Source of the DNA: Chloroflexota bacterium
GTDB lineage: Bacteria; Chloroflexota; UBA11872
Assembly: GCA_028873795.1 (NCBI GenBank)
Contig: JAPPNP010000032.1
Location: 1 to 52,063 of the forward strand
Reading direction: 5' to 3'
Length of the DNA stretch: 52,063 bases
In this document: piece after piece, positions 1 through 52,063 of the stretch
Layout of the letters: each line of letters starts with the position of its first letter
Position numbering within the stretch: the first letter of the stretch is position 1
Position numbers and translations under genes: made by a program
Notes under the pieces: generated by a model
Seen by the model: only the letters and a program-made list of their open reading frames with translations
What the model was told of the DNA's origin: nothing
Databases searched by the model: none

Positions 1-67
<67 letters not shown>

Positions 68-87
68 ACAACCTGAGCCACCGGGCC

Positions 88-158
88 GGGCAGCCACAAG
101 GGCTGCCCCTACGCGGAAGGACCGTTTCTGTAGGGGCGGCCCTTGTGGCCGCCCGGAC
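88..158. repeat. Head-to-head pair of GTAGGGGC hairpin repeats
   Basis: Two hairpins face each other. Positions 88-108 have an 8-bp stem (GGGCAGCC/GGCTGCCC) with a 5-nt loop. Positions 134-154 have an 8-bp stem (GGGCGGCC/GGCCGCCC) with a 5-nt loop, preceded by GTAGGGGC. The first is the reverse complement of the same family. Related copies lie at 2893-2920, 3663-3687, 12915-12940, 50591-50616 and at the right edge (from about 52011). All are intergenic. Confidence 0.75.
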
Positions 159-253
159 GACTGGCCGCAGGTCCCTCGCTGCTGCCGCGCGTTGACGCCC
201 GCGCGTCGGGCCGCCACCATCGCGGCACGTTGGCCGGCCGCGCGAGGTTCCCC

Positions 254-2764
254 ATGTCCGACTACGAGGCGCTGACGATTGCTCCCCTGTGCAATGCCGA
301 TGCCGGCTTGATCGGCGACGAAGGGCGCGAATGGCTCGGGCGGCGGGACGTGCGGGGGTTGCCGTTCGACATCGGCGACGCGGAAGCCTCGCAGGTGGCG
401 CTGTTCGGTCCTGACGGCCACAGCGAGCCGCAGCGCATCGCAATCGGGCGCGCGGCCGTCACGCTCACCTTCGCGCACTCGCTGGCGTCATCGCGGCTGC
501 CCGAGGGGGACCTCCCCGGCGCGACGGTTGCTGTCTATCGCATTCACTTCGCCGACGGCGAGACGCACGACATCCCGATTCGCGAGCGCTTCGAAATCGG
601 CGTGACCGCGCACTCCACCGACATGTTCCGCGTCGGCGCCCCATTCCTCGCGCTGCCCCAAGCCGACCCGCCCGCCGCCCCGCGTGACGTGGTCGAGCGC
701 GACGGCATGGGGCGCGCGTTGACGGACGTGGGCACGCCGCCGTTGCCCGCGTTCTCGCTGTTCCCCTGGCGAAATCCCCGCCCCAACGTTGAGATTGCGG
801 CGGTGGAAGTGCGTCCCACCGATCGCGCTGTCGTCCTCTGCGGCATTTGCGTGGGGATGGTCGACGAGGATCCGCTGCGTGCCGACGCGCGGCGGGCGGT
901 GGTGGTTGAGCTGCCGCAACCGGAGGACGCCGACCGGCCGTTTGCGGTGGAAGTGGCCGTGGATCGCGGCACCGCCACGCTTGCCCATCCCCTGCCGCGT
1001 GACCCCGAGGCGTTCCTGACCTCGGACACCGCCGGCTGGGGCGAAGCCAAGAACCCCGCCAGCAGCCCGGCCTACAGCGAAATCGCCGCCACGCCGTCGG
1101 CCACGGTGCGCGTGGAGCTGGAGGGTGAGGAAGTTGGTCACGTCCGCTTTGGCGAGTTGACGGCCAAGGGCGAGCTCAAGCCGTCCGAGCGGCTCACCGT
1201 GCGCGCGGCCGAGACGGGTCGCGCCTGGGTGCACACCCGCGTCGTGGATGCCGCGACCGGGCGCCCCATGCCCTGCCGCATCCACTTCCGCTCGCCCGAC
1301 GGGGTGCCCTATCAGCCGCACGGGCACCACTCCCACCTGAACGCCGAGCACGACACGTGGCACGTCGATGTGGGCGGCGACTTGCGGCTGGACCAGGCCA
1401 CCTACGCCTACATCGACGGTCGCTGTCAGGGCTGGCTGCCCACGGGACGGGTGCTGGTGGACGTGGCCCGCGGCTTCGAGTACCAGCCGCTGCGCGCCGA
1501 GATCGACATCAAGCCCGGTCAGCGCGAGCTGGAGCTGCGCCTCGACCGCTGGACCGACATGAATGCCCAGGGCTGGTACAGCGGCGACACCCACGTGCAC
1601 TTCCTCTCGGGCGACGGCGCCAACGTCGAGGCCGCGGGCGAAGACCTCAACGTGGTCAACGTGCTGCAGTCGCAGTGGGGCTCGCTCTTCACCAACACCG
1701 AAGATTTCATCGGCCGACCGCGCGTATCCGACGACGGCCGCACCATCGTCTACGTATCGCAGGAGAACCGGCAGCACTTCCTCGGGCACCTGACGCTGCT
1801 GGGGCTGACCGATCCGGTGATGCCCTGGTGCTCGGACGGGCCGACCGAGGCGGAGCCGGGCGGCTCGATGGAAACCACGCTCTCCCATTGGGCCGACGCG
1901 TGCCATGCGCAGGGCGGCACGGTGGTCATCCCGCATCTGCCGTTTCCCAACGGCGAGCCCGCCGCCCTGATCGCGACCGGTCGCGCCGACGCCGTGGAGA
2001 TGCTGACCCAGGGACCGTTCGCGCACACCGAGTACTACCGCTATCTCAACGGCGGCTACCGGCTGCCGCTGGTCGGCGGCACGGACAAGATGTCGTCCGA
2101 GGTGCCGGTCGGGCTCTACCGCACCTACGTGCGGCTGCCGTCCGACGAGCCGTTCAGCTACGAGTCGTGGTGCGCCAACATGGCCGCGGGGCGCACGTTC
2201 CTCAGCGGCGGGCCGATCATCAGCCTGCGCGTGGAGGGCCACGAGCCCGGCGACACGCTGCATCTGGACCGCAACGGCGGCAGCGTCACGGTGGAAGCGT
2301 CGGTCGAGTCGATCCTGCCGGTCCACAGCCTCCAGATCGTCCGGGAGGGAGAAGTGGTGGCCGAAGCGCAGGCATCGCAGGGCGCGCGCCAACTGCGGCT
2401 GTCGGAAACGCTGGAGTTCGCGGCACCCACGTGGCTGGCGGCGCGCTGCGGCGGGCCGTCCTATTTCGACGCCCCCGAGCATCACGACGGCTGGCACCGT
2501 CAGCGATTCGCTCACACGTCGCCTGTCTACGTGGCGGACGGTGACGCCGAGTGGTCCATGTGGAGCGACGCCACGGCGCAATACATGCTCACGCTGATCG
2601 ACGGCAGCCTGGACTACATCCGCCACCGCAGCACGCAATACCCGGCGGGTCACGCCAGCCATCACCACGGCGAGGCCGACCACCAAGCGTTTCTCGAGGG
2701 GCCGTTCCACGAGGCTCGCGAAGCCATTCACCGGCGCATGCACCAGCTGGGGATTCCGCACTAG
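254..2764 (+). CDS. CehA/McbA-type metallohydrolase (PHP superfamily), 836 aa
   Basis: Long protein with an N-terminal beta-rich half (residues 1 to about 430) and a C-terminal hydrolase half. The signature GDTHVHF at about residues 444-450, followed by SQE (about 503), GH (511-512), a VIPHLPFP stretch and GGTDK, resembles the metal-binding segments of the PHP-fold CehA/McbA family, which includes carbaryl hydrolases. The natural substrate cannot be read from the sequence. The frame is open upstream to 143, but that part overlaps the hairpin repeats and is Arg-rich, so I chose the ATG at 254 (MSDYEAL). It stands alone; a hairpin-rich gap follows. No signal peptide is evident. Confidence 0.7.
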   Translation: MSDYEALTIAPLCNADAGLIGDEGREWLGRRDVRGLPFDIGDAEASQVALFGPDGHSEPQRIAIGRAAVTLTFAHSLASSRLPEGDLPGATVAVYRIHFADGETHDIPIRERFEIGVTAHSTDMFRVGAPFLALPQADPPAAPRDVVERDGMGRALTDVGTPPLPAFSLFPWRNPRPNVEIAAVEVRPTDRAVVLCGICVGMVDEDPLRADARRAVVVELPQPEDADRPFAVEVAVDRGTATLAHPLPRDPEAFLTSDTAGWGEAKNPASSPAYSEIAATPSATVRVELEGEEVGHVRFGELTAKGELKPSERLTVRAAETGRAWVHTRVVDAATGRPMPCRIHFRSPDGVPYQPHGHHSHLNAEHDTWHVDVGGDLRLDQATYAYIDGRCQGWLPTGRVLVDVARGFEYQPLRAEIDIKPGQRELELRLDRWTDMNAQGWYSGDTHVHFLSGDGANVEAAGEDLNVVNVLQSQWGSLFTNTEDFIGRPRVSDDGRTIVYVSQENRQHFLGHLTLLGLTDPVMPWCSDGPTEAEPGGSMETTLSHWADACHAQGGTVVIPHLPFPNGEPAALIATGRADAVEMLTQGPFAHTEYYRYLNGGYRLPLVGGTDKMSSEVPVGLYRTYVRLPSDEPFSYESWCANMAAGRTFLSGGPIISLRVEGHEPGDTLHLDRNGGSVTVEASVESILPVHSLQIVREGEVVAEAQASQGARQLRLSETLEFAAPTWLAARCGGPSYFDAPEHHDGWHRQRFAHTSPVYVADGDAEWSMWSDATAQYMLTLIDGSLDYIRHRSTQYPAGHASHHHGEADHQAFLEGPFHEAREAIHRRMHQLGIPH

Positions 2765-2769
2765 GGCGT

Positions 2770-2846
2770 CCGGTGGCCCAGGCTGCGCGCAGCCTGGGAG
2801 ATTGAACCCCGGCCGATCCCACGCTGCACGCAGCGCGGGCCACCGG
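2770..2846. repeat. 77-bp MITE-like palindromic element, intact copy
   Basis: The ends are inverted: CCGGTGGCCC at 2770-2779 and GGGCCACCGG at 2837-2846. Inside are a perfect 22-bp palindrome at 2777-2798 and a second hairpin of the type CGCTGCACGCAGCG. A second copy near 3721-3977 has its halves separated by about 190 bp, and a right-half copy lies near 27957-27986. It encodes nothing. Confidence 0.7.
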
Positions 2847-2892
2847 ATGCCGGCAATCCAACGGTTGTGCATAGACGAGCGTCGGTGCACCT

Positions 2893-2920
2893 GTAGGGGC
2901 GGTTCGCGAACCGCCCTTAC
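2893..2920. repeat. GTAGGGGC hairpin repeat
   Basis: GTAGGGGC followed by the self-complementary GGCGGTTCGCGAACCGCC. Same family as the hairpins at 88-158, and the near inverse of the copy at 12915-12940. It lies between the PHP hydrolase gene and the vapC end and may also act as a transcription terminator. Confidence 0.65.
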
Positions 2921-2949
2921 CAGATTTGCCCACCTCGACGCCGGTTGGG

Positions 2950-3354
2950 CTAAATCAGCGCAAGCCCTTCGGCTTCGGCGGCGTGAGCCAGGGCCGCATC
3001 CAGCGTGGCGAGCGTCGACGCGTGCCGTTGGGCGAGCTCGAGGTAGAGGGCGTCGTAGATCGACAGCCCATGCGCCCTGGCCAGTGCGAGCGCGACATCG
3101 AGGCGGGGTTCGTCGTCCGTATGGACGGGGAGGGCTGCGAGAGCGCCCAGGCGCTGATTGACGTCGTCGGTCGAAAGACGGCCTCGCCGCTCGGCGACGA
3201 GCAAGGCGTTGCGGACTTCCAGGTGCCAGTGTCGCGGGACCAGCGCCTCGGCTTCTTCCAACCGTGCCAGCGCCGCCTCGGCCCGAGATTCCGTCTCGTC
3301 GTCGAAAAGCCAAGCCGCGGCTATCGACGCATCGAGGACGAATCGGGCTACCAG
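2950..3354 (-). CDS. vapC: VapC-type PIN-domain toxin RNase, about 134 aa
   Basis: PIN-domain ribonuclease: the N-terminus FVLDASIAAAWL carries the first catalytic Asp, a conserved Glu follows in HLEVRNALL, and a C-terminal Asp lies in SIYDALYLELA. It is the toxin of a type II toxin-antitoxin pair with the overlapping Phd-like gene just upstream. The frame stays open far upstream but only through repeat DNA, and no ATG, GTG or TTG lies near the PIN start. The best start is a CTG at 3354 that overlaps the antitoxin stop codon, so the exact start is uncertain. The family is very well recognised. Confidence 0.8.
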   Translation of the reverse strand: MVARFVLDASIAAAWLFDDETESRAEAALARLEEAEALVPRHWHLEVRNALLVAERRGRLSTDDVNQRLGALAALPVHTDDEPRLDVALALARAHGLSIYDALYLELAQRHASTLATLDAALAHAAEAEGLALI

Positions 3355-3599
3355 CGGTGGCCCTCGTGGCGCGCGGCGAGAATCTCTTCGGTGGACATGT
3401 CGACGCGCGACCAGCCGGCGCGCTGGTGCCGAAACCGCGCCACGGCCGCGGAACGGGCGGCGTGCTCCTGCGCCTGCGCCGGCACCAGATGCACGATCGC
3501 TCTGTTGTGACGCGTGATGGCGATGGTCTCGCCGCCTTCCGCCGCCCGCAGGAGCTCGGCCAGACGGGCCTTCGCCTCCGTTGCCGTTACGATGCGCAT
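3348..3599 (-). CDS. Phd/YefM-type antitoxin, 83 aa
   Basis: The N-terminus MRIVTATEAKARLAELLRAA with ETIAITRHNRAIVHLVP is the Phd/YefM DNA-binding fold. The C-terminal part (FRHQ...STEEILAARHEGHRW) would be the toxin-neutralising segment. It lies directly upstream of and overlaps the vapC toxin, the usual antitoxin-first order. Such antitoxins repress their own promoter as a complex with the toxin. An ATG at 3599 gives the family-typical length. Confidence 0.85.
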   Translation of the reverse strand: MRIVTATEAKARLAELLRAAEGGETIAITRHNRAIVHLVPAQAQEHAARSAAVARFRHQRAGWSRVDMSTEEILAARHEGHRW

Positions 3600-4032
3600 G
3601 GCGTCTAGAGCAACCGGTCAAACTGACCGGACAGATTATAGCGCAGGTTGGCGTAAACGAATGGGCAGGCACAAGGCCTGCCCCTACGCCGGGCGGCGAC
3701 TCGTGCCCCATGGCCCAGCCCGTCCGGCGGCCCAGGCTGCGCGCAGCCTGGGAGGCGCCGCCGCGAGGCGTCGGGTCCCCTCTCCCCACCGAGAGACCAT
3801 TGCGTCACACCTCCGTCATTCCGGCGGAGGCCGGAATCCCGTCCGGTCGTGTCTGAAGACGCGCCGGATTCTGGGCGTCGGGCGAGTCACAGAGCGGCCC
3901 CTACCGGACTTTGAGAGAGTCCCAGCGTGGGTGAGGGGGCAGGCCGATCCCACACTGCACGCAGCGCGGGCCACCGAACTCGAGCCACCGCACGCACTTT
4001 TGGGGCACCCCGCGTGGGCGCCCGTCTCGCCG
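3600..4032. other. Repeat-filled intergenic region
   Basis: No convincing gene. It holds four repeat pieces: a GTAGGGGC-family hairpin (3663-3687), the left half of the CCGGTGGCC element (about 3721-3754), a CATTCCGGCGG-type REP (3811-3850) and the right half of the CCGGTGGCC element (about 3941-3977). The arrangement suggests nested insertion of repeats. Confidence 0.65.
3721..3977. repeat. Split copy of the CCGGTGGCC element
   Basis: The left half (3721-3754), with its 22-bp palindrome, matches 2767-2800 closely. The right half (about 3941-3977, CCGATCCCACACTGCACG onward) matches 2814-2846. In the intact copy the halves are about 13 bp apart; here about 190 bp separate them and include a REP-like repeat at 3811-3850. 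This reads as one repeat interrupted by another. Confidence 0.55.
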
Positions 4033-4932
4033 CTACGCCTTTGACGAGCCGTTCGTGCCGTTTGGCGCGTGCCGCAGCACCGCGTCGGGGTCGACCGAGC
4101 GCACGTGCAGGTCGCGCTGCGGGAACGGAATCTCGACGTCGTGCTCTCGGAAGGCCTCGTCGATGGCGAAGTGCAGATCGCTGAGCGTCGCAAACCGCTC
4201 GCTGATGTCGGCCACGTAGCAGAGCACGCGGAAATTGAGCGACGAGTCGCCGAACTCGAAGAAGAAGATGCGGGGCTCGGGGTCGCCCAGCACGTCCTCG
4301 TGGCCGGTGACGGCTTCCCGGATGAGCCGCTCGACCAAGCGCGTATCGGAGCCGTAGGCCACGCCCACGATGAAGTCGACCCGCACGCGGCGGTCGTCGT
4401 GGGTCCAGTTGGTCACGATGCTGGAGATGAGGTCGCCGTTGGGCACGATGGCCTGCGTCTGGTCGAACTTGCGCAGGGTCGTGGCGCGGATGCTGATGCG
4501 TTCCACGGTGCCCAGCTCACCGCCCACGTCGATGATGTCGCCGACCTTGACGGGTCGCTCAACCAGCAGGATCACCCCCGAGACGAAGTTGTTGGCGATG
4601 TTCTGCAGGCCGAAGCCGATGCCCACGCCCAGGGCGCCGAAGATGATGAGCACGGAGTCGAGTTGCAGGCCGATCGACTGAAAGCCGACGAACAGGCCGA
4701 CCAGGATGATGAGGTATCGGCCGAGGTTTCCAATGATGTGCAGCGTGCTTTCCTGGATGTCGGCGACCTGGCTGATGCGGCGCTCGATCAGCCAGCGCAC
4801 GCGGCCGGCGATGATCCAGGTGACCGCCAGGATGACCAGCAGCACGATGACGCTGAGGGGCGTGATGGGCTCTTCGCCCAGGCTGAACATGGGCGCGTTG
4901 AAGGCGTCCCACACGGTGTTCCATAGCTCCAT
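4033..4932 (-). CDS. mscS: MscS-family mechanosensitive channel, 299 aa
   Basis: Small-conductance mechanosensitive channel that would release solutes on hypo-osmotic shock. TM helices lie at about residues 24-45 and 70-92. The pore-lining TM3 (about 93-125) is rich in Gly and Ala (GALGVGIGFGLQNIANNF), followed by the classic VERPVKVGDII and the beta domain (IRATTLRKFDQTQAIVPNGDLI). The C-terminal alpha-beta domain ends in EIPFPQRDLHVR. Length is typical of an E. coli MscS-like core. The ATG at 4932 starts MELWNTVWDAFNAP. A partial second copy of this 5' end lies at 7464-7518. Confidence 0.93.
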   Translation of the reverse strand: MELWNTVWDAFNAPMFSLGEEPITPLSVIVLLVILAVTWIIAGRVRWLIERRISQVADIQESTLHIIGNLGRYLIILVGLFVGFQSIGLQLDSVLIIFGALGVGIGFGLQNIANNFVSGVILLVERPVKVGDIIDVGGELGTVERISIRATTLRKFDQTQAIVPNGDLISSIVTNWTHDDRRVRVDFIVGVAYGSDTRLVERLIREAVTGHEDVLGDPEPRIFFFEFGDSSLNFRVLCYVADISERFATLSDLHFAIDEAFREHDVEIPFPQRDLHVRSVDPDAVLRHAPNGTNGSSKA

Positions 4933-5076
4933 CAGGCATCTCCGGCTCAGGGGGGCGACATCGGTGCGTGCATGTTAAGTCAGCACGGCGGGAGGCGCGG
5001 TCGGTATTCCCAATGCGCGCCTATACTCCGCCGAGACGCCCGGAATTGTCCGCGGGGGAGGACTGGCGCCGTGCGA

Positions 5077-7302
5077 ATGAGCAAGCGGCTCTTTCTTGCG
5101 GCGATGGTAGGCGCCTTGCTGGCAGCGTTCGCCCCGTCGGTGAGCGCCCTCGAGTGCGACGGCATTGTCCTGAGCGACGGGTGCCTGTTCACCGCCACCG
5201 GTGGTGATACCGCCGATGCACACGACGGGTACTTCGTGACCAATTTTGGCGGCGTGCCGATGTGGGATTTCGTGAGGGACAAGAGCCTCGACGCCCTGGG
5301 TTATCCGATCAGCCAGCGCTGGTTCGAAGGACCGTTCACCCTGCAGGCGTTCCAAAAGGTCATTCTGCAATGGGACCCCGGCAAGGAGCGGATGAACTTC
5401 TACAACACGCTCGATGCCCTGGCCAATGGCTATCCCCACGTTGAGCTGCCGTTCGTTCCGGCCCACCGGGTGCTGGCGGAGGATCAGGGCGCCAGCCTCG
5501 GCACGATCATCCGGAACCACCTGGCGATCCTCGATCGAAACGCCGCAATCAAAGAACGTTTCTTGTCAGAGCCGGATTGGCTGAACCTCTACGGGCTGCC
5601 GATCAGCTATGAGGAACTCGAGGTCGAGGGGAACCCCCAGGGCGTCCAAATGCTGCGCGCACAGCGGACGGTGTTCGTGCTCTGGAACGTGCCGGCCCCT
5701 GGAACGACCGTCGGGCGCGTCAACTTGCAAAACGTGCCGGACAAGGTGAAGCAACTCAGCAACGTGATTATTCCCGATCACGCGAAGAGCCCCCTAGCCC
5801 AGCTCGATTCAGAGATTGCAACAGCCGTCCTGGCCTTGTTTCGACCTCCGGCTGTTATGACTACGTTGGAGCAGAGCGCGTTCCGTCGCCTGGAGACAAT
5901 CGCCCGAAATTCTCCAGACGTGTTCTGGTATCTCTACAGCAACTACTACCATGGCTTCTATAAAGTGCGCACCAATACAAGAAAGCTCGATCTATTCGTT
6001 GAGGTTTCAAGGATCCAATGGCCAGTTGGCGGATTCGGCCGCAACGAACAACGGGCCCTAAATGAGATTTACAATTCGAGGGGCGATTACTGGTGGCCGC
6101 AGTATATGTGGTCTCTGGTTCAAAACCCCTGGTTTAGAGACGGCCTGACCGACGACGAGATTCGTATAGTCCTGCTATTGCGTGCATTTCTTTACCAGCT
6201 GCAAGATGCGATAGTCGAGGCGCGCCAAGTCAGCGAGGAAGAGTCAATACGCCTGGCTCAGGAACCAATCCTGAAGCTGCTGTCGATGCCGTTTATGGCA
6301 GCCATCGACGGGATCGAGGGTGCAGCGATACGCGATCTATTCTATAGATATCTAGGCCATCGAGCCCAAGAAGTAGTTCGAGATGTCACGCGTGTAGAAG
6401 ACTTGATCAAGGCTATTGCGCATCTTGAGTTGCGGGGCGGTCTGACGGACGACCAGGCTGTGCTAATTGTATATTCCGGTGTGTCCCATGCCGGTGATCC
6501 AAAGAATCCCGGGCAATTAGATATATATTTGGATCCTAACTACAATGGATTGACCAGCGAGGTTGGCATCCTCATCGAGCGGCGTTGGGTGGACTTGCCG
6601 TATACTGGGAGGATCGCCCTCGTGACGGCTCGACGAACTCATGGATCGCCTTTGTCGATGGATCGGCTCGAGCAGGCCGTACGTGGCGTCGAAGGCGCGA
6701 TGCGTCTTCCGCTCCCGGTGCGTGACGTGCATGTATTCCTAAAGCGGGGTAACATTTCCAGTAACGATCTCGATCAGTTGCGACGGTCCTATTACATTGA
6801 GATTAGACCCCAAGATATTGAACGGGAATGGTTTACGGACTCCTATAAGCTTAAGGTGACGTCTGAGGTTCTTGACTATTATTGGGACCTGGCTGACGTG
6901 TCGGGGCATCGGTGGATCAGGGATGGTGCGAAAGCGTTTGCCGCCGTGCGCGCGAGGTTAATCGGATCCGATCGCATGAGATGGTGGGACGATCACTGCC
7001 GTGCAGATGGTGTGGTGAAGATCATAGGCAGGCCCCTGTGGGATGCGGCATGTGGGTACTTTCTCGGTGCCTCAATGTTCAAAGGGCTATATGATGTGCT
7101 GGGCGACGAGGAATTTTATTCGCGCTTTCATAACATGTTCCAAATGTTCAAAGAATTGCGGATTGAGGCGGCTGACTTCAGAGGAGTGTGGCGGGGTGAT
7201 CCGGAACGTGTATGGCAGATCTTTCAGGATGCGTTTCTTTCGGATCTGGACCCTGGGCGAGCTGCGGCGGTAAGGGATGTCCTGCACAGGTGGTACTACT
7301 GA
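5077..7302 (+). CDS. Secreted protein with degenerate gluzincin-like C-terminal part, 741 aa
   Basis: The N-terminal signal peptide (MSKRLFLAAMVGALLAAFAPSVSA) predicts export. Residues of about 60-120 carry an LGYPIS...LQAFQKVILQW module that I know as common in secreted Chloroflexota proteins. The C-terminal third resembles peptidase-MA/gluzincin proteins, which normally read HEVAHYYW...WLDEGAA; here it reads SEVLDYYWD at about 596-604 and HRWIRDGAKAF at about 611-621. The HExxH zinc site is therefore missing and the domain is probably not a peptidase. G+C falls to about 45-50% in 5800-7290, far below the neighbours. An ATG at 5077 or a GTG at 5071, behind GGGGGAGGA, is the start. It is not a named family I can be sure of. 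Confidence 0.6.
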   Translation: MSKRLFLAAMVGALLAAFAPSVSALECDGIVLSDGCLFTATGGDTADAHDGYFVTNFGGVPMWDFVRDKSLDALGYPISQRWFEGPFTLQAFQKVILQWDPGKERMNFYNTLDALANGYPHVELPFVPAHRVLAEDQGASLGTIIRNHLAILDRNAAIKERFLSEPDWLNLYGLPISYEELEVEGNPQGVQMLRAQRTVFVLWNVPAPGTTVGRVNLQNVPDKVKQLSNVIIPDHAKSPLAQLDSEIATAVLALFRPPAVMTTLEQSAFRRLETIARNSPDVFWYLYSNYYHGFYKVRTNTRKLDLFVEVSRIQWPVGGFGRNEQRALNEIYNSRGDYWWPQYMWSLVQNPWFRDGLTDDEIRIVLLLRAFLYQLQDAIVEARQVSEEESIRLAQEPILKLLSMPFMAAIDGIEGAAIRDLFYRYLGHRAQEVVRDVTRVEDLIKAIAHLELRGGLTDDQAVLIVYSGVSHAGDPKNPGQLDIYLDPNYNGLTSEVGILIERRWVDLPYTGRIALVTARRTHGSPLSMDRLEQAVRGVEGAMRLPLPVRDVHVFLKRGNISSNDLDQLRRSYYIEIRPQDIEREWFTDSYKLKVTSEVLDYYWDLADVSGHRWIRDGAKAFAAVRARLIGSDRMRWWDDHCRADGVVKIIGRPLWDAACGYFLGASMFKGLYDVLGDEEFYSRFHNMFQMFKELRIEAADFRGVWRGDPERVWQIFQDAFLSDLDPGRAAAVRDVLHRWYY

Positions 7303-7463
7303 TGCGAGACGCGATGGCAGCGGTGGCTCGGAAGGAGATCGCGGGCTAGACCTTGAGTAGATCGCGCGGTCATTCGGGTAGGTGAATGAAGGAAGATAGG
7401 CGCCCCACGTTGGCGCGATGTCCGCTGCGAAAGCGCTGGTCCCAGGGCTGAGATCAGTGCCAA

Positions 7464-7518
7464 GGGCGCGTTGAAAGCCTCCGACACGGTATTCCAAGAA
7501 TCCATCAGGCATCTCCGG
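7464..7518 (-). pseudogene. Remnant of an mscS 5' end
   Basis: On the minus strand this reads M-D-S-W-N-T-V-S-E-A-F-N-A-P before losing similarity, against M-E-L-W-N-T-V-W-D-A-F-N-A-P in the intact mscS. At nucleotide level 7464-7518 matches 4891-4945 at 47 of 55 positions by my count, including an identical stretch over the upstream region (TCCATCAGGCATCTCCGG). No transmembrane or channel sequence follows. Both copies have the same orientation and flank the lower-GC secreted-protein gene. Confidence 0.7.
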
Positions 7519-7634
7519 TACTCGGTGCGGTCGTGCGCTGGTGCGCCTTAGGTCTGTTGTTCAATCTCAAGGCGGGCTGAGAGACGTGCGCGGCTTGCTG
7601 CGGCCACGCCGCCGGGCAGCGACTCGCGTGGGTG

Positions 7635-8246
7635 CTACTCGAACCACCAGTAGTGCATCGGCGCCAGCCAGTAGGCCGAGGGGTCTTGCTCCTCCGGGAA
7701 GCGCTCGAGCGTCAGGTCTCGCGTCCATCGTCCGGTGAACCCTTCGCGGGCCGCGAGCGCCGCGAGCACGGCATCGCGCTCGTGGTCGCTGATCCTGGAG
7801 CAGGCGTGGACGCCGAAGCAGTGTTTCAGCCGGTCGAAACGCCGCGACTGGTCCAAGCGTCGCCCCCGCGCTCTCAGCAACAGGCCGGGATGCGCTTCGG
7901 TGATCGACAGCCCGGGAAACCGCCGACGCAGCTCGACGGCGAGCATGGCGCCTTGCGCCAAAACGGCTCCGTACAGCGAGTTGATGGCCAGCACTTTGCC
8001 GGGCGACGCATTGCCATATTTGCAGCGAAGCCAGCGGTCGGCCTTGCGGTCGCCTCGCTTGGCCGACGACCACCACATTGGGGAGTCGATGCCCGCCCCC
8101 AGCGGCGTGCCTTGAATCCATTCGGCGGCTTCGCGGGCAGAGGAAACACAGGCGGTCCTGGTCGTGCCGTTCTCGAAGAGCTCCGAGACGCCGAAGTGGT
8201 CTTGCCCACCCGGATCGGCCCCGATCCAGACTGCCCGGCGATCCAT
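7635..8246 (-). CDS. DUF429 family protein, 203 aa
   Basis: Matches the DUF429 pattern: an N-terminal IGADPGGQDHFGV with an early Asp, GIDSPMWWS around residue 53, EAHPGLLL around 118 and DHERDAVLAALAAREG around 153. DUF429 has a predicted RNase H-like fold with acidic residues at these motifs, but no settled function. Soluble, no signal peptide. It ends in a Trp/Tyr-rich tail (YWLAPMHYWWFE). It lies 18 bp downstream of the amine oxidase gene on the same strand. Confidence 0.75.
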   Translation of the reverse strand: MDRRAVWIGADPGGQDHFGVSELFENGTTRTACVSSAREAAEWIQGTPLGAGIDSPMWWSSAKRGDRKADRWLRCKYGNASPGKVLAINSLYGAVLAQGAMLAVELRRRFPGLSITEAHPGLLLRARGRRLDQSRRFDRLKHCFGVHACSRISDHERDAVLAALAAREGFTGRWTRDLTLERFPEEQDPSAYWLAPMHYWWFE

Positions 8247-8264
8247 CAGCGCAGGGAGCGCGTC

Positions 8265-9833
8265 CTACCCCGCCATTACTCGCGCGTGAATCGAGTTCAC
8301 AACCGTGTGGGCCGCCAGCGCGGCGCCCTCCTGCCAGCCGGGCAGCGCGGTGATCTGGTCGCCGGCGAAGTAGACGGCGCCGTCGGGGGCGAGGATCTCG
8401 GCCGGGGGTTGGTAGCTCTCGGGCCAGGCGCCGAGTTGATAGGGCGCCTTGAGCCAGGCGCGGCTGACTCCCGACTCGATCTCATCCGCGTAGCCGGGAT
8501 GCAGGTGCTCGCCCTCGGCGATGGCGGTTCGCAGGCGCTCCGGCAGGGACATGTTCGCCCACCGCTCGCCCTGACCGGGGAAGTCGTCCCAGATGTAGGC
8601 GCCCATGACGACGCCCTTCTCGCGGTGGTATCCGTTCGCCGGGTACCAGATTTGGGTGATGTCCTGGTCCGTCCAGGAGATGCCGCCATAGATGGCATGG
8701 TCGTCTTCCCAGAAGCGGCGGCGAGCTTGAAAGCCGATCTTGACCGCGGGCACGAAGGCGACGGACTCGATGGCGGCCTGGGTCTCGGGGGAGAAATCGT
8801 TCGGAATGTCCTTGAGCACCGGCGCCGGGATGGTGCAGATGACGAAGTCGGCGTCGAGGGCTTCGCTAACCCCGCTGCGTTGATTCCGGTGGACTACGCG
8901 GGCGCCGTCGGCGGTCTTGCGAATCTCCTCGACGGGGCTGTTGTAGCGGATGATCCGCCGGACCCGCGTCTCGAAGGCCTTGGCGATGGCGTCCATGCCG
9001 CCGACGGGCTGGAACAGGGTTGGGTTCTGGTTGAGGAATTGGCTGAAGTGGAGCTTGTATTCCCAGAACTCCGAGCGCAGCAGCTCGCTGAAGTCCAGGG
9101 GATCGTTGACGTCACCCGGCGCGAGCCCCGCGTGGACGGATTCGCCCTGATAGCCGCCGCGGTTCGAGCCGGCGTACAGATAGTCGGCGTCCAGGCCGCC
9201 GAACTCGACCAGCATGGGCAGCAGGCGCTCCTTGTCGTCGGCGGTGAGGTCGTCGTCCAGCGCGTTGCGGTTGATGGCCTTGGCCAGCAACTCGGCGATG
9301 TAGCCGCGCTGGTCGGTCATCACCCGCCGCCCCACCACGGGCTGGCCGTCGAACCGCTCGGCGTTGTGGAAAAAGGCGCCGCGGTTGTCGTTGGTGAACA
9401 TCTCGAGCTCGACGCCAAATTCCTTGCAATACCCGAGGATGATGCGGTGGTGATAGGGAATCCGGGCGGGACCGAGGTTGGCGTAGAGATGGTCCTCGTG
9501 GTCGAAGTCGACCCACTGCCGGCTGTCCACCTCGTGGATCACGTCGCCCGCGCGTGCGGTCAGGTTGCGGCCGCCGGCGCGACCGGTGGCTTCGAGGATG
9601 GTGCAGTGGTAGCCCGCCTTGGATAGCTCGTAGGCCGCCGTCATACCTGAGATGCCGGCGCCCAGGATCACGACGCGCCTGCCGTAGCCTGAGCCGTCGG
9701 GCAGGTCCGGCGTGGCCGCCTGCGCGCTTTCCGGGCCCAGCAGGCCCAGCGTGTTCATGGTGTGGTAGGTCGCGGCCACGCCGGCGGCCGAACCGACCAG
9801 GCGCAGAAACTGCCGTTTGGTCAGGCGCGTCAT
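8265..9833 (-). CDS. Exported FAD-dependent amine oxidase, 522 aa
   Basis: Flavin amine oxidase or L-amino-acid-oxidase-like enzyme. The N-terminus has a KRQFLRLVGSAAG stretch and a hydrophobic core ending in AQAA, suggesting an exported (possibly Tat-type, Lys-Arg variant) precursor. The dinucleotide-binding motif VVILGAGISGMTAAYEL (about residues 55-71) is followed by EATGRAGGR. The C-terminus has the FAD-contact segment YFAGDQITALPGWQEGA. It would oxidise an amine or amino acid to the imine with H2O2 release; the substrate is unknown. I prefer the ATG at 9833 (MTRLTKRQF) to an upstream one at 9923. Confidence 0.82.
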   Translation of the reverse strand: MTRLTKRQFLRLVGSAAGVAATYHTMNTLGLLGPESAQAATPDLPDGSGYGRRVVILGAGISGMTAAYELSKAGYHCTILEATGRAGGRNLTARAGDVIHEVDSRQWVDFDHEDHLYANLGPARIPYHHRIILGYCKEFGVELEMFTNDNRGAFFHNAERFDGQPVVGRRVMTDQRGYIAELLAKAINRNALDDDLTADDKERLLPMLVEFGGLDADYLYAGSNRGGYQGESVHAGLAPGDVNDPLDFSELLRSEFWEYKLHFSQFLNQNPTLFQPVGGMDAIAKAFETRVRRIIRYNSPVEEIRKTADGARVVHRNQRSGVSEALDADFVICTIPAPVLKDIPNDFSPETQAAIESVAFVPAVKIGFQARRRFWEDDHAIYGGISWTDQDITQIWYPANGYHREKGVVMGAYIWDDFPGQGERWANMSLPERLRTAIAEGEHLHPGYADEIESGVSRAWLKAPYQLGAWPESYQPPAEILAPDGAVYFAGDQITALPGWQEGAALAAHTVVNSIHARVMAG

Positions 9834-9956
9834 TTTCGAACTGCTTTCGTAATCGGCATGCCGGTGTCTTCCACGCAGCCGCTGATCAGCGCAGATCGTG
9901 GGCGGCGACTGCGCTTCCACCAAGCGCCGCGATTCGCTCTCTGCGACGTTGGGCCA

Positions 9957-11015
9957 TTATGCCCGAGCGTTCCACATCTCGGCGCGTCGCATGAAGATTT
10001 CGGCATCGTTGAGCCACTCGGCATAGCCGATGCGCCGGTCGTCCGTCAGCCAGGCAATTCGCTCGTCGAGGCAGGTAGCCAACGCGGCGTCTTCGACGGC
10101 GAGGGTGAAACCGCCATGCTCGACCTGCGCGTCGAGCGCCGTGACCACGAACGCGCCGCTGGCGTCGCGGGCGGTGTTGCGATTGCCGACCTCGCCCCGG
10201 GCGATGGCGTCGATCCGGCCGTCACGCAGGGCCTCGAGCAGCTCGGTTTCGCCGGCGTCGTCGCCCAGGTAGATCACTTGGGGCAGGCTGGCCGACGGGG
10301 GATCGAGACGTTGGCGACCATCGAGGTTCAATGACGCGCCGGCGGCGGTGATCGTATAGGCGGCGCTGCCGTCGGCAACAATCGTGCCGCGCGGGGTTTC
10401 CACGCGCGTCCCAGCGACCAGTGCGCCGTGGGCGTCCGCGAGGCCCGTGAGCTCGAGCAGGCGGGCCTCTCCCGTGGTTCCGGCCAGCGCCCCGACTCGC
10501 ACGTCGCGACGCAAGTCGTCGAAGCCGGCCAAGCGCTCGGCATCGGCGGCGCGCACGAGCAAGGACTGGCGAAATGCGATGTGGCCGGACGTAAAGACGA
10601 CGGCAGGCTGGCCGGCGGCGTCTCGGGTGCGCGAGTCGAGGATCGTGATCCCACCGCCGATCAGGTCGTAGTCGGGGCCGGCGGAATGCAGCCAGATGTC
10701 GTCCCAGGCGGCGATGCCGCGGCGGACAAACGACAGCCCCGTGTCGTCCATAGCTTCGAGCGCGGTTACCAGGTCGGCTTCATAGCCAAGGTGTGTATTG
10801 AATCCGGCGGAAGCGGGATCTTCGTCGGCGCTGTAGCTCACGGGCGCGAAGAACGCGTAGAAGCCCATGGTCAGCGGTTGGCCGCCGTCCGTGCACGCCT
10901 CGCCGGGGGACGCGTCTTCTCCGCACGCGGCTAAGCCGAGGAGGGCCAGCAGGGCAACGCCAAGCGCGACCGCCCGGGCGAGCGCGACGGATGGCGGCGC
11001 TATCGTTGGGCGCAT
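9957..11015 (-). CDS. Solute-binding lipoprotein (family 3-like), 352 aa
   Basis: The N-terminal hydrophobic helix ends in the lipobox LGLAAC (Cys about residue 31), so it is a lipid-anchored exported protein. The mature part reads like a bacterial extracellular solute-binding protein family 3: an early GFYAFFAPVSY, GYEADLVTALEAM, DLIGGGITILDSR, RQSLLVRA, and a C-terminal DGRIDAIARGEVGN. This family delivers amino acids or similar solutes to ABC importers. No permease or ATPase gene lies beside it, so its transporter must be elsewhere or it acts as a sensor. The ATG at 11015 begins MRPTIAPPS. Confidence 0.78.
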   Translation of the reverse strand: MRPTIAPPSVALARAVALGVALLALLGLAACGEDASPGEACTDGGQPLTMGFYAFFAPVSYSADEDPASAGFNTHLGYEADLVTALEAMDDTGLSFVRRGIAAWDDIWLHSAGPDYDLIGGGITILDSRTRDAAGQPAVVFTSGHIAFRQSLLVRAADAERLAGFDDLRRDVRVGALAGTTGEARLLELTGLADAHGALVAGTRVETPRGTIVADGSAAYTITAAGASLNLDGRQRLDPPSASLPQVIYLGDDAGETELLEALRDGRIDAIARGEVGNRNTARDASGAFVVTALDAQVEHGGFTLAVEDAALATCLDERIAWLTDDRRIGYAEWLNDAEIFMRRAEMWNARA

Positions 11016-11049
11016 GGCCGCGTTGATGCGGTGGCCGCGTCCGGCGTGC

Positions 11050-11898
11050 TCAAGGCAGCTGGTAGAAGTCCATCGCGTTGCCGCCCAGCACCGCCGCGCG
11101 CTCGCTCGGATTCAGGCGATCAAGGGCAGCTGTGACCCGATGAAACGTGTCCTCGTAGGAGGCCGCCATCAGGGCCACCGGCCAGTCGCTGCCCCAGATC
11201 AGCCGATTGATGTCGAACGCGTCGAGCACGGTGTCGACCGCGTGCTGGATCGTCTCGGTCGTCGGGGCGGACAGGCACTCGGTGAGCAGCCCCGAGACTT
11301 TCACCCGCAGGTGCTCGTAGGGCGCCAGCGCGAGCATGCCCTCGCGCCAGGCGGACAGGTCGCCCGATTCGAACGGCGGCTTGGCCATGTGGTCCACAAT
11401 CAGCTTCCCGCCGTCGTTCTCCCGCGCGATGGCGGGAATGTGGGGCAGATGCGGCGTCTTAACGAGCAGCTCCACGATGTAGCCCCGCGAAATCACCGTG
11501 CGAATGCCGCGGCGCACGTCGTCGCGCGCCAGCCAGGCGGTGTCGGGCATGTTCTCGGCCCCGGCGCGCAGGCCTTTGAACCAGGGACTGCGCGCCAGCA
11601 CGTCCAGCCTCGCCTCGAGATTGGGGGCGGTGAGATCCAGATTGGCGATCACGCCGACCACGAAGTCGTACTCCTCGCAGAGGTCGAGGTACCAGGGCTG
11701 CTCGGCCCACGCCGTGCTCGCCTCGACGATCACCGAGCGATGCACGCCCGCGGCGTCCATGTGCGGCTTGAGGGTGGATGGCGTGAATGTCTGGCGCAGC
11801 GTGTCGGGAATCGAGTCGTCCATCCAGGGCAAGTGGGACCGTCCGATCACCCAGTAATGGTTGTGGGCGTCGACGACCAGCGGCGCGTCAGGCGTCAT
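11050..11898 (-). CDS. Amidohydrolase family 2 (TIM-barrel), 282 aa
   Basis: Begins with the family's metal motif DAHNHYWVIGR (residues about 10-20), followed by EAS at about 60, GVIANLDL and KGLR in the middle, a VDHMAKPP metal-ligand segment, VKVSGLL, and the C-terminal LIWGSDWPV with the catalytic Asp. This is the COG3618 type, which includes L-fuconolactonase-like and other sugar-lactone hydrolases. Substrate undetermined. It sits 34 bp upstream of the lipoprotein gene (same strand), so the two may be co-transcribed. The ATG at 11898 is supported by the family-typical start. Confidence 0.85.
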   Translation of the reverse strand: MTPDAPLVVDAHNHYWVIGRSHLPWMDDSIPDTLRQTFTPSTLKPHMDAAGVHRSVIVEASTAWAEQPWYLDLCEEYDFVVGVIANLDLTAPNLEARLDVLARSPWFKGLRAGAENMPDTAWLARDDVRRGIRTVISRGYIVELLVKTPHLPHIPAIARENDGGKLIVDHMAKPPFESGDLSAWREGMLALAPYEHLRVKVSGLLTECLSAPTTETIQHAVDTVLDAFDINRLIWGSDWPVALMAASYEDTFHRVTAALDRLNPSERAAVLGGNAMDFYQLP

Positions 11899-11949
11899 GG
11901 CTGAACTTTCACACGCGCGGAACGTCCGAGGGTACCAACGTGCTCAGGG

Positions 11950-12777
11950 TCAGGTTTCGGATGCAGCGTGCTCGCCGATCGGCTTGCCGCAGTGAGGGCA
12001 TGCCGGTTGTCGCCTCGCGCTCCGCCGGGCCTCGAGTTCGTCCACGAATGCCGAGCCCAGGATGCCGGCCGGCAAGGCGAAGAGCCCGATGCCAAAGAGC
12101 GCAACCACGGCGCCCAGGATTCGGCCGAGCGGCGTCGCCGGCGCCAGGTCGCCGTAGCCCACCGTGGTCAGCGTCACCATGCCCCACCACATGGCGGCGG
12201 GGATGCTATCGAAGCCCTCGGGCTGGGCGTCGCGCTCCGCCAGATACATCAGCACCGACGCCATGAACAGGAGGATGAACGTGACGAACAGCGTGGAGAG
12301 CAGGGCGTTCCGCCGGCTGCGAAGGACCGTGCCGATAATCTCCACGGACTCGGAGTAGCGCGTGATCTTGACCAGCCGGAACACTCGAAGGAGGCGAAGC
12401 GAGCGCACGAAGCGAAGGTCGGCGGTCACGAGCAGTGGGATATAGAACGGCAGGATGGCGATCAGGTCCATCAGCACCAACGGTTGGACCGCGAACCGTA
12501 GCCGTCCCTTCACCGGATGCGCATAGTCGGGGTCTTCCGTGCACGCCCACACGCGCACGAGGTATTCCGCGGTGAAGATCGCCACGGACACGATCTCGAA
12601 CACCAGAAAGGCGCCGCTGGCCTGCTCGCCCAGGGGCGCGACCGTCTCGAGGGCGATTGCCAGCAGGTTGAGGCCGATGAGCGTGATAAGGACGGTGTCG
12701 AACAGGTGGCTTGGGCGGTCGCCTTCGGGCGTCGGCTCGACGATTTCGTAGGCGCGGCGCTTTACCCGGCTATACAT
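11950..12777 (-). CDS. Voltage-gated potassium channel (Kv-like), 275 aa
   Basis: Six-TM potassium channel. S4 carries the Arg ladder R122, R125, R128, R131, R134, R140 (LRFVRSLRLLRVFRLVKITR), and the pore filter TTVGYGD is at 204-210 before the S6 helix (about 218-245). It would conduct K+ under voltage control. The short C-terminal tail contains CPHCGKPIGEH (about 260-270), half of a zinc-ribbon-like motif, which is not part of the core channel family. Length resembles prokaryotic KvAP/Kch types without an RCK domain. The ATG at 12777 starts MYSRVKRRAYEIVEP. Confidence 0.9.
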   Translation of the reverse strand: MYSRVKRRAYEIVEPTPEGDRPSHLFDTVLITLIGLNLLAIALETVAPLGEQASGAFLVFEIVSVAIFTAEYLVRVWACTEDPDYAHPVKGRLRFAVQPLVLMDLIAILPFYIPLLVTADLRFVRSLRLLRVFRLVKITRYSESVEIIGTVLRSRRNALLSTLFVTFILLFMASVLMYLAERDAQPEGFDSIPAAMWWGMVTLTTVGYGDLAPATPLGRILGAVVALFGIGLFALPAGILGSAFVDELEARRSARRQPACPHCGKPIGEHAASET

Positions 12778-13014
12778 CAGGCGCTGTTCTCGGTGATCGT
12801 GCGCCTACGGCGTACCGGCCGAGCCGCTCCCTGTCAATGTGGCCAGGATCTGAGGTGCTGGCTGGCCCAGGTCCGTCACTCCGGCGGAAGCCGGAATCCA
12901 GTCCGGGCGTAGCGGAGGGCGGTTCGCGAACCGCCCCTACCGAATACCTTCAATCGTTTCGGAGGGCGGAAAGGCGACCAAGCGGACTTGCGAAAGCCAG
13001 GTGCCCCGCCACGC
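12778..13014. repeat. Intergenic repeats between channel gene and ubiX
   Basis: A CATTCC-type REP variant at 12873-12905 (CACTCCGGCGGAAGCCGGAA) is followed at 12915-12940 by a GTAGGGGC-family hairpin in reverse orientation (GGCGGTTCGCGAACCGCC, then CCTAC). No gene is visible between the two minus-strand operons. Confidence 0.65.
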
Positions 13015-13626
13015 CTACGCCCAGCGGTGCTCCTCGGACGGCGCCTCGATCACGCCCAGGGCTTGCAGCATCCGGTCCACCAGCGCGTCCACAATGTCGC
13101 TGACCTTCGAGGGCCGAAGGTAAAAGGCCGGTTCCGGCGGCAACACCGTGGCGCCGGCCTCGGCCAGCGTCAGCAAGTTGCGCAGGTGGATGATGGAGAG
13201 CGGCGTCTCTCGCGGCACGACGACCAGGCGGCGCTTCTCCTTGAGCGTCACGTCGGCGGCGCGATGGAGCAGGTTGGTTCCCGCGCCGCTGGCCAGCGCG
13301 CCAAGCGTCGCCATGCTGCAGGGAACGATGAGCATGCCACGCACCGGATAGCTGCCGCTCGAGATCGGCGCCGCGACGTCCTGCGGCCGGTGCACGGTTA
13401 CGTCGCCGTCTGATATCCAGCGGGCCGTTGCGTCGCGAAAGCGCTCCTGCATCTCGTGGTGCCACATCAGCTCGCCGTAGTCGCTGCACACGACTTCGAG
13501 CCGCTCGCCGCGGCGCAGCAGCGCCTTGGCCGCCGCGTCGGCCAGCACCGCGCCCGTCGCCCCCGAAATCCCCAGGATCAGACTGGGGCGCGGCCCTCCG
13601 TGGTCAGGCAACCCACACGCCGGCAA
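13015..13626 (-). CDS. ubiX: UbiX-like flavin prenyltransferase, 203 aa
   Basis: Makes the prenylated FMN cofactor used by UbiD-type decarboxylases. Visible motifs: LILGISGATGAVLADAAAKAL (FMN binding, about residues 16-36), the basic stretch KEKRRLVVVPRETPLS and IHLRNLLTLAEAGATVLPPEPAFY (about 130-170), and the C-terminal IVDALVDRMLQALG. Length fits the family. Its start overlaps the end of ubiA by 23 bp, and the ubiD partner lies just upstream on the same strand, consistent with one co-expressed unit. Confidence 0.92.
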   Translation of the reverse strand: MPACGLPDHGGPRPSLILGISGATGAVLADAAAKALLRRGERLEVVCSDYGELMWHHEMQERFRDATARWISDGDVTVHRPQDVAAPISSGSYPVRGMLIVPCSMATLGALASGAGTNLLHRAADVTLKEKRRLVVVPRETPLSIIHLRNLLTLAEAGATVLPPEPAFYLRPSKVSDIVDALVDRMLQALGVIEAPSEEHRWA

Positions 13627-14470
13627 TGGTGAACACCAGCGCGGTGACCGCCACGTAACCGTTCATGTTGAAGAAGGCCAGGTTGAGCCGCGACAGGTCG
13701 TTGCGCAGCAGGGCATGCTCATAGATGAGCAGCGCGCCGATAAGCCCGACGCCCACCCAATAGGGCCACGACAGCGGCGCGATCAGCCCCAGCACGATCA
13801 GGACCACCACCGTCAGCGCGTGCGACGCCCGCGCCACCTGCAGCGCGCGCCGCGTGCCGAACCGCGCCGGCACGGAGTGGAGCCCCCGCTTGCGGTCGAA
13901 GCCCAGGTCCTGCAGGGAGTAGAGAACGTCGAACCCCGCAATCCAGAACATCACCACCAGCGCCAGCACGATGGCTTCGGCCCCGATTTCGCCGCGTACG
14001 GCGATCCAGCCGCCCACGGGCGCGATGCCGTCGGCGAGTCCCAAGATCCAATGGCTCAACCACGTGAACCGCTTGGTGAACGAGTAGAGCGTGACGGTGA
14101 CCATGGCCACCGGCGCCAGCGCCAGGGCCAGGAGGTTGAGCTGCCACGCGGCGATGTGCAGCAGGGCAAAGCCCGCCGACGCCAGCCCCAGCATCTCGAC
14201 ACGCGACATCCGGCCCGCGGGCAGGGCGCGTTCGGCGGTGCGCGGATTGGCCGCGTCGATTCTTGCGTCGATCAGCCGGTTGGCCGCCATGGCGCCCGTG
14301 CGCGCGCCGGCCATGGCGACGGTGATCCACAGGAAAGTGCGCCACCCGGGCCAGCCGTCCTGCGCCAGCACCATCCCCAGGAAGGCAAACGGCAGCGCGA
14401 AGATCGTGTGCTCGAACTTGATCGCGTCGAGATACAAGCGCAGACGCATCGCGGCGGCGGCCGGGTTCAT
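13604..14470 (-). CDS. ubiA: UbiA-family prenyltransferase, 288 aa
   Basis: Membrane prenyltransferase that attaches a polyprenyl tail to an aromatic acid. The first Asp-rich motif is NRLIDARIDAANPRTAERALP (about residues 64-84) and the second DVLYSLQDLGFDRKRGLHSVP (about 182-202), separated by multiple hydrophobic helices. Together with ubiD and ubiX on both sides it fits quinone biosynthesis. In bacteria of this kind it may be the futalosine-pathway menaquinone branch (MqnP-like), but the window does not contain the other mqn genes, so this is an inference. The ATG at 14470. Confidence 0.9.
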   Translation of the reverse strand: MNPAAAAMRLRLYLDAIKFEHTIFALPFAFLGMVLAQDGWPGWRTFLWITVAMAGARTGAMAANRLIDARIDAANPRTAERALPAGRMSRVEMLGLASAGFALLHIAAWQLNLLALALAPVAMVTVTLYSFTKRFTWLSHWILGLADGIAPVGGWIAVRGEIGAEAIVLALVVMFWIAGFDVLYSLQDLGFDRKRGLHSVPARFGTRRALQVARASHALTVVVLIVLGLIAPLSWPYWVGVGLIGALLIYEHALLRNDLSRLNLAFFNMNGYVAVTALVFTIAGVWVA

Positions 14471-14545
14471 TCGCGGCTCGTGCAGTCGGGTGGAGCTACC
14501 CAGAGCCTAGCGCGTCGCGCGGCGGCGCACATCCCAGTTTTCTTC

Positions 14546-15997
14546 CTAGATGCCATAGCTGGTCCACCGTTCGTCGACCCGCCGCACGACGTTTTCGTCC
14601 ATCACGATGTCCGGAGGCCACTCACGGGGAAACCCTTCCTCGGGCAGCTTGCGGGTGGCGTCGATGCCGAGCTTCCCGCCCACGTTCGGCTGGGTCGTGG
14701 CGAACTCCAGCGCATCCATCACGCCCTGGGCGTGCTCCGTGTCCCTGCCGGGTTCCGTATTCGCCCCGACGCGCCAGAGGACCTCGCTCAGATCGTGCAC
14801 GTCCACGTCGGCGTCCACCACGATCACGTACTTGGTGAACATCAGCTGACCCGTGCCCCAAATGGCGTGCATGACTTTGCGCGCCTGTCCCGGATAGCGT
14901 TTGCGAATCGACACGATGGCGAAGTTGTGAAACACGCCGTGGACGGGCAGGTTCATGTCCACGATTTCGGGAATCACGAGGCGCACCAGCGGCAGGAAGA
15001 GCCGCTCGGTGGCCTTGCCGATCCATCCATCCTCCATAGGCGGGCGCCCGACGATGGTGGAGACGTAGACCGGATCGCGCCGCCGCGTGACCGCCGTCAG
15101 ATGGAACACCGGATAGGGCTCGGCGAGTGAGTAGTAGCCGACGTGGTCCCCGAACGGGCCCTCCATGCGGGACTCGGCGGGATCGACGTATCCCTCGAGC
15201 ACGATTTCGGCGCGGGCTGGGACCAGGATGTCGACAGTCTGCGCGGGGACCATCTCGACCGATGACCCCCGCAGGAATCCGGCGAATACCAGCTCGTCGA
15301 CATCCGGTGGCAGGGGCGCCGTGGCGGAGTACAAGAGCACCGGATCGGCGCCGATGGCGATGGCGACCTCCATTCGGGTGCTCGCCTCGCCGCTGCGGCG
15401 CCAGTGCTCCGCCCCACCCTTGTGCAGTTGCCAGTGCATGCCCAGCGTTTGCGGGTCGAAGACCTGCAAGCGGTACATGCCCATGTTCCGCTTGCCGCTG
15501 GCCGGATCGTGGGTGAACACCAGCGGCATGGTGATGTATGGGCCGCCGTCCTCCGGCCAGCAGGTCGGAATGGGCAGGCCGTCCAGCGTGGGAGCCGCCG
15601 TCTCGACGACGTCTTGCACCGGACCGGCGCGCACCGTGCGCGGGCCGATGCGGCCGATGTGCACGATCTCGCCCAGGGTCCGCAGCTTGCCCCAGATGCC
15701 GGCGGGCGGCGGACTCATGGCGAGGTTCAGCAGGTGCTCGATGCGGGTTTCCAATTCGGACCAGTCGTCCACGCCCAGGGCCCAGGCCATCCGCTGCTGG
15801 GTGCCAAGCAGGTTGATCGCCAGCGGCACGTCTGAGCCCTTCACGTTTTCGAACAGCAGCGCCGGGCCGTCCGCCTTCATGACCCGGTCGGCGACTTCGG
15901 TGATCTCGAGATGGGGGTCGACCTCGACTTGGATCCGCCGCAATTGCCCCTGCTGCTCAACGTGGTCGATGAATGCGCGCAGGTCTTGAAAAGCCAT
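14546..15997 (-). CDS. ubiD: UbiD family decarboxylase, 483 aa
   Basis: Reversible aromatic-acid decarboxylase using prenylated FMN. Starts MAFQDLRAFIDHVEQQGQLR, with the family signatures HRRI-like GTQQRMAWALG, TCWPEDGGPYITMPLVFTHDP, and the catalytic region RMEGPFGDHVGYYS, plus a C-terminal DVDVHDLSEVLWR and KLPEEGFPREWPPDI. Length is typical (about 490 aa). The ATG at 15997 lies 7 bp after the HAD gene; a further in-frame upstream extension is Pro/Arg-rich and overlaps that gene, so I exclude it. It heads the ubiD-ubiA-ubiX unit. Confidence 0.92.
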   Translation of the reverse strand: MAFQDLRAFIDHVEQQGQLRRIQVEVDPHLEITEVADRVMKADGPALLFENVKGSDVPLAINLLGTQQRMAWALGVDDWSELETRIEHLLNLAMSPPPAGIWGKLRTLGEIVHIGRIGPRTVRAGPVQDVVETAAPTLDGLPIPTCWPEDGGPYITMPLVFTHDPASGKRNMGMYRLQVFDPQTLGMHWQLHKGGAEHWRRSGEASTRMEVAIAIGADPVLLYSATAPLPPDVDELVFAGFLRGSSVEMVPAQTVDILVPARAEIVLEGYVDPAESRMEGPFGDHVGYYSLAEPYPVFHLTAVTRRRDPVYVSTIVGRPPMEDGWIGKATERLFLPLVRLVIPEIVDMNLPVHGVFHNFAIVSIRKRYPGQARKVMHAIWGTGQLMFTKYVIVVDADVDVHDLSEVLWRVGANTEPGRDTEHAQGVMDALEFATTQPNVGGKLGIDATRKLPEEGFPREWPPDIVMDENVVRRVDERWTSYGI

Positions 15998-16004
15998 GGG
16001 ACTT

Positions 16005-16859
16005 CTAAATCTCGACCAGCGCGGGCAGCGGCAGGTCGAAAAGCGACTCGATAACGTGGTCCGGCCGTTGGTCGGCGGGTGCGGCGGCGGCTTCGGCAGC
16101 CGACGTGGTGCCGGTGAGGACCAGCACCGACTCGGCGCCGATGGCACGCGCGCCGGCGATGTCCGCGGTCAGCATGTCGCCCACTACCACCAGGTTGGCC
16201 GCCTCGACCCCCGCCCGGTCCAGGATGACCTGGAACATGTGGGCCGACGGTTTGCCCACGATGACCGGCTCCTGCCCGGTGACCGCCGCTACGGCGGCCG
16301 TCATCGCCCCGGCGCCCGGAATCGGACCGCTGGGCGTCGGGTATTGCGGGTCGGTGTTTACGGCCAGGTATTCGGCGCCGTCCATGATGATCGCGCGGGT
16401 CGCGCGCCGCAGCCGCTCGTAGGTCAATCCAAAGTCCACGCCGACCACGACGACCGCCGGAACGTCGTCGCCGTCCCAGGTCGCCAACTCGTAGCCGGCG
16501 TCCGCAATCTGCGTTGCCAGGCTCTGGCCGCCCAGCACGAGCACGCGGCACGGCGCTGGGTGGTGCGCGCGCAGGTAGGACACGGTGGCGACCACCGCCG
16601 ACACGATGCTCTCGGGTCCGGCGTTGATGCCCAGCCCCTGCAGCTTGGCCGCCAATTCCAACGGCGTCTCACGCGAGTTGTTGGTGATGAAAAGCGTCGG
16701 GAGCCCCAGATGCTGCACCGAGGCCACGGCTTCGGCCGCGCCGGGAATCAGCTCGGGACCGCGGTAGACCACGCCGTCCATGTCGAAGGCGACGGCGCGC
16801 CGCCGAATCGGAACGAGCGCCGGCGCGTGATCGTGCCGGTGCGGCGCGGCCGATTGCAT
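16005..16859 (-). CDS. HAD-IIA family phosphatase (NagD-like), 284 aa
   Basis: HAD hydrolase of the capping-type IIA. Motif I is AFDMDGVVYRGPELIPGA, motif II LFITNNS, motif III lysine in VIVGKPSAHMF, and motif IV VVVGDMLTADIAGARAIGAESVLVLTG. Such enzymes dephosphorylate nucleotides, sugar phosphates or 2-phosphoglycolate; the true substrate cannot be inferred. The start is set at the ATG at 16859, which overlaps the TGA of the upstream dehydrogenase (TGATG), giving coupling. It lies between the dehydrogenase and ubiD in one unit. Confidence 0.88.
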   Translation of the reverse strand: MQSAAPHRHDHAPALVPIRRRAVAFDMDGVVYRGPELIPGAAEAVASVQHLGLPTLFITNNSRETPLELAAKLQGLGINAGPESIVSAVVATVSYLRAHHPAPCRVLVLGGQSLATQIADAGYELATWDGDDVPAVVVVGVDFGLTYERLRRATRAIIMDGAEYLAVNTDPQYPTPSGPIPGAGAMTAAVAAVTGQEPVIVGKPSAHMFQVILDRAGVEAANLVVVGDMLTADIAGARAIGAESVLVLTGTTSAAEAAAAPADQRPDHVIESLFDLPLPALVEI

Positions 16860-17839
16860 CAGTCTGAGTAGAGGCCGTTCACGACCATCTCGCGCCGCCA
16901 TGACCCTTGCAGGACATCGACGATGTTCTGCGCGGCCATGTCGGCCATGCGCACCACGCAGTCAGTCGAGATGCCGGCCACGTGCGGCGTGGCGATCACG
17001 TTCGGCAATTGGGCCAGCCGGTGGTCCGACGGCGGCTCTTGCGCGCGCACGTCCAGGGCGGCGCCCGCGATGACGCCGTTCGTCAGCGCCGCGTAGAGCG
17101 CGTCCTCGTCCACTAGGCCGCCGCGCGCAGTGTTCACGAGAAAGGCGGTGGGCTTCATCATCCCTAACCGTCGCTCGTTCACGAGGTTGACGGTGTCCGG
17201 GGTCGTGTTCACGTGCAGGGTCACGTAGTCGGAGCGTCGAAACAGATCGTCGATCTCCACCAGCTCAATGCCGTGCTGCGCCACGAAGTCGTGGTCGGGA
17301 TACGGCTCGGCGGCGATGAGCACCGGATCGAACCCGGCCAGCCGCCGCACCACGCTCTTGCCGATGCGGCCCAGGCCCACGACGCCGATGGTCTTGTCGC
17401 GGATCTCGTTCATCAGGCCTCGCGACCAGTCGCCTTCGGCGGTGTTGGTGATGTAGGCGTACAGCTCGCGCGCCAGGGCCAGGATCATCGCCACGGCCGA
17501 CTCGGCGACGGTGGTGTCGTTGGAGCCCGCGGCGATCATGGCCACCACGTCGTGGTCGGCCGCCGCGGCGGTGTCGATGGCGTCGTAGCCCACGCCCACG
17601 CGCGAGACCACCCGCAGCTCGGGCGCGCTCTCAAATACCGCGCGCGTATACGACTCGCTGCTCGCCACCGTGGCGGTGATGCCCTGCAGCAGGTCCTTGA
17701 GCTGCTCCTCGGTGGGATACATCTGATTCGCAGGAACCTGGGCGACAACCACTTCGTGGCCGGCCTGCTCCAGGAGGCCGCGCCAGGTGGTGTCGGGGGA
17801 CTTGACGGCGAGCCGAGAGGTCACAAGGACGCGGGCCAC
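16859..17839 (-). CDS. D-2-hydroxyacid dehydrogenase (SerA-like catalytic domain), 326 aa
   Basis: NAD-dependent D-isomer hydroxyacid dehydrogenase. The substrate half is split around a Rossmann domain with GVVGLGRIGKSVV (about 153-165). The catalytic triad is complete: R239 in NTARGG, E268 in AQEPP and H286 in ATPHVAG. It has no ACT domain, so it is a short PGDH-type or related enzyme. The GTG start at 17839 sits behind an AGGAG box. Downstream genes (HAD phosphatase, ubiD cluster) are on the same strand. Confidence 0.9.
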   Translation of the reverse strand: MARVLVTSRLAVKSPDTTWRGLLEQAGHEVVVAQVPANQMYPTEEQLKDLLQGITATVASSESYTRAVFESAPELRVVSRVGVGYDAIDTAAAADHDVVAMIAAGSNDTTVAESAVAMILALARELYAYITNTAEGDWSRGLMNEIRDKTIGVVGLGRIGKSVVRRLAGFDPVLIAAEPYPDHDFVAQHGIELVEIDDLFRRSDYVTLHVNTTPDTVNLVNERRLGMMKPTAFLVNTARGGLVDEDALYAALTNGVIAGAALDVRAQEPPSDHRLAQLPNVIATPHVAGISTDCVVRMADMAAQNIVDVLQGSWRREMVVNGLYSD

Positions 17840-17917
17840 AGGGTGCTCCTAACGCAACGGCGTGTGAGCGGTCATTCTAACGGTGCAGGCGATGAAAGAC
17901 CTGTGCGGATTCGGTCC

Positions 17918-17950
17918 GTCATTCCCGCGAAGGCGGGCATCCATCCGCCC
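17918..17950. repeat. CATTCCCGCG REP-like hairpin
   Basis: The stem ATTCCCGCGAAGGCGGGCAT is flanked by CCGTC and CCATCC. Same family as copies at 19261-19300, 19328-19384, 27796-27830, 27896-27950 and, inverted, 40966-41010. It lies between fabZ and the dehydrogenase gene. Confidence 0.65.
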
Positions 17951-17973
17951 CGGGTCATCGAAGCGCCGGGCGA

Positions 17974-18438
17974 CTACCGGCCAAATTCCGCGGGCCGGTC
18001 CACGATGGCAAAGCTGATTTCGCCCTCGGCGACCAGTTGATCGCCAATGGTCGCCCGTCCGCGACCGCGTCCGAAGTTGGCCCGCACCCGTAGCAGTTCC
18101 GTTTCCAGCCGCACCTGGTCGCCCGGCCGGGCCGGCGTGCGGAACTTCCACTTGTCCAGTCCCGTGAGCATGGCGATCTTCTCGCTGTTTGCCGGCAGCC
18201 CGAGCGCGGCCACGCCGCCGACCTGGGCCAGCGCCTCGACGATGATCACGCCCGGCATCACCGGAAACCCGGGAAAGTGTCCCCGCAGCACGTTGGCCTG
18301 CAGTGACCCAATGTCGTCGATGTACCCCACGGCCCGCCGCCCATACTCGATCTCCACGATGCGGTCCACGAAGAGAAACGGCTCGCGGTGCGGAATGACC
18401 GCCTCGATCGCGGTGCGGTCGAGTGGTGGCTCTGTCAT
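17974..18438 (-). CDS. fabZ: 3-hydroxyacyl-ACP dehydratase FabZ, 154 aa
   Basis: Fatty-acid synthesis dehydratase. The motif HREPFLFVDRI (17-27) and the active-site helix region GHFPGFPVMPGVIIVEALAQVG with His54 and Glu68 are characteristic. It converts 3-hydroxyacyl-ACP to trans-2-enoyl-ACP. Usual length is about 145-155 aa. The ATG at 18438 (MTEPPLDRTAIE) is preferred over upstream in-frame codons. It stands alone near the toxin-antitoxin cluster. Confidence 0.93.
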   Translation of the reverse strand: MTEPPLDRTAIEAVIPHREPFLFVDRIVEIEYGRRAVGYIDDIGSLQANVLRGHFPGFPVMPGVIIVEALAQVGGVAALGLPANSEKIAMLTGLDKWKFRTPARPGDQVRLETELLRVRANFGRGRGRATIGDQLVAEGEISFAIVDRPAEFGR

Positions 18439-18534
18439 GTGGGTCTTCTGGAACGTCGGCCGGCGGCATTGTGGCATGTGCCCGCGGCACAATTCGCGAA
18501 GGCCGACAAAGCGCGCCCAGGCGCGGCCCCTGTG

Positions 18535-18915
18535 TTAGACCTCGTATCCGAGCGCTGCCGCTACGGCTCGTTGGCGCGTATCGGCCGTGATGAATGTCGC
18601 CTGACCAGGCTCCGGCGTGGCGTAGAGGGCCGTTGCGACGTGCCAGAGTTCGGCGCCGTGCAAGTCCCCGGAATCGAGGACGGCCGTCATCTCGGGCGCC
18701 AGCGGCCGGTCCGGCAGGATCCAGTCGATGCCTGAAACCAGACCCGCCGCGAATTCGAGGCGCTCGCGCGCGAATAGGGCCCGCAGCTCGGCCTCGAGGA
18801 GATTCGAGGCGAGCAAGCGCGAGCACTCGTCGAGACGCCCCGCAATCGCCGACCCGGACGCATCGTCGAACGCGACGGCGACCAGCGCCGACGCGTCGAC
18901 GTAGGCCACGCTCAC
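18535..18915 (-). CDS. vapC: VapC-type PIN-domain toxin, 126 aa
   Basis: PIN RNase: VAYVDASALVAVAF with the first Asp at residue 7, a conserved Glu in LLEAELRALFAR (about 43) and an Asp/His region GAELWHVATALY, ending in TFITADTRQRAVAAALGYEV. The ATG at 18915 overlaps the antitoxin TGA (ATGA), so the pair is translationally coupled. Such toxins cleave tRNA or rRNA; the target is unknown here. Confidence 0.88.
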   Translation of the reverse strand: MSVAYVDASALVAVAFDDASGSAIAGRLDECSRLLASNLLEAELRALFARERLEFAAGLVSGIDWILPDRPLAPEMTAVLDSGDLHGAELWHVATALYATPEPGQATFITADTRQRAVAAALGYEV

Positions 18916-19187
18916 GCGTCGCGCTCGGTGAGGAATCGCTCCAGGACGCCGGCACGCCGGGTCACCACTGGCAGCGGACGGCGCGCCAGGCTCGATCGCA
19001 CCAGGAGGCCACGCCGCTCGAGATCCTCCAGCCGTTCCTCGATGGTGGACGGCTCCGGCTGAATCGGCCGGATCTCGGCGACTGGTTCGCCACGATACGA
19101 GACCGTAACCGTCTTCCCCTCGCGCACTTGCCGCATGACCTCGGCGAACCTCGCCTTGGCTTCATAGGTTGAATAGGTAATGCCCAT
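18912..19187 (-). CDS. Phd/YefM-type antitoxin, 91 aa
   Basis: MGITYSTYEAKARFAEVMRQVREGKTVTVSYRGEPVAEIRPI is the Phd/YefM fold, and the rest neutralises the toxin. It precedes the PIN toxin and overlaps it by 4 bp. Its ATG at 19187 lies only 7 nt beyond a -10 sequence, so the mRNA is probably leaderless. Confidence 0.88.
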   Translation of the reverse strand: MGITYSTYEAKARFAEVMRQVREGKTVTVSYRGEPVAEIRPIQPEPSTIEERLEDLERRGLLVRSSLARRPLPVVTRRAGVLERFLTERDA

Positions 19188-19194
19188 GCGCGGC

Positions 19195-19224
19195 AGTATA
19201 ACTAGTCTGACTAGTCAAATTCAA
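19195..19224 (-). promoter_or_regulatory. Promoter with palindromic operator of the Phd/VapC pair
   Basis: On the minus strand the -35-like TTGAAT (19219-19224) and -10 TATACT (19195-19200) are 18 nt apart, and a palindrome ACTAGT-CAG-ACTAGT (19201-19215) fills the spacer. The antitoxin ATG begins 7 nt downstream of the -10, so transcription would start at or very near the initiation codon. The palindrome is the expected autorepression operator of the antitoxin-toxin complex. Confidence 0.6.
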
Positions 19225-19260
19225 ATCGGTACCGCGTACGGGTTGCAGGTCGCTTCGCGT

Positions 19261-19384
19261 CCGTCATTCCCGCGAAGGCGGGAATCCACCCCTCATTGAT
19301 CCTGGGGCCGGATGGGATGCGCCCGGTCATTCCCAAGCCCGGGTGGACTCTGCAAAGGTCTGCGAAGGCGGGCATCCATCCCCA
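19261..19384. repeat. Two tandem CATTCCCGCG REP-like repeats
   Basis: GTCATTCCCGCGAAGGCGGG with its tail (ATCCACCCCTCATTGATCC) at 19263-19303, then a decayed second copy at 19328-19384 (GTCATTCCC...GCGAAGGCGGGC). Between the toxin-antitoxin modules; no gene here. Confidence 0.6.
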
Positions 19385-19435
19385 CACGCAAACCGACGCC
19401 GCCGTTTCGACCACCGCCCGCAGCGTTGGCGGCGC

Positions 19436-19780
19436 TTACAGATCCAGAACCAGGCGCAGGCCGGCCGCGATCCGGGATAGCAGCCGCCTTGGGGCTTGGC
19501 CGGCCCGCTCAACCAGATAGTCTCGATCCAGCGTCACCACCTGCGTCACGTTGACCACCGAATCCCTTGGTAGGCCCACGTCCACACCCGGTACAAGGAC
19601 ATTGCCGGGGGCGTCGAGTAGCCGCATGTTCGTCGTGAGGGCCAGGGCCAAGACCGTGCGCAGCCTGCTGCGGTTGAACGAATCGGCTTGGACGATGAGG
19701 ACGGGACGCCTGAAACCTGGCTCCGAGCCGCGGGGCTCGGCCAGATCGGCCCACCAAACCTCACCGCGCTGGACTACCAC
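19436..19780 (-). CDS. mazF: MazF/PemK-type toxin endoribonuclease, 114 aa
   Basis: MazF fold: RGEVWWADLAEPRGSEPGFRRPVLIVQAD at the N-terminus, RSRLRTVLALALTTNMR in the middle and SVVNVTQVVTLDRDYLVERAG near the C-terminus. This family cleaves single-stranded mRNA. It overlaps the preceding antitoxin by 7 bp, with antitoxin first. Complete length for the family. Confidence 0.9.
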   Translation of the reverse strand: MVVQRGEVWWADLAEPRGSEPGFRRPVLIVQADSFNRSRLRTVLALALTTNMRLLDAPGNVLVPGVDVGLPRDSVVNVTQVVTLDRDYLVERAGQAPRRLLSRIAAGLRLVLDL

Positions 19781-20010
19781 CCGTCAGCGGTGAGGCTGCG
19801 TCCCTGCGCCTGCCTGAGCTCAGGCGCAAGCCCGCTCGACTGATCGGCGTAGACCTGATTGAGGCGAGTCGTGACCTCTTGGTCCCGATGCTTGGCCAGG
19901 TGCTCCGCCACGGCGGTGGCGTAAAGCTCACTGCGGGACATGCCCAACGTCTCCGCCAGCGCGTCGGCGGACTCGAAGAGGTCGTCGGGGAGTGAAATGG
20001 CGACTTTCAT
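19774..20010 (-). CDS. mazE: MazE-like ribbon-helix-helix antitoxin, 78 aa
   Basis: MKVAISLPDDLFESADALAETLGMSRSELYATAVAEHLAKH is a typical ribbon-helix-helix DNA-binding N-terminus; the tail binds the MazF partner. I use the ATG at 20010 as start; a longer reading to 20052 adds non-conserved residues. It is upstream of and overlaps mazF. Confidence 0.85.
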   Translation of the reverse strand: MKVAISLPDDLFESADALAETLGMSRSELYATAVAEHLAKHRDQEVTTRLNQVYADQSSGLAPELRQAQGRSLTADGW

Positions 20011-20016
20011 ACCATT

Positions 20017-20053
20017 ATCATATCTTAGTATGACCACGCGGGGGGCTTCCAAA
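20017..20053 (-). promoter_or_regulatory. Candidate mazEF promoter and operator
   Basis: An inverted repeat TCATA-tcttag-TATGA (20018-20033) precedes mazE. On the minus strand a TTGGAA/TACTAA pair (20047-20052 and 20025-20030, 16-nt spacer) or TATGAT (20017-20022) could serve as promoter elements. Short leader. The palindrome is the natural candidate for RHH autoregulation; specific assignments are tentative. Confidence 0.35.
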
Positions 20054-20087
20054 ACCCGCCTCCGCGGCCAGGCACGTCCGGGAGTAT

Positions 20088-20114
20088 GGTAGAAATGCTC
20101 TCCATGCTTCTACC
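20088..20114 (+). promoter_or_regulatory. Inverted repeat upstream of vapBC, candidate operator
   Basis: GGTAGAA (20088-20094) and TTCTACC (20108-20114) form a perfect 7-bp inverted repeat with a 13-nt spacer, 12 bp before the antitoxin ATG at 20127. Typical position for an antitoxin autoregulation site in a divergent intergenic region shared with mazE. Confidence 0.5.
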
Positions 20115-20126
20115 CTGCGGAACCCG

Positions 20127-20384
20127 ATGAGCCTCAACATCAAGAATGAAGAGACCTGCCGGCTGGCGCGCGAGTTGGCGCAGCTGACGGGCGAGACCAT
20201 GACCGGCGCGATTACGGTTGCGCTGGCGGAGCGTCTGCGCCGCGAGCAACGGCTGCGCCACGCGGACGCCGTGGCCCGCGACCTGCAAGCCATCGGTGAG
20301 CGCTGCGCCAGTCTGCTCGGCGACGGTCCCTCCGCTGCGGACCACGGCGATTTGCTCTATGACGAGCGGGGTCTGCCGAAGTGA
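20127..20384 (+). CDS. vapB: VapB-type antitoxin (Rv0623-like), 85 aa
   Basis: MSLNIKNEETCRLARELAQLTGETMTGAITVALAERLRRE is the classic Rv0623/VapB antitoxin N-terminus. The C-terminal part has the toxin-binding helix and an acidic tail. It overlaps the following PIN toxin by 4 bp (GTGA). It is transcribed away from the mazEF module. Confidence 0.9.
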   Translation: MSLNIKNEETCRLARELAQLTGETMTGAITVALAERLRREQRLRHADAVARDLQAIGERCASLLGDGPSAADHGDLLYDERGLPK

Positions 20385-20767
20385 TCGTCGATGCGTCAGC
20401 TGTGCTGGCGGTGCTGTTCGCGGAACCTGATGCGGCGCGCTATGCACGGGCCTTAGGGCGCGCCTCGACCTGCCGCATGTCGGCGGCTGGGTTCCTCGAA
20501 GCGGCAATCGTGGCCGAAATTCGCGGCGGGGCGGCGGCCGCGCATGCGCTCGATGTCTTCATGGAACGAGCTGCGATGGAGTTGGTGCCGGTGAGTCCCG
20601 ACCATGCACGGGCCGCCCGCGCGGCCTGGCGGCGATTCGGCAAGGGCAACCACCCGGCGGGACTGAACTTTGGCGACTGCTTCAGCTATGCGCTGGCGGA
20701 GAGTGCGCGCGAGCCGCTGCTGTTCAAGGGCGAGGACTTCGCGCTCACCGACGTCGAGGCGGCGTGA
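20381..20767 (+). CDS. vapC: VapC-type PIN-domain toxin, 128 aa
   Basis: PIN RNase with MIVDASAVLAVLFAEPDAARYA (Asp at residue 4), Glu at AAGFLEAAIV and GLNFGDCFSYALAESAREPLLFKGEDFALTDV at the C-terminus, the complete acidic set of this family. It begins with GTG at 20381 overlapping the antitoxin TGA. The full toxin of a standard VapBC pair. Confidence 0.9.
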   Translation: MIVDASAVLAVLFAEPDAARYARALGRASTCRMSAAGFLEAAIVAEIRGGAAAAHALDVFMERAAMELVPVSPDHARAARAAWRRFGKGNHPAGLNFGDCFSYALAESAREPLLFKGEDFALTDVEAA

Positions 20768-20828
20768 CGGGCCGTAGTCAGGATTGAGCCGTTCGCCGAT
20801 CTCCAACATCCTTCACCATTCGCGTGAT

Positions 20829-20860
20829 TGTGTTGTGTGAAATTGTCAGATGCCGTATAA
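20829..20860 (+). promoter_or_regulatory. Possible promoter of the MarR gene
   Basis: A -10-like TATAAC lies at 20855-20860 with TGTTGT/TTGTGT-like -35 candidates at 20831-20839. It is immediately upstream of the palindrome at 20865-20882. Fit to consensus is only moderate. Confidence 0.3.
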
Positions 20861-20864
20861 CGAA

Positions 20865-20882
20865 TTAGGCACGGCTGCCTAA
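20865..20882 (+). promoter_or_regulatory. Perfect 7-bp palindrome, candidate MarR operator
   Basis: TTAGGCA-CGGC-TGCCTAA is a perfect inverted repeat 73 bp before the MarR ATG, directly after a TATAAC -10-like sequence. This size and symmetry suits a dimeric winged-helix regulator of the MarR type. Autoregulation is the simplest guess; its other targets are unknown. Confidence 0.5.
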
Positions 20883-20955
20883 GCCGCCTGCAGAATCCCC
20901 GCGCGCGACCGGCGATTGCTGCGCGCCGGCACCACCAGAGGAGAGACCTGAGGGC

Positions 20956-21414
20956 ATGAGCACGCGAAGCCAGACCAATGGAAAAACGGACCTCGTCATC
21001 CACCGTGTATTGATCGGGTCCCATCAGGTTTCCGAGTACCTCAACTCGGCCTGCGAGCGAGCGGGCGTCTCGCTGCCGCTGGCGCGTGCGTTGCAGTTTC
21101 TGGCCGAGGCCGACGGCCCGGTCACGCCCACGGAGCTCTCACGTGAGCTGGGGCGCAGCCCGGCGGCCACCTCCGAGCTGGTCAAGCGGCTCGTCAACAG
21201 CGATCAGATCACGGCGGAGATCGACCCCAACGACCGCCGCTCGTTTCAGTTGGCGCTGACTGGTCGCGGCCGGTCCAAGTGGCAGGGCGTGCGCGCGGAG
21301 CTCGAGTCCGCGGAAGCGTTCCTCATCCGCCGCTACGGCAAGCGCCAGTTGACCGAGCTTGCCGGCGCGATGGACGAGCTGACCGCCGCGTTGAACGGCG
21401 CCGCCACCGGCTAG
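20956..21414 (+). CDS. MarR-family transcriptional regulator, 152 aa
   Basis: Winged-helix regulator: SLPLARALQFLAEADGPVTPTELSRELGRSPAATSELVKRL (about 38-79) is the HTH with the following wing EIDPNDRRSFQLALTGRGR (about 88-106), and a C-terminal dimerisation helix. It converges with pafA and shares a CTAG: its TAG (21412-21414) and the pafA TAG (21411-21413 on the other strand) overlap. Whether it controls the pupylation operon is unknown. The ATG at 20956 has a weak GAGAGACC box upstream. Confidence 0.88.
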   Translation: MSTRSQTNGKTDLVIHRVLIGSHQVSEYLNSACERAGVSLPLARALQFLAEADGPVTPTELSRELGRSPAATSELVKRLVNSDQITAEIDPNDRRSFQLALTGRGRSKWQGVRAELESAEAFLIRRYGKRQLTELAGAMDELTAALNGAATG

Positions 21415-22904
21415 GGGCGCAGATACCCGCCCAGCTTGTCGGCGAACTCCTCGGCGGCGGCGGTGTAGCTCTTGAAGGGATTGGGCAGCTCGCAGAGCTT
21501 TCCGCGCACCCCGATGCCGGTCCAGTCGATCAGGTAGGGGATGACGTCCCAGCCGCCGTAGGCGTCGAGCTCGTGCCAGTCCTCGATGTACTGGTAGACC
21601 AGGAATAGCTGGTCGTTCCAGTTCGTCAGCGCGCCGAGGTTGCGGTGGACGTCCTTCCAATCGATGAGCGAGTCGGCCTGCGCCTCCACCAGCGCCCGCA
21701 CGATGCGCCCGCGGGCGCGCGCCCGGGTGCCGGATGGCACGGCCAGTGGATTGACATCCCCCTGCGTGCGGCGCGGCGCCACGCCCCGCCGCTGCAGCTC
21801 CGCGAAGATGCTCACCGTGGGGTCGATGTGGTGGTAGGCCAAATCGACCTTCACGAGTTCGGGGTCTGCCCAGCCATCCGCTGAGTCCTCGGCGAAGCGG
21901 CGCAGCTGCTCGAGCTTGGTGACCCAATCGACCTTGCCCACCAAAGTCGTCGGATCGCGCTCGAGACCGTTCAGGCACTCGGCCCAGGCGTCTAGGGTCC
22001 AGTCGGTGTCGCCGTCGCGCCCGCGGAAGGCGCGGTCGGCGGCGTCCTGATAGACCCGCTGAACGTCCAGCGCCGGCATGCGTTGGCCGTCGGCCAACTC
22101 GACCGACCACGGGCCGGCCGGGTTGCTTGATATCTCCTTGAGGGTTTGCACCGGCGCCAGCAGCACCAGGTCCGGACTCCACCCGCCCTCCAACAGCTGG
22201 GCGACGAGCGCCGTCGAGCCGACTTTGAGCGCGGTGGCAAACTCACTGCGATTGGCGTCGCCCACGATCACGTGCAGCCGCCGCAGCCCGGCCTCCTCCG
22301 ACAGCGGCTCGTCGCGCAGATTGACGATGGGCCGGCCGCCAAAACGGACGCGCTGGCTCATGTCCACCGTCACGAACGCCGCCCGCTGCGAGATGTGGAA
22401 GGGCAAGCCGCCGTCGTCCCGGTCGGTGATGGTCATGCCGGCGCCGGCGTAGAGCTGGCGCGTGGTTAGGAACGGCATCAGTCCGGTGGCCATGTCCAAG
22501 CTCAAGGGACTGCGCCGCACGGCGTAGTTCTCGTGGTAGCCGAAAGTGTTGCCCAGGTAGTCGGTGTTGTTCTTGATGAAGAACAGCCGGCGGTTCAGCT
22601 CCTGGCTCTCCACGGCGTCGAGCAATATCGCGTCGGCCGCGTTCTCCTGCTCCACGATGTCGTCCAGCGTGCGGCACTCGGCCGTGGCGTATTCGATGTG
22701 GCCTGAGTCCAGGTAGAGCCGCGCCCCGTTGAACAGGAAGCCGCCGTTGCCCGGCGCCTCGTCCCATTCCCGGGGCGCCGGGTCGATGATGCCGAAGCGG
22801 CGCTCGGCGAAGATCACGTTCTTGACCATCGTCGCGGCCCGCGACGGCGGAAACTCGCCGGCGCTGGCGTACTCGATCTCCGTGCCGAACAGCGCGTCCT
22901 TCAT
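21411..22904 (-). CDS. pafA: PafA-like Pup ligase, 497 aa
   Basis: Glutamine-synthetase-fold ligase that joins the C-terminal Glu of Pup to substrate lysines. Visible are GTEIEYA (Glu9 and Glu11, Mg/ATP binding), FLFNGARLYLD with the catalytic-base-position Asp66, IEYATAEC, FIKNNTDYLGNTFGYHENY, SQRAAF, NLRDEPLSEEAGLRRLHVIVGDANRSEFATALKVGSTALV, the C-terminal domain beginning TRARARGRIVRALVE, and a FKSYTAAAEEFADKL tail. It is about 45 residues longer than actinobacterial PafA, chiefly in the C-terminal domain (about 420-470). Lies 12 bp after the pup-like gene. Confidence 0.87.
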   Translation of the reverse strand: MKDALFGTEIEYASAGEFPPSRAATMVKNVIFAERRFGIIDPAPREWDEAPGNGGFLFNGARLYLDSGHIEYATAECRTLDDIVEQENAADAILLDAVESQELNRRLFFIKNNTDYLGNTFGYHENYAVRRSPLSLDMATGLMPFLTTRQLYAGAGMTITDRDDGGLPFHISQRAAFVTVDMSQRVRFGGRPIVNLRDEPLSEEAGLRRLHVIVGDANRSEFATALKVGSTALVAQLLEGGWSPDLVLLAPVQTLKEISSNPAGPWSVELADGQRMPALDVQRVYQDAADRAFRGRDGDTDWTLDAWAECLNGLERDPTTLVGKVDWVTKLEQLRRFAEDSADGWADPELVKVDLAYHHIDPTVSIFAELQRRGVAPRRTQGDVNPLAVPSGTRARARGRIVRALVEAQADSLIDWKDVHRNLGALTNWNDQLFLVYQYIEDWHELDAYGGWDVIPYLIDWTGIGVRGKLCELPNPFKSYTAAAEEFADKLGGYLRP

Positions 22905-22909
22905 CGAGC

Positions 22910-22927
22910 GCGGGGACTACTCCCCGC
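22910..22927 (-). promoter_or_regulatory. Hairpin over the pup stop and pafA Shine-Dalgarno
   Basis: GCGGGGA-CTAC-TCCCCGC forms a perfect 7-bp stem with a 4-nt loop spanning the pup-like stop codon. On the transcript its GGGGAG arm is the likely ribosome-binding site of pafA. It could lower pafA translation relative to pup unless ribosomes finishing pup open it. The function is inferred from position only. Confidence 0.45.
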
Positions 22928-23090
22928 CGGGCTGCGGCGTCGGGTCCGGGATTTCACGAATGATGCGCCGGACGTGCTCGCCCAGGTCGTCGTCCTCCGC
23001 CGGCGTGGTCTCTTCGTCGGGAACCGTCTTGGCCGGATCGGGCGGCGCCTCGACCTCGTCGAGCGGCGCCGACCGCCACGAAATGCTCAT
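22917..23090 (-). CDS. pup: Pup-like protein ending in Gly-Gly-Glu, 57 aa
   Basis: A 57-codon gene exactly between dop and pafA, 3 bp after dop and 12 bp before pafA. The ATG at 23090 is preceded by AAAGGAGG at good spacing. The protein begins MSISWRSAPL, is acidic and disordered-looking (EETTPAEDDD), has a single Lys (residue 21), a short possible helix LGEHVRRIIREI (about 36-47) and ends PQPGGE. The C-terminal Gly-Gly-Glu is the conjugation-ready form; actinobacterial Pups often end Gly-Gly-Gln and need Dop deamidation. The middle of the molecule differs from the known conserved helix, so it is a divergent Pup. Confidence 0.85.
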   Translation of the reverse strand: MSISWRSAPLDEVEAPPDPAKTVPDEETTPAEDDDLGEHVRRIIREIPDPTPQPGGE

Positions 23091-23093
23091 CGC

Positions 23094-24578
23094 TCATCCT
23101 CCTTTGGCGTCAATCGCGGCTACTACATCATCAATGGTGGCGCATTTTTCAACCAGGGTGCTGAGCCGGTCGATTTCGGGTCCCGCGACCTCGGGCAGCC
23201 GCACCGTGACGTCAACGCCATTGCCGCGCAAGTGCACGCGGTCCCACTCCATGGCGGCGACCGCCGGTCCAAACTTGGCCAGCAGCTTGCCCCGCACGGC
23301 GGCCCGGGTTCCTGACGGCGGCGTGGTGCGGGCCGCCTCCACCTGCGCCGGCGTCACCAGCGTGCGCATGCGTCCGGCATCCGTTAGCCACTGATGCACG
23401 CTGAGCGTCGGGTCCAGCAGGTGATAGCCAAAGTCGATGCGCCGCGCTTCGTCGGGCCCTGGGCCGAGCTCCCGCAGCAGCGCCAGCTTGGCCGCCCAGT
23501 CGACTCGGTCGGACACCGACGTTGCGTCGGCTCGCAGGTCGGCCAGCACCTGTCGCCACTCATCCAGCACCCAGTCAGTCTCGGCGTCGCGTCCCCGAAA
23601 GCCCTCGCATGCGCTCAGCCACCACTGTTGAATGTCGAGCGGTGAAACGTCGAGACCGTCGTCGAGCGTGACCACGTCCCCCAGCGAGAGATCGTGCGAG
23701 ACCTGCCGGACCGCGGCCACGGGATCGCGCAGCCGGACGGGCGCGCGCCAGCCGGCCTCAACCGCGTCGAGCACCAGCGCCGTTGTGGCGGCTTTCATGC
23801 CCGTCGCCCACTCGCTGCGGTTGGCGTCGCCGGCGATCACGTGCAGCCGCCGGTAGCGGGTGCGATCGGCGTGCGGTTCATCGCGCGTGTTGAAGATGGG
23901 CCGCCGGGTCGTCGTGTTGATGCCCACCACCGTTTCGAAAAAGTCGGCGCGCTGGGACAGCTGCAACGCGCCGGCATTTCCGCCCTCGATGCCCACGCGA
24001 CCCGCGCCGGCGAAGACCTGCCGTGTCGCCAGGAAGGGAACCAGCGCGTTGACGAGATCGTCGAGGGGCACCTCGCGCAGTGTCAGGTAGTTCTCGTGGC
24101 AGCCGTAGCTACGCCCGTGATAGTCGGTGTTGTTCTTGACCAGGCGCACCCGGCCCCCGTCCAGGCGCGCGTTGTGCGCCTGTTCCGCCGCATGCATCAG
24201 CGCCTCGCCCGCGCGGTCCTGCGCCACCAGGTCCGTCACGGTGCGGCAGGCGTCGGTGCAGTACTCGGGGTGGTTGTGATCGTTATAGAGCCGAGCCCCA
24301 TTCAGCAGCACGGTGTCGGCCAGCAGCTCCTCGCGGGTCATGCGCGAGCTCTGGGCGGTGGATCCCAGGTGGTCGTTCGGATCGTGCTCCAGGGCATCCA
24401 CGCGACTCCCACGCAGGTCGCGCCGCGGGTCCTCGTCGGTGTAGTCCCAGCCGCGAAACGCAACCGGCAGAGGCGCCGCGTGAATCAGCATCGCCGACTC
24501 GAACGCGAAGTCGGGCGGTCCGGCAAACCCCTCGCAGTTGAGGCCGTATTCCGTCTCGATCCCGACCGGCCGGTTCAT
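23094..24578 (-). CDS. dop: Dop-like Pup amidase/depupylase, 494 aa
   Basis: Same fold as PafA but Dop type: GIETEYGLNC at the start, the Dop-specific loop WDYTDEDPRRDLRG (about 44-57), LLNGARLYNDHNHPEYCTDAC with Asp100 in the catalytic position, RLVKNNTDYHGRSYGCHENY, SQRADFFE, NTRDEPHADRTRYRRLHVIAGDANRSEWATGMK and a C-terminal AMEWDRVHL...VTVRLPEV. It removes Pup from proteins; deamidation would be unnecessary for a Gly-Gly-Glu Pup. Its last codons carry the AGGAGG for the pup-like gene. It starts 19 bp after the upstream gene. Confidence 0.9.
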   Translation of the reverse strand: MNRPVGIETEYGLNCEGFAGPPDFAFESAMLIHAAPLPVAFRGWDYTDEDPRRDLRGSRVDALEHDPNDHLGSTAQSSRMTREELLADTVLLNGARLYNDHNHPEYCTDACRTVTDLVAQDRAGEALMHAAEQAHNARLDGGRVRLVKNNTDYHGRSYGCHENYLTLREVPLDDLVNALVPFLATRQVFAGAGRVGIEGGNAGALQLSQRADFFETVVGINTTTRRPIFNTRDEPHADRTRYRRLHVIAGDANRSEWATGMKAATTALVLDAVEAGWRAPVRLRDPVAAVRQVSHDLSLGDVVTLDDGLDVSPLDIQQWWLSACEGFRGRDAETDWVLDEWRQVLADLRADATSVSDRVDWAAKLALLRELGPGPDEARRIDFGYHLLDPTLSVHQWLTDAGRMRTLVTPAQVEAARTTPPSGTRAAVRGKLLAKFGPAVAAMEWDRVHLRGNGVDVTVRLPEVAGPEIDRLSTLVEKCATIDDVVAAIDAKGG

Positions 24579-24597
24579 CCCGCGGCTCCGTTGCTCG

Positions 24598-25554
24598 CTA
24601 GTCCCCGATACAGGTTCCGACGCCCGCGGCCACGGCGCGTTCGAGCACCACCTGGCCGAGCGCGATGTCCCACAGCGCGATGCCCTGCGACTCGAACAGG
24701 GTGACCTCGTCCGGGCTGGTGCGACCGGGCGCGCGACCGGCGACGACTTGGCCGAACTCGACCGCCTCGCCCCACTGGAAGGCTCCGTCCTCGACGGCGC
24801 AGATCAGGTCGCCGCATTCGATCTTCGCGCCTTCCAGGTCGTCCACGAACACGCGGTCGGCGCGGGCAACCGCGGCGCTGTCCAACTCTCGATGCTGCGG
24901 GTGGTTGGTACCCATGGCGATGATGTGGGCGCCGCGTCCAATCCAGTCGGCCTCGATGACGGGATCGGCGGCGTTGGTGGCCGTGATGACGACCTGCGCG
25001 CCGCGCACCGCCGCCTCGGCCGTGGCTGCCGGCTCCAGGTCGGCCGGCAACGTGGGCGACGTCTCCTCGATGAACTGCTGAACGTTCGCCGGATCGCGCG
25101 AGAACACGCGCACCCGCGCCGACGGCTGCACGGCGCATACCGCCTCGAGCTGCGTGCGCGCCTGCCGGCCGGTGCCGATGATTCCGATGGCCTGGACCTC
25201 CGGCGGCGCCAGGTATTTCACCGAAACCCCGCTCGCGGCGCCGGTGCGGAGACCGCTCAGGCGCCCGGCTTCGATGACGGCGCTGAGAGATCCGTTGGCC
25301 GCGTCGAACAGCACCACCACGAAGCTGATGCCCCCGCCCGGAACGGTCGGATAGAGCTTGGCGCCCAGGACTCCCAGATCGGGGTCGGCCGCCCCCATGA
25401 GCTGCAGCGCGCCCCGCGCCGTGCGGGCGCGGCGGCGTCCCACGTTCGCCGACCTCCCGCGGCCCTGCCGCTCGAACGACGCCTCGATCACGCGCAGCGC
25501 CAGGTCCATGTCGGCCAGGCGATCAACGTCCGCTTCGGTCAAATACCTCGCCAT
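24598..25554 (-). CDS. Ornithine cyclodeaminase/mu-crystallin family, 318 aa
   Basis: NAD(P)-binding Rossmann enzyme: N-terminal LALRVIEASFERQGRG, substrate-loop GRLSGLRTGAASGVSVKYLA, dinucleotide motif IGIIGTGRQARTQLEAV and DLEGAKIECGDL, AVEFGQVVAGRAPGR near the C-terminus. The family includes ornithine cyclodeaminase, alanine dehydrogenase and ketimine reductase-like enzymes; this one cannot be assigned. It is the first gene of the operon leading into dop-pup-pafA (19-bp gap). Start ATG at 25554. Confidence 0.88.
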   Translation of the reverse strand: MARYLTEADVDRLADMDLALRVIEASFERQGRGRSANVGRRRARTARGALQLMGAADPDLGVLGAKLYPTVPGGGISFVVVLFDAANGSLSAVIEAGRLSGLRTGAASGVSVKYLAPPEVQAIGIIGTGRQARTQLEAVCAVQPSARVRVFSRDPANVQQFIEETSPTLPADLEPAATAEAAVRGAQVVITATNAADPVIEADWIGRGAHIIAMGTNHPQHRELDSAAVARADRVFVDDLEGAKIECGDLICAVEDGAFQWGEAVEFGQVVAGRAPGRTSPDEVTLFESQGIALWDIALGQVVLERAVAAGVGTCIGD

Positions 25555-25621
25555 GTCGCTCCGTCCGTCTCACGTCGGGTTTGCCACCCGCGGGGCCGCA
25601 GCCGACCATGCCGCGAACGCC

Positions 25622-26521
25622 ATGGGCTTTCTCGTCGCGCACATTCTATTCGTGGTGGGCTTTGCGCTCGCCCTGCGCCGGGCGCAGACCCGCGGCTACG
25701 ACTTCTTCCTCATGACGGGGACGAACTACGCGACCGGCCTGGTCATCGGCGTCCTGTGGCTGGCCATTGCCGGAACCGCGACCGTCGACGCCCCGACCGT
25801 GCTGCTGGGGATCGTGCAGGGCGCGCGCTTCTCGCTGGCGGTCGTGGCCATCTATCTGCTGCTCGTGCGCACGGGTGTCGGCATTACCTTCGTGCTGCTG
25901 CGGATGTCGGTCATCGTGCCCACGGTGGCCTCGATCGTGTGGTTTGGTGAACGACCCGACCCGCCGACCGTGGTGGGCATTGCGCTGCTGCTGGGCGCCC
26001 TGCCGTTTCTCACGCGCAGCGGCCGCAGCGAGGACGCCCAGCTGCGCGTGTGGTGGTACTGGCCGGTGGTCATCGGCACGCTCGCCGTCACCGGCGCCGG
26101 CCTCATCGCCGCCAAGGCGTTCGTCGAGGTCGCCCCTATCGAAAACCTGCCGCTCTACGCCACGTCGACCTTCGCCGCCGCCACGGCCATCGCGCTGGCG
26201 ACCTATGCCATGCGTCGGCGCATTCAGGCGGCGCCTCCCCCCGCGATCGACGATTCCATGCCGCTCGGGTTCGGGCGCAGCTTCTTCCGCGAACCCCTGG
26301 CTCTCGGGGTCGTGACGGGCGGCGTCAACATGGGGCAGCTAGTGCTTATTCTGCTGGCGCTGCGGGACGTCCCCGGCACCATAGTGTTTCCCGCCCAGAG
26401 CGCGGGCTCCGCGCTGCTCACCATCGCCGCGGGCTACCTGCTGTGGCACGAGCGACACAGCCGCGGCACCCTGGCTGGAGCGGGACTGGCAGCGGTCGGG
26501 CTGGTGCTCGTCAGCATTTGA
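25622..26521 (+). CDS. DMT/EamA-like transporter, 299 aa
   Basis: Multiple hydrophobic helices (about nine or ten) with two internally related halves: FLVAHILFVVGFALALRR at the start, IVWFGERPDPPTVVGIALLLGALPF in the first half and TIVFPAQSAGSALLTIAAGYLLWHERHSRGTLAGAGLAAVGLVLVSI at the end, the EamA arrangement. The exported or imported metabolite is unknown. I choose the ATG at 25622; an upstream in-frame ATG at 25553 would overlap the divergent gene start. Confidence 0.75.
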   Translation: MGFLVAHILFVVGFALALRRAQTRGYDFFLMTGTNYATGLVIGVLWLAIAGTATVDAPTVLLGIVQGARFSLAVVAIYLLLVRTGVGITFVLLRMSVIVPTVASIVWFGERPDPPTVVGIALLLGALPFLTRSGRSEDAQLRVWWYWPVVIGTLAVTGAGLIAAKAFVEVAPIENLPLYATSTFAAATAIALATYAMRRRIQAAPPPAIDDSMPLGFGRSFFREPLALGVVTGGVNMGQLVLILLALRDVPGTIVFPAQSAGSALLTIAAGYLLWHERHSRGTLAGAGLAAVGLVLVSI

Positions 26522-26533
26522 ACCGAGCTGCGT

Positions 26534-26561
26534 CTAGCCGCCCTGCGCGTTGGGCGGCTAG
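26534..26561. terminator. Strong hairpin after the transporter gene
   Basis: CTAGCCGCCC (26534-26543) pairs perfectly with GGGCGGCTAG (26552-26561) across an 8-nt loop, just after the TGA of the transporter gene and 32 bp before the next ATG. It lacks a clear T-run. Confidence 0.6.
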
Positions 26562-26593
26562 CCTACGCCTGTCGGCTTTCCTGGAAGCAGCGC

Positions 26594-27736
26594 ATGAAGA
26601 TCACCAAGCTGCAATGCGATTTCATCTGGACCGGCAGCCGCAACTGGCTCATCGTGCGCGTGCACACGGACGCGGGCATCACCGGCATCGGCGAGGCCTT
26701 TCCGATCGGACCCGATCGCGCCATTGCCGAAACGGTCGACTACTTCCAGTCGTGGATCGAGGGCTGGGACCCCTTCGACATCGAGCGCGTCTGGCACGAG
26801 CTCTACGCCGGCAGCCGCTTCCCCACCGGCTCGATCATCACGTCGGCCATCAGCGGCATCGATCAGGCGCTCTGGGACATCAAGGGCCGGGCGCTCGGCG
26901 TGCCCGTGTTCGAACTGCTTGGCGGCAAGGTGCGCGACCGCATTCGCGTCTACCAGTCGCCCGAGGGCGAGACGCCCGCCGCGCTTGCGGACGACGCGCG
27001 ACGCCTGGTCGAGCGCTACGGCTTCACCGCGCTCAAGATCGGCCCCTTCGCTGCGGCCGCGGACACCTGGCCGTGGAGCCGGCAGGTCGATAGCGCCGAA
27101 GAGCGCCTGGCGGCCGTGCGCGACGCCGTGGGTCCCGATATCGACATCGGCGTCGATCCCCACGCCAAGATCTTTGAGCCGATGCGCGCGTTGGAGATGG
27201 CCGAGCGCCTCAAGCCCTATCGCCCGATGTTCTTCGAGGAGCCGGTGCGCCCCGAGAACTTCGAGGCCCTGGCCAAGCTCACCGCCAAGAGCCCCATACC
27301 CATCGCCACCGGCGAGGCCGTCTTCACCAAGTTCCAATTCCGCGATCTGCTGGCGACGGGCGCCGCCGACATCATCCAGCCCGACATGGCCGCGACCGGC
27401 GGGCTGACGGAAATGAAGAAGATCGCCGCCATGGCCGAGGCGCACTATGTCAGCGTGGCGCCCCACAACCCGCTGGGACCCCTGGCGACCACGTCCAACG
27501 TGCACTTCGCCGCCACGGCGCCCAACTTCCTCATACTCGAGTATCACGCCGACGACGTGGGCCTGCGCGCCGAAATCCTGCACGAGCCGCTGAAGCTGGA
27601 GGACGGCTACGTCGTGCTGCCCGACGCGCCGGGCCTGGGCGTCGAGCTTAATGAGGAGGTGTTCGAGAAGTATCCCTACCGCCCCTGGCGCCGCGGCCGC
27701 CCCACAAAGTCCGACGGGATGCTGGCGTTTATCTAG
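26594..27736 (+). CDS. Mandelate racemase/muconate lactonising family (sugar-acid dehydratase), 380 aa
   Basis: Enolase-superfamily acid-sugar dehydratase type. GITGIGEAFPIG in the N-terminal cap, the AALKIGPF region (KxK-like, Lys in ALKIG), IDIGVDPHAK with metal Asp, FFEEPVRPEN with metal Glu, IATGEAVFTKFQF with metal Glu, APHNPLGP with the His acid-base, and ILEYHADD. The HNPLGP motif resembles galactonate dehydratase, so dehydration of a sugar acid is the best guess. Begins MKITKLQCDF at the ATG 26594. Usual length. Confidence 0.9.
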   Translation: MKITKLQCDFIWTGSRNWLIVRVHTDAGITGIGEAFPIGPDRAIAETVDYFQSWIEGWDPFDIERVWHELYAGSRFPTGSIITSAISGIDQALWDIKGRALGVPVFELLGGKVRDRIRVYQSPEGETPAALADDARRLVERYGFTALKIGPFAAAADTWPWSRQVDSAEERLAAVRDAVGPDIDIGVDPHAKIFEPMRALEMAERLKPYRPMFFEEPVRPENFEALAKLTAKSPIPIATGEAVFTKFQFRDLLATGAADIIQPDMAATGGLTEMKKIAAMAEAHYVSVAPHNPLGPLATTSNVHFAATAPNFLILEYHADDVGLRAEILHEPLKLEDGYVVLPDAPGLGVELNEEVFEKYPYRPWRRGRPTKSDGMLAFI

Positions 27737-28231
27737 AACGAAAGGCGGAGCGGACCGATTCCCTCTCCCACAGAACACCTTTGCGTAACCCCTCGGTCAT
27801 TCCCGCGAAGGCGGGAATCCACCCTTCACTGAATCTGGGAGCTGGCGGGACTCCTACGACCAACCGTCGTCCGACCGGATTCTGCAAAGGTCTTCGAAGG
27901 CGGGAATCCACCCTTCATTGAACCTGAGGGCGGACGGGATGCGCCCATGTCGAATCCCGGGCTGCACGCAGCCCCGGCCACCGGACTCCGAAGACTTCTG
28001 GCGTTGCCTTCGACCCCAAGGCGTGTTGCGAGCCCAACCTGTCATTCCGAACGCAGTGAGGAATCTAAGGGCACGACGCTTTCTCCCATGCCCTTTAGAT
28101 TCCTCGCCTGCGGCTCGGAATGACTGTGGATGATCCGGCGACAGCGGATTCGACTGGACGCTCGGTGCCGATAAACCTCCGGTGTGCTCACGCTGCTTGT
28201 CGCACCTGCCCCGACGTAGGGCTCTTGCTGC
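27737..28231. other. Repeat-dense intergenic region
   Basis: No gene is apparent. It holds CATTCCCGCG-type REP copies (27796-27830 and 27896-27950), the right half of the CCGGTGGCC element (27957-27986) and a full inverted-repeat element at 28041-28124. The remaining sequence has no recognisable feature. Confidence 0.6.
28041..28124. repeat. 84-bp inverted-repeat element (CATTCCGA type)
   Basis: GTCATTCCGA (28041-28050) and TCGGAATGAC (28115-28124) are perfect inverted ends. Further in, GAGGAATCTAA pairs with TTAGATTCCTC, giving a long imperfect stem with a roughly 20-nt loop. This type of repeat is widespread in bacterial genomes; here it is intergenic and does not encode anything. Confidence 0.65.
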
Positions 28232-29410
28232 CTACTTCGCCAAGGCCTCCCGCACCAGCCCGCCAATCTGCCGCAGGGTTTCCGGCCGCAGCAGCCCGAA
28301 GTTGTAGACCCCCACGCGGTCGACGCGTAGCCGTGCGATGCGGTCGAGCCGCGCGGCGAATCCGGGGCCGCCGGGGTCAAATTCATCGGAGCCCCACAGC
28401 ATGACCACCAGCTCGATCTCGCGCCGGGCCGACCGCGCCAGCGCCGCCTGCCGCTTGGCCTCGTCGGATTCGTCCGTCGGGTCCGGCAGCAGCAGGCCAT
28501 CGATCCGCTCCAGCAGGTCGGCCAGGCGCAGACCGGTGGCGCCCCAGCCAGTCGCTGCGTGCGTCAGACTCAGGCGCGTTCCCGTCCCTCGCAACGCCCG
28601 TTGCACGCCTTCCACCACGCGCGTCGCCGATTGCTCGCGGGATTCCAGGTAGCCGCGCAACTCCTCGTCGGAATCGACGCGCGCCGCGATGGTGGCTTCG
28701 AGGTCGTCGGATTCCTGTCGTCGCGAGAGGCGATCGCGCAGCTCCCGCGCCACGCGCTCCCGCACCTCCACGGCGTCCACGCCGTGCGTTCGCGCCGCGG
28801 TCAGGCAGTTCTCACAGAAGCACAGGCCGGCTAGAAACCGCGTCCACGGATCGAAGTCGATCAGAATGCGCTCGCGCACCCACCCGTAGGCGAACTCCGC
28901 GTGCCCCGGTCGCTCCAGCAGCGCGCTGTTCACCGGGTATTGATCGCAGAGATCGGCAACGAGCGCGGCCAGGTACTCCTGCACGTCCGGGCTCGCCGGG
29001 CACGTGGTGGCAAAGCTGCGCGCGCCGAAGGCGTTCTCCACCGCCGTGTCCGGATAGGCGCGGGCGATCCAGGGCTGGAACATGCCGATGACCCAGGCGT
29101 TGAGCTCGATGCCGTTCGACGCGGCGTGCTCGGCGGCCTGCGCGTAGGCGCCCAGCACCGCCGGCTCATCGAAGACGCGGGGTTTGATGCGGCCATACCG
29201 CTCCGCGCGGGCCGGAAAGTACACCGCGCCCTGCTCGGAGTAGTGAATCGACCGCTGCAGGTTGCGCGGCGCGAACGTGGAGATCGCGTGGTAGTTGGGG
29301 CACAGCTCGATCGCGTCGAAGCCCGCGTCGCGCAACCAGTCCAACGCCGCCGCCACGCCCTCGTCGGCCAGGTCCCAGGGATAGGCCCAGACGGATAGTC
29401 GGCGACGCAT
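28232..29410 (-). CDS. Uncharacterised TIM-barrel-like protein, 392 aa
   Basis: Reads like a glycoside-hydrolase-like TIM barrel: LSVWAYPWDLADEGVAAALDWL near the start, DAIELCPNYH, RDLFIDFDPWTRFLAGL-type core, a Cys-rich CFCENC (about 210), LTHAATGWGATGL, and a C-terminal GVYNFGLLRPETLRQIGGLV. No clear family; the CxC..C cluster is seen in several uncharacterised barrels. The ATG at 29410 is behind GAGGAG and is better than an upstream codon at 29437. No signal peptide. Confidence 0.6.
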   Translation of the reverse strand: MRRRLSVWAYPWDLADEGVAAALDWLRDAGFDAIELCPNYHAISTFAPRNLQRSIHYSEQGAVYFPARAERYGRIKPRVFDEPAVLGAYAQAAEHAASNGIELNAWVIGMFQPWIARAYPDTAVENAFGARSFATTCPASPDVQEYLAALVADLCDQYPVNSALLERPGHAEFAYGWVRERILIDFDPWTRFLAGLCFCENCLTAARTHGVDAVEVRERVARELRDRLSRRQESDDLEATIAARVDSDEELRGYLESREQSATRVVEGVQRALRGTGTRLSLTHAATGWGATGLRLADLLERIDGLLLPDPTDESDEAKRQAALARSARREIELVVMLWGSDEFDPGGPGFAARLDRIARLRVDRVGVYNFGLLRPETLRQIGGLVREALAK

Positions 29411-29479
29411 CGTGGTCTCCTCGGCGGTTGCAGCCATATCCTAGGTTGCCAGGCCGTGGCTGCCGTCACCCGTTCTCCG

Positions 29480-29508
29480 TTGCAGGGATGTACCACTTTC
29501 GATACACT
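29480..29508 (+). promoter_or_regulatory. Promoter of the higBA pair, probably leaderless
   Basis: TTGCAG (29480-29485) and TACACT (29503-29508) are 17 nt apart, close to a good housekeeping promoter. The reading frame starts within 20 nt of the -10, so the transcript start probably falls at or before the first GTG. No Shine-Dalgarno is visible. Confidence 0.55.
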
Positions 29509-29867
29509 TGTGGGTGCGCGTGGACCTGAAGCGCGTCCCGGCAGTCTTCTTCCGTTCCCGGACCGGGGCAGAGCCGGTTCGGGAGTGGTTGAGGTCCCTG
29601 GACAAGCAGGATCGGTTCAGGATTGGAACGGATCTCAAGACGGTTGAGTTCGGCTGGCCGATCGGCATGCCGACCTGCCGGCCACTTGGACGGGGCCTTT
29701 ATGAGGTGCGCACGTCCCTGGGCAACAGGATTGCCCGGGTCTTGTTCTGCATCGGAGACGGTCGAATGATCCTGTTGCACGGATTCATCAAGAAAACGCA
29801 GAAGACGCCCAAGGCTGATTTCGACCTCGCACGAGCACGCCAGCGGGCCTGGAAGGACGAATCGTGA
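29508..29867 (+). CDS. higB: HigB/RelE-type toxin, 119 aa
   Basis: RelE/HigB-like mRNA interferase of the phage-Gp49-like group: FFRSRTGAEPVREWLRSLDKQDRFRIGTDLKTVEFG, PTCRPLGRGLYEVRTSL, ARVLFCIGDGRMILLHGFIKKTQKTP, then a basic tail. In this order the toxin precedes its HigA antitoxin, typical of higBA. TTG at 29508 or GTG at 29514/29520 could be the start, because a promoter lies just upstream. Confidence 0.85.
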   Translation: MWVRVDLKRVPAVFFRSRTGAEPVREWLRSLDKQDRFRIGTDLKTVEFGWPIGMPTCRPLGRGLYEVRTSLGNRIARVLFCIGDGRMILLHGFIKKTQKTPKADFDLARARQRAWKDES

Positions 29868-30166
29868 CGAACACGGCCAATCCACATCTCGGTTCTTCTC
29901 TGGACGACCTGCTGAATGCGGACGGCACGCTTGCCGAAGCCGAGGCCGTTGCGGTCAAGCGCGTGATCGCCTGGCAGATCGATCAGGCGATGGCCGCGGA
30001 GCGTCTCGGCAAGGCCGAGATGGCGCGGCGCATGAATACGAGCCGGGCTGCCCTGGACCGCCTGCTCGATCCCGACAACGTCTCGGTGACCCTGCGAACG
30101 CTGCACAAGGCCGCCGCCGCCCTCGACAAGCGACTCCAGATCGGGCTGGTCGATACCGGCGGCTAG
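29864..30166 (+). CDS. higA: HigA-type XRE antitoxin, 100 aa
   Basis: Helix-turn-helix: AERLGKAEMARRMNTSRAALDRLLDPDNVSVTLRTLHKAAAAL (about 42-85). Acts as DNA-binding antitoxin. Starts at GTG 29864 overlapping the toxin stop by 4 bp (GTGA). Confidence 0.88.
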   Translation: MTNTANPHLGSSLDDLLNADGTLAEAEAVAVKRVIAWQIDQAMAAERLGKAEMARRMNTSRAALDRLLDPDNVSVTLRTLHKAAAALDKRLQIGLVDTGG

Positions 30167-30310
30167 GGAAACCCGAGCGCATGCCCATGCTTGCGGAAAC
30201 TGGGCCTGGGGCCTTCGGCACGGGGGCTAGAAGCGAATCTCGGATCAATGCCGGGGCGAGGTCCATAATGGACCGCAGCGCGCGGCCAGACGATTGAAGG
30301 GACCATCCCC
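30167..30310. other. Short intergenic stretch before the aminotransferase gene
   Basis: No gene or strong hairpin repeat is visible here, and I found no convincing promoter. Confidence 0.4.
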
Positions 30311-31249
30311 ATGAACAACGGTCGAACGGTCTTCATGAACGGCCGATTCGTGCCCGAGACTGAGGCGCGGGTGTCGGTGTTCGACTCGGCACTGGTGTGG
30401 GGCGACATGGTGTTCGAGACCACGCGCTCGTTCGGGCACCGGCCCTTCAAGCTGCGCGAGCACCTGGAGCGGCTGAACGCATCCATGACCGCCAGCGACA
30501 TCGACTGCGGCATGACGCTGGACGAGCTGGAGGAAGCCACCGACGAGCTGGTGCGCCGCAACGCCCCGCTCTATCCGCCTGACGTCGACTTCACCATCGT
30601 GCACAACGTGTCACCGGGCGTCTTTGCGTTGTACGCGGACGTCGCGCCCGAGGCCGGACAGCCGACGGTGGCGATCCATACCTGGCCGCTGATTCCCTAT
30701 ATCGGCCCGATGGCCGACTGGTTCGACACCGGCGTGAACGCCCACGTGCCGCGGCAGCATGCGATCCCCGGACGCCTGCTCGATCCCAAGGTCAAGAGCC
30801 GCTCGCGCATGCACTACCGGATGGCGTTCAACGAGGCCCAGCAGCGCGGTGCCGACACCTGGGCCGTGCTGGTCGACGAGGACGGCTACCTCACCGAAGG
30901 GACCGGCTCGAACTTCTTCATCGTCCGCGACGGCGAGCTGCTCACGCCGGAGCCGCGGCACATCCTGCGCGGCGTGACCCGGCAGAGCATTTTGGATCTG
31001 GCCGCCGAAATCGGCGTGCCGACGCGCGAGGCCAACCTCGAGCCCTACGACGTCATCGTGGCGCAGGAGGCGTTCTTCGCCTCCACACCGTTCGTCATGA
31101 TGCCGGCCACGCGCTTCAACGATCGCCCCGTGGGCGACGGCGCCGTGGGCCCGATCACCGCCCGCCTGCTGGATGCCTTCAGCGAAACCGTGGGCGTGGA
31201 CATCGTGGCCCAGGCCAAGCTCTACGGTCAGCGACTTCGCGCCGGCTAG
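30311..31249 (+). CDS. ilvE: Class IV PLP aminotransferase (branched-chain type), 312 aa
   Basis: Fold-type IV enzyme: VSVFDSALVWGDMVFETTRSF, then the PLP Lys in a DPKVKSRSRMHY stretch (Lys162), EDGYLTEGTGSNFFIVRDG, and ILRGVTRQSILDLA. The family includes branched-chain aminotransferase, D-amino-acid transaminase and aminodeoxychorismate lyase; the ilvE symbol is a best guess and D-transaminase is a fair alternative. It ends 1 bp before the convergent aquaporin gene. Confidence 0.8.
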   Translation: MNNGRTVFMNGRFVPETEARVSVFDSALVWGDMVFETTRSFGHRPFKLREHLERLNASMTASDIDCGMTLDELEEATDELVRRNAPLYPPDVDFTIVHNVSPGVFALYADVAPEAGQPTVAIHTWPLIPYIGPMADWFDTGVNAHVPRQHAIPGRLLDPKVKSRSRMHYRMAFNEAQQRGADTWAVLVDEDGYLTEGTGSNFFIVRDGELLTPEPRHILRGVTRQSILDLAAEIGVPTREANLEPYDVIVAQEAFFASTPFVMMPATRFNDRPVGDGAVGPITARLLDAFSETVGVDIVAQAKLYGQRLRAG

Positions 31250-31945
31250 CTATTCGTCGGCCGCGCTGCGCCATAGATCGTGCGCGAGCACGCCGACGAT
31301 GCCCGCGGCCAGCCCGCCGACGATCGGTCCGAGCCAATAGATCCAGTGCGAGTCGAAGTGCCAGTTCACGATGGCGGGGCCCAGGCTGCGCGCCGGGTTC
31401 ATGGAGGCGCCGGTGATCGCGCCGCCCACCAGGACCAGGGCTCCCAGCGTGGCGCCGAGCGCGACGCCTGCCGCGGCCGCCGGCACCCTGCCGCTCACGG
31501 CCACCGCAATGACCACGGAGACCAGCACGAACGTCATCACCGCCTCGAGCAGGAACGCCTGCCCCGCGCTCACGTCGACCGCCGGCAGGGTCATGGCCGT
31601 GCCGGGTCCCATCGGCCAGGTCCACGCGTGCAGCAGCGCGCCCAGCAGACCGCCGGCCATCTGCGCCACGAGGTACGGCGGCGCCTGACGCGGCGAGAAC
31701 TTGCCGATGGCCGACAGGCTCAGCGTCACCGCGGGGTTGATGTGGCAGCCGGAAACGTGGCCGAGGGCGTACACCAACCCCGTCAGGATGCAGGCGTGGC
31801 CAAGGGCCGGAATGAGCAGGTTTCCCGCGGCGACGTCGCCAAACCCAACTTGCGCCATGGACGTCGTCATCATCGCGACGAACACGAGCAGCGTGGTGCC
31901 CACGAATTCGGCCAGCAGGGCGCGAGGATTCAGCGACTCGATCAT
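31250..31945 (-). CDS. aqpZ: Aquaporin (MIP family), 231 aa
   Basis: Six-TM water channel with the two NPA boxes, GCHINPAVT (about residues 66-74) and GASMNPARS in the second half, and the family's AEFVGTTLLVFV start. The Arg after the second NPA (NPAR) is present. AqpZ-like rather than a glycerol facilitator is my reading but not certain. Start ATG 31945 (MIESLNPRAL); a GTG at 31978 would add eleven residues. Confidence 0.9.
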   Translation of the reverse strand: MIESLNPRALLAEFVGTTLLVFVAMMTTSMAQVGFGDVAAGNLLIPALGHACILTGLVYALGHVSGCHINPAVTLSLSAIGKFSPRQAPPYLVAQMAGGLLGALLHAWTWPMGPGTAMTLPAVDVSAGQAFLLEAVMTFVLVSVVIAVAVSGRVPAAAAGVALGATLGALVLVGGAITGASMNPARSLGPAIVNWHFDSHWIYWLGPIVGGLAAGIVGVLAHDLWRSAADE

Positions 31946-32048
31946 GGGCAAGTCTCGGTACTGGACTTCCGCCGCCACGGAATAATGGCGCCAGAGCTTC
32001 GCGACGAGGATTCTAGGCGGGCCGCCGCGACCTCAGCGGGCACGGTCC

Positions 32049-32069
32049 TATTGAGATATTATCTCAATA
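32049..32069. promoter_or_regulatory. Perfect 21-bp palindrome, Fur-like 7-1-7 box
   Basis: TATTGAGATA-T-TATCTCAATA is fully symmetric, 10 bp each side of one central T. The inner TGAGATA-T-TATCTCA has the 7-1-7 inverted-repeat layout of Fur-family boxes. It lies between the divergent aquaporin and M23 peptidase genes, about 67 bp before the latter. A Fur-family regulator gene is 2.6 kb downstream. The box-regulator link is inferred. Confidence 0.6.
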
Positions 32070-32136
32070 AGCGCGCAGCAATCGTTGACAATGCGATCGG
32101 GGCATGGCCGCGCGTGCCCGATGATCCTGGAGGTCT

Positions 32137-33438
32137 ATGTCTGAACCGCCGGACGTAACGCACTCGCACCTGTGGCGGCCTGGCCGCCCCATCAACCGCC
32201 GCGCGCTGCTTGGAGTGTCTCTCCTCGGCGCGGCGGCGGTGGCAACGACCCCGCTGCTCGCGCAATCGGTGACCGAGGAAGAGATCGAGGCCACCGAGGA
32301 GGAAATCGAGCGCGTGGATAGCGATATCCGCGCCGCCGAGGCGCTCGTTGCGGCGTCGATCGCGCGCGAGAGCACGCTGCAGCAGCAATTGGCCGTTATC
32401 GACCGCGACCGCTACCTGGCCGCTGAGCGGCTGCTCCAGGTCAAGCGCGAGCTCGAGACCGTGGAGCTCGAGGTCTTCGATATCAACCAGTCGATCGGGG
32501 ATCTCAACGTCGCCTTGGCCAGCGAGACGTCCGTGCTCGAGCGCAAGGCGCGGTCGCTCTACAAGGCGGGCCGGACGACGTTGCTGGAACAGGTCCTCGC
32601 GGCGGACTCGTTCGCGAGCGCGCTCGACCGCGCGGCGTCCCTGGAGCGATTGCTGGCGCGCGGTGTCGCCGACATCGGCCAGCTCCGGTTGCGGCGCGGC
32701 GAGATTCAACTGCGCACCGCCGACCTGACGGCGCGCCTGGACCGGCAGCAGGAACTGCAAGCCGAAGCCCAGTCGATCGAGGCCGAGCTGGCGCGCCGGT
32801 CCGAGGAGCAGCGCGACCTCATCTTCAACGTGCAGCAGGAGCAGGCGGAGCGCCAAGAGGACGTGCGGGCCTTTGAACGTGAGTCGGAGGCCATCGCCTA
32901 CCGCGTTCGGCTCCTGCGCGACATTCGCGAGCGGGAGCTCGTGGAGCTGGAGCGCCGGCGGCGCGCGGCCGAGGCGCTGGAGCAGGCGCAGCGGCTCGCC
33001 AGAGACGAAATCAGACAGCAGGGCGCCAGCGCGGCGGGCCCCTATATCTGGCCGCTGCTGGGCCTCATCACGACCGAATACGGTGGATGCACCTTCGGGC
33101 AGTGTCCCCACCTGGGCATGGACATTGCCGCCTCGTCTGGCACGCCGATCGTCGCGGCCAACGACGGCGTGGTGCTGGCCGCGGGGCTGGTGGTGCCGGG
33201 CGACCGCCGGGCGTCATACGGCATGATCGTGATCATTGCCCACAGCGAGACCGAGGAAACGCTCTACGCCCACCTGGACGACCTCACGTGGCCGCCGCCG
33301 GTCGCGCCGGGACAGTTCGTGAGCCGCGGTCAGACGATCGGCTTCGTCGGCCTCACCGGGTGGACCACAGGCCCCCACCTGCACCTGGAGTATCGGGTCG
33401 GCGGGGCCGCTAGTGACCCGCGGCGGGTGCTCGTCTAA
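32137..33438 (+). CDS. Coiled-coil M23 endopeptidase (EnvC/NlpD-like), 433 aa
   Basis: Exported murein hydrolase or activator. A twin-Arg signal (PINRRALLGVSLLGAAAVATTPLLAQ) occupies about residues 18-43. A long heptad-rich coiled coil spans about 45-295. The LytM/M23 domain is about 303-433 with zinc ligands H325 and D329 (HLGMD), H379 (YAHL) and H414/H416 (HLHLE), so it should be active. It would act in cell-wall cleavage during division. It is downstream of the 21-bp palindrome. ATG at 32137 has GGAGG upstream. Confidence 0.9.
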   Translation: MSEPPDVTHSHLWRPGRPINRRALLGVSLLGAAAVATTPLLAQSVTEEEIEATEEEIERVDSDIRAAEALVAASIARESTLQQQLAVIDRDRYLAAERLLQVKRELETVELEVFDINQSIGDLNVALASETSVLERKARSLYKAGRTTLLEQVLAADSFASALDRAASLERLLARGVADIGQLRLRRGEIQLRTADLTARLDRQQELQAEAQSIEAELARRSEEQRDLIFNVQQEQAERQEDVRAFERESEAIAYRVRLLRDIRERELVELERRRRAAEALEQAQRLARDEIRQQGASAAGPYIWPLLGLITTEYGGCTFGQCPHLGMDIAASSGTPIVAANDGVVLAAGLVVPGDRRASYGMIVIIAHSETEETLYAHLDDLTWPPPVAPGQFVSRGQTIGFVGLTGWTTGPHLHLEYRVGGAASDPRRVLV

Positions 33439-33457
33439 CGCGAGCCGTCGGCTCGCG
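33439..33457. terminator. Bidirectional hairpin between convergent genes
   Basis: CGCGAGCC-GTC-GGCTCGCG is a perfect 8-bp stem with a 3-nt loop in the 22-bp gap between the M23 gene and hisI. It is well placed to end both transcripts; there is no T-run. Confidence 0.55.
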
Positions 33458-33460
33458 CGC

Positions 33461-33802
33461 TCAGTCCAGGCGTCGGAAGAAGCAGGTCCGCTCGCCCGTG
33501 TGACAGGCGGGACCGGCCGGGTGGACCTTCACGACCAGGGTGTCGGCGTCGCAGTCGATGAGGATTGACTCCACCGTCAGCACGTTGCCCGACGTGGCGC
33601 CCTTGTGCCACAGCTCTTGCCGGCTCCGGCTCCAGAACCACGCCTCGCCCGACTCCTGCGTAAGTGCCAGCGACTCGCGGTTCATATAGGCGAGCATCAA
33701 GACCTCGCCCGTCGTGGCGTCCTGACAAATGGCGGGCACTAGCCCGCGATCGTCGAACGCCGGCTGGATGGTTTCGGCTGGCGCGGAAGCGCGCGTCGAC
33801 AT
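33461..33802 (-). CDS. hisI: Phosphoribosyl-AMP cyclohydrolase HisI, 113 aa
   Basis: Third step of histidine synthesis, opening the adenine ring of PR-AMP. The metal motif DCDAD (residues 83-87) and the zinc Cys residues C100 and C107 are present, together with [23 protein letters not shown]. Length fits the monofunctional form without the HisE domain. No other his gene is here. Converges with the M23 gene. Confidence 0.95.
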
Positions 33803-33841
33803 CGGATAGATCCTCCCTGGTGAGCGTCGCGGACCGACCGG

Positions 33842-34552
33842 CTAAACGGCGGACTTCATCTCCTGGTACTGGGCTTCCATGGTTCCGTTGACCGCGATCG
33901 TCGAGTCGAGGCCATCCGCCAGCGTCGCCAGCGCGGCGCCGGGGACGGCGGCCAGCACGTACGCGTCGGGGATCTCGGTAAACGTGCGCATGCCGATGCA
34001 GCCCAGCGACACCGACGCCGCGTCCCGCGCCGCGGCCGTCGGCAGCACGCCGCAGGCGGGCCGGCCAAACACGCCCTCCTGCGGACCGGTCCACAGCGTG
34101 CCGCCCAGGCTCTCTTCGAGATACATCGTCTGCTTGGGCGTCAGCCACAGGATGACGTTGTCGGGCTCGAGCGGAAACGTCGCCAGGGGGCCGTAGACCG
34201 CGCCTCGCGGACCCGGATCGAAGTGGGGAATGTGCGGGATTTCCTCTTCGCGGATGTAGGCGAGCGAGCACATGTCGCCGACCAGGCTCATGAGTTCTTC
34301 CTGCTTGGCCTCCGGCAGCTCGAACCCCATCACCATCGCGCCGATGGGACACCCCATGTGCGCCGCCTCATCGGCGAAGAACACCTGCTGCTCGGCGCGG
34401 CGCCAAAATGTGCACGCCGACGGCACCGCCTCGGTCCACGCCGCGATCCCAGAAGGCGCCGCGTCCACGCGCGCGACCGCCACCGGGGGATAGTCCAGGT
34501 CAAGGCCGGTCAGAAGTCGAGTTGCCAGATCGGCATAGGGCGTGGACGTCAT
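33842..34552 (-). CDS. DUF169 family protein, 236 aa
   Basis: DUF169-type: DYPPVAVARVD, a Cys-bearing SACTFWRRAEQQVFFADEAAHMGCPIGAMVMGFELPE, CSLAYIREEEIPHIPHF, VILWLTPKQTMYLEE, and a RPACGVLPTA with another Cys. The family has no firm function. The ATG at 34552 (MTSTPYADL) is my preferred start; 34585 is an alternative. It lies just downstream of hisI's start, possibly in one transcript. Confidence 0.7.
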   Translation of the reverse strand: MTSTPYADLATRLLTGLDLDYPPVAVARVDAAPSGIAAWTEAVPSACTFWRRAEQQVFFADEAAHMGCPIGAMVMGFELPEAKQEELMSLVGDMCSLAYIREEEIPHIPHFDPGPRGAVYGPLATFPLEPDNVILWLTPKQTMYLEESLGGTLWTGPQEGVFGRPACGVLPTAAARDAASVSLGCIGMRTFTEIPDAYVLAAVPGAALATLADGLDSTIAVNGTMEAQYQEMKSAV

Positions 34553-34700
34553 GCGTGCTCCAAAGGGCGGCAAGCCCGCCGGCATCAGCAGGTAGGCGCT
34601 GCCAGGTGCGTAGTCGGGTCACTCGATGGTGACACACAAGACCGGCCAACCCCAGCACCATTTGCGGACGGTCAGGACCGGCGGCGACCTAGAGTGCTGG

Positions 34701-35138
34701 CTAGGAGGTGGCGCCGTGGCACGGCCCGCACAGCCCAAACACTTCCAGGCTGTGGCCGGTCACGGCGAATCCGGTCTGCAGCTCCACCTCGCTGGTGATG
34801 GCATCGAACGTACAGCGTTCGATGATTTCGACCGTGCCGCAGGTTTGGCACACGACGTGATGCTGATCGGGCGTCCGGCGCGCCAGATAGCGATGCTGCT
34901 CGGGCGAGGGGTGCACCGTTTCCACCGCGTCGATATCCCGCAGCAGGTCGAGCGTGCGGTAGACCGTGCTTCGCGAGGCATCGCCGCTCGATTCCCGCAC
35001 GGAGGCAACCAGCTCTTCGGCCGAAATCCCGGCGGGCGAGGCGTCGATGGCCGCCAGAATCAGACGTCGCTGGTCGGTGACCCTGCCGCCATCATCGCGC
35101 AGGGCGGCAATGGTGCGATCGATCCACGCTGAATTCAC
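34701..35138 (-). CDS. fur: Fur-family metal-dependent repressor, 145 aa
   Basis: N-terminal winged helix RVTDQRRLILAAIDASPAGISAEELVASVRES...STVYRTLDLLRDIDAVETV; C-terminal metal part HHVVCQTCGTVEIIERCTF, and CGPCHGATS. Two CxxC pairs (CQTC and CGPC) bind structural zinc. Could be Fur, Zur or PerR; the specificity cannot be read from the sequence. Start GTG at 35138. It may recognise the palindrome at 32049-32069. Confidence 0.9.
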   Translation of the reverse strand: MNSAWIDRTIAALRDDGGRVTDQRRLILAAIDASPAGISAEELVASVRESSGDASRSTVYRTLDLLRDIDAVETVHPSPEQHRYLARRTPDQHHVVCQTCGTVEIIERCTFDAITSEVELQTGFAVTGHSLEVFGLCGPCHGATS

Positions 35139-35366
35139 GGCAGGCGGTGTGGCACAGACGCTTCAAGTCGGTCGGCGCAGGCCAAGTGTACGGCTTTGGA
35201 AGGCCGAGAAGGGTTGGCATGGCTACGGCGGCCGCCGGACCGTCCTGAACGGCGCGTGAATTCCGCCGTCCCAGTGCTCATTGAGCCATCGTCCGGGAAC
35301 CGGCCCGACGGTGCCGCGTGGCACAATTCCCACCGCGCTTCCGACGGCTCAGCCTCATCGCTCGAG

Positions 35367-36614
35367 ATGACTAACCCCATCCACGCCGTGGCGGGCGCCG
35401 TCGTTCTCCGCCGTCTGCGACGGTGGTCCGGCAGCACGCTGCGGATCAGGCTCCCGGATGGATCGCGGCGCAGTTTCGGTCCCGGCAGCTCCCCGCGGCA
35501 GGTGCGCCTGGACGTCCATCACCCCCGCTTCTTTGCGCGGGCGCTCATGGGCGGCACAACCGGCATGGGCGAGTCGTATATGGCCGGCGAGTGGTCCAGC
35601 GACGACCTGACGACTCTGCTGCAGGAAGCTCTGCACAACGGTCCGCGCCTGGGGCTGGAGTCGCGCGCCAGCCTGGTCGCGCGTCTGCTCAATGCCTGGC
35701 GCCACCGGCGGCGGGCCAACACCAGGACCGGCAGCCGGCGCAACATCCAGGCGCACTACGACCTCGGCAACGCCTTCTATCGGCTTTTTCTTGACGAAAC
35801 GCTCACGTATTCCTGCGCCCGCTGGCCGGAAGGTTGCGACGACCTTGCCACGGCCCAACGGACCAAAATGCAAGACATCTGCGACAAGCTCGGCCTGGGC
35901 CCCGAGCACCACGTCCTTGAGATTGGCAGCGGCTGGGGCGGCTTTGCCCTGCATGCGGCCCAAAACACCGGCTGCCGCGTGACCGGCATCACGATTTCGC
36001 GCGAGCAGCTCGAATTCTCACGGCGTCGTGTCGCCGAGGCCGGCTTGAGCGACCAGATAGACATTCGGTTCTGCGACTATCGCGAAATCGAGGGGCAATT
36101 CGACCGCATCGTCTCGATCGAGATGTTCGAGGCCGTGGGCCGCGCCTACTGGCGTCGCTTCTTCGAGATCTGCGCGCGGGCCCTCAGGCCCGGCGGCCGG
36201 ATGTTGCTGCAGACCATCGCGATTCCCGATGCGGACGTCGGCGCGCCCTATCGCGGCGCGGGATGGATCAGTCGCTATATCTTCCCCGGCGGGCTGCTCC
36301 CGGCCATGTGCGAAATCGCCGAGGCCGTCGGCACGCCGCACCGCGGTCTTGACGTCCGGCAGGTGGACGAGATCGGTCCCCACTACGTGCGCACGCTGGA
36401 TGCGTGGCGATCCCGCTTCTGGAGTCGCATCGAGGACGTGCGGCGGCTGGGATTCGACGAGACGTTCGTGCGGATGTGGGACTTGTATCTGGCCGTCTGC
36501 TCGGCGGCGTTCGCCACCGGGCAGATTCGCGATGTGCAGGTGCTGCTGGGGCACGTGGGGGAAACCAGGGCGCCCTCCAGCCAGTCCGTCGTCGCCGCCG
36601 GCGCGGCTTCCTGA
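35367..36614 (+). CDS. cfa: Cyclopropane-fatty-acyl-phospholipid synthase, 415 aa
   Basis: Methylates cis double bonds of membrane lipids using SAM. The SAM motif VLEIGSGWGGFALHAA (about 182-197), NIQAHYDLGNAFYRLFLDETLTYSCA, GITISREQLEFSRRR, FDRIVSIEMFEAVGRAYWRRFFE, and IFPGGLLPAMCEI are diagnostic. The ATG at 35367 begins MTNPIHAV. The acyl desaturase follows 99 bp downstream, so desaturation and cyclopropanation enzymes are neighbours. Confidence 0.93.
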   Translation: MTNPIHAVAGAVVLRRLRRWSGSTLRIRLPDGSRRSFGPGSSPRQVRLDVHHPRFFARALMGGTTGMGESYMAGEWSSDDLTTLLQEALHNGPRLGLESRASLVARLLNAWRHRRRANTRTGSRRNIQAHYDLGNAFYRLFLDETLTYSCARWPEGCDDLATAQRTKMQDICDKLGLGPEHHVLEIGSGWGGFALHAAQNTGCRVTGITISREQLEFSRRRVAEAGLSDQIDIRFCDYREIEGQFDRIVSIEMFEAVGRAYWRRFFEICARALRPGGRMLLQTIAIPDADVGAPYRGAGWISRYIFPGGLLPAMCEIAEAVGTPHRGLDVRQVDEIGPHYVRTLDAWRSRFWSRIEDVRRLGFDETFVRMWDLYLAVCSAAFATGQIRDVQVLLGHVGETRAPSSQSVVAAGAAS

Positions 36615-36712
36615 CGACGCGCTGCCCGAAACTTGGCTTGAATGCCGCGTGGGAATCTCTCACCCTTTCTAACGAAGGCGGCGTCGCATCGCGCCGCATC
36701 CCAAGGGCACAC

Positions 36713-37618
36713 GTGACCTCAGAGGCCGTACCCGCTGTCCGGCGGGACACCCCCAAGACGGAGTCTTCTTCTCGCGTCCACGCCGTCGTTCGCAACCTTC
36801 CCTTCACACTCGTGCACCTTTTGGCGTTCGCCGCGATTTGGACGGGCGTGAGTTGGCCGGCCGTGGTGGTCTGCCTGGGGCTCTACTGGATGCGCGTGTT
36901 CTTCGTGACCGGCTTCTATCACCGCTATTTCTCCCATCGGAGCTATCGCACCTCGCGCGTATTTCAGGCGGCAATTGCCTTCCTGGGCACGACCGCGATG
37001 CAGAAGGGGCCGCTGTGGTGGGCCGGTCACCACCGGTTTCACCACCGGCACTCGGACGAGGAGGAGGATGTCCACTCCCCGCTGCACGGTGGCTTCTGGT
37101 GGGCGCAAGTCGGCTGGCTCATCCGCGTGAGCCGCGACGACACGCGCTGGGACGAGGTCAAGGACCTGGCCCGGTTTCCCGAGCTGCGCTTCTTCGAGTC
37201 GCACTACCGCCTGGGCATGGCGGCCTATGCGGGTGGCGTGATCGGCCTGGGATTCTGGCTGGAGCATGCATTCCCGCAGACCGGTGTCACTTGGCCGCAA
37301 GTGCTGGTCTGGGGCTTCGTGATCAGCACGGTGATGCTGTGGCACACCACCTACCTCATCAATTCCGGCGCCCACATGTGGGGCAGCCGCCGCTTCGACA
37401 CCAAGGACACCAGCCGCAATAACTTCTGGCTGGCGCTGGTCACCATGGGCGAGGGCTGGCACAACAATCACCACCGTTATCCCGGTTCCGAGCGCAACGG
37501 GTTCTATTGGTACGAAGTCGACGTGACGCACTGGATGCTCACGGTGCTCAGTTGGCTCGGTTTGGTGTGGGACCTGCGGCGTCCGCCGCGTCATATCTAC
37601 GAGAGCGCCTCGCGCTAG
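36713..37618 (+). CDS. Membrane acyl-CoA desaturase, 301 aa
   Basis: Diiron membrane desaturase of the stearoyl-CoA type: three His boxes HRYFSH, HHRFHHRH and HNNHH, in the correct order, with TM stretches around 30-60 and 160-200. It introduces a double bond into acyl chains. GTG at 36713 is the best start; no ATG lies near. Follows cfa. Confidence 0.9.
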   Translation: MTSEAVPAVRRDTPKTESSSRVHAVVRNLPFTLVHLLAFAAIWTGVSWPAVVVCLGLYWMRVFFVTGFYHRYFSHRSYRTSRVFQAAIAFLGTTAMQKGPLWWAGHHRFHHRHSDEEEDVHSPLHGGFWWAQVGWLIRVSRDDTRWDEVKDLARFPELRFFESHYRLGMAAYAGGVIGLGFWLEHAFPQTGVTWPQVLVWGFVISTVMLWHTTYLINSGAHMWGSRRFDTKDTSRNNFWLALVTMGEGWHNNHHRYPGSERNGFYWYEVDVTHWMLTVLSWLGLVWDLRRPPRHIYESASR

Positions 37619-37832
37619 CCGGAGACTCTTGCGCAACCCCGTCCGTCACGGCGGCGGAGGCTGGAGTCTCGACCAGCCCAACCAGGAGCGCGCAACGACT
37701 CCCCTGGACATCCTTCGCCCGGCAAAGGTGACCATCCGCGGGAGTGACGGATTCGGAAAGTTCCGCTTCGGCGCCTCTTGCCCCGGGCCGGCGTTCGGCT
37801 AACACTGTGGGAAGGGCGATCGGAGGGGCACC
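37619..37832. other. Intergenic gap after the desaturase gene
   Basis: A decayed CATTCC-type repeat (TCCGTCACGGCGGCGGAGGC, 37641-37660) is visible. No gene or tRNA is recognised here. Confidence 0.4.
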
Positions 37833-38741
37833 GTGCGCGTAGCGCTCACCGGCGGCAGCGGGCTCATTGGCCGTGCGGTCACGATCGCGCTCCAAGCCGA
37901 AGGCCATGAGGTGCTTCAACTGGTCCGGCCGCCGCGACTCGCCGGCGCCGGCCAAGTTGACTGGGACCCAGCCGCCGGCACCATCGACGCGGGCGGACTT
38001 GAGGACCTTGACGCCGTCGTGCATCTGGCCGGAGAGCCGACGACGGCCTGGCGCTGGACCGCTGCCAAGAAGCGTCGAATCTACGCCAGCCGGGTGGAGG
38101 GCACGCGGCTGCTGGCGGAGACGCTGGCCGTGCTGCGGAGTCCTCCCAGCGTCCTCGTGGCCTACTCCGCGGTCGGGTACTACGGCGACCGCGGCGACGA
38201 GGTTCTGCGCGAGGACAGCCCGCCGGGTACGGGGTTTCTGGCCCGGGTTGCGACGGATTGGGAGGCCGCCGCGCATGCGGCCGCCGGCCGCGAAATCCGT
38301 GTGGTGCATCTCCGTGGCGCGCCCGTGGTGGCGGGTCACTCCGCGTTCCTGACGCGCCAGACACCCGCCTTCAGGCTGGGGCTCGGAGGCCCGCTGGGCA
38401 GCGGCCGCCAGTGGTGGCCGTGGGTGGCCCTGGAGGATGTCGTGGGCGTCGTGCGGCACGTGCTGGCAGGCGACGACCTGCGGGGGGCCGTCAACGTCGT
38501 GGCCCCGGAGCTGTGCACCAATCTGGAGTTTGCCCGCACGTTGGGACGTGTACTGGGGCGACCGGCCGTCTTCCCGGTGCCGTCGGCGATCCTGCGCGCC
38601 GCGATGGGCGAGATCGCCAACGAGATGCTGCTGGCCAGCCAGCGGGTCGAGCCCGCGGCTCTCATCGCCTCGGGCTATCACTTTCACTTCCCAATGCTGG
38701 AGCCCGCCCTGCGCCACGCGCTGGGCCGTCCCTCCGCCTGA
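37833..38741 (+). CDS. TIGR01777/SDR-like NAD-dependent epimerase, 302 aa
   Basis: Extended SDR of the YfcH/SulA (TIGR01777) type: MRVALTGGSGLIGRAVTIAL, DAVVHLAGEP, KRRIYASRVEGTRLL, YSAVGYYGDRGDE, and a C-terminal region ending FHFPMLEPALRHALG. Substrate unknown. Starts with GTG at 37833. An isolated gene ahead of the M24 peptidase. Confidence 0.88.
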   Translation: MRVALTGGSGLIGRAVTIALQAEGHEVLQLVRPPRLAGAGQVDWDPAAGTIDAGGLEDLDAVVHLAGEPTTAWRWTAAKKRRIYASRVEGTRLLAETLAVLRSPPSVLVAYSAVGYYGDRGDEVLREDSPPGTGFLARVATDWEAAAHAAAGREIRVVHLRGAPVVAGHSAFLTRQTPAFRLGLGGPLGSGRQWWPWVALEDVVGVVRHVLAGDDLRGAVNVVAPELCTNLEFARTLGRVLGRPAVFPVPSAILRAAMGEIANEMLLASQRVEPAALIASGYHFHFPMLEPALRHALGRPSA

Positions 38742-38810
38742 GGCTCGACCGCCGCGCGACGGTGCGCGAGACTGCCGGCGTCCAGCCCCGCCTGACAGGT
38801 GACGGAAGCC

Positions 38811-39926
38811 ATGCTCAGCCCTGAGGGATGTCGCGCGCGTACGCGCCGCTTGCTCGACCGAGTCGACGCCAACGTGGAGACGCTCGTCGTCACGCGGCCC
38901 GAGCACGTCTTCTACCTGTCCAACTACATGCCATCGCCGAACGACATCCACCACCGCGCCCCGCAGTACCTCGTGATTCAGCGTGGCGGCCCGACCACGC
39001 TCATCCTCGATGGCTTCGCCAAGCTCGACGGCGAGCCGGCGGTTGACGAGGTCATTCACGGGCCTTGGGGCGTGGCCGAACCTGACGTGACTCGCGCCCA
39101 CTGCACCGCTCGCGCGGTAATTGACTTGCTGTCAAAGCTCGGCAGCGAGGTGGTCGGTGTCGAGCGCGCCGCCGTGCCCGCTGCGGTCACCGACGCCGTG
39201 CCCGAGGTGCGGGATATCGAGCCGCACCTGGGCCTCATGCGCCAGGTGAAGGATCCCGATGAGCTGAAGCTCATCCGCGCCGCCGTTCGAGTTGGCGAGG
39301 CCATGCACGCGGCGTCGTGGGAGAGTCTCGCCCCCGGCATGCGCGAGATTGACGGCTACGCCGCCATCGTCACTGCGGGTCTGGAGGTGGCGGAGGGGCC
39401 CTTCGTGATGATGTGCGAGTTCATTTCCGGACCGCGGGTGGTGCCTCGCCGCGGCGACCCCGGTCCGCGCGTCATGGAAGCCGGCGACAACGTCGTGATG
39501 GACCTGTTTCCGTACGTCAACGGCTACCGCTGCGACCTCACCAACACCATCACCCTCGGCGGGCGGCCCACGCCGGAGCAGCAGGACGCCTTCGACGCGG
39601 TGCACGAGGCCTTGACGGCATCCGAGGCCATGATTCGCCCGGGCGTTCGCGCCCAGGACATCTACGCCGTGCAGGACGCCGTGCTGCGCCGCGCCAATCC
39701 GGACTGGGGACTCCCGGGCCACGCCGGACATTCCCTCGGATTGGAGCATCCGGAGGCCCCCGACTTCGTACCCGGCGTCGAAGGCGAGATTCTGGAGGGC
39801 ATGGTCATCGCGCTGGAGCCGGGCGCCTACGGCATGCCCTTCCACGGCGTGCGCCTGGAGCACAACTACCTCGTCACCGCCGACGGCCTGGAACGGCTCT
39901 CCAACCACCGGCTGGGACTGGTCTAG
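38811..39926 (+). CDS. M24 Xaa-Pro dipeptidase-like metallopeptidase, 371 aa
   Basis: Pita-bread fold: metal ligands in DLFPYVNGYRCDLTNT (Asp and Asp), GHSLGLEHPE (His), EPGAYG (Glu) and VRLEHNYLV (Glu). N-terminal domain about 1-150. It may be an Xaa-Pro peptidase or creatinase-like hydrolase. The ATG at 38811 begins MLSPEG; a GTG 12 bp upstream is another option. Confidence 0.88.
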   Translation: MLSPEGCRARTRRLLDRVDANVETLVVTRPEHVFYLSNYMPSPNDIHHRAPQYLVIQRGGPTTLILDGFAKLDGEPAVDEVIHGPWGVAEPDVTRAHCTARAVIDLLSKLGSEVVGVERAAVPAAVTDAVPEVRDIEPHLGLMRQVKDPDELKLIRAAVRVGEAMHAASWESLAPGMREIDGYAAIVTAGLEVAEGPFVMMCEFISGPRVVPRRGDPGPRVMEAGDNVVMDLFPYVNGYRCDLTNTITLGGRPTPEQQDAFDAVHEALTASEAMIRPGVRAQDIYAVQDAVLRRANPDWGLPGHAGHSLGLEHPEAPDFVPGVEGEILEGMVIALEPGAYGMPFHGVRLEHNYLVTADGLERLSNHRLGLV

Positions 39927-40019
39927 CCGGAGTCTGGCGTCCCGTGGACGGGGTTGACCATCGTGCGCCCCATGCGGGAAGGTCAACGCATCACGGACGA
40001 TTCAGCGATGGAGGCGGCG

Positions 40020-40871
40020 ATGGCCGTTGAGGCGGCGACGCGGCGGATTGACGATCGGGATTGGTCGGCGCTGACGCTCGGGGAGCGCATTCGCCAGATC
40101 GAGGTCGAGGGCTACCTGGTGCTGCCCGGCCTGCTCACGCCCGAGCAGGTGGCCGAGCTCAAGGCCGTCACGGCGACCTGGGAGACCATCGCCACCGACT
40201 ACAGCAAGAGCCAGCAGGTCCGCCCCGGCGTGGAGTTTGCCGGCGGTCTGATCAACGACCTCATCGCGAATCCGCCCACGCTGGAGTTTCTGCGGACGCT
40301 CTGCGGGCCGGAGGTCATCCTGATGTCGGTGGCCTACGCCCGCTCGGAGCCCGGCCATCCGGGCATCAGCCTGCATACCGATGGTCAACCCTACGGTTCC
40401 AGGATCTTCGGCCAGGGCGGCAGCACACCGTTCATGGTGCGCGTGCTCTACTACCTCGACGACCTGACGCCCGAGGTCTCGCCGTTTCGCGTCGTGCCGC
40501 GGTCCCATCTGTCCTTCCACGCCGACGCGAATCCCTATCTCCGATTCGAGGGCCACCCGGAGGAGGTCATGGTCCCGGCCAAGGCGGGATCGGCCGTGCT
40601 GATCAATCACCGCGTGTTCCACGGCAACTTCCCAAACACCGGCAATCGGCCCCGCGAGATGATCGCCATCGCCTACCGGCCCGCCTGGGCCGGACCACAA
40701 GGCGAGGTGCCGGACTGGGACGCGGACGCCGTGGCGGCGCTGCCCGACCACGTGCGGCCGCTGTTCGCCGATCGCAACACCCGCCACTGGCTTCCCGAGG
40801 GCGGCAACAAGCCCGAAGGCATGAAGTCCGAGGCGCCGGGAATGAACCCCAGCCGCTGGGATTTGGTCTAG
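40020..40871 (+). CDS. Phytanoyl-CoA dioxygenase (PhyH) family oxygenase, 283 aa
   Basis: Fe(II)/2-oxoglutarate dioxygenase: the HTDGQ motif (His and Asp ligands), NHRVFHGNFPN (second His) and RPREMIAIAYRP (2-oxoglutarate Arg). It hydroxylates an unknown substrate. I choose the ATG at 40020 with GGAGG 5 nt before it; upstream codons are possible. Confidence 0.88.
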   Translation: MAVEAATRRIDDRDWSALTLGERIRQIEVEGYLVLPGLLTPEQVAELKAVTATWETIATDYSKSQQVRPGVEFAGGLINDLIANPPTLEFLRTLCGPEVILMSVAYARSEPGHPGISLHTDGQPYGSRIFGQGGSTPFMVRVLYYLDDLTPEVSPFRVVPRSHLSFHADANPYLRFEGHPEEVMVPAKAGSAVLINHRVFHGNFPNTGNRPREMIAIAYRPAWAGPQGEVPDWDADAVAALPDHVRPLFADRNTRHWLPEGGNKPEGMKSEAPGMNPSRWDLV

Positions 40872-40886
40872 GAATCTGAAGTTTGG

Positions 40887-41040
40887 CCCCTTCCCCCTGG
40901 AAGGAGACCTTTGCAAAATTCACCTGGGATTGGGGATGACCCGGCGCTTCTCTTCCGCCCCCAGGTTCAATGAGGGGTGGATTCCCGCGTTCGCGGGAAT
41001 GACGAAGGGTTACGCAAGGGTCTCCTGGAAGGGGGAAGGC
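40887..41040. repeat. MITE-like inverted-repeat element enclosing a REP
   Basis: The left arm (40887-40914; CCCCCTGGAAGGAGACC) is roughly inverted at the right (41014-41040; GGGTCTCCTGGAAGGGGG). Between them is a reverse-oriented CATTCCCGCG hairpin (about 40980-41003) with its CAATGAGGGGTGG tail. Related flanks (GAGACC.TTGCG) occur near 3790, 27775 and 37620. No protein encoded. Confidence 0.55.
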
Positions 41041-41162
41041 TGGGATGGGGGTCAACGGCCGGCGTTCCAAGTGGGGGCTATGTGACTAGCGCCGCGCGAT
41101 AGCGACGCCCGCAGCCATCGCGCCGAATGGATCAGGCCGTCCCCTGCGGTCTTGCGCTACCC

Positions 41163-42236
41163 CTAGTCGGGCGCCTCGTTGCCCCACTCGTAGGACGGCA
41201 CGCGCACGTTGCGCTCCTGCAGCGGCAGCGATACGCGCGCGCCGCCCTGAAGGTGCGACTCGTGGAAGGCGATGCCAAGCTCCGTCACCAGGCGTGCGCG
41301 GTCCAGCCCGCAGATCGAGGGCCGGCCGTCGCGAATCGCGGCCACCAGGTCGCCCACGGCCACGCGGCCGGCGTCCGCTAGCCCGCCCCGGTCGGGAAGC
41401 TCGAGCGGCTCGGCCGCCAGTCCCTCGCGGCCCAGGTAGCCAAAGCCATCGCGCAGGCGCCACACCAGGGCGTCGCTGGCGTCGTTGGTGACCAGCAGCC
41501 GGCCTTCAGTGCCCAGCACCTCGTAGGCGTGACTCGGCGCGCCGTCGCGCATCACGTGCGCAAACTTGCCGTCGCCCCAGCCGAACATCCCGCGGCCCGG
41601 CGGATCCAGCCGGTCCCGCGCATCCGGCGGTAGCCCGGCTAGATCGTTCACGTACCCAGTTGCCCACTCCGGTTCGGGATGCCCGGCCAGCGTGAGCATC
41701 ACGTCCAGCCAATGGCAGCCGTGGTTGAGCAGCTGCGCCAGTCCGAACCCGAACACCGCCTGTACCTCGCCGACGAGACCATCGGCCAGCAGCTTGGCCA
41801 GGTGCACGTAGGGCGGCCACCAGGCGCGGTCGAGGCCGTAGACCACGCCCACGCCGTTGGCCTCGCACGCGTTGACGATGCGATCGACCTCATCCATCGT
41901 CGTGCACAGCGGCTTCTCGAAGAAGATGCCCCGCACCCCGGCCGCCACGGCCTGCTCGCATTGGTCCGCGTGCATCGTTTGCCGCGTGGCGATGCACACG
42001 ATGTCGGGATCGACCGCCTCCAGCATGCGCGGGTAGTCGTCAAAGTCGGGGATGTGGTCGCCCCACACCGCTTGGAACGCCCGGCGCGTCTCGTCGCCAT
42101 AGTCGAAGACGCCCACAATCTCGGTCTCGGCCACCGCGTCAAACGCGGTGGCCCAGTTGTGGCTCTGCCCCACGCGATCGAGCATGCGGTGGCAGCCGGC
42201 AATCGCCACTCGTAGCGGACGATCCGAAGCATTCAT
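41163..42236 (-). CDS. Gfo/Idh/MocA family oxidoreductase, 357 aa
   Basis: NAD(P)-dependent sugar oxidoreductase type: RVAIAGCHRM at the N-terminus, IVCIATRQTMHADQCEQAVAAGVRGIFFEKPLC (EKP motif at about 105), LNHGCHWLDVML and SHAYEVLGTEGRL. The usual GxGxxG is partly replaced by GCHRML. Substrate unknown. Start ATG 42236. Confidence 0.85.
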   Translation of the reverse strand: MNASDRPLRVAIAGCHRMLDRVGQSHNWATAFDAVAETEIVGVFDYGDETRRAFQAVWGDHIPDFDDYPRMLEAVDPDIVCIATRQTMHADQCEQAVAAGVRGIFFEKPLCTTMDEVDRIVNACEANGVGVVYGLDRAWWPPYVHLAKLLADGLVGEVQAVFGFGLAQLLNHGCHWLDVMLTLAGHPEPEWATGYVNDLAGLPPDARDRLDPPGRGMFGWGDGKFAHVMRDGAPSHAYEVLGTEGRLLVTNDASDALVWRLRDGFGYLGREGLAAEPLELPDRGGLADAGRVAVGDLVAAIRDGRPSICGLDRARLVTELGIAFHESHLQGGARVSLPLQERNVRVPSYEWGNEAPD

Positions 42237-42247
42237 TCGGGAGACTC

Positions 42248-43069
42248 CTAGTCTTCCCTGGGCTTGATGTCATGGTTCATGGCCCATTCGGGGTAGTAGT
42301 TGCGCATTTCGGCGCCGGGAGCCGGCGCGCCCAGCGGCTGCGGCGGCATGCGAAACGGCCCGGGCACCGCGATCATCTCGCTCCAGATGTGCACGAGGCC
42401 CAGCGCGCGCGAAAGCCGCGATGAGGGCACGTTCCAGGTCGAGGTCGTCCACCACACTAGCTTGCCCTGCTCCAGAATCCAGCGCCCCGCCGCCGCCGCC
42501 ACGGCCCGTCCCATGCCGCGCAGCTGCTGATCGGGCGCCGAGTCGATGCCAATCTCCAGCAACTCGTCGCTCTCAACGCGGATCGAAGCCAACGAGACTA
42601 ACTGGCCGTCGTCGAAAATGCCGAATCCCCCGATTGACTCGTCCAACAAGCAGTGCCAGAAGATCTTGGGATCGGCCGTCGATCGAATTTCGTCGCCGCT
42701 GAGATAGACGGGACGCGGGTCGTCCGCTTCGCAAAAGCTCTCTTCGTCGGCCGCCATGCAAAAGTAGGGCCCCCAGCCGGTCAATCCGTGGGGAAGCGTG
42801 GCCCGGCTGATCTCATAGGCGCCGTAGATCGAGAAGAGCAAGTCGTAACTCAGGCCGCCCAGCGCCGACTCCAGCGCCGGCGCCCAGTCCGGTCGGACCG
42901 TCACCACGCCGCGGCCACCGAGCCCTACGGCAAGAACCGGAGGCCCAAGCTCCAGTCGCGCGTCCAGGGCGACGACCGGCACTTCGGGCGTCGCCAGCGT
43001 CTCCAGCGATGCCCCCAGCCGGCTCTCCTGCCAGGGCATCAGCCGCTGCCGCAATCGCTCAACGGCCAT
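42248..43069 (-). CDS. GNAT-like acetyltransferase, 273 aa
   Basis: The C-terminal half has the acetyl-CoA motif, QQLRGMGRAVAAAAGRWIL, after FGIFDDGQLVSLASIRVESDELLEIGIDS, with SRLSRALGLVHIWSEM afterwards. The N-terminal half is not recognised. The ATG at 43069 lies behind AGGGGAG; 43093 is an alternative. Adjacent (11 bp) upstream of the Gfo/Idh gene on the same strand. Confidence 0.7.
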   Translation of the reverse strand: MAVERLRQRLMPWQESRLGASLETLATPEVPVVALDARLELGPPVLAVGLGGRGVVTVRPDWAPALESALGGLSYDLLFSIYGAYEISRATLPHGLTGWGPYFCMAADEESFCEADDPRPVYLSGDEIRSTADPKIFWHCLLDESIGGFGIFDDGQLVSLASIRVESDELLEIGIDSAPDQQLRGMGRAVAAAAGRWILEQGKLVWWTTSTWNVPSSRLSRALGLVHIWSEMIAVPGPFRMPPQPLGAPAPGAEMRNYYPEWAMNHDIKPRED

Positions 43070-43227
43070 GGAAGCGGCTCCCCTCGACATCATTGAATCC
43101 GTGCCGCGAAGCGATTCGCCCCGCCGGCAGCTGTCACGCGGGGATCGTAGCAGTCAGTTGCGCTCCCGACCGCACCGCCGGTCGCGGTGTAACCTTGCGG
43201 CAAGTCGTCGGCGCCCAGGAGTCGCAG

Positions 43228-44040
43228 GTGAGAAACTTCAAATTCTTGCTCACCGCCGCTGGCATCGTGCTGTTCTTCGTGGCCATCAGCGCCGCGATGT
43301 TCTGGGGGGCCGCCACTTGCGGCGAGGCCATGCGGCGGGAAGCGGAGGCCACGCCCATAGCCACGCCCGTCCCGGGGCCGGAGGTCGCCGACGATGGCTC
43401 CGGACGCTTGGTCCAGGTCATCGGCTTGATCCTGCTCGGCGGCGGGCTCTACTACTTCTGGCGCCGCCAGCGATCGCTGTACGAGTCCATCAAGGCGCGC
43501 GAGGGGCCGACGCTGAATACGCGCGTTCGCAGTTCAATCGCGCAGCTCAACGTCTCCCACGAAGGCGAACCGGTGATCGAGGAGCGCATCCGGGGCATCG
43601 AAGAGCTCGGCAAAATCGTGCAGGAGTCGCCGCAGGACTACTGGCCGGTGATGGACGTGCTGAGCCGCTACGTGCGCCAGAATGCGCCGCTCGACGCGGA
43701 TCGCGCCGATTATCCGGACGTGGTGCGCCCGGACGTGCAAATGGCAATGACGACCATCGGCGCGCGCCGCCACACGCGGCGCGGCAGCGACCGGCTCAAC
43801 ATCTCCGAAACGGACCTTCGCGGTGTCAATCTGCCGGGCGCCCACCTCGAGCGCGTGGATCTGTCGGGGACGCGACTGGACGGTGCGGTGCTGATCAACG
43901 CCCATCTTGAGCAGGCCGACCTGACCGGGGCAGACCTCAGGAAAGCGGATCTACGCGGCGCTCAGGGCCTCACGCACGCCCAGTTGGACGCGGCAATCAC
44001 CACCAGCTCGACCCAGCTCCCGGAGGACGTGGCGCCTTAG
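43228..44040 (+). CDS. Membrane protein with pentapeptide repeats, 270 aa
   Basis: TM helices lie at about residues 3-24 and 62-82. The C-terminal quarter contains pentapeptide (A(D/N)LxX) repeats from LNISETDLRGVNLPGAHLERVDLSGTRLDGAVL to ADLTGADLRKADLRGA. Start GTG at 43228, 6 nt after AGGAG. Function unknown; such repeats form a beta helix. Its TAG overlaps the dxs stop on the opposite strand. Confidence 0.75.
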   Translation: MRNFKFLLTAAGIVLFFVAISAAMFWGAATCGEAMRREAEATPIATPVPGPEVADDGSGRLVQVIGLILLGGGLYYFWRRQRSLYESIKAREGPTLNTRVRSSIAQLNVSHEGEPVIEERIRGIEELGKIVQESPQDYWPVMDVLSRYVRQNAPLDADRADYPDVVRPDVQMAMTTIGARRHTRRGSDRLNISETDLRGVNLPGAHLERVDLSGTRLDGAVLINAHLEQADLTGADLRKADLRGAQGLTHAQLDAAITTSSTQLPEDVAP

Positions 44041-45923
44041 GTCGCCCGAGTGCGCTCCTCGACCGTGAGCGGCCAGTCGGCCGCCGTAGACTCCTCGCTG
44101 GTGTGCTGATCTACCAGCCCACGCGCCGCGTCCACGATGCCGTCGACGCTCAGCCCGTGCGCCGCGCGCAAGCTGTCCGCGGGACCGTGATCCAGGAAGC
44201 GATCCGGCAGGCCCAGGCGGCTCACCGTGATATCGCGCCGTCCGTGGTCGGCCAGCAGCTCGAGCACGGAGCTGCCGAAGCCGCCCATGCGGTTGTGGTC
44301 CTCGATCGTCACCACGCGTCCCGTCCGCTCAGCCACCTGCACGATCAGCTCTGTGTCAAGCGGCTTGACGAAGCGCGGGTTGACAACCGCGGCGTGAATG
44401 CCGTGATCGGCGGCCAGGATTTCCGCGGCTTCCATCGCCGGATGCACGGCCCACCCAATCGGCAGCAGGGCGACGGTACCGCCTTCGCGGAGCACTTCGC
44501 CGCGACCGATGGGCAGCTGGCGCAGCGGCTCGTCGCAGGGCACCCCGCGGCCCGCGCCGCGCGAGTAGCGGATCGCAAACGGCCGATCCGAGGCAATGGC
44601 GGTTGCCAGCAGATGCCGCAACTCATTCTCATCCTGGGGCGCCGCCACCACGAGGTTTGGAATGGCGCGCAGATAGGCCAGGTCGAGCACCCCGTGATGC
44701 GTGCGGCCGTCGTCGCCGACGACGCCGGCGCGATCGACACCCAGCACAATCGGCAGTTCCTGAATCGCGATGTCATGCACGATCTGGTCGAACGCGCGCT
44801 GGAGGAAGGTCGAGTAAATGCAGACCACCGGTCGCAAGCCCTGTGTGGCCAGGCCGGCGGCCAAGGCCAGGGCGTGGCTTTCGGCGATACCCACGTCGTG
44901 CACGCGCCCCGGCAGCGCCTGCTGCAGGTCGGCGAGCGCGGTGCCTTCGAGCATGGCCGCGCTCACCGCGACGATTCGCGGATCGTCGCGCGCCAGCTCG
45001 GCCAGGGTTTGCGCCAGAACCTTGCTGTAGCTCGGCGCGGCGGTGGCTCCAACCGCCTGCGCCGTGCCCGGCTGATGCAGCGTCACCGGATCGCTCTCCG
45101 CGGCGGGGAGACCGCGACCCTTCTGGGTGAATACATGCACAGCGACCGGTCGACGGAGTGCCTTGGCCGCCTGCAGCGCCTCTTCCAGGGCGCCAAGGTC
45201 GTGGCCGTCGATGGGACCCTCGTAGGCGAAGCCAAACGCCGCAAAGAACTCCCGGGCCGAACCCGAGGGTGAGGTTGGCGCGGTCTCGCGCTGGGCCGGG
45301 GTGAAGCGGCTATCCGGCGAAGGCGGCGCCCAATCATAGTGGCGACCCTGGCCGAGGTTTCGTCCGAGCGCGCCGACATTGGGCGAGATCGAAAGGCCGT
45401 TATCGTTCAAAATGAGCACCAGCGGCAAGCCCAGATCGCCCGCATGATTCAGCGCCTCGAAGACGACGCCGGACGTGAACGCCCCGTCGCCGATGACCGT
45501 CACGACCGAGGCGTCGTCACCGTGGACGCGGCTGGCGAGGGCGACGCCCGCGCCGGCCGATACGCCCGTGCCGGCGTGCCCGGCGCCGATGACGTCGTGC
45601 GGGCTCTCCTCGCGCGCGGCGAATCCCGACAGCCCGCCCGGCTGGCGGAGGGTCCTGAAGTCGTCGGCGCGTCCCGTGACCAGCTTGTGCGCGTAGGCTT
45701 GGTTGCTCGTGTCCCAGATAATCGGGTCTCGCGGGCTTTCGAAGACCCGGTGCAGGGCCAGCGTCAACTCCACCACTCCGAGATTCGAGGCGAGATGACC
45801 GCCGTTGGCCTGAACCGTGCCGATGATCTCGGCGCGAATTTCGTCGGCCAGCGCAGCCATTTCGTCGGCGGAAAACTGGCGCAAGTCGGCCGGCTCGCGA
45901 ACTCGATCGAGAATTCGGTTCAC
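44037..45923 (-). CDS. dxs: 1-deoxy-D-xylulose-5-phosphate synthase-like, 628 aa
   Basis: Thiamine-diphosphate enzyme of the MEP pathway. ThDP binding GDGAFTSGVVFEALNHAGDLG and NDNGLSIS are present, then GPIDGHD, THHGVLDLAYLR and VNPRFVKPLD. Two motifs differ from the standard enzyme: the usual GHQAYPHK is SNQAYAHK, and GHSSTS is GHAGTG. The catalytic Glu is kept in VGIAESHA. It is probably still DXS; a diverged relative is possible. ATG at 45923. Confidence 0.8.
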   Translation of the reverse strand: MNRILDRVREPADLRQFSADEMAALADEIRAEIIGTVQANGGHLASNLGVVELTLALHRVFESPRDPIIWDTSNQAYAHKLVTGRADDFRTLRQPGGLSGFAAREESPHDVIGAGHAGTGVSAGAGVALASRVHGDDASVVTVIGDGAFTSGVVFEALNHAGDLGLPLVLILNDNGLSISPNVGALGRNLGQGRHYDWAPPSPDSRFTPAQRETAPTSPSGSAREFFAAFGFAYEGPIDGHDLGALEEALQAAKALRRPVAVHVFTQKGRGLPAAESDPVTLHQPGTAQAVGATAAPSYSKVLAQTLAELARDDPRIVAVSAAMLEGTALADLQQALPGRVHDVGIAESHALALAAGLATQGLRPVVCIYSTFLQRAFDQIVHDIAIQELPIVLGVDRAGVVGDDGRTHHGVLDLAYLRAIPNLVVAAPQDENELRHLLATAIASDRPFAIRYSRGAGRGVPCDEPLRQLPIGRGEVLREGGTVALLPIGWAVHPAMEAAEILAADHGIHAAVVNPRFVKPLDTELIVQVAERTGRVVTIEDHNRMGGFGSSVLELLADHGRRDITVSRLGLPDRFLDHGPADSLRAAHGLSVDGIVDAARGLVDQHTSEESTAADWPLTVEERTRAT

Positions 45924-45970
45924 AATGCCCCCTTGGCCTCGAATGCCCAGTGCCCGATGGTGCCTGCTTT

Positions 45971-46990
45971 ATGACTAACGCGCAAAACCGGACTGGCCGC
46001 CGCCCGCGAGTGCTCAGCCTGGTCGAGCTGGGCGGTCCGTCCGTGGATCGTCTGCGGCGCGTCGCCGACCTCACGCTGCGCCCGTGGACAGAGAGTCAGG
46101 AGCTGGTCGACCCGCTTGAGCTCGCGGCGGAAATCGAGGAGCACGGCTTCGGCGCCCTGTTCATCGAGGCGGACTTCATATTCGAGGAAACGATTGTCGG
46201 TGCACCAACGTTGCGCTTCTTGGGCATTTGTCGCGCGGATCATGGCCATGTCGACCTCGACGCGGCCGCTGCCGCCGGGATCGCCGTCGCGAATACTCCG
46301 GGACGCAACTCGCATGCCGTCGCTGAACTGACGCTGACGCTCATGCTCAACCTGGTGCGGCCGGTGATCGAGGCGTCGACGTTCGTCGCGGCCGGCGACT
46401 GGGCCGATCCCACCGCCGGGTACTTCGGTTTTCGCGGCACGGAGCTCGGCGGGCAGACGGTCGGCATCATTGGCCTGGGCGCCATTGGGCGGCGCACGGC
46501 CGCGCTGCTGCGACCGTTTGGCTGCCGGATTCTGGCCAGCGATCCGGCAGTCTCGGCGGAGGAGATGCAGGCGCTCGGCTGCACCGCCGCGACCCTCGAC
46601 GAGTTGCTCGCCGCCGCAACGTTGGTCGCGGTGCACTGCCCGGCGCTCCCCGAAACGCAGGGCCTGATCGATGCCGCCGCCCTGGCCAGGATGCCGGCCG
46701 GGGCGCGTCTGGTCGCCACGACCGGCGAGAGCGTGGTCGACACCGCGGCCCTTGCCGCCGCCCTCGAGGCCGGCCACCTCGCCGGCGCCGCCCTTGACGT
46801 GTTTGAGACGCACCCGGTGCCCCCCGACCACCCGCTGCTCTCGGCGCCGAACGTCATTCTTCTGCCACACATCGGCGGCGCGACGGACGTCACCGTGGTG
46901 CGCCATACGGACATGATCGTGGACGACTATCTGCGCTTCCTGTCCGGCGAGCCGCTTCTCAACTCCGTGCAGCCATACGTTCCTTCATGA
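45971..46990 (+). CDS. D-2-hydroxyacid dehydrogenase-like, missing catalytic Arg, 339 aa
   Basis: NAD-binding domain TVGIIGLGAIGRRTAALLRPFG (about 163-184), then FETHPVPP (Glu279) and PHIGGATD (His300). The usual N-T-A-R-G is ATTGES at about 249-254, so the Arg position is Gly252. That makes it an atypical or altered-function member. It starts at ATG 45971; a longer reading is possible. The FGGY kinase begins at 46987 within its TGA (ATGA). Confidence 0.82.
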   Translation: MTNAQNRTGRRPRVLSLVELGGPSVDRLRRVADLTLRPWTESQELVDPLELAAEIEEHGFGALFIEADFIFEETIVGAPTLRFLGICRADHGHVDLDAAAAAGIAVANTPGRNSHAVAELTLTLMLNLVRPVIEASTFVAAGDWADPTAGYFGFRGTELGGQTVGIIGLGAIGRRTAALLRPFGCRILASDPAVSAEEMQALGCTAATLDELLAAATLVAVHCPALPETQGLIDAAALARMPAGARLVATTGESVVDTAALAAALEAGHLAGAALDVFETHPVPPDHPLLSAPNVILLPHIGGATDVTVVRHTDMIVDDYLRFLSGEPLLNSVQPYVPS

Positions 46991-48450
46991 CGGTTGAGGC
47001 CGCCTATCTCGGCGTCGACATCGGCTCGTCGGGGACGCGGGTGGTCGCGCTGGACGCAACGGGCGCGGTTCGTGCCGTCGCCAGGCGGGCTCGGCCGCGC
47101 AAGCCCATGGTCATCACCGATCTCGAGCGAGCCCTCGATGCGGAGCGCATCTGGTCCGAGGTCGAGTCGTGTCTCGCCGAGGTGGCCGCTCGATGCGGTG
47201 AGGTTCGATCGCTCGGGGTGTGCGCCATGCGGCAGAGCCTCATCGTTCTGGCCGGCGACGACACGGTGCTCTTCGCCTCGGGCAACGACGACCTGCGAGC
47301 GTCGCTCTACGGCGCCGCCATCGACGCCGCCCACGGGGACGCGCTCATGCGGCAGGCGGGTCGCGTACCGGCGGTCATTTTCTGGCCCGGCAAACTGGCC
47401 TGGCTCGAGGCCGAGGCGCCCGATGTCGTGGCGCGCGCCCGGGCGTTGACCACAATCGAGGGCTGGGTCGTACGGCGGCTCACGGGCGCCGAGTCAATCG
47501 GATCGGTGAGCGCCGCCGAAACCGGCGCGCGGTCGATCCCCGAGGACCGCTGGCTGGATGCCGTGCTGCCGGCTTGGGCCCAAACCCTCCTCCCGCCGGT
47601 CGCGGACGGCGTGGCGGCTGGGCGGCTTTCGCCAACGCGCGCCCGGACGCTCGGGCTCCCCGAGGGTCTGCCGGTCGCGATGGGCGTGCCAGACACCCAT
47701 GCGGCGGAACTGGGCTCGCGACGGACCGATCTAGCCGACGGCGACTGCGTGACCGCCGGCTGGAGCCTCACGACCCTGCGGCCTCAGGCGGATTGGGATG
47801 CCGAGGTTCCCGTCTGGCGCGGCCTACGCATCGGCGGCGGCTACCTGGCGGAGAGCAACGCCGGCGACCTGGCGAGCGGCTATGCCTGGCTCGGTCAGGA
47901 TGGGGAGGGCGAGCTGACCGATCTGGCCAGCCCGACCGATTCGGCGGCCGAGCGCGGGATCTTCGCGACGACGGGCGCTCGCGTGATGGATGTGGCGACC
48001 GCCGGTCTCGGGGCCGCCGGCGTGGTTTCGCCCATGCCCTTCGCTGACGGCGTGCCCACGCGCGAGCTGCTGGCCACGGCGGTGCTGGAGGACTTGGCCT
48101 TCGCCGTGCGGGGAAACCTGGAGCGCCTGCCCCCGTCTATCGGCGATGACGCGGCCGTGCGCTTGACCGGCGGGTTCGCCGCCGCTCCAGCCGCCGCCCC
48201 GATTCTGGCGAATGTGCTCGACGCACCGGTGGCGGCCTACCCCCGCCTTCCCGTCACGGCCATCGGCGCGGCCATGTGCGGAGCGGCGGCGGCCGGCGAC
48301 TTCACGCTCGACGAGGCGTCGGCGCAACTGGCGCCCTCGTCGCGGCTGCATCAGCCGGACCCATCGACTGCGCGGGCGTACGATGGACACTACGCCTGCT
48401 GGATGGATCTGCGAAGCCGGCTGGAGGCCTTTGTGCAGGAGACGCTATGA
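46987..48450 (+). CDS. FGGY-family carbohydrate kinase, 487 aa
   Basis: ATP-dependent sugar kinase: GVDIGSSGTRVVALDATG at the N-terminus, AMGVPDTHAAELGS, GDCVTAGWSLTTLR, and RLTGGFAAAPAAAPILANVLDAPV near the C-terminus with TAIGAAMCGAAAAG. Xylulokinase/gluconate kinase-like; substrate not determined. ATGA overlap with both neighbours indicates coupling. Confidence 0.9.
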   Translation: MTVEAAYLGVDIGSSGTRVVALDATGAVRAVARRARPRKPMVITDLERALDAERIWSEVESCLAEVAARCGEVRSLGVCAMRQSLIVLAGDDTVLFASGNDDLRASLYGAAIDAAHGDALMRQAGRVPAVIFWPGKLAWLEAEAPDVVARARALTTIEGWVVRRLTGAESIGSVSAAETGARSIPEDRWLDAVLPAWAQTLLPPVADGVAAGRLSPTRARTLGLPEGLPVAMGVPDTHAAELGSRRTDLADGDCVTAGWSLTTLRPQADWDAEVPVWRGLRIGGGYLAESNAGDLASGYAWLGQDGEGELTDLASPTDSAAERGIFATTGARVMDVATAGLGAAGVVSPMPFADGVPTRELLATAVLEDLAFAVRGNLERLPPSIGDDAAVRLTGGFAAAPAAAPILANVLDAPVAAYPRLPVTAIGAAMCGAAAAGDFTLDEASAQLAPSSRLHQPDPSTARAYDGHYACWMDLRSRLEAFVQETL

Positions 48451-49112
48451 ACGCCCTGGAGGCGCGAGCCGCGGTGCTCGCGGCCAGGCAGGCCATGTAC
48501 CGCGAGGGATTGGTCGTGGGCACGGCGGGCAATGTGAGCGTCCGCGCCGACGGCCATACCGACGCCATGCACATCACGCCCAGCCGCATGCCGTCCGACG
48601 AGACCACGGTCGACGATATCGTGACGGTGACGTTCGACGGCGATCCAATCGAGGGCGACCGCATCCCGTCCGTCGAATGCCTCATGCACGGGGCGGTGTA
48701 TCGGGCGCGCGAGGACGTTCGCGCCGTGGTCCACGCACACCCCGTGTTTTCCAGCGTGCTGGCCGTGCGCTACGAGGAAATCCCGCCCATCCTGGACGAG
48801 CAGGTCGTCTACATCGGCGGGGAAGTCGCCGTCAGTGAGTACGCGCCGTCGGCGACCGAAGAGCTGGCCGAGGCGACGGTGGCCGCCCTGGGCCCGCGAA
48901 TGGCCGTGCTGCTGGCCAATCACGGCACCCTTGCGGTGGGGTCCGATCCCGAGCATGCGCTCGAGGTCACCCGGTTGGTCGAGCGCCTGGCCCAGATCTG
49001 GTACTTCGCCGACGCGCGACCGGGGAGCCGGCAGCTGCCGGACGACGTGGCGGCGGCCGAACGCGATATCTTTCACATGCAACGACAGGTCGAGGTCGAT
49101 CAATGGCGTTGA
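48447..49112 (+). CDS. fucA: Class II aldolase (fuculose-phosphate aldolase-like), 221 aa
   Basis: Zinc aldolase: Glu77 in SVECLMHG, His96 and His98 in VVHAHPV, and His159 in LLANHGTLAVG, the same spacing as E. coli FucA (E73, H92, H94, H155). It cleaves a sugar-phosphate to two three-carbon or similar fragments. The name fucA is by similarity; ribulose-type aldolase-epimerase is possible. Overlaps the kinase by 4 bp. Confidence 0.9.
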   Translation: MNALEARAAVLAARQAMYREGLVVGTAGNVSVRADGHTDAMHITPSRMPSDETTVDDIVTVTFDGDPIEGDRIPSVECLMHGAVYRAREDVRAVVHAHPVFSSVLAVRYEEIPPILDEQVVYIGGEVAVSEYAPSATEELAEATVAALGPRMAVLLANHGTLAVGSDPEHALEVTRLVERLAQIWYFADARPGSRQLPDDVAAAERDIFHMQRQVEVDQWR

Positions 49113-49471
49113 AGGTTCCGGGATTCCTCCTGCGGCGGCTCTACGTGAAGGGAAGCCTCCGTGCCACGCCCGACGGGTTCGCGCTGAACCTCTCCAACAC
49201 GCTCGGGTCGGGATATGCGCGGCGATTGCTGCCGGTGGCGGTGAATGGCGTCCAGGTCGATCTGTCGAACTGCTTCTTCGAGGTTGACGGCGTCGAGCAC
49301 GGGTTTGCCGAGGTCACGCCGGAGTCGCCCTTCAGCCTGGCGATGAACAAGACGTCGACGCTCGTCGTGCGCGGCGTCACCCTGCCCGACGGTCCGGTCA
49401 CGCTGCGTCTCGGTTTCGAAGTGCAAGGCCTTGGAGACCTGTCCTTCGAGATCACGGACACGGCCGCCTAG
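49103..49471 (+). CDS. Small beta-rich conserved protein, 122 aa
   Basis: Begins MALKVPGFLLRRLYVKGSL, then alternating beta-type hydrophobic stretches (FALNLSNTLGSG, LLPVAVNGVQVDL, VEHGFAEVTPESPF, SLAMNKTSTLVVRGVTLPDGPVTLRLGFEV). No domain I can name with confidence. It overlaps the aldolase end by 10 bp, so it is translated with the aldolase and likely works in the same pathway. Confidence 0.65.
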   Translation: MALKVPGFLLRRLYVKGSLRATPDGFALNLSNTLGSGYARRLLPVAVNGVQVDLSNCFFEVDGVEHGFAEVTPESPFSLAMNKTSTLVVRGVTLPDGPVTLRLGFEVQGLGDLSFEITDTAA

Positions 49472-49512
49472 CGGGCAGCGCGCCGCGGCCAGCGGCTCGC
49501 GCCAGGGATAGC

Positions 49513-50496
49513 ATGCGCTGCTTCGTCACCGGAGCCACCGGCCAACTCGGCAGCGCGCTCGTCCGCGAGCTTGCCGCTGACGGTCACCATGTCACCGCCC
49601 TGGTGCTGCCGGGCGACCCCTGGGCGGCGCCGGCGTTCGAGGGCCTCGACGTCAGCCAAGCGACGGGCGACGTGCGGGACCCGGCGTCGTATCCGGATGA
49701 GGTTTTCGACTGGGTGTTTCACCTGGCCGCCAACCAGTCGTTTTACCGGCGCGATCACCGACTCCAGTGGGAAATCAACGTCGAAGGGGTGGCGCACCTG
49801 CTCAGTTGGCTGGCGGCGCACCCGCCGAGGCGCTTGGTGCACGTCAGCTCGCTCGCCGCGGTGGGGCTCGCGGAGCGGCTCGAAACGCCGATGGACGAGA
49901 TGACACCGTTTGAGGCGTCGGAGCACGGGCTGATGTACGCCCTGTCCAAGCAGGCGGGCGAACGGCTGGTGCTCAAGGCGGCGTCGCGGGGACTCTCCGC
50001 CGTGGTGGCCAATCCGGGCACGGTGCTCGGCCCCTGGGACCGCGGCGCCCATGCCTGGCGCATGCTGCGGCCGCTGGTGCGCGGCTGGGTCCGCGCCGTG
50101 CCGCCCGGGGGCAACAGCCTGGTCGACGCGCGCGACGTGGCGCGCGGCCTGGTGGCGATGGCCGCCGGCGCCCGGGCTGGTCGACGCTATCTGCTCACCG
50201 GTCACAACCTTACCTACCGGCATCTCGCTAAGCGGGCGGGACGCATTGCCGGCAACACCGGGCCGATCGTCACCCTGCCGCGTTGGTTTCTCACGGGGCT
50301 CAGCGTCACGGTCGAGCCGCTCGCGGACCTTGTCGGCATCGCTCCGCCAATCGCCCACGATGAAGCTGTCACCGGGAGAAGCTACCTGTACTTCAACGCC
50401 AGCAAGGCCCATCGGGAACTGGGTTTCCGGGCGCGGCCGCTCGACGAAACGCTGCTCGACTCCCTGGAGTGGTACGCCGCCGCCGGATTCAGTTGA
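49513..50496 (+). CDS. Extended SDR NAD-dependent epimerase/reductase, 327 aa
   Basis: MRCFVTGATGQLGSALVREL with the TGxxGxxG motif, FHLAANQS, the YALSK motif (Tyr-x-x-x-Lys) at about 143-147, VVANPGTVLGPWD and an SLVDARDVARG. Similar to dihydroflavonol reductase-type or hopanoid-associated sugar epimerases. 41 bp after the small protein; probably in the same transcript. Confidence 0.88.
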   Translation: MRCFVTGATGQLGSALVRELAADGHHVTALVLPGDPWAAPAFEGLDVSQATGDVRDPASYPDEVFDWVFHLAANQSFYRRDHRLQWEINVEGVAHLLSWLAAHPPRRLVHVSSLAAVGLAERLETPMDEMTPFEASEHGLMYALSKQAGERLVLKAASRGLSAVVANPGTVLGPWDRGAHAWRMLRPLVRGWVRAVPPGGNSLVDARDVARGLVAMAAGARAGRRYLLTGHNLTYRHLAKRAGRIAGNTGPIVTLPRWFLTGLSVTVEPLADLVGIAPPIAHDEAVTGRSYLYFNASKAHRELGFRARPLDETLLDSLEWYAAAGFS

Positions 50497-50590
50497 TCCC
50501 CATGCGCTTCGGCAGGGTCCGCTCCCTCTCCCACCGGGAAAGGGTCGCGGTGAGGGGTCCGCCCGGCACGGACTCTCGGGTCCGCCTTCC

Positions 50591-50616
50591 GTAGGGGCGC
50601 CCCTCGTGGGCGCCCG
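50591..50616. repeat. GTAGGGGC hairpin repeat
   Basis: GTAGGGGCGCCCCTCGTGGG continues to CGCCCG, the same hairpin family as at 88-158. It lies just beyond the convergent end of the cupin gene and may help end both transcripts. Confidence 0.65.
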
Positions 50617-50622
50617 TTCGCC

Positions 50623-51006
50623 CTACCCCGCCGGATCGTCCAGAAAGACCGTCTGCCGCGCCTCGCTGGAAAACGCCACCAGCAGCGTCGCCGTGTCCTC
50701 GCCGACGTTGATCGCCCGGTGCCGCACACCCTGGGGCACGTGCAACAGCGATCCCGCGGACAACGTGACCGTCCGCGACCCGAGCGTGTGCTTGATCGTG
50801 CCCTCGGCGACGAACACCAGCTCGTGGCAGTTGGGGTGGTAGTGCTCCGGATTCGACGAGCCGGGCTCGAACTGGGCACGCCCAAACGTCATTCCGCTGC
50901 CGGGCGTCAGGTCAGCGTCGGCCAGCCACTCCAGCGACACGCCCGGCACGTAGTCGCGCCGGCCGCGCCCCACCGTCACCACGCGCGGTTCTTCCGCCTC
51001 GCTCAT
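50623..51006 (-). CDS. Small cupin protein, 127 aa
   Basis: Single cupin domain: the first motif region EHYHPNCHELVFVAEGTIKHTLG (His-His-Glu metal ligands) and the second GSLLHVPQGVRHRAINVGED. It could be a metal-binding sensor or isomerase; no substrate assigned. ATG 51006. Confidence 0.85.
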   Translation of the reverse strand: MSEAEEPRVVTVGRGRRDYVPGVSLEWLADADLTPGSGMTFGRAQFEPGSSNPEHYHPNCHELVFVAEGTIKHTLGSRTVTLSAGSLLHVPQGVRHRAINVGEDTATLLVAFSSEARQTVFLDDPAG

Positions 51007-51122
51007 CGACTCCGCCTCCCGCGTTCAGGGATGCTCACGCCTCGCGTCAGCCTACGCCACCGCAGGCGCCAACCCCCACTGCTACCCTGACGGCCCCGAC
51101 AATCCACACCCAGGCGACATCC

Positions 51123-51986
51123 ATGGCGGCTCAGGCATCCCCCGAACAACCCAAACTGCTTCAGTTGGCCGCGATCAACAGCTTCATGGGCCATCCCAGC
51201 CCCGACCGTGAATGGAGCTTCGAACGCAAGATCGCGGAGGTGGCCGGGGCCGGATTCGATGGATTCACGGGACGAGCCCCGCCCATCACCCGACAGATGG
51301 TGGAAGACTCGGGCCTGCTGTTCTGGTGCACGACCGACATCGAGACTGCGCGAGACATCAAACCCGCGCTTGCGGCGGCCCAGGAAGCCGGCGCGTCGAC
51401 GGTGAACGTGCAGATGGGCAACCACGACACGCCCACGCGGACGGCGGTGGCGCTGGCGCGTCGCACGCTCGCCGCGGCGGACGAGATGGGGATCGAGGCG
51501 GCCATCGAGGTGCATCGCGACACGGCCACCGAGACGCCCGAGAAGGCCTACGCCCTGGCGGACGGCTTCGCCAAGGCCGAAGGCCGCCTGCTGCCCATGG
51601 TGTGGGACCACTCCCACCCGGCCGTGATCAAGCACCTGCCCCCGCCGTTCGCCGGCCGCCTGCTCGACCGGCCCGAGCTGGTGCAAAACTCGAACTGGTT
51701 TCACCTGCGCGCGTTCAACGGGCATCACGCCCAGGTGCCGGTCATCGACGGCGACGGCAAAGCGACGCCCGAATTCCACGACTGGATCGAGTTCGTCGAC
51801 GAGCTGATCCAGCTCTGGCTGGCGGCCGCGGCCCCCGGCGCCACGCTGTGGACCTGCCCCGAGATGATCGCCAGCGGCTACCGGCTGTCGGTCTTCACGG
51901 ACAACTGGCGCCAGGCCCTGTTCATCCGCGACGCCGTCGACGAGGTCTGGCGCCGCCGCCTGCCCGACTGGTCACCGCCGGCCTAG
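51123..51986 (+). CDS. Sugar phosphate isomerase/epimerase-like TIM barrel, 287 aa
   Basis: Xylose-isomerase-like barrel of the AP-endonuclease-2 superfamily: FERKIAEVAGAGFDGFTG, ASTVNVQMGNHD, IEAAIEVHRDT (metal Glu), PMVWDHSHP (metal Asp/His), WFHLRAFNGHHAQ. A sugar isomerase or epimerase, not more specific. ATG 51123. Confidence 0.78.
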   Translation: MAAQASPEQPKLLQLAAINSFMGHPSPDREWSFERKIAEVAGAGFDGFTGRAPPITRQMVEDSGLLFWCTTDIETARDIKPALAAAQEAGASTVNVQMGNHDTPTRTAVALARRTLAAADEMGIEAAIEVHRDTATETPEKAYALADGFAKAEGRLLPMVWDHSHPAVIKHLPPPFAGRLLDRPELVQNSNWFHLRAFNGHHAQVPVIDGDGKATPEFHDWIEFVDELIQLWLAAAAPGATLWTCPEMIASGYRLSVFTDNWRQALFIRDAVDEVWRRRLPDWSPPA

Positions 51987-52010
51987 CGGCCAACCCGCGA
52001 TTCGATCCGT

Positions 52011-52063
52011 GTAGGGGCGGCCCTAATGGGACTCGACCAGTAACCCGGCGTCATCCGGGACAC
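52011..52063. repeat. Truncated GTAGGGGC repeat at the right edge
   Basis: GTAGGGGCGGCCCTAATGGG begins a hairpin-type repeat like that at 130-158, but the second arm is diverged or incomplete here. The window ends soon after and no gene is visible. Confidence 0.5.

Follow-up and report, generated by a model that had tools for sequence, protein, structure and literature searches.

A predicted dop-pup-pafA pupylation cassette without proteasome and Mpa/ARC genes in the uncultured Chloroflexota class UBA2235

The window, that is, the whole stretch of DNA that was analyzed (52,063 nucleotides), comes from a genome of 3.18 Mb that is 96.6% complete. Between positions 21411 and 25554, the minus strand carries an OCD-like gene, dop, a pup-like gene and pafA, separated by intergenic gaps of 19, 3 and 12 bp, a layout that had been described in the first-pass annotation and is reproduced by the positions of the open reading frames (Table 1). 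The gene of a MarR-family regulator adjoins the cassette in genus g1 and is located near it in part of genus g2 as well; we regard this gene as a neighbor rather than an established member of the system. A promoter scan across the locus region detected no promoter.

Table 1 Genes of the dop-pup-pafA locus and its immediate neighbors (positions in the window).
Feature	Position	Strand	Description	Evidence
OCD/mu-crystallin-family gene	24598..25554	-	318 aa, upstream of dop	PF02423 (OCD_Mu_crystall) 5e-60
dop	23094..24578	-	494 aa, Pup deamidase/depupylase homolog	PF03136, TIGR03688, PDB alignment
pup-like gene	22917..23090	-	57 aa, C-terminus PDPTPQPGGE	position between dop and pafA, tail, dN/dS
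pafA	21411..22904	-	497 aa, divergent Pup ligase homolog	PF03136, TIGR03686, 4b0t, 4bjr
MarR-family regulator	20956..21414	+	convergent with pafA, 4-bp overlap	PF12802 1e-10

Judging from its sequence, the dop product is a clear Dop. It matches the Pup_ligase family (PF03136) with 470 bits (1.2e-140) and scores higher with the Dop profile TIGR03688 than with the PafA profile TIGR03686 (397.7 vs 329 bits), the former score being below the curated TIGR03688 cut-off of 492.3 bits, as befits a divergent homolog. The alignment to the crystallized Dop of A. cellulolyticus (5lrt/4b0r) spans the full length of the protein, the Dop-loop included (E 4e-100). The signature residues were scored against the Dop/PafA-specific positions of PMC7947786 in 15 sequences from the class. 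The ATP motif GhExE (GIETE, residues 6-10) and the catalytic Asp100 of Dop are invariant in this set, and the Dop-type residues H95 and G214 are present in all 15 sequences and E210 in 14 of these. One class genome (G028) encodes a Dop (L063 6625-8109) that is about 30 residues shorter than those of its close relatives.

The pafA product belongs to the same family (PF03136, 352 bits, 5.1e-105), with a preference for TIGR03686 over TIGR03688 (281.2 vs 253 bits), and is likewise a divergent homolog, below the curated TIGR03686 cut-off of 551.3 bits. Its best match among PDB sequences is the C. glutamicum PafA (4b0t, E 1e-63), and the top Foldseek match of the predicted structure (mean pLDDT 68, pTM 0.70) is the PafA-Pup complex 4bjr (E 3e-19); by a second aligner, the predicted structure resembles Dop and PafA alike (Z ~19-21), far above other GS-fold enzymes. 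The catalytic Asp66 (the published Asp64 position) is invariant, the PafA-type residues A72 and S194 are found in 15/15 class sequences, F54 in 13/15 and L63 in 11/15, and the class PafA has no Dop-loop. The one-residue insertion V65 after the catalytic Asp is absent from all 15 class PafA sequences, and the alpha-loop (VSxRVRFGGRPI) is not the canonical one. Because the alpha-loop has been reported to be important for target interaction (PMC7947786), a different target set is plausible for the class PafA. The unique alpha-loop, together with the missing insertion, makes the predicted ligase activity on lysines uncertain.

The relationship between the two enzymes was addressed by phylogenetic analysis. 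In a first tree that comprised fewer actinobacterial sequences and included a long-branch orphan, the actinobacterial PafA fell with the actinobacterial Dop; this placement changed upon the addition of further sequences and the removal of the orphan. The later tree consists of four clades, the Dop and PafA of each phylum, each fully supported. The best tree joins the Chloroflexota and actinobacterial PafA weakly (support 58/19), and the alternative in which the Chloroflexota PafA groups with the Chloroflexota Dop, as expected if PafA arose by an independent duplication of Dop within Chloroflexota, is not rejected (p-AU 0.48); nevertheless, the distribution of the Dop-loop and the pattern of signature residues speak against such a duplication, and we disfavor it. 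An orphan third PF03136 protein of 479 aa is encoded in the groundwater genome G040 (contig C77, L111 9653-11092); it shares 42% identity with the window PafA across 341 aa, no pup-like open reading frame was seen nearby, and the same genome also encodes a Cdc48-like double-AAA protein (L099).

The 57-aa open reading frame between dop and pafA has no match in Pfam or NCBIfam, and a comparison of six Pup-like proteins with Pfam at E-values up to 10 yielded only weak matches to FtsA_C, under the cut-off of that family. However, each of the 20 class loci that were inspected closely has a pup-like frame flanked by dop and pafA, and the 28 distinct tails collected over all loci without exception fit the pattern RI[IV]RE[IVM]P[DG]PTPQPGG[EQ]. 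The window protein is 84-95% identical to its counterparts at the corresponding site of four congeners, with 114 of the 180 differences at third codon positions and a dN/dS of 0.14; within the genus, dN/dS is 0.07-0.14 for dop, pup and pafA, indicating that all three genes are under purifying selection. The conservation in position and sequence, the purifying selection and the common tail imply that this frame is a real gene. It encodes a small protein next to Dop and PafA with a C-terminal GG[E/Q] that matches no curated Pup family. Compared with actinobacterial Pup (the sequences from L109 and L110), the first helix region is retained in outline, DLDEEIKRIIREI against LLDEIDxVLExN, whereas the second helix (AEEFVRSYVQK) is replaced by PDPTPQP ahead of GG[E/Q]; we read this protein as a putative Pup in which the first helix is kept and the second is swapped for a proline-rich tail. 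The N-terminal half is rich in proline and acidic residues and looks disordered. Sister genera alternate between the two endings: the switch between GGE and GGQ occurred at least three times (g1/g2; g3 vs g4 and g6; g10 and g12 vs g13). Such alternation implies that a deamidase is needed and fits a working Dop deamidase.

The named relatives of the window Dop, identified in a contig scan with class-specific peptides that is informative for the class but not for other phyla, all come from metagenome-assembled genomes of Chloroflexota, UBA2235 among them, and we accordingly assign the host genome provisionally to the class UBA2235, in agreement with the surmise of the first-pass annotation that the organism is not an actinobacterium. 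UBA2235/UBA11872 has been kept as a separate class-level lineage in a review of the phylum, where UBA11872 is reported from corals and sponges only (PMC10608941); many of the uncultured Chloroflexota that carry the cassette are sponge symbionts. A survey of Chloroflexota, covering 41 genomes of this class, all uncultured, and 359 others, detected the Dop/PafA pair in 39 of the 41 class genomes, which span five families, and in none of the 359 sampled genomes from the rest of the phylum. The Dop and PafA subtrees of the first tree both recover families f1-f4, a pattern that fits vertical descent from the ancestor of the class. No relatives were found in viral contigs, and a mobile or viral origin of the cassette was discarded; the single match from a phage collection looks actinobacterial. 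This match, MT835496.1 (L110 2570-7263), is a record labeled as a bacteriophage scaffold of human fecal origin and contains ARC-like/Dop sequence in one open frame followed by pup and pafA, without prcBA; it is probably an actinobacterial fragment. A search of open-access literature on pupylation and the proteasome in Chloroflexi yielded no paper that, judged by title and abstract, seemed to describe the UBA2235 system.

Only dop, pup and pafA are common to all families, the flanking genes vary by family, and no biosynthetic neighbor conserved across the class was found at the locus. The OCD-like gene, which the first-pass annotation had considered a partner in the operon, is adjacent to dop only in family f1, and a comparison of neighborhoods across the class retains dop-pup-pafA but not the four-gene arrangement. 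The OCD homolog is a single-copy gene in most class genomes; in f1, it shares a contig with dop in every genome that has both, except for G012, where dop sits at a contig end, and outside f1 it is located on contigs other than that of dop. Two class genomes, G016 and G021, lack the cassette. In G021, no match was found, whereas in G016, which belongs to the same family as the window, EamA, OCD and MarR are syntenic and OCD lies directly beside MarR (L121 2294-3965), a clean loss of the whole cassette. The joint absence of the three genes in G016 indicates that they are gained or lost as a unit. The linkage across the class and the G016 site rule out OCD as a part of the pupylation system; this gene is judged to be a lineage-specific neighbor by history, and the unit proper is the three genes dop-pup-pafA.

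The absence of prcBA from the locus, as pointed out in the first-pass annotation, extends to the whole 96.6%-complete genome: zero PF00227 matches were found, which rules out a hidden proteasome. Across the class, no PF00227 protein is linked to dop, the weak matches in G008, G014 and G038 (29-41 bits) being located on other contigs. The protein from G008 (L042 1243-1983) is a lone PF00227 Ntn-hydrolase-type protein of 246 aa, away from the dop contig; G014 also encodes a lone protein of this type (L043), and both genomes belong to genus g2. The search for Mpa/ARC that had been proposed for the whole genome was extended to the class and found none over the curated TIGR03689 cut-off in any of the 41 genomes, the window genome included; a reader unrelated to Mpa/ARC could have escaped this search. 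Among 14 control genomes, one passed the cut-off, presumably C. glutamicum, the only control with a Pup ligase. The best TIGR03689 match in the window genome, below the cut-off, is the canonical FtsH (L031), and weak AAA matches of similar kind and size occur throughout the class. The next match in the window genome is a divergent FtsH-type AAA protein with a HEAGH zinc-protease motif (G000 C72, L032 727-3135), a candidate Pup reader.

These observations suggest that dop-pup-pafA is probably a pupylation cassette of UBA2235, complete and inherited vertically, that works without a proteasome and without Mpa/ARC, its tag acting as a reversible regulatory mark or being recognized by a AAA protease with housekeeping functions, for example FtsH. 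We infer the chemistry of PafA and Dop by homology; the formation of Pup conjugates and the fate of the tagged proteins are likewise predictions. In species with a Gln-ending Pup, Dop would first deamidate Pup; PafA would then phosphorylate the C-terminal Glu and join Pup to target lysines, and Dop would later strip Pup from the targets. With neither prcBA nor a dedicated unfoldase found, the tag is most likely regulatory or recognized by a housekeeping AAA protease rather than a feed for the proteasome, in line with the non-proteasomal role envisaged in the first-pass annotation for a pupylation locus in a genome devoid of prcBA. A reversible regulatory tag is the simplest reading. Its more specific form, a self-standing reversible Pup code with a redesigned tail and a new target-binding alpha-loop, in which control is exerted by tagging alone or through another reader, without a degradation machine of its own, is a serious but tentative proposal to which we give somewhat less than an even chance.

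The main rival of the regulatory tag is degradation through a substitute reader, whereby FtsH (the canonical one or the divergent second one), ClpCP or Lon would unfold and degrade the conjugates. The window genome encodes both the canonical FtsH and the second AAA protein with the HEAGH motif, comparable weak AAA matches are present class-wide, and the disordered-looking N-terminal half of Pup could initiate unfolding. However, the FtsH-type AAA matches persist in the two genomes without the cassette (G016 and G021), and thus are not dedicated readers; furthermore, these proteins show no linkage to the locus, and conservation in Pup is concentrated in the tail, where the enzymes would grip it. 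We therefore consider this scenario rather unlikely, although it deserves attention.

Two further explanations dispense with protein tagging as the main role of the cassette or with function altogether. Pup could serve as the peptide carrier of a small-molecule pathway, similar to LysW-type carriers, with an amine being attached and removed by the GS-fold enzymes, given that most of the enzyme superfamily acts in metabolism (PMC2588565) and that an amino-acid enzyme of the OCD/mu-crystallin family adjoins dop in the family of the window; but the class shares no biosynthetic neighbor beyond the three genes, OCD is unlinked outside f1 and persists after loss of the cassette, and Dop keeps the Dop-loop and the Dop-type residues, all of which renders this possibility improbable. 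Even less probable, to the point of being marginal, is the view that the cassette is the decaying relic of an ancestral Pup-proteasome system, with prcBA and ARC gone and little function left: the clean loss in G016 and the lack of a match in G021 indicate that the cassette is dispensable, but the low dN/dS of the three genes, the invariant tail and the retention in nearly all class genomes across five families are not what would be expected of decay.

Outside the actinobacteria, UBact is a Pup-like modifier of Gram-negative phyla that comes with Dop/PafA-type enzymes; its loci also contain proteasome genes, and its tail differs. UBact is named in PMC11354881. The Pup/PafA loci predicted in Plesiocystis and Rhodopirellula (Iyer 2008, PMC2588565) resemble the UBA2235 cassette in lying outside the actinobacteria and lacking a linked proteasome, but their ligases carry an insertion of four transmembrane segments and have a linked gene for a membrane protein (PMC2588565), whereas UBA2235 has separate Dop and PafA class-wide, with no such insertion noted. 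The mycobacterial system shares with UBA2235 the Dop/PafA homologs flanking Pup, the GG[E/Q] end and the gene order, except for prcBA; it differs in possessing the 20S proteasome and Mpa and in the Pup tail, which is LLDEIDxVLExNAEEFVRxYVQKGG[E/Q] instead of DLDEEIKRIIREIPDPTPQPGGE. The parallel drawn by the first-pass annotation, Corynebacterium, holds with respect to pupylation without a 20S proteasome, C. glutamicum having dop, pup and pafA without prcBA and pup directly ahead of pafA (PMC3511204), and a non-degradative role of its pupylation, iron release from ferritin, has been described (PMC12288473, PMC8223512). The parallel fails for the ATPase, because C. glutamicum retains ARC/Mpa, which performs the disassembly, whereas none over the curated cut-off was found in the 41 UBA2235 genomes; in addition, UBA2235 belongs to another phylum and its Pup and PafA are far diverged. 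Given that proteasome-less actinobacteria retain the Mpa/ARC ATPase (PMC3511204, PMC12288473), UBA2235 goes one step further.

Taken as a whole, the UBA2235 cassette appears to be a variant form of a known type of pupylation that lacks both the proteasome and Mpa/ARC. The naturally different alpha-loop of PafA and the proline-rich Pup tail may serve tools for Pup-based labeling. In the cited literature, experimentally studied pupylation ends at Mpa/ARC, whether the 20S proteasome is present or not; a class that has a writer, a tag and an eraser but neither a reader nor a protease would show that the tag works alone or through an unrecognized reader.
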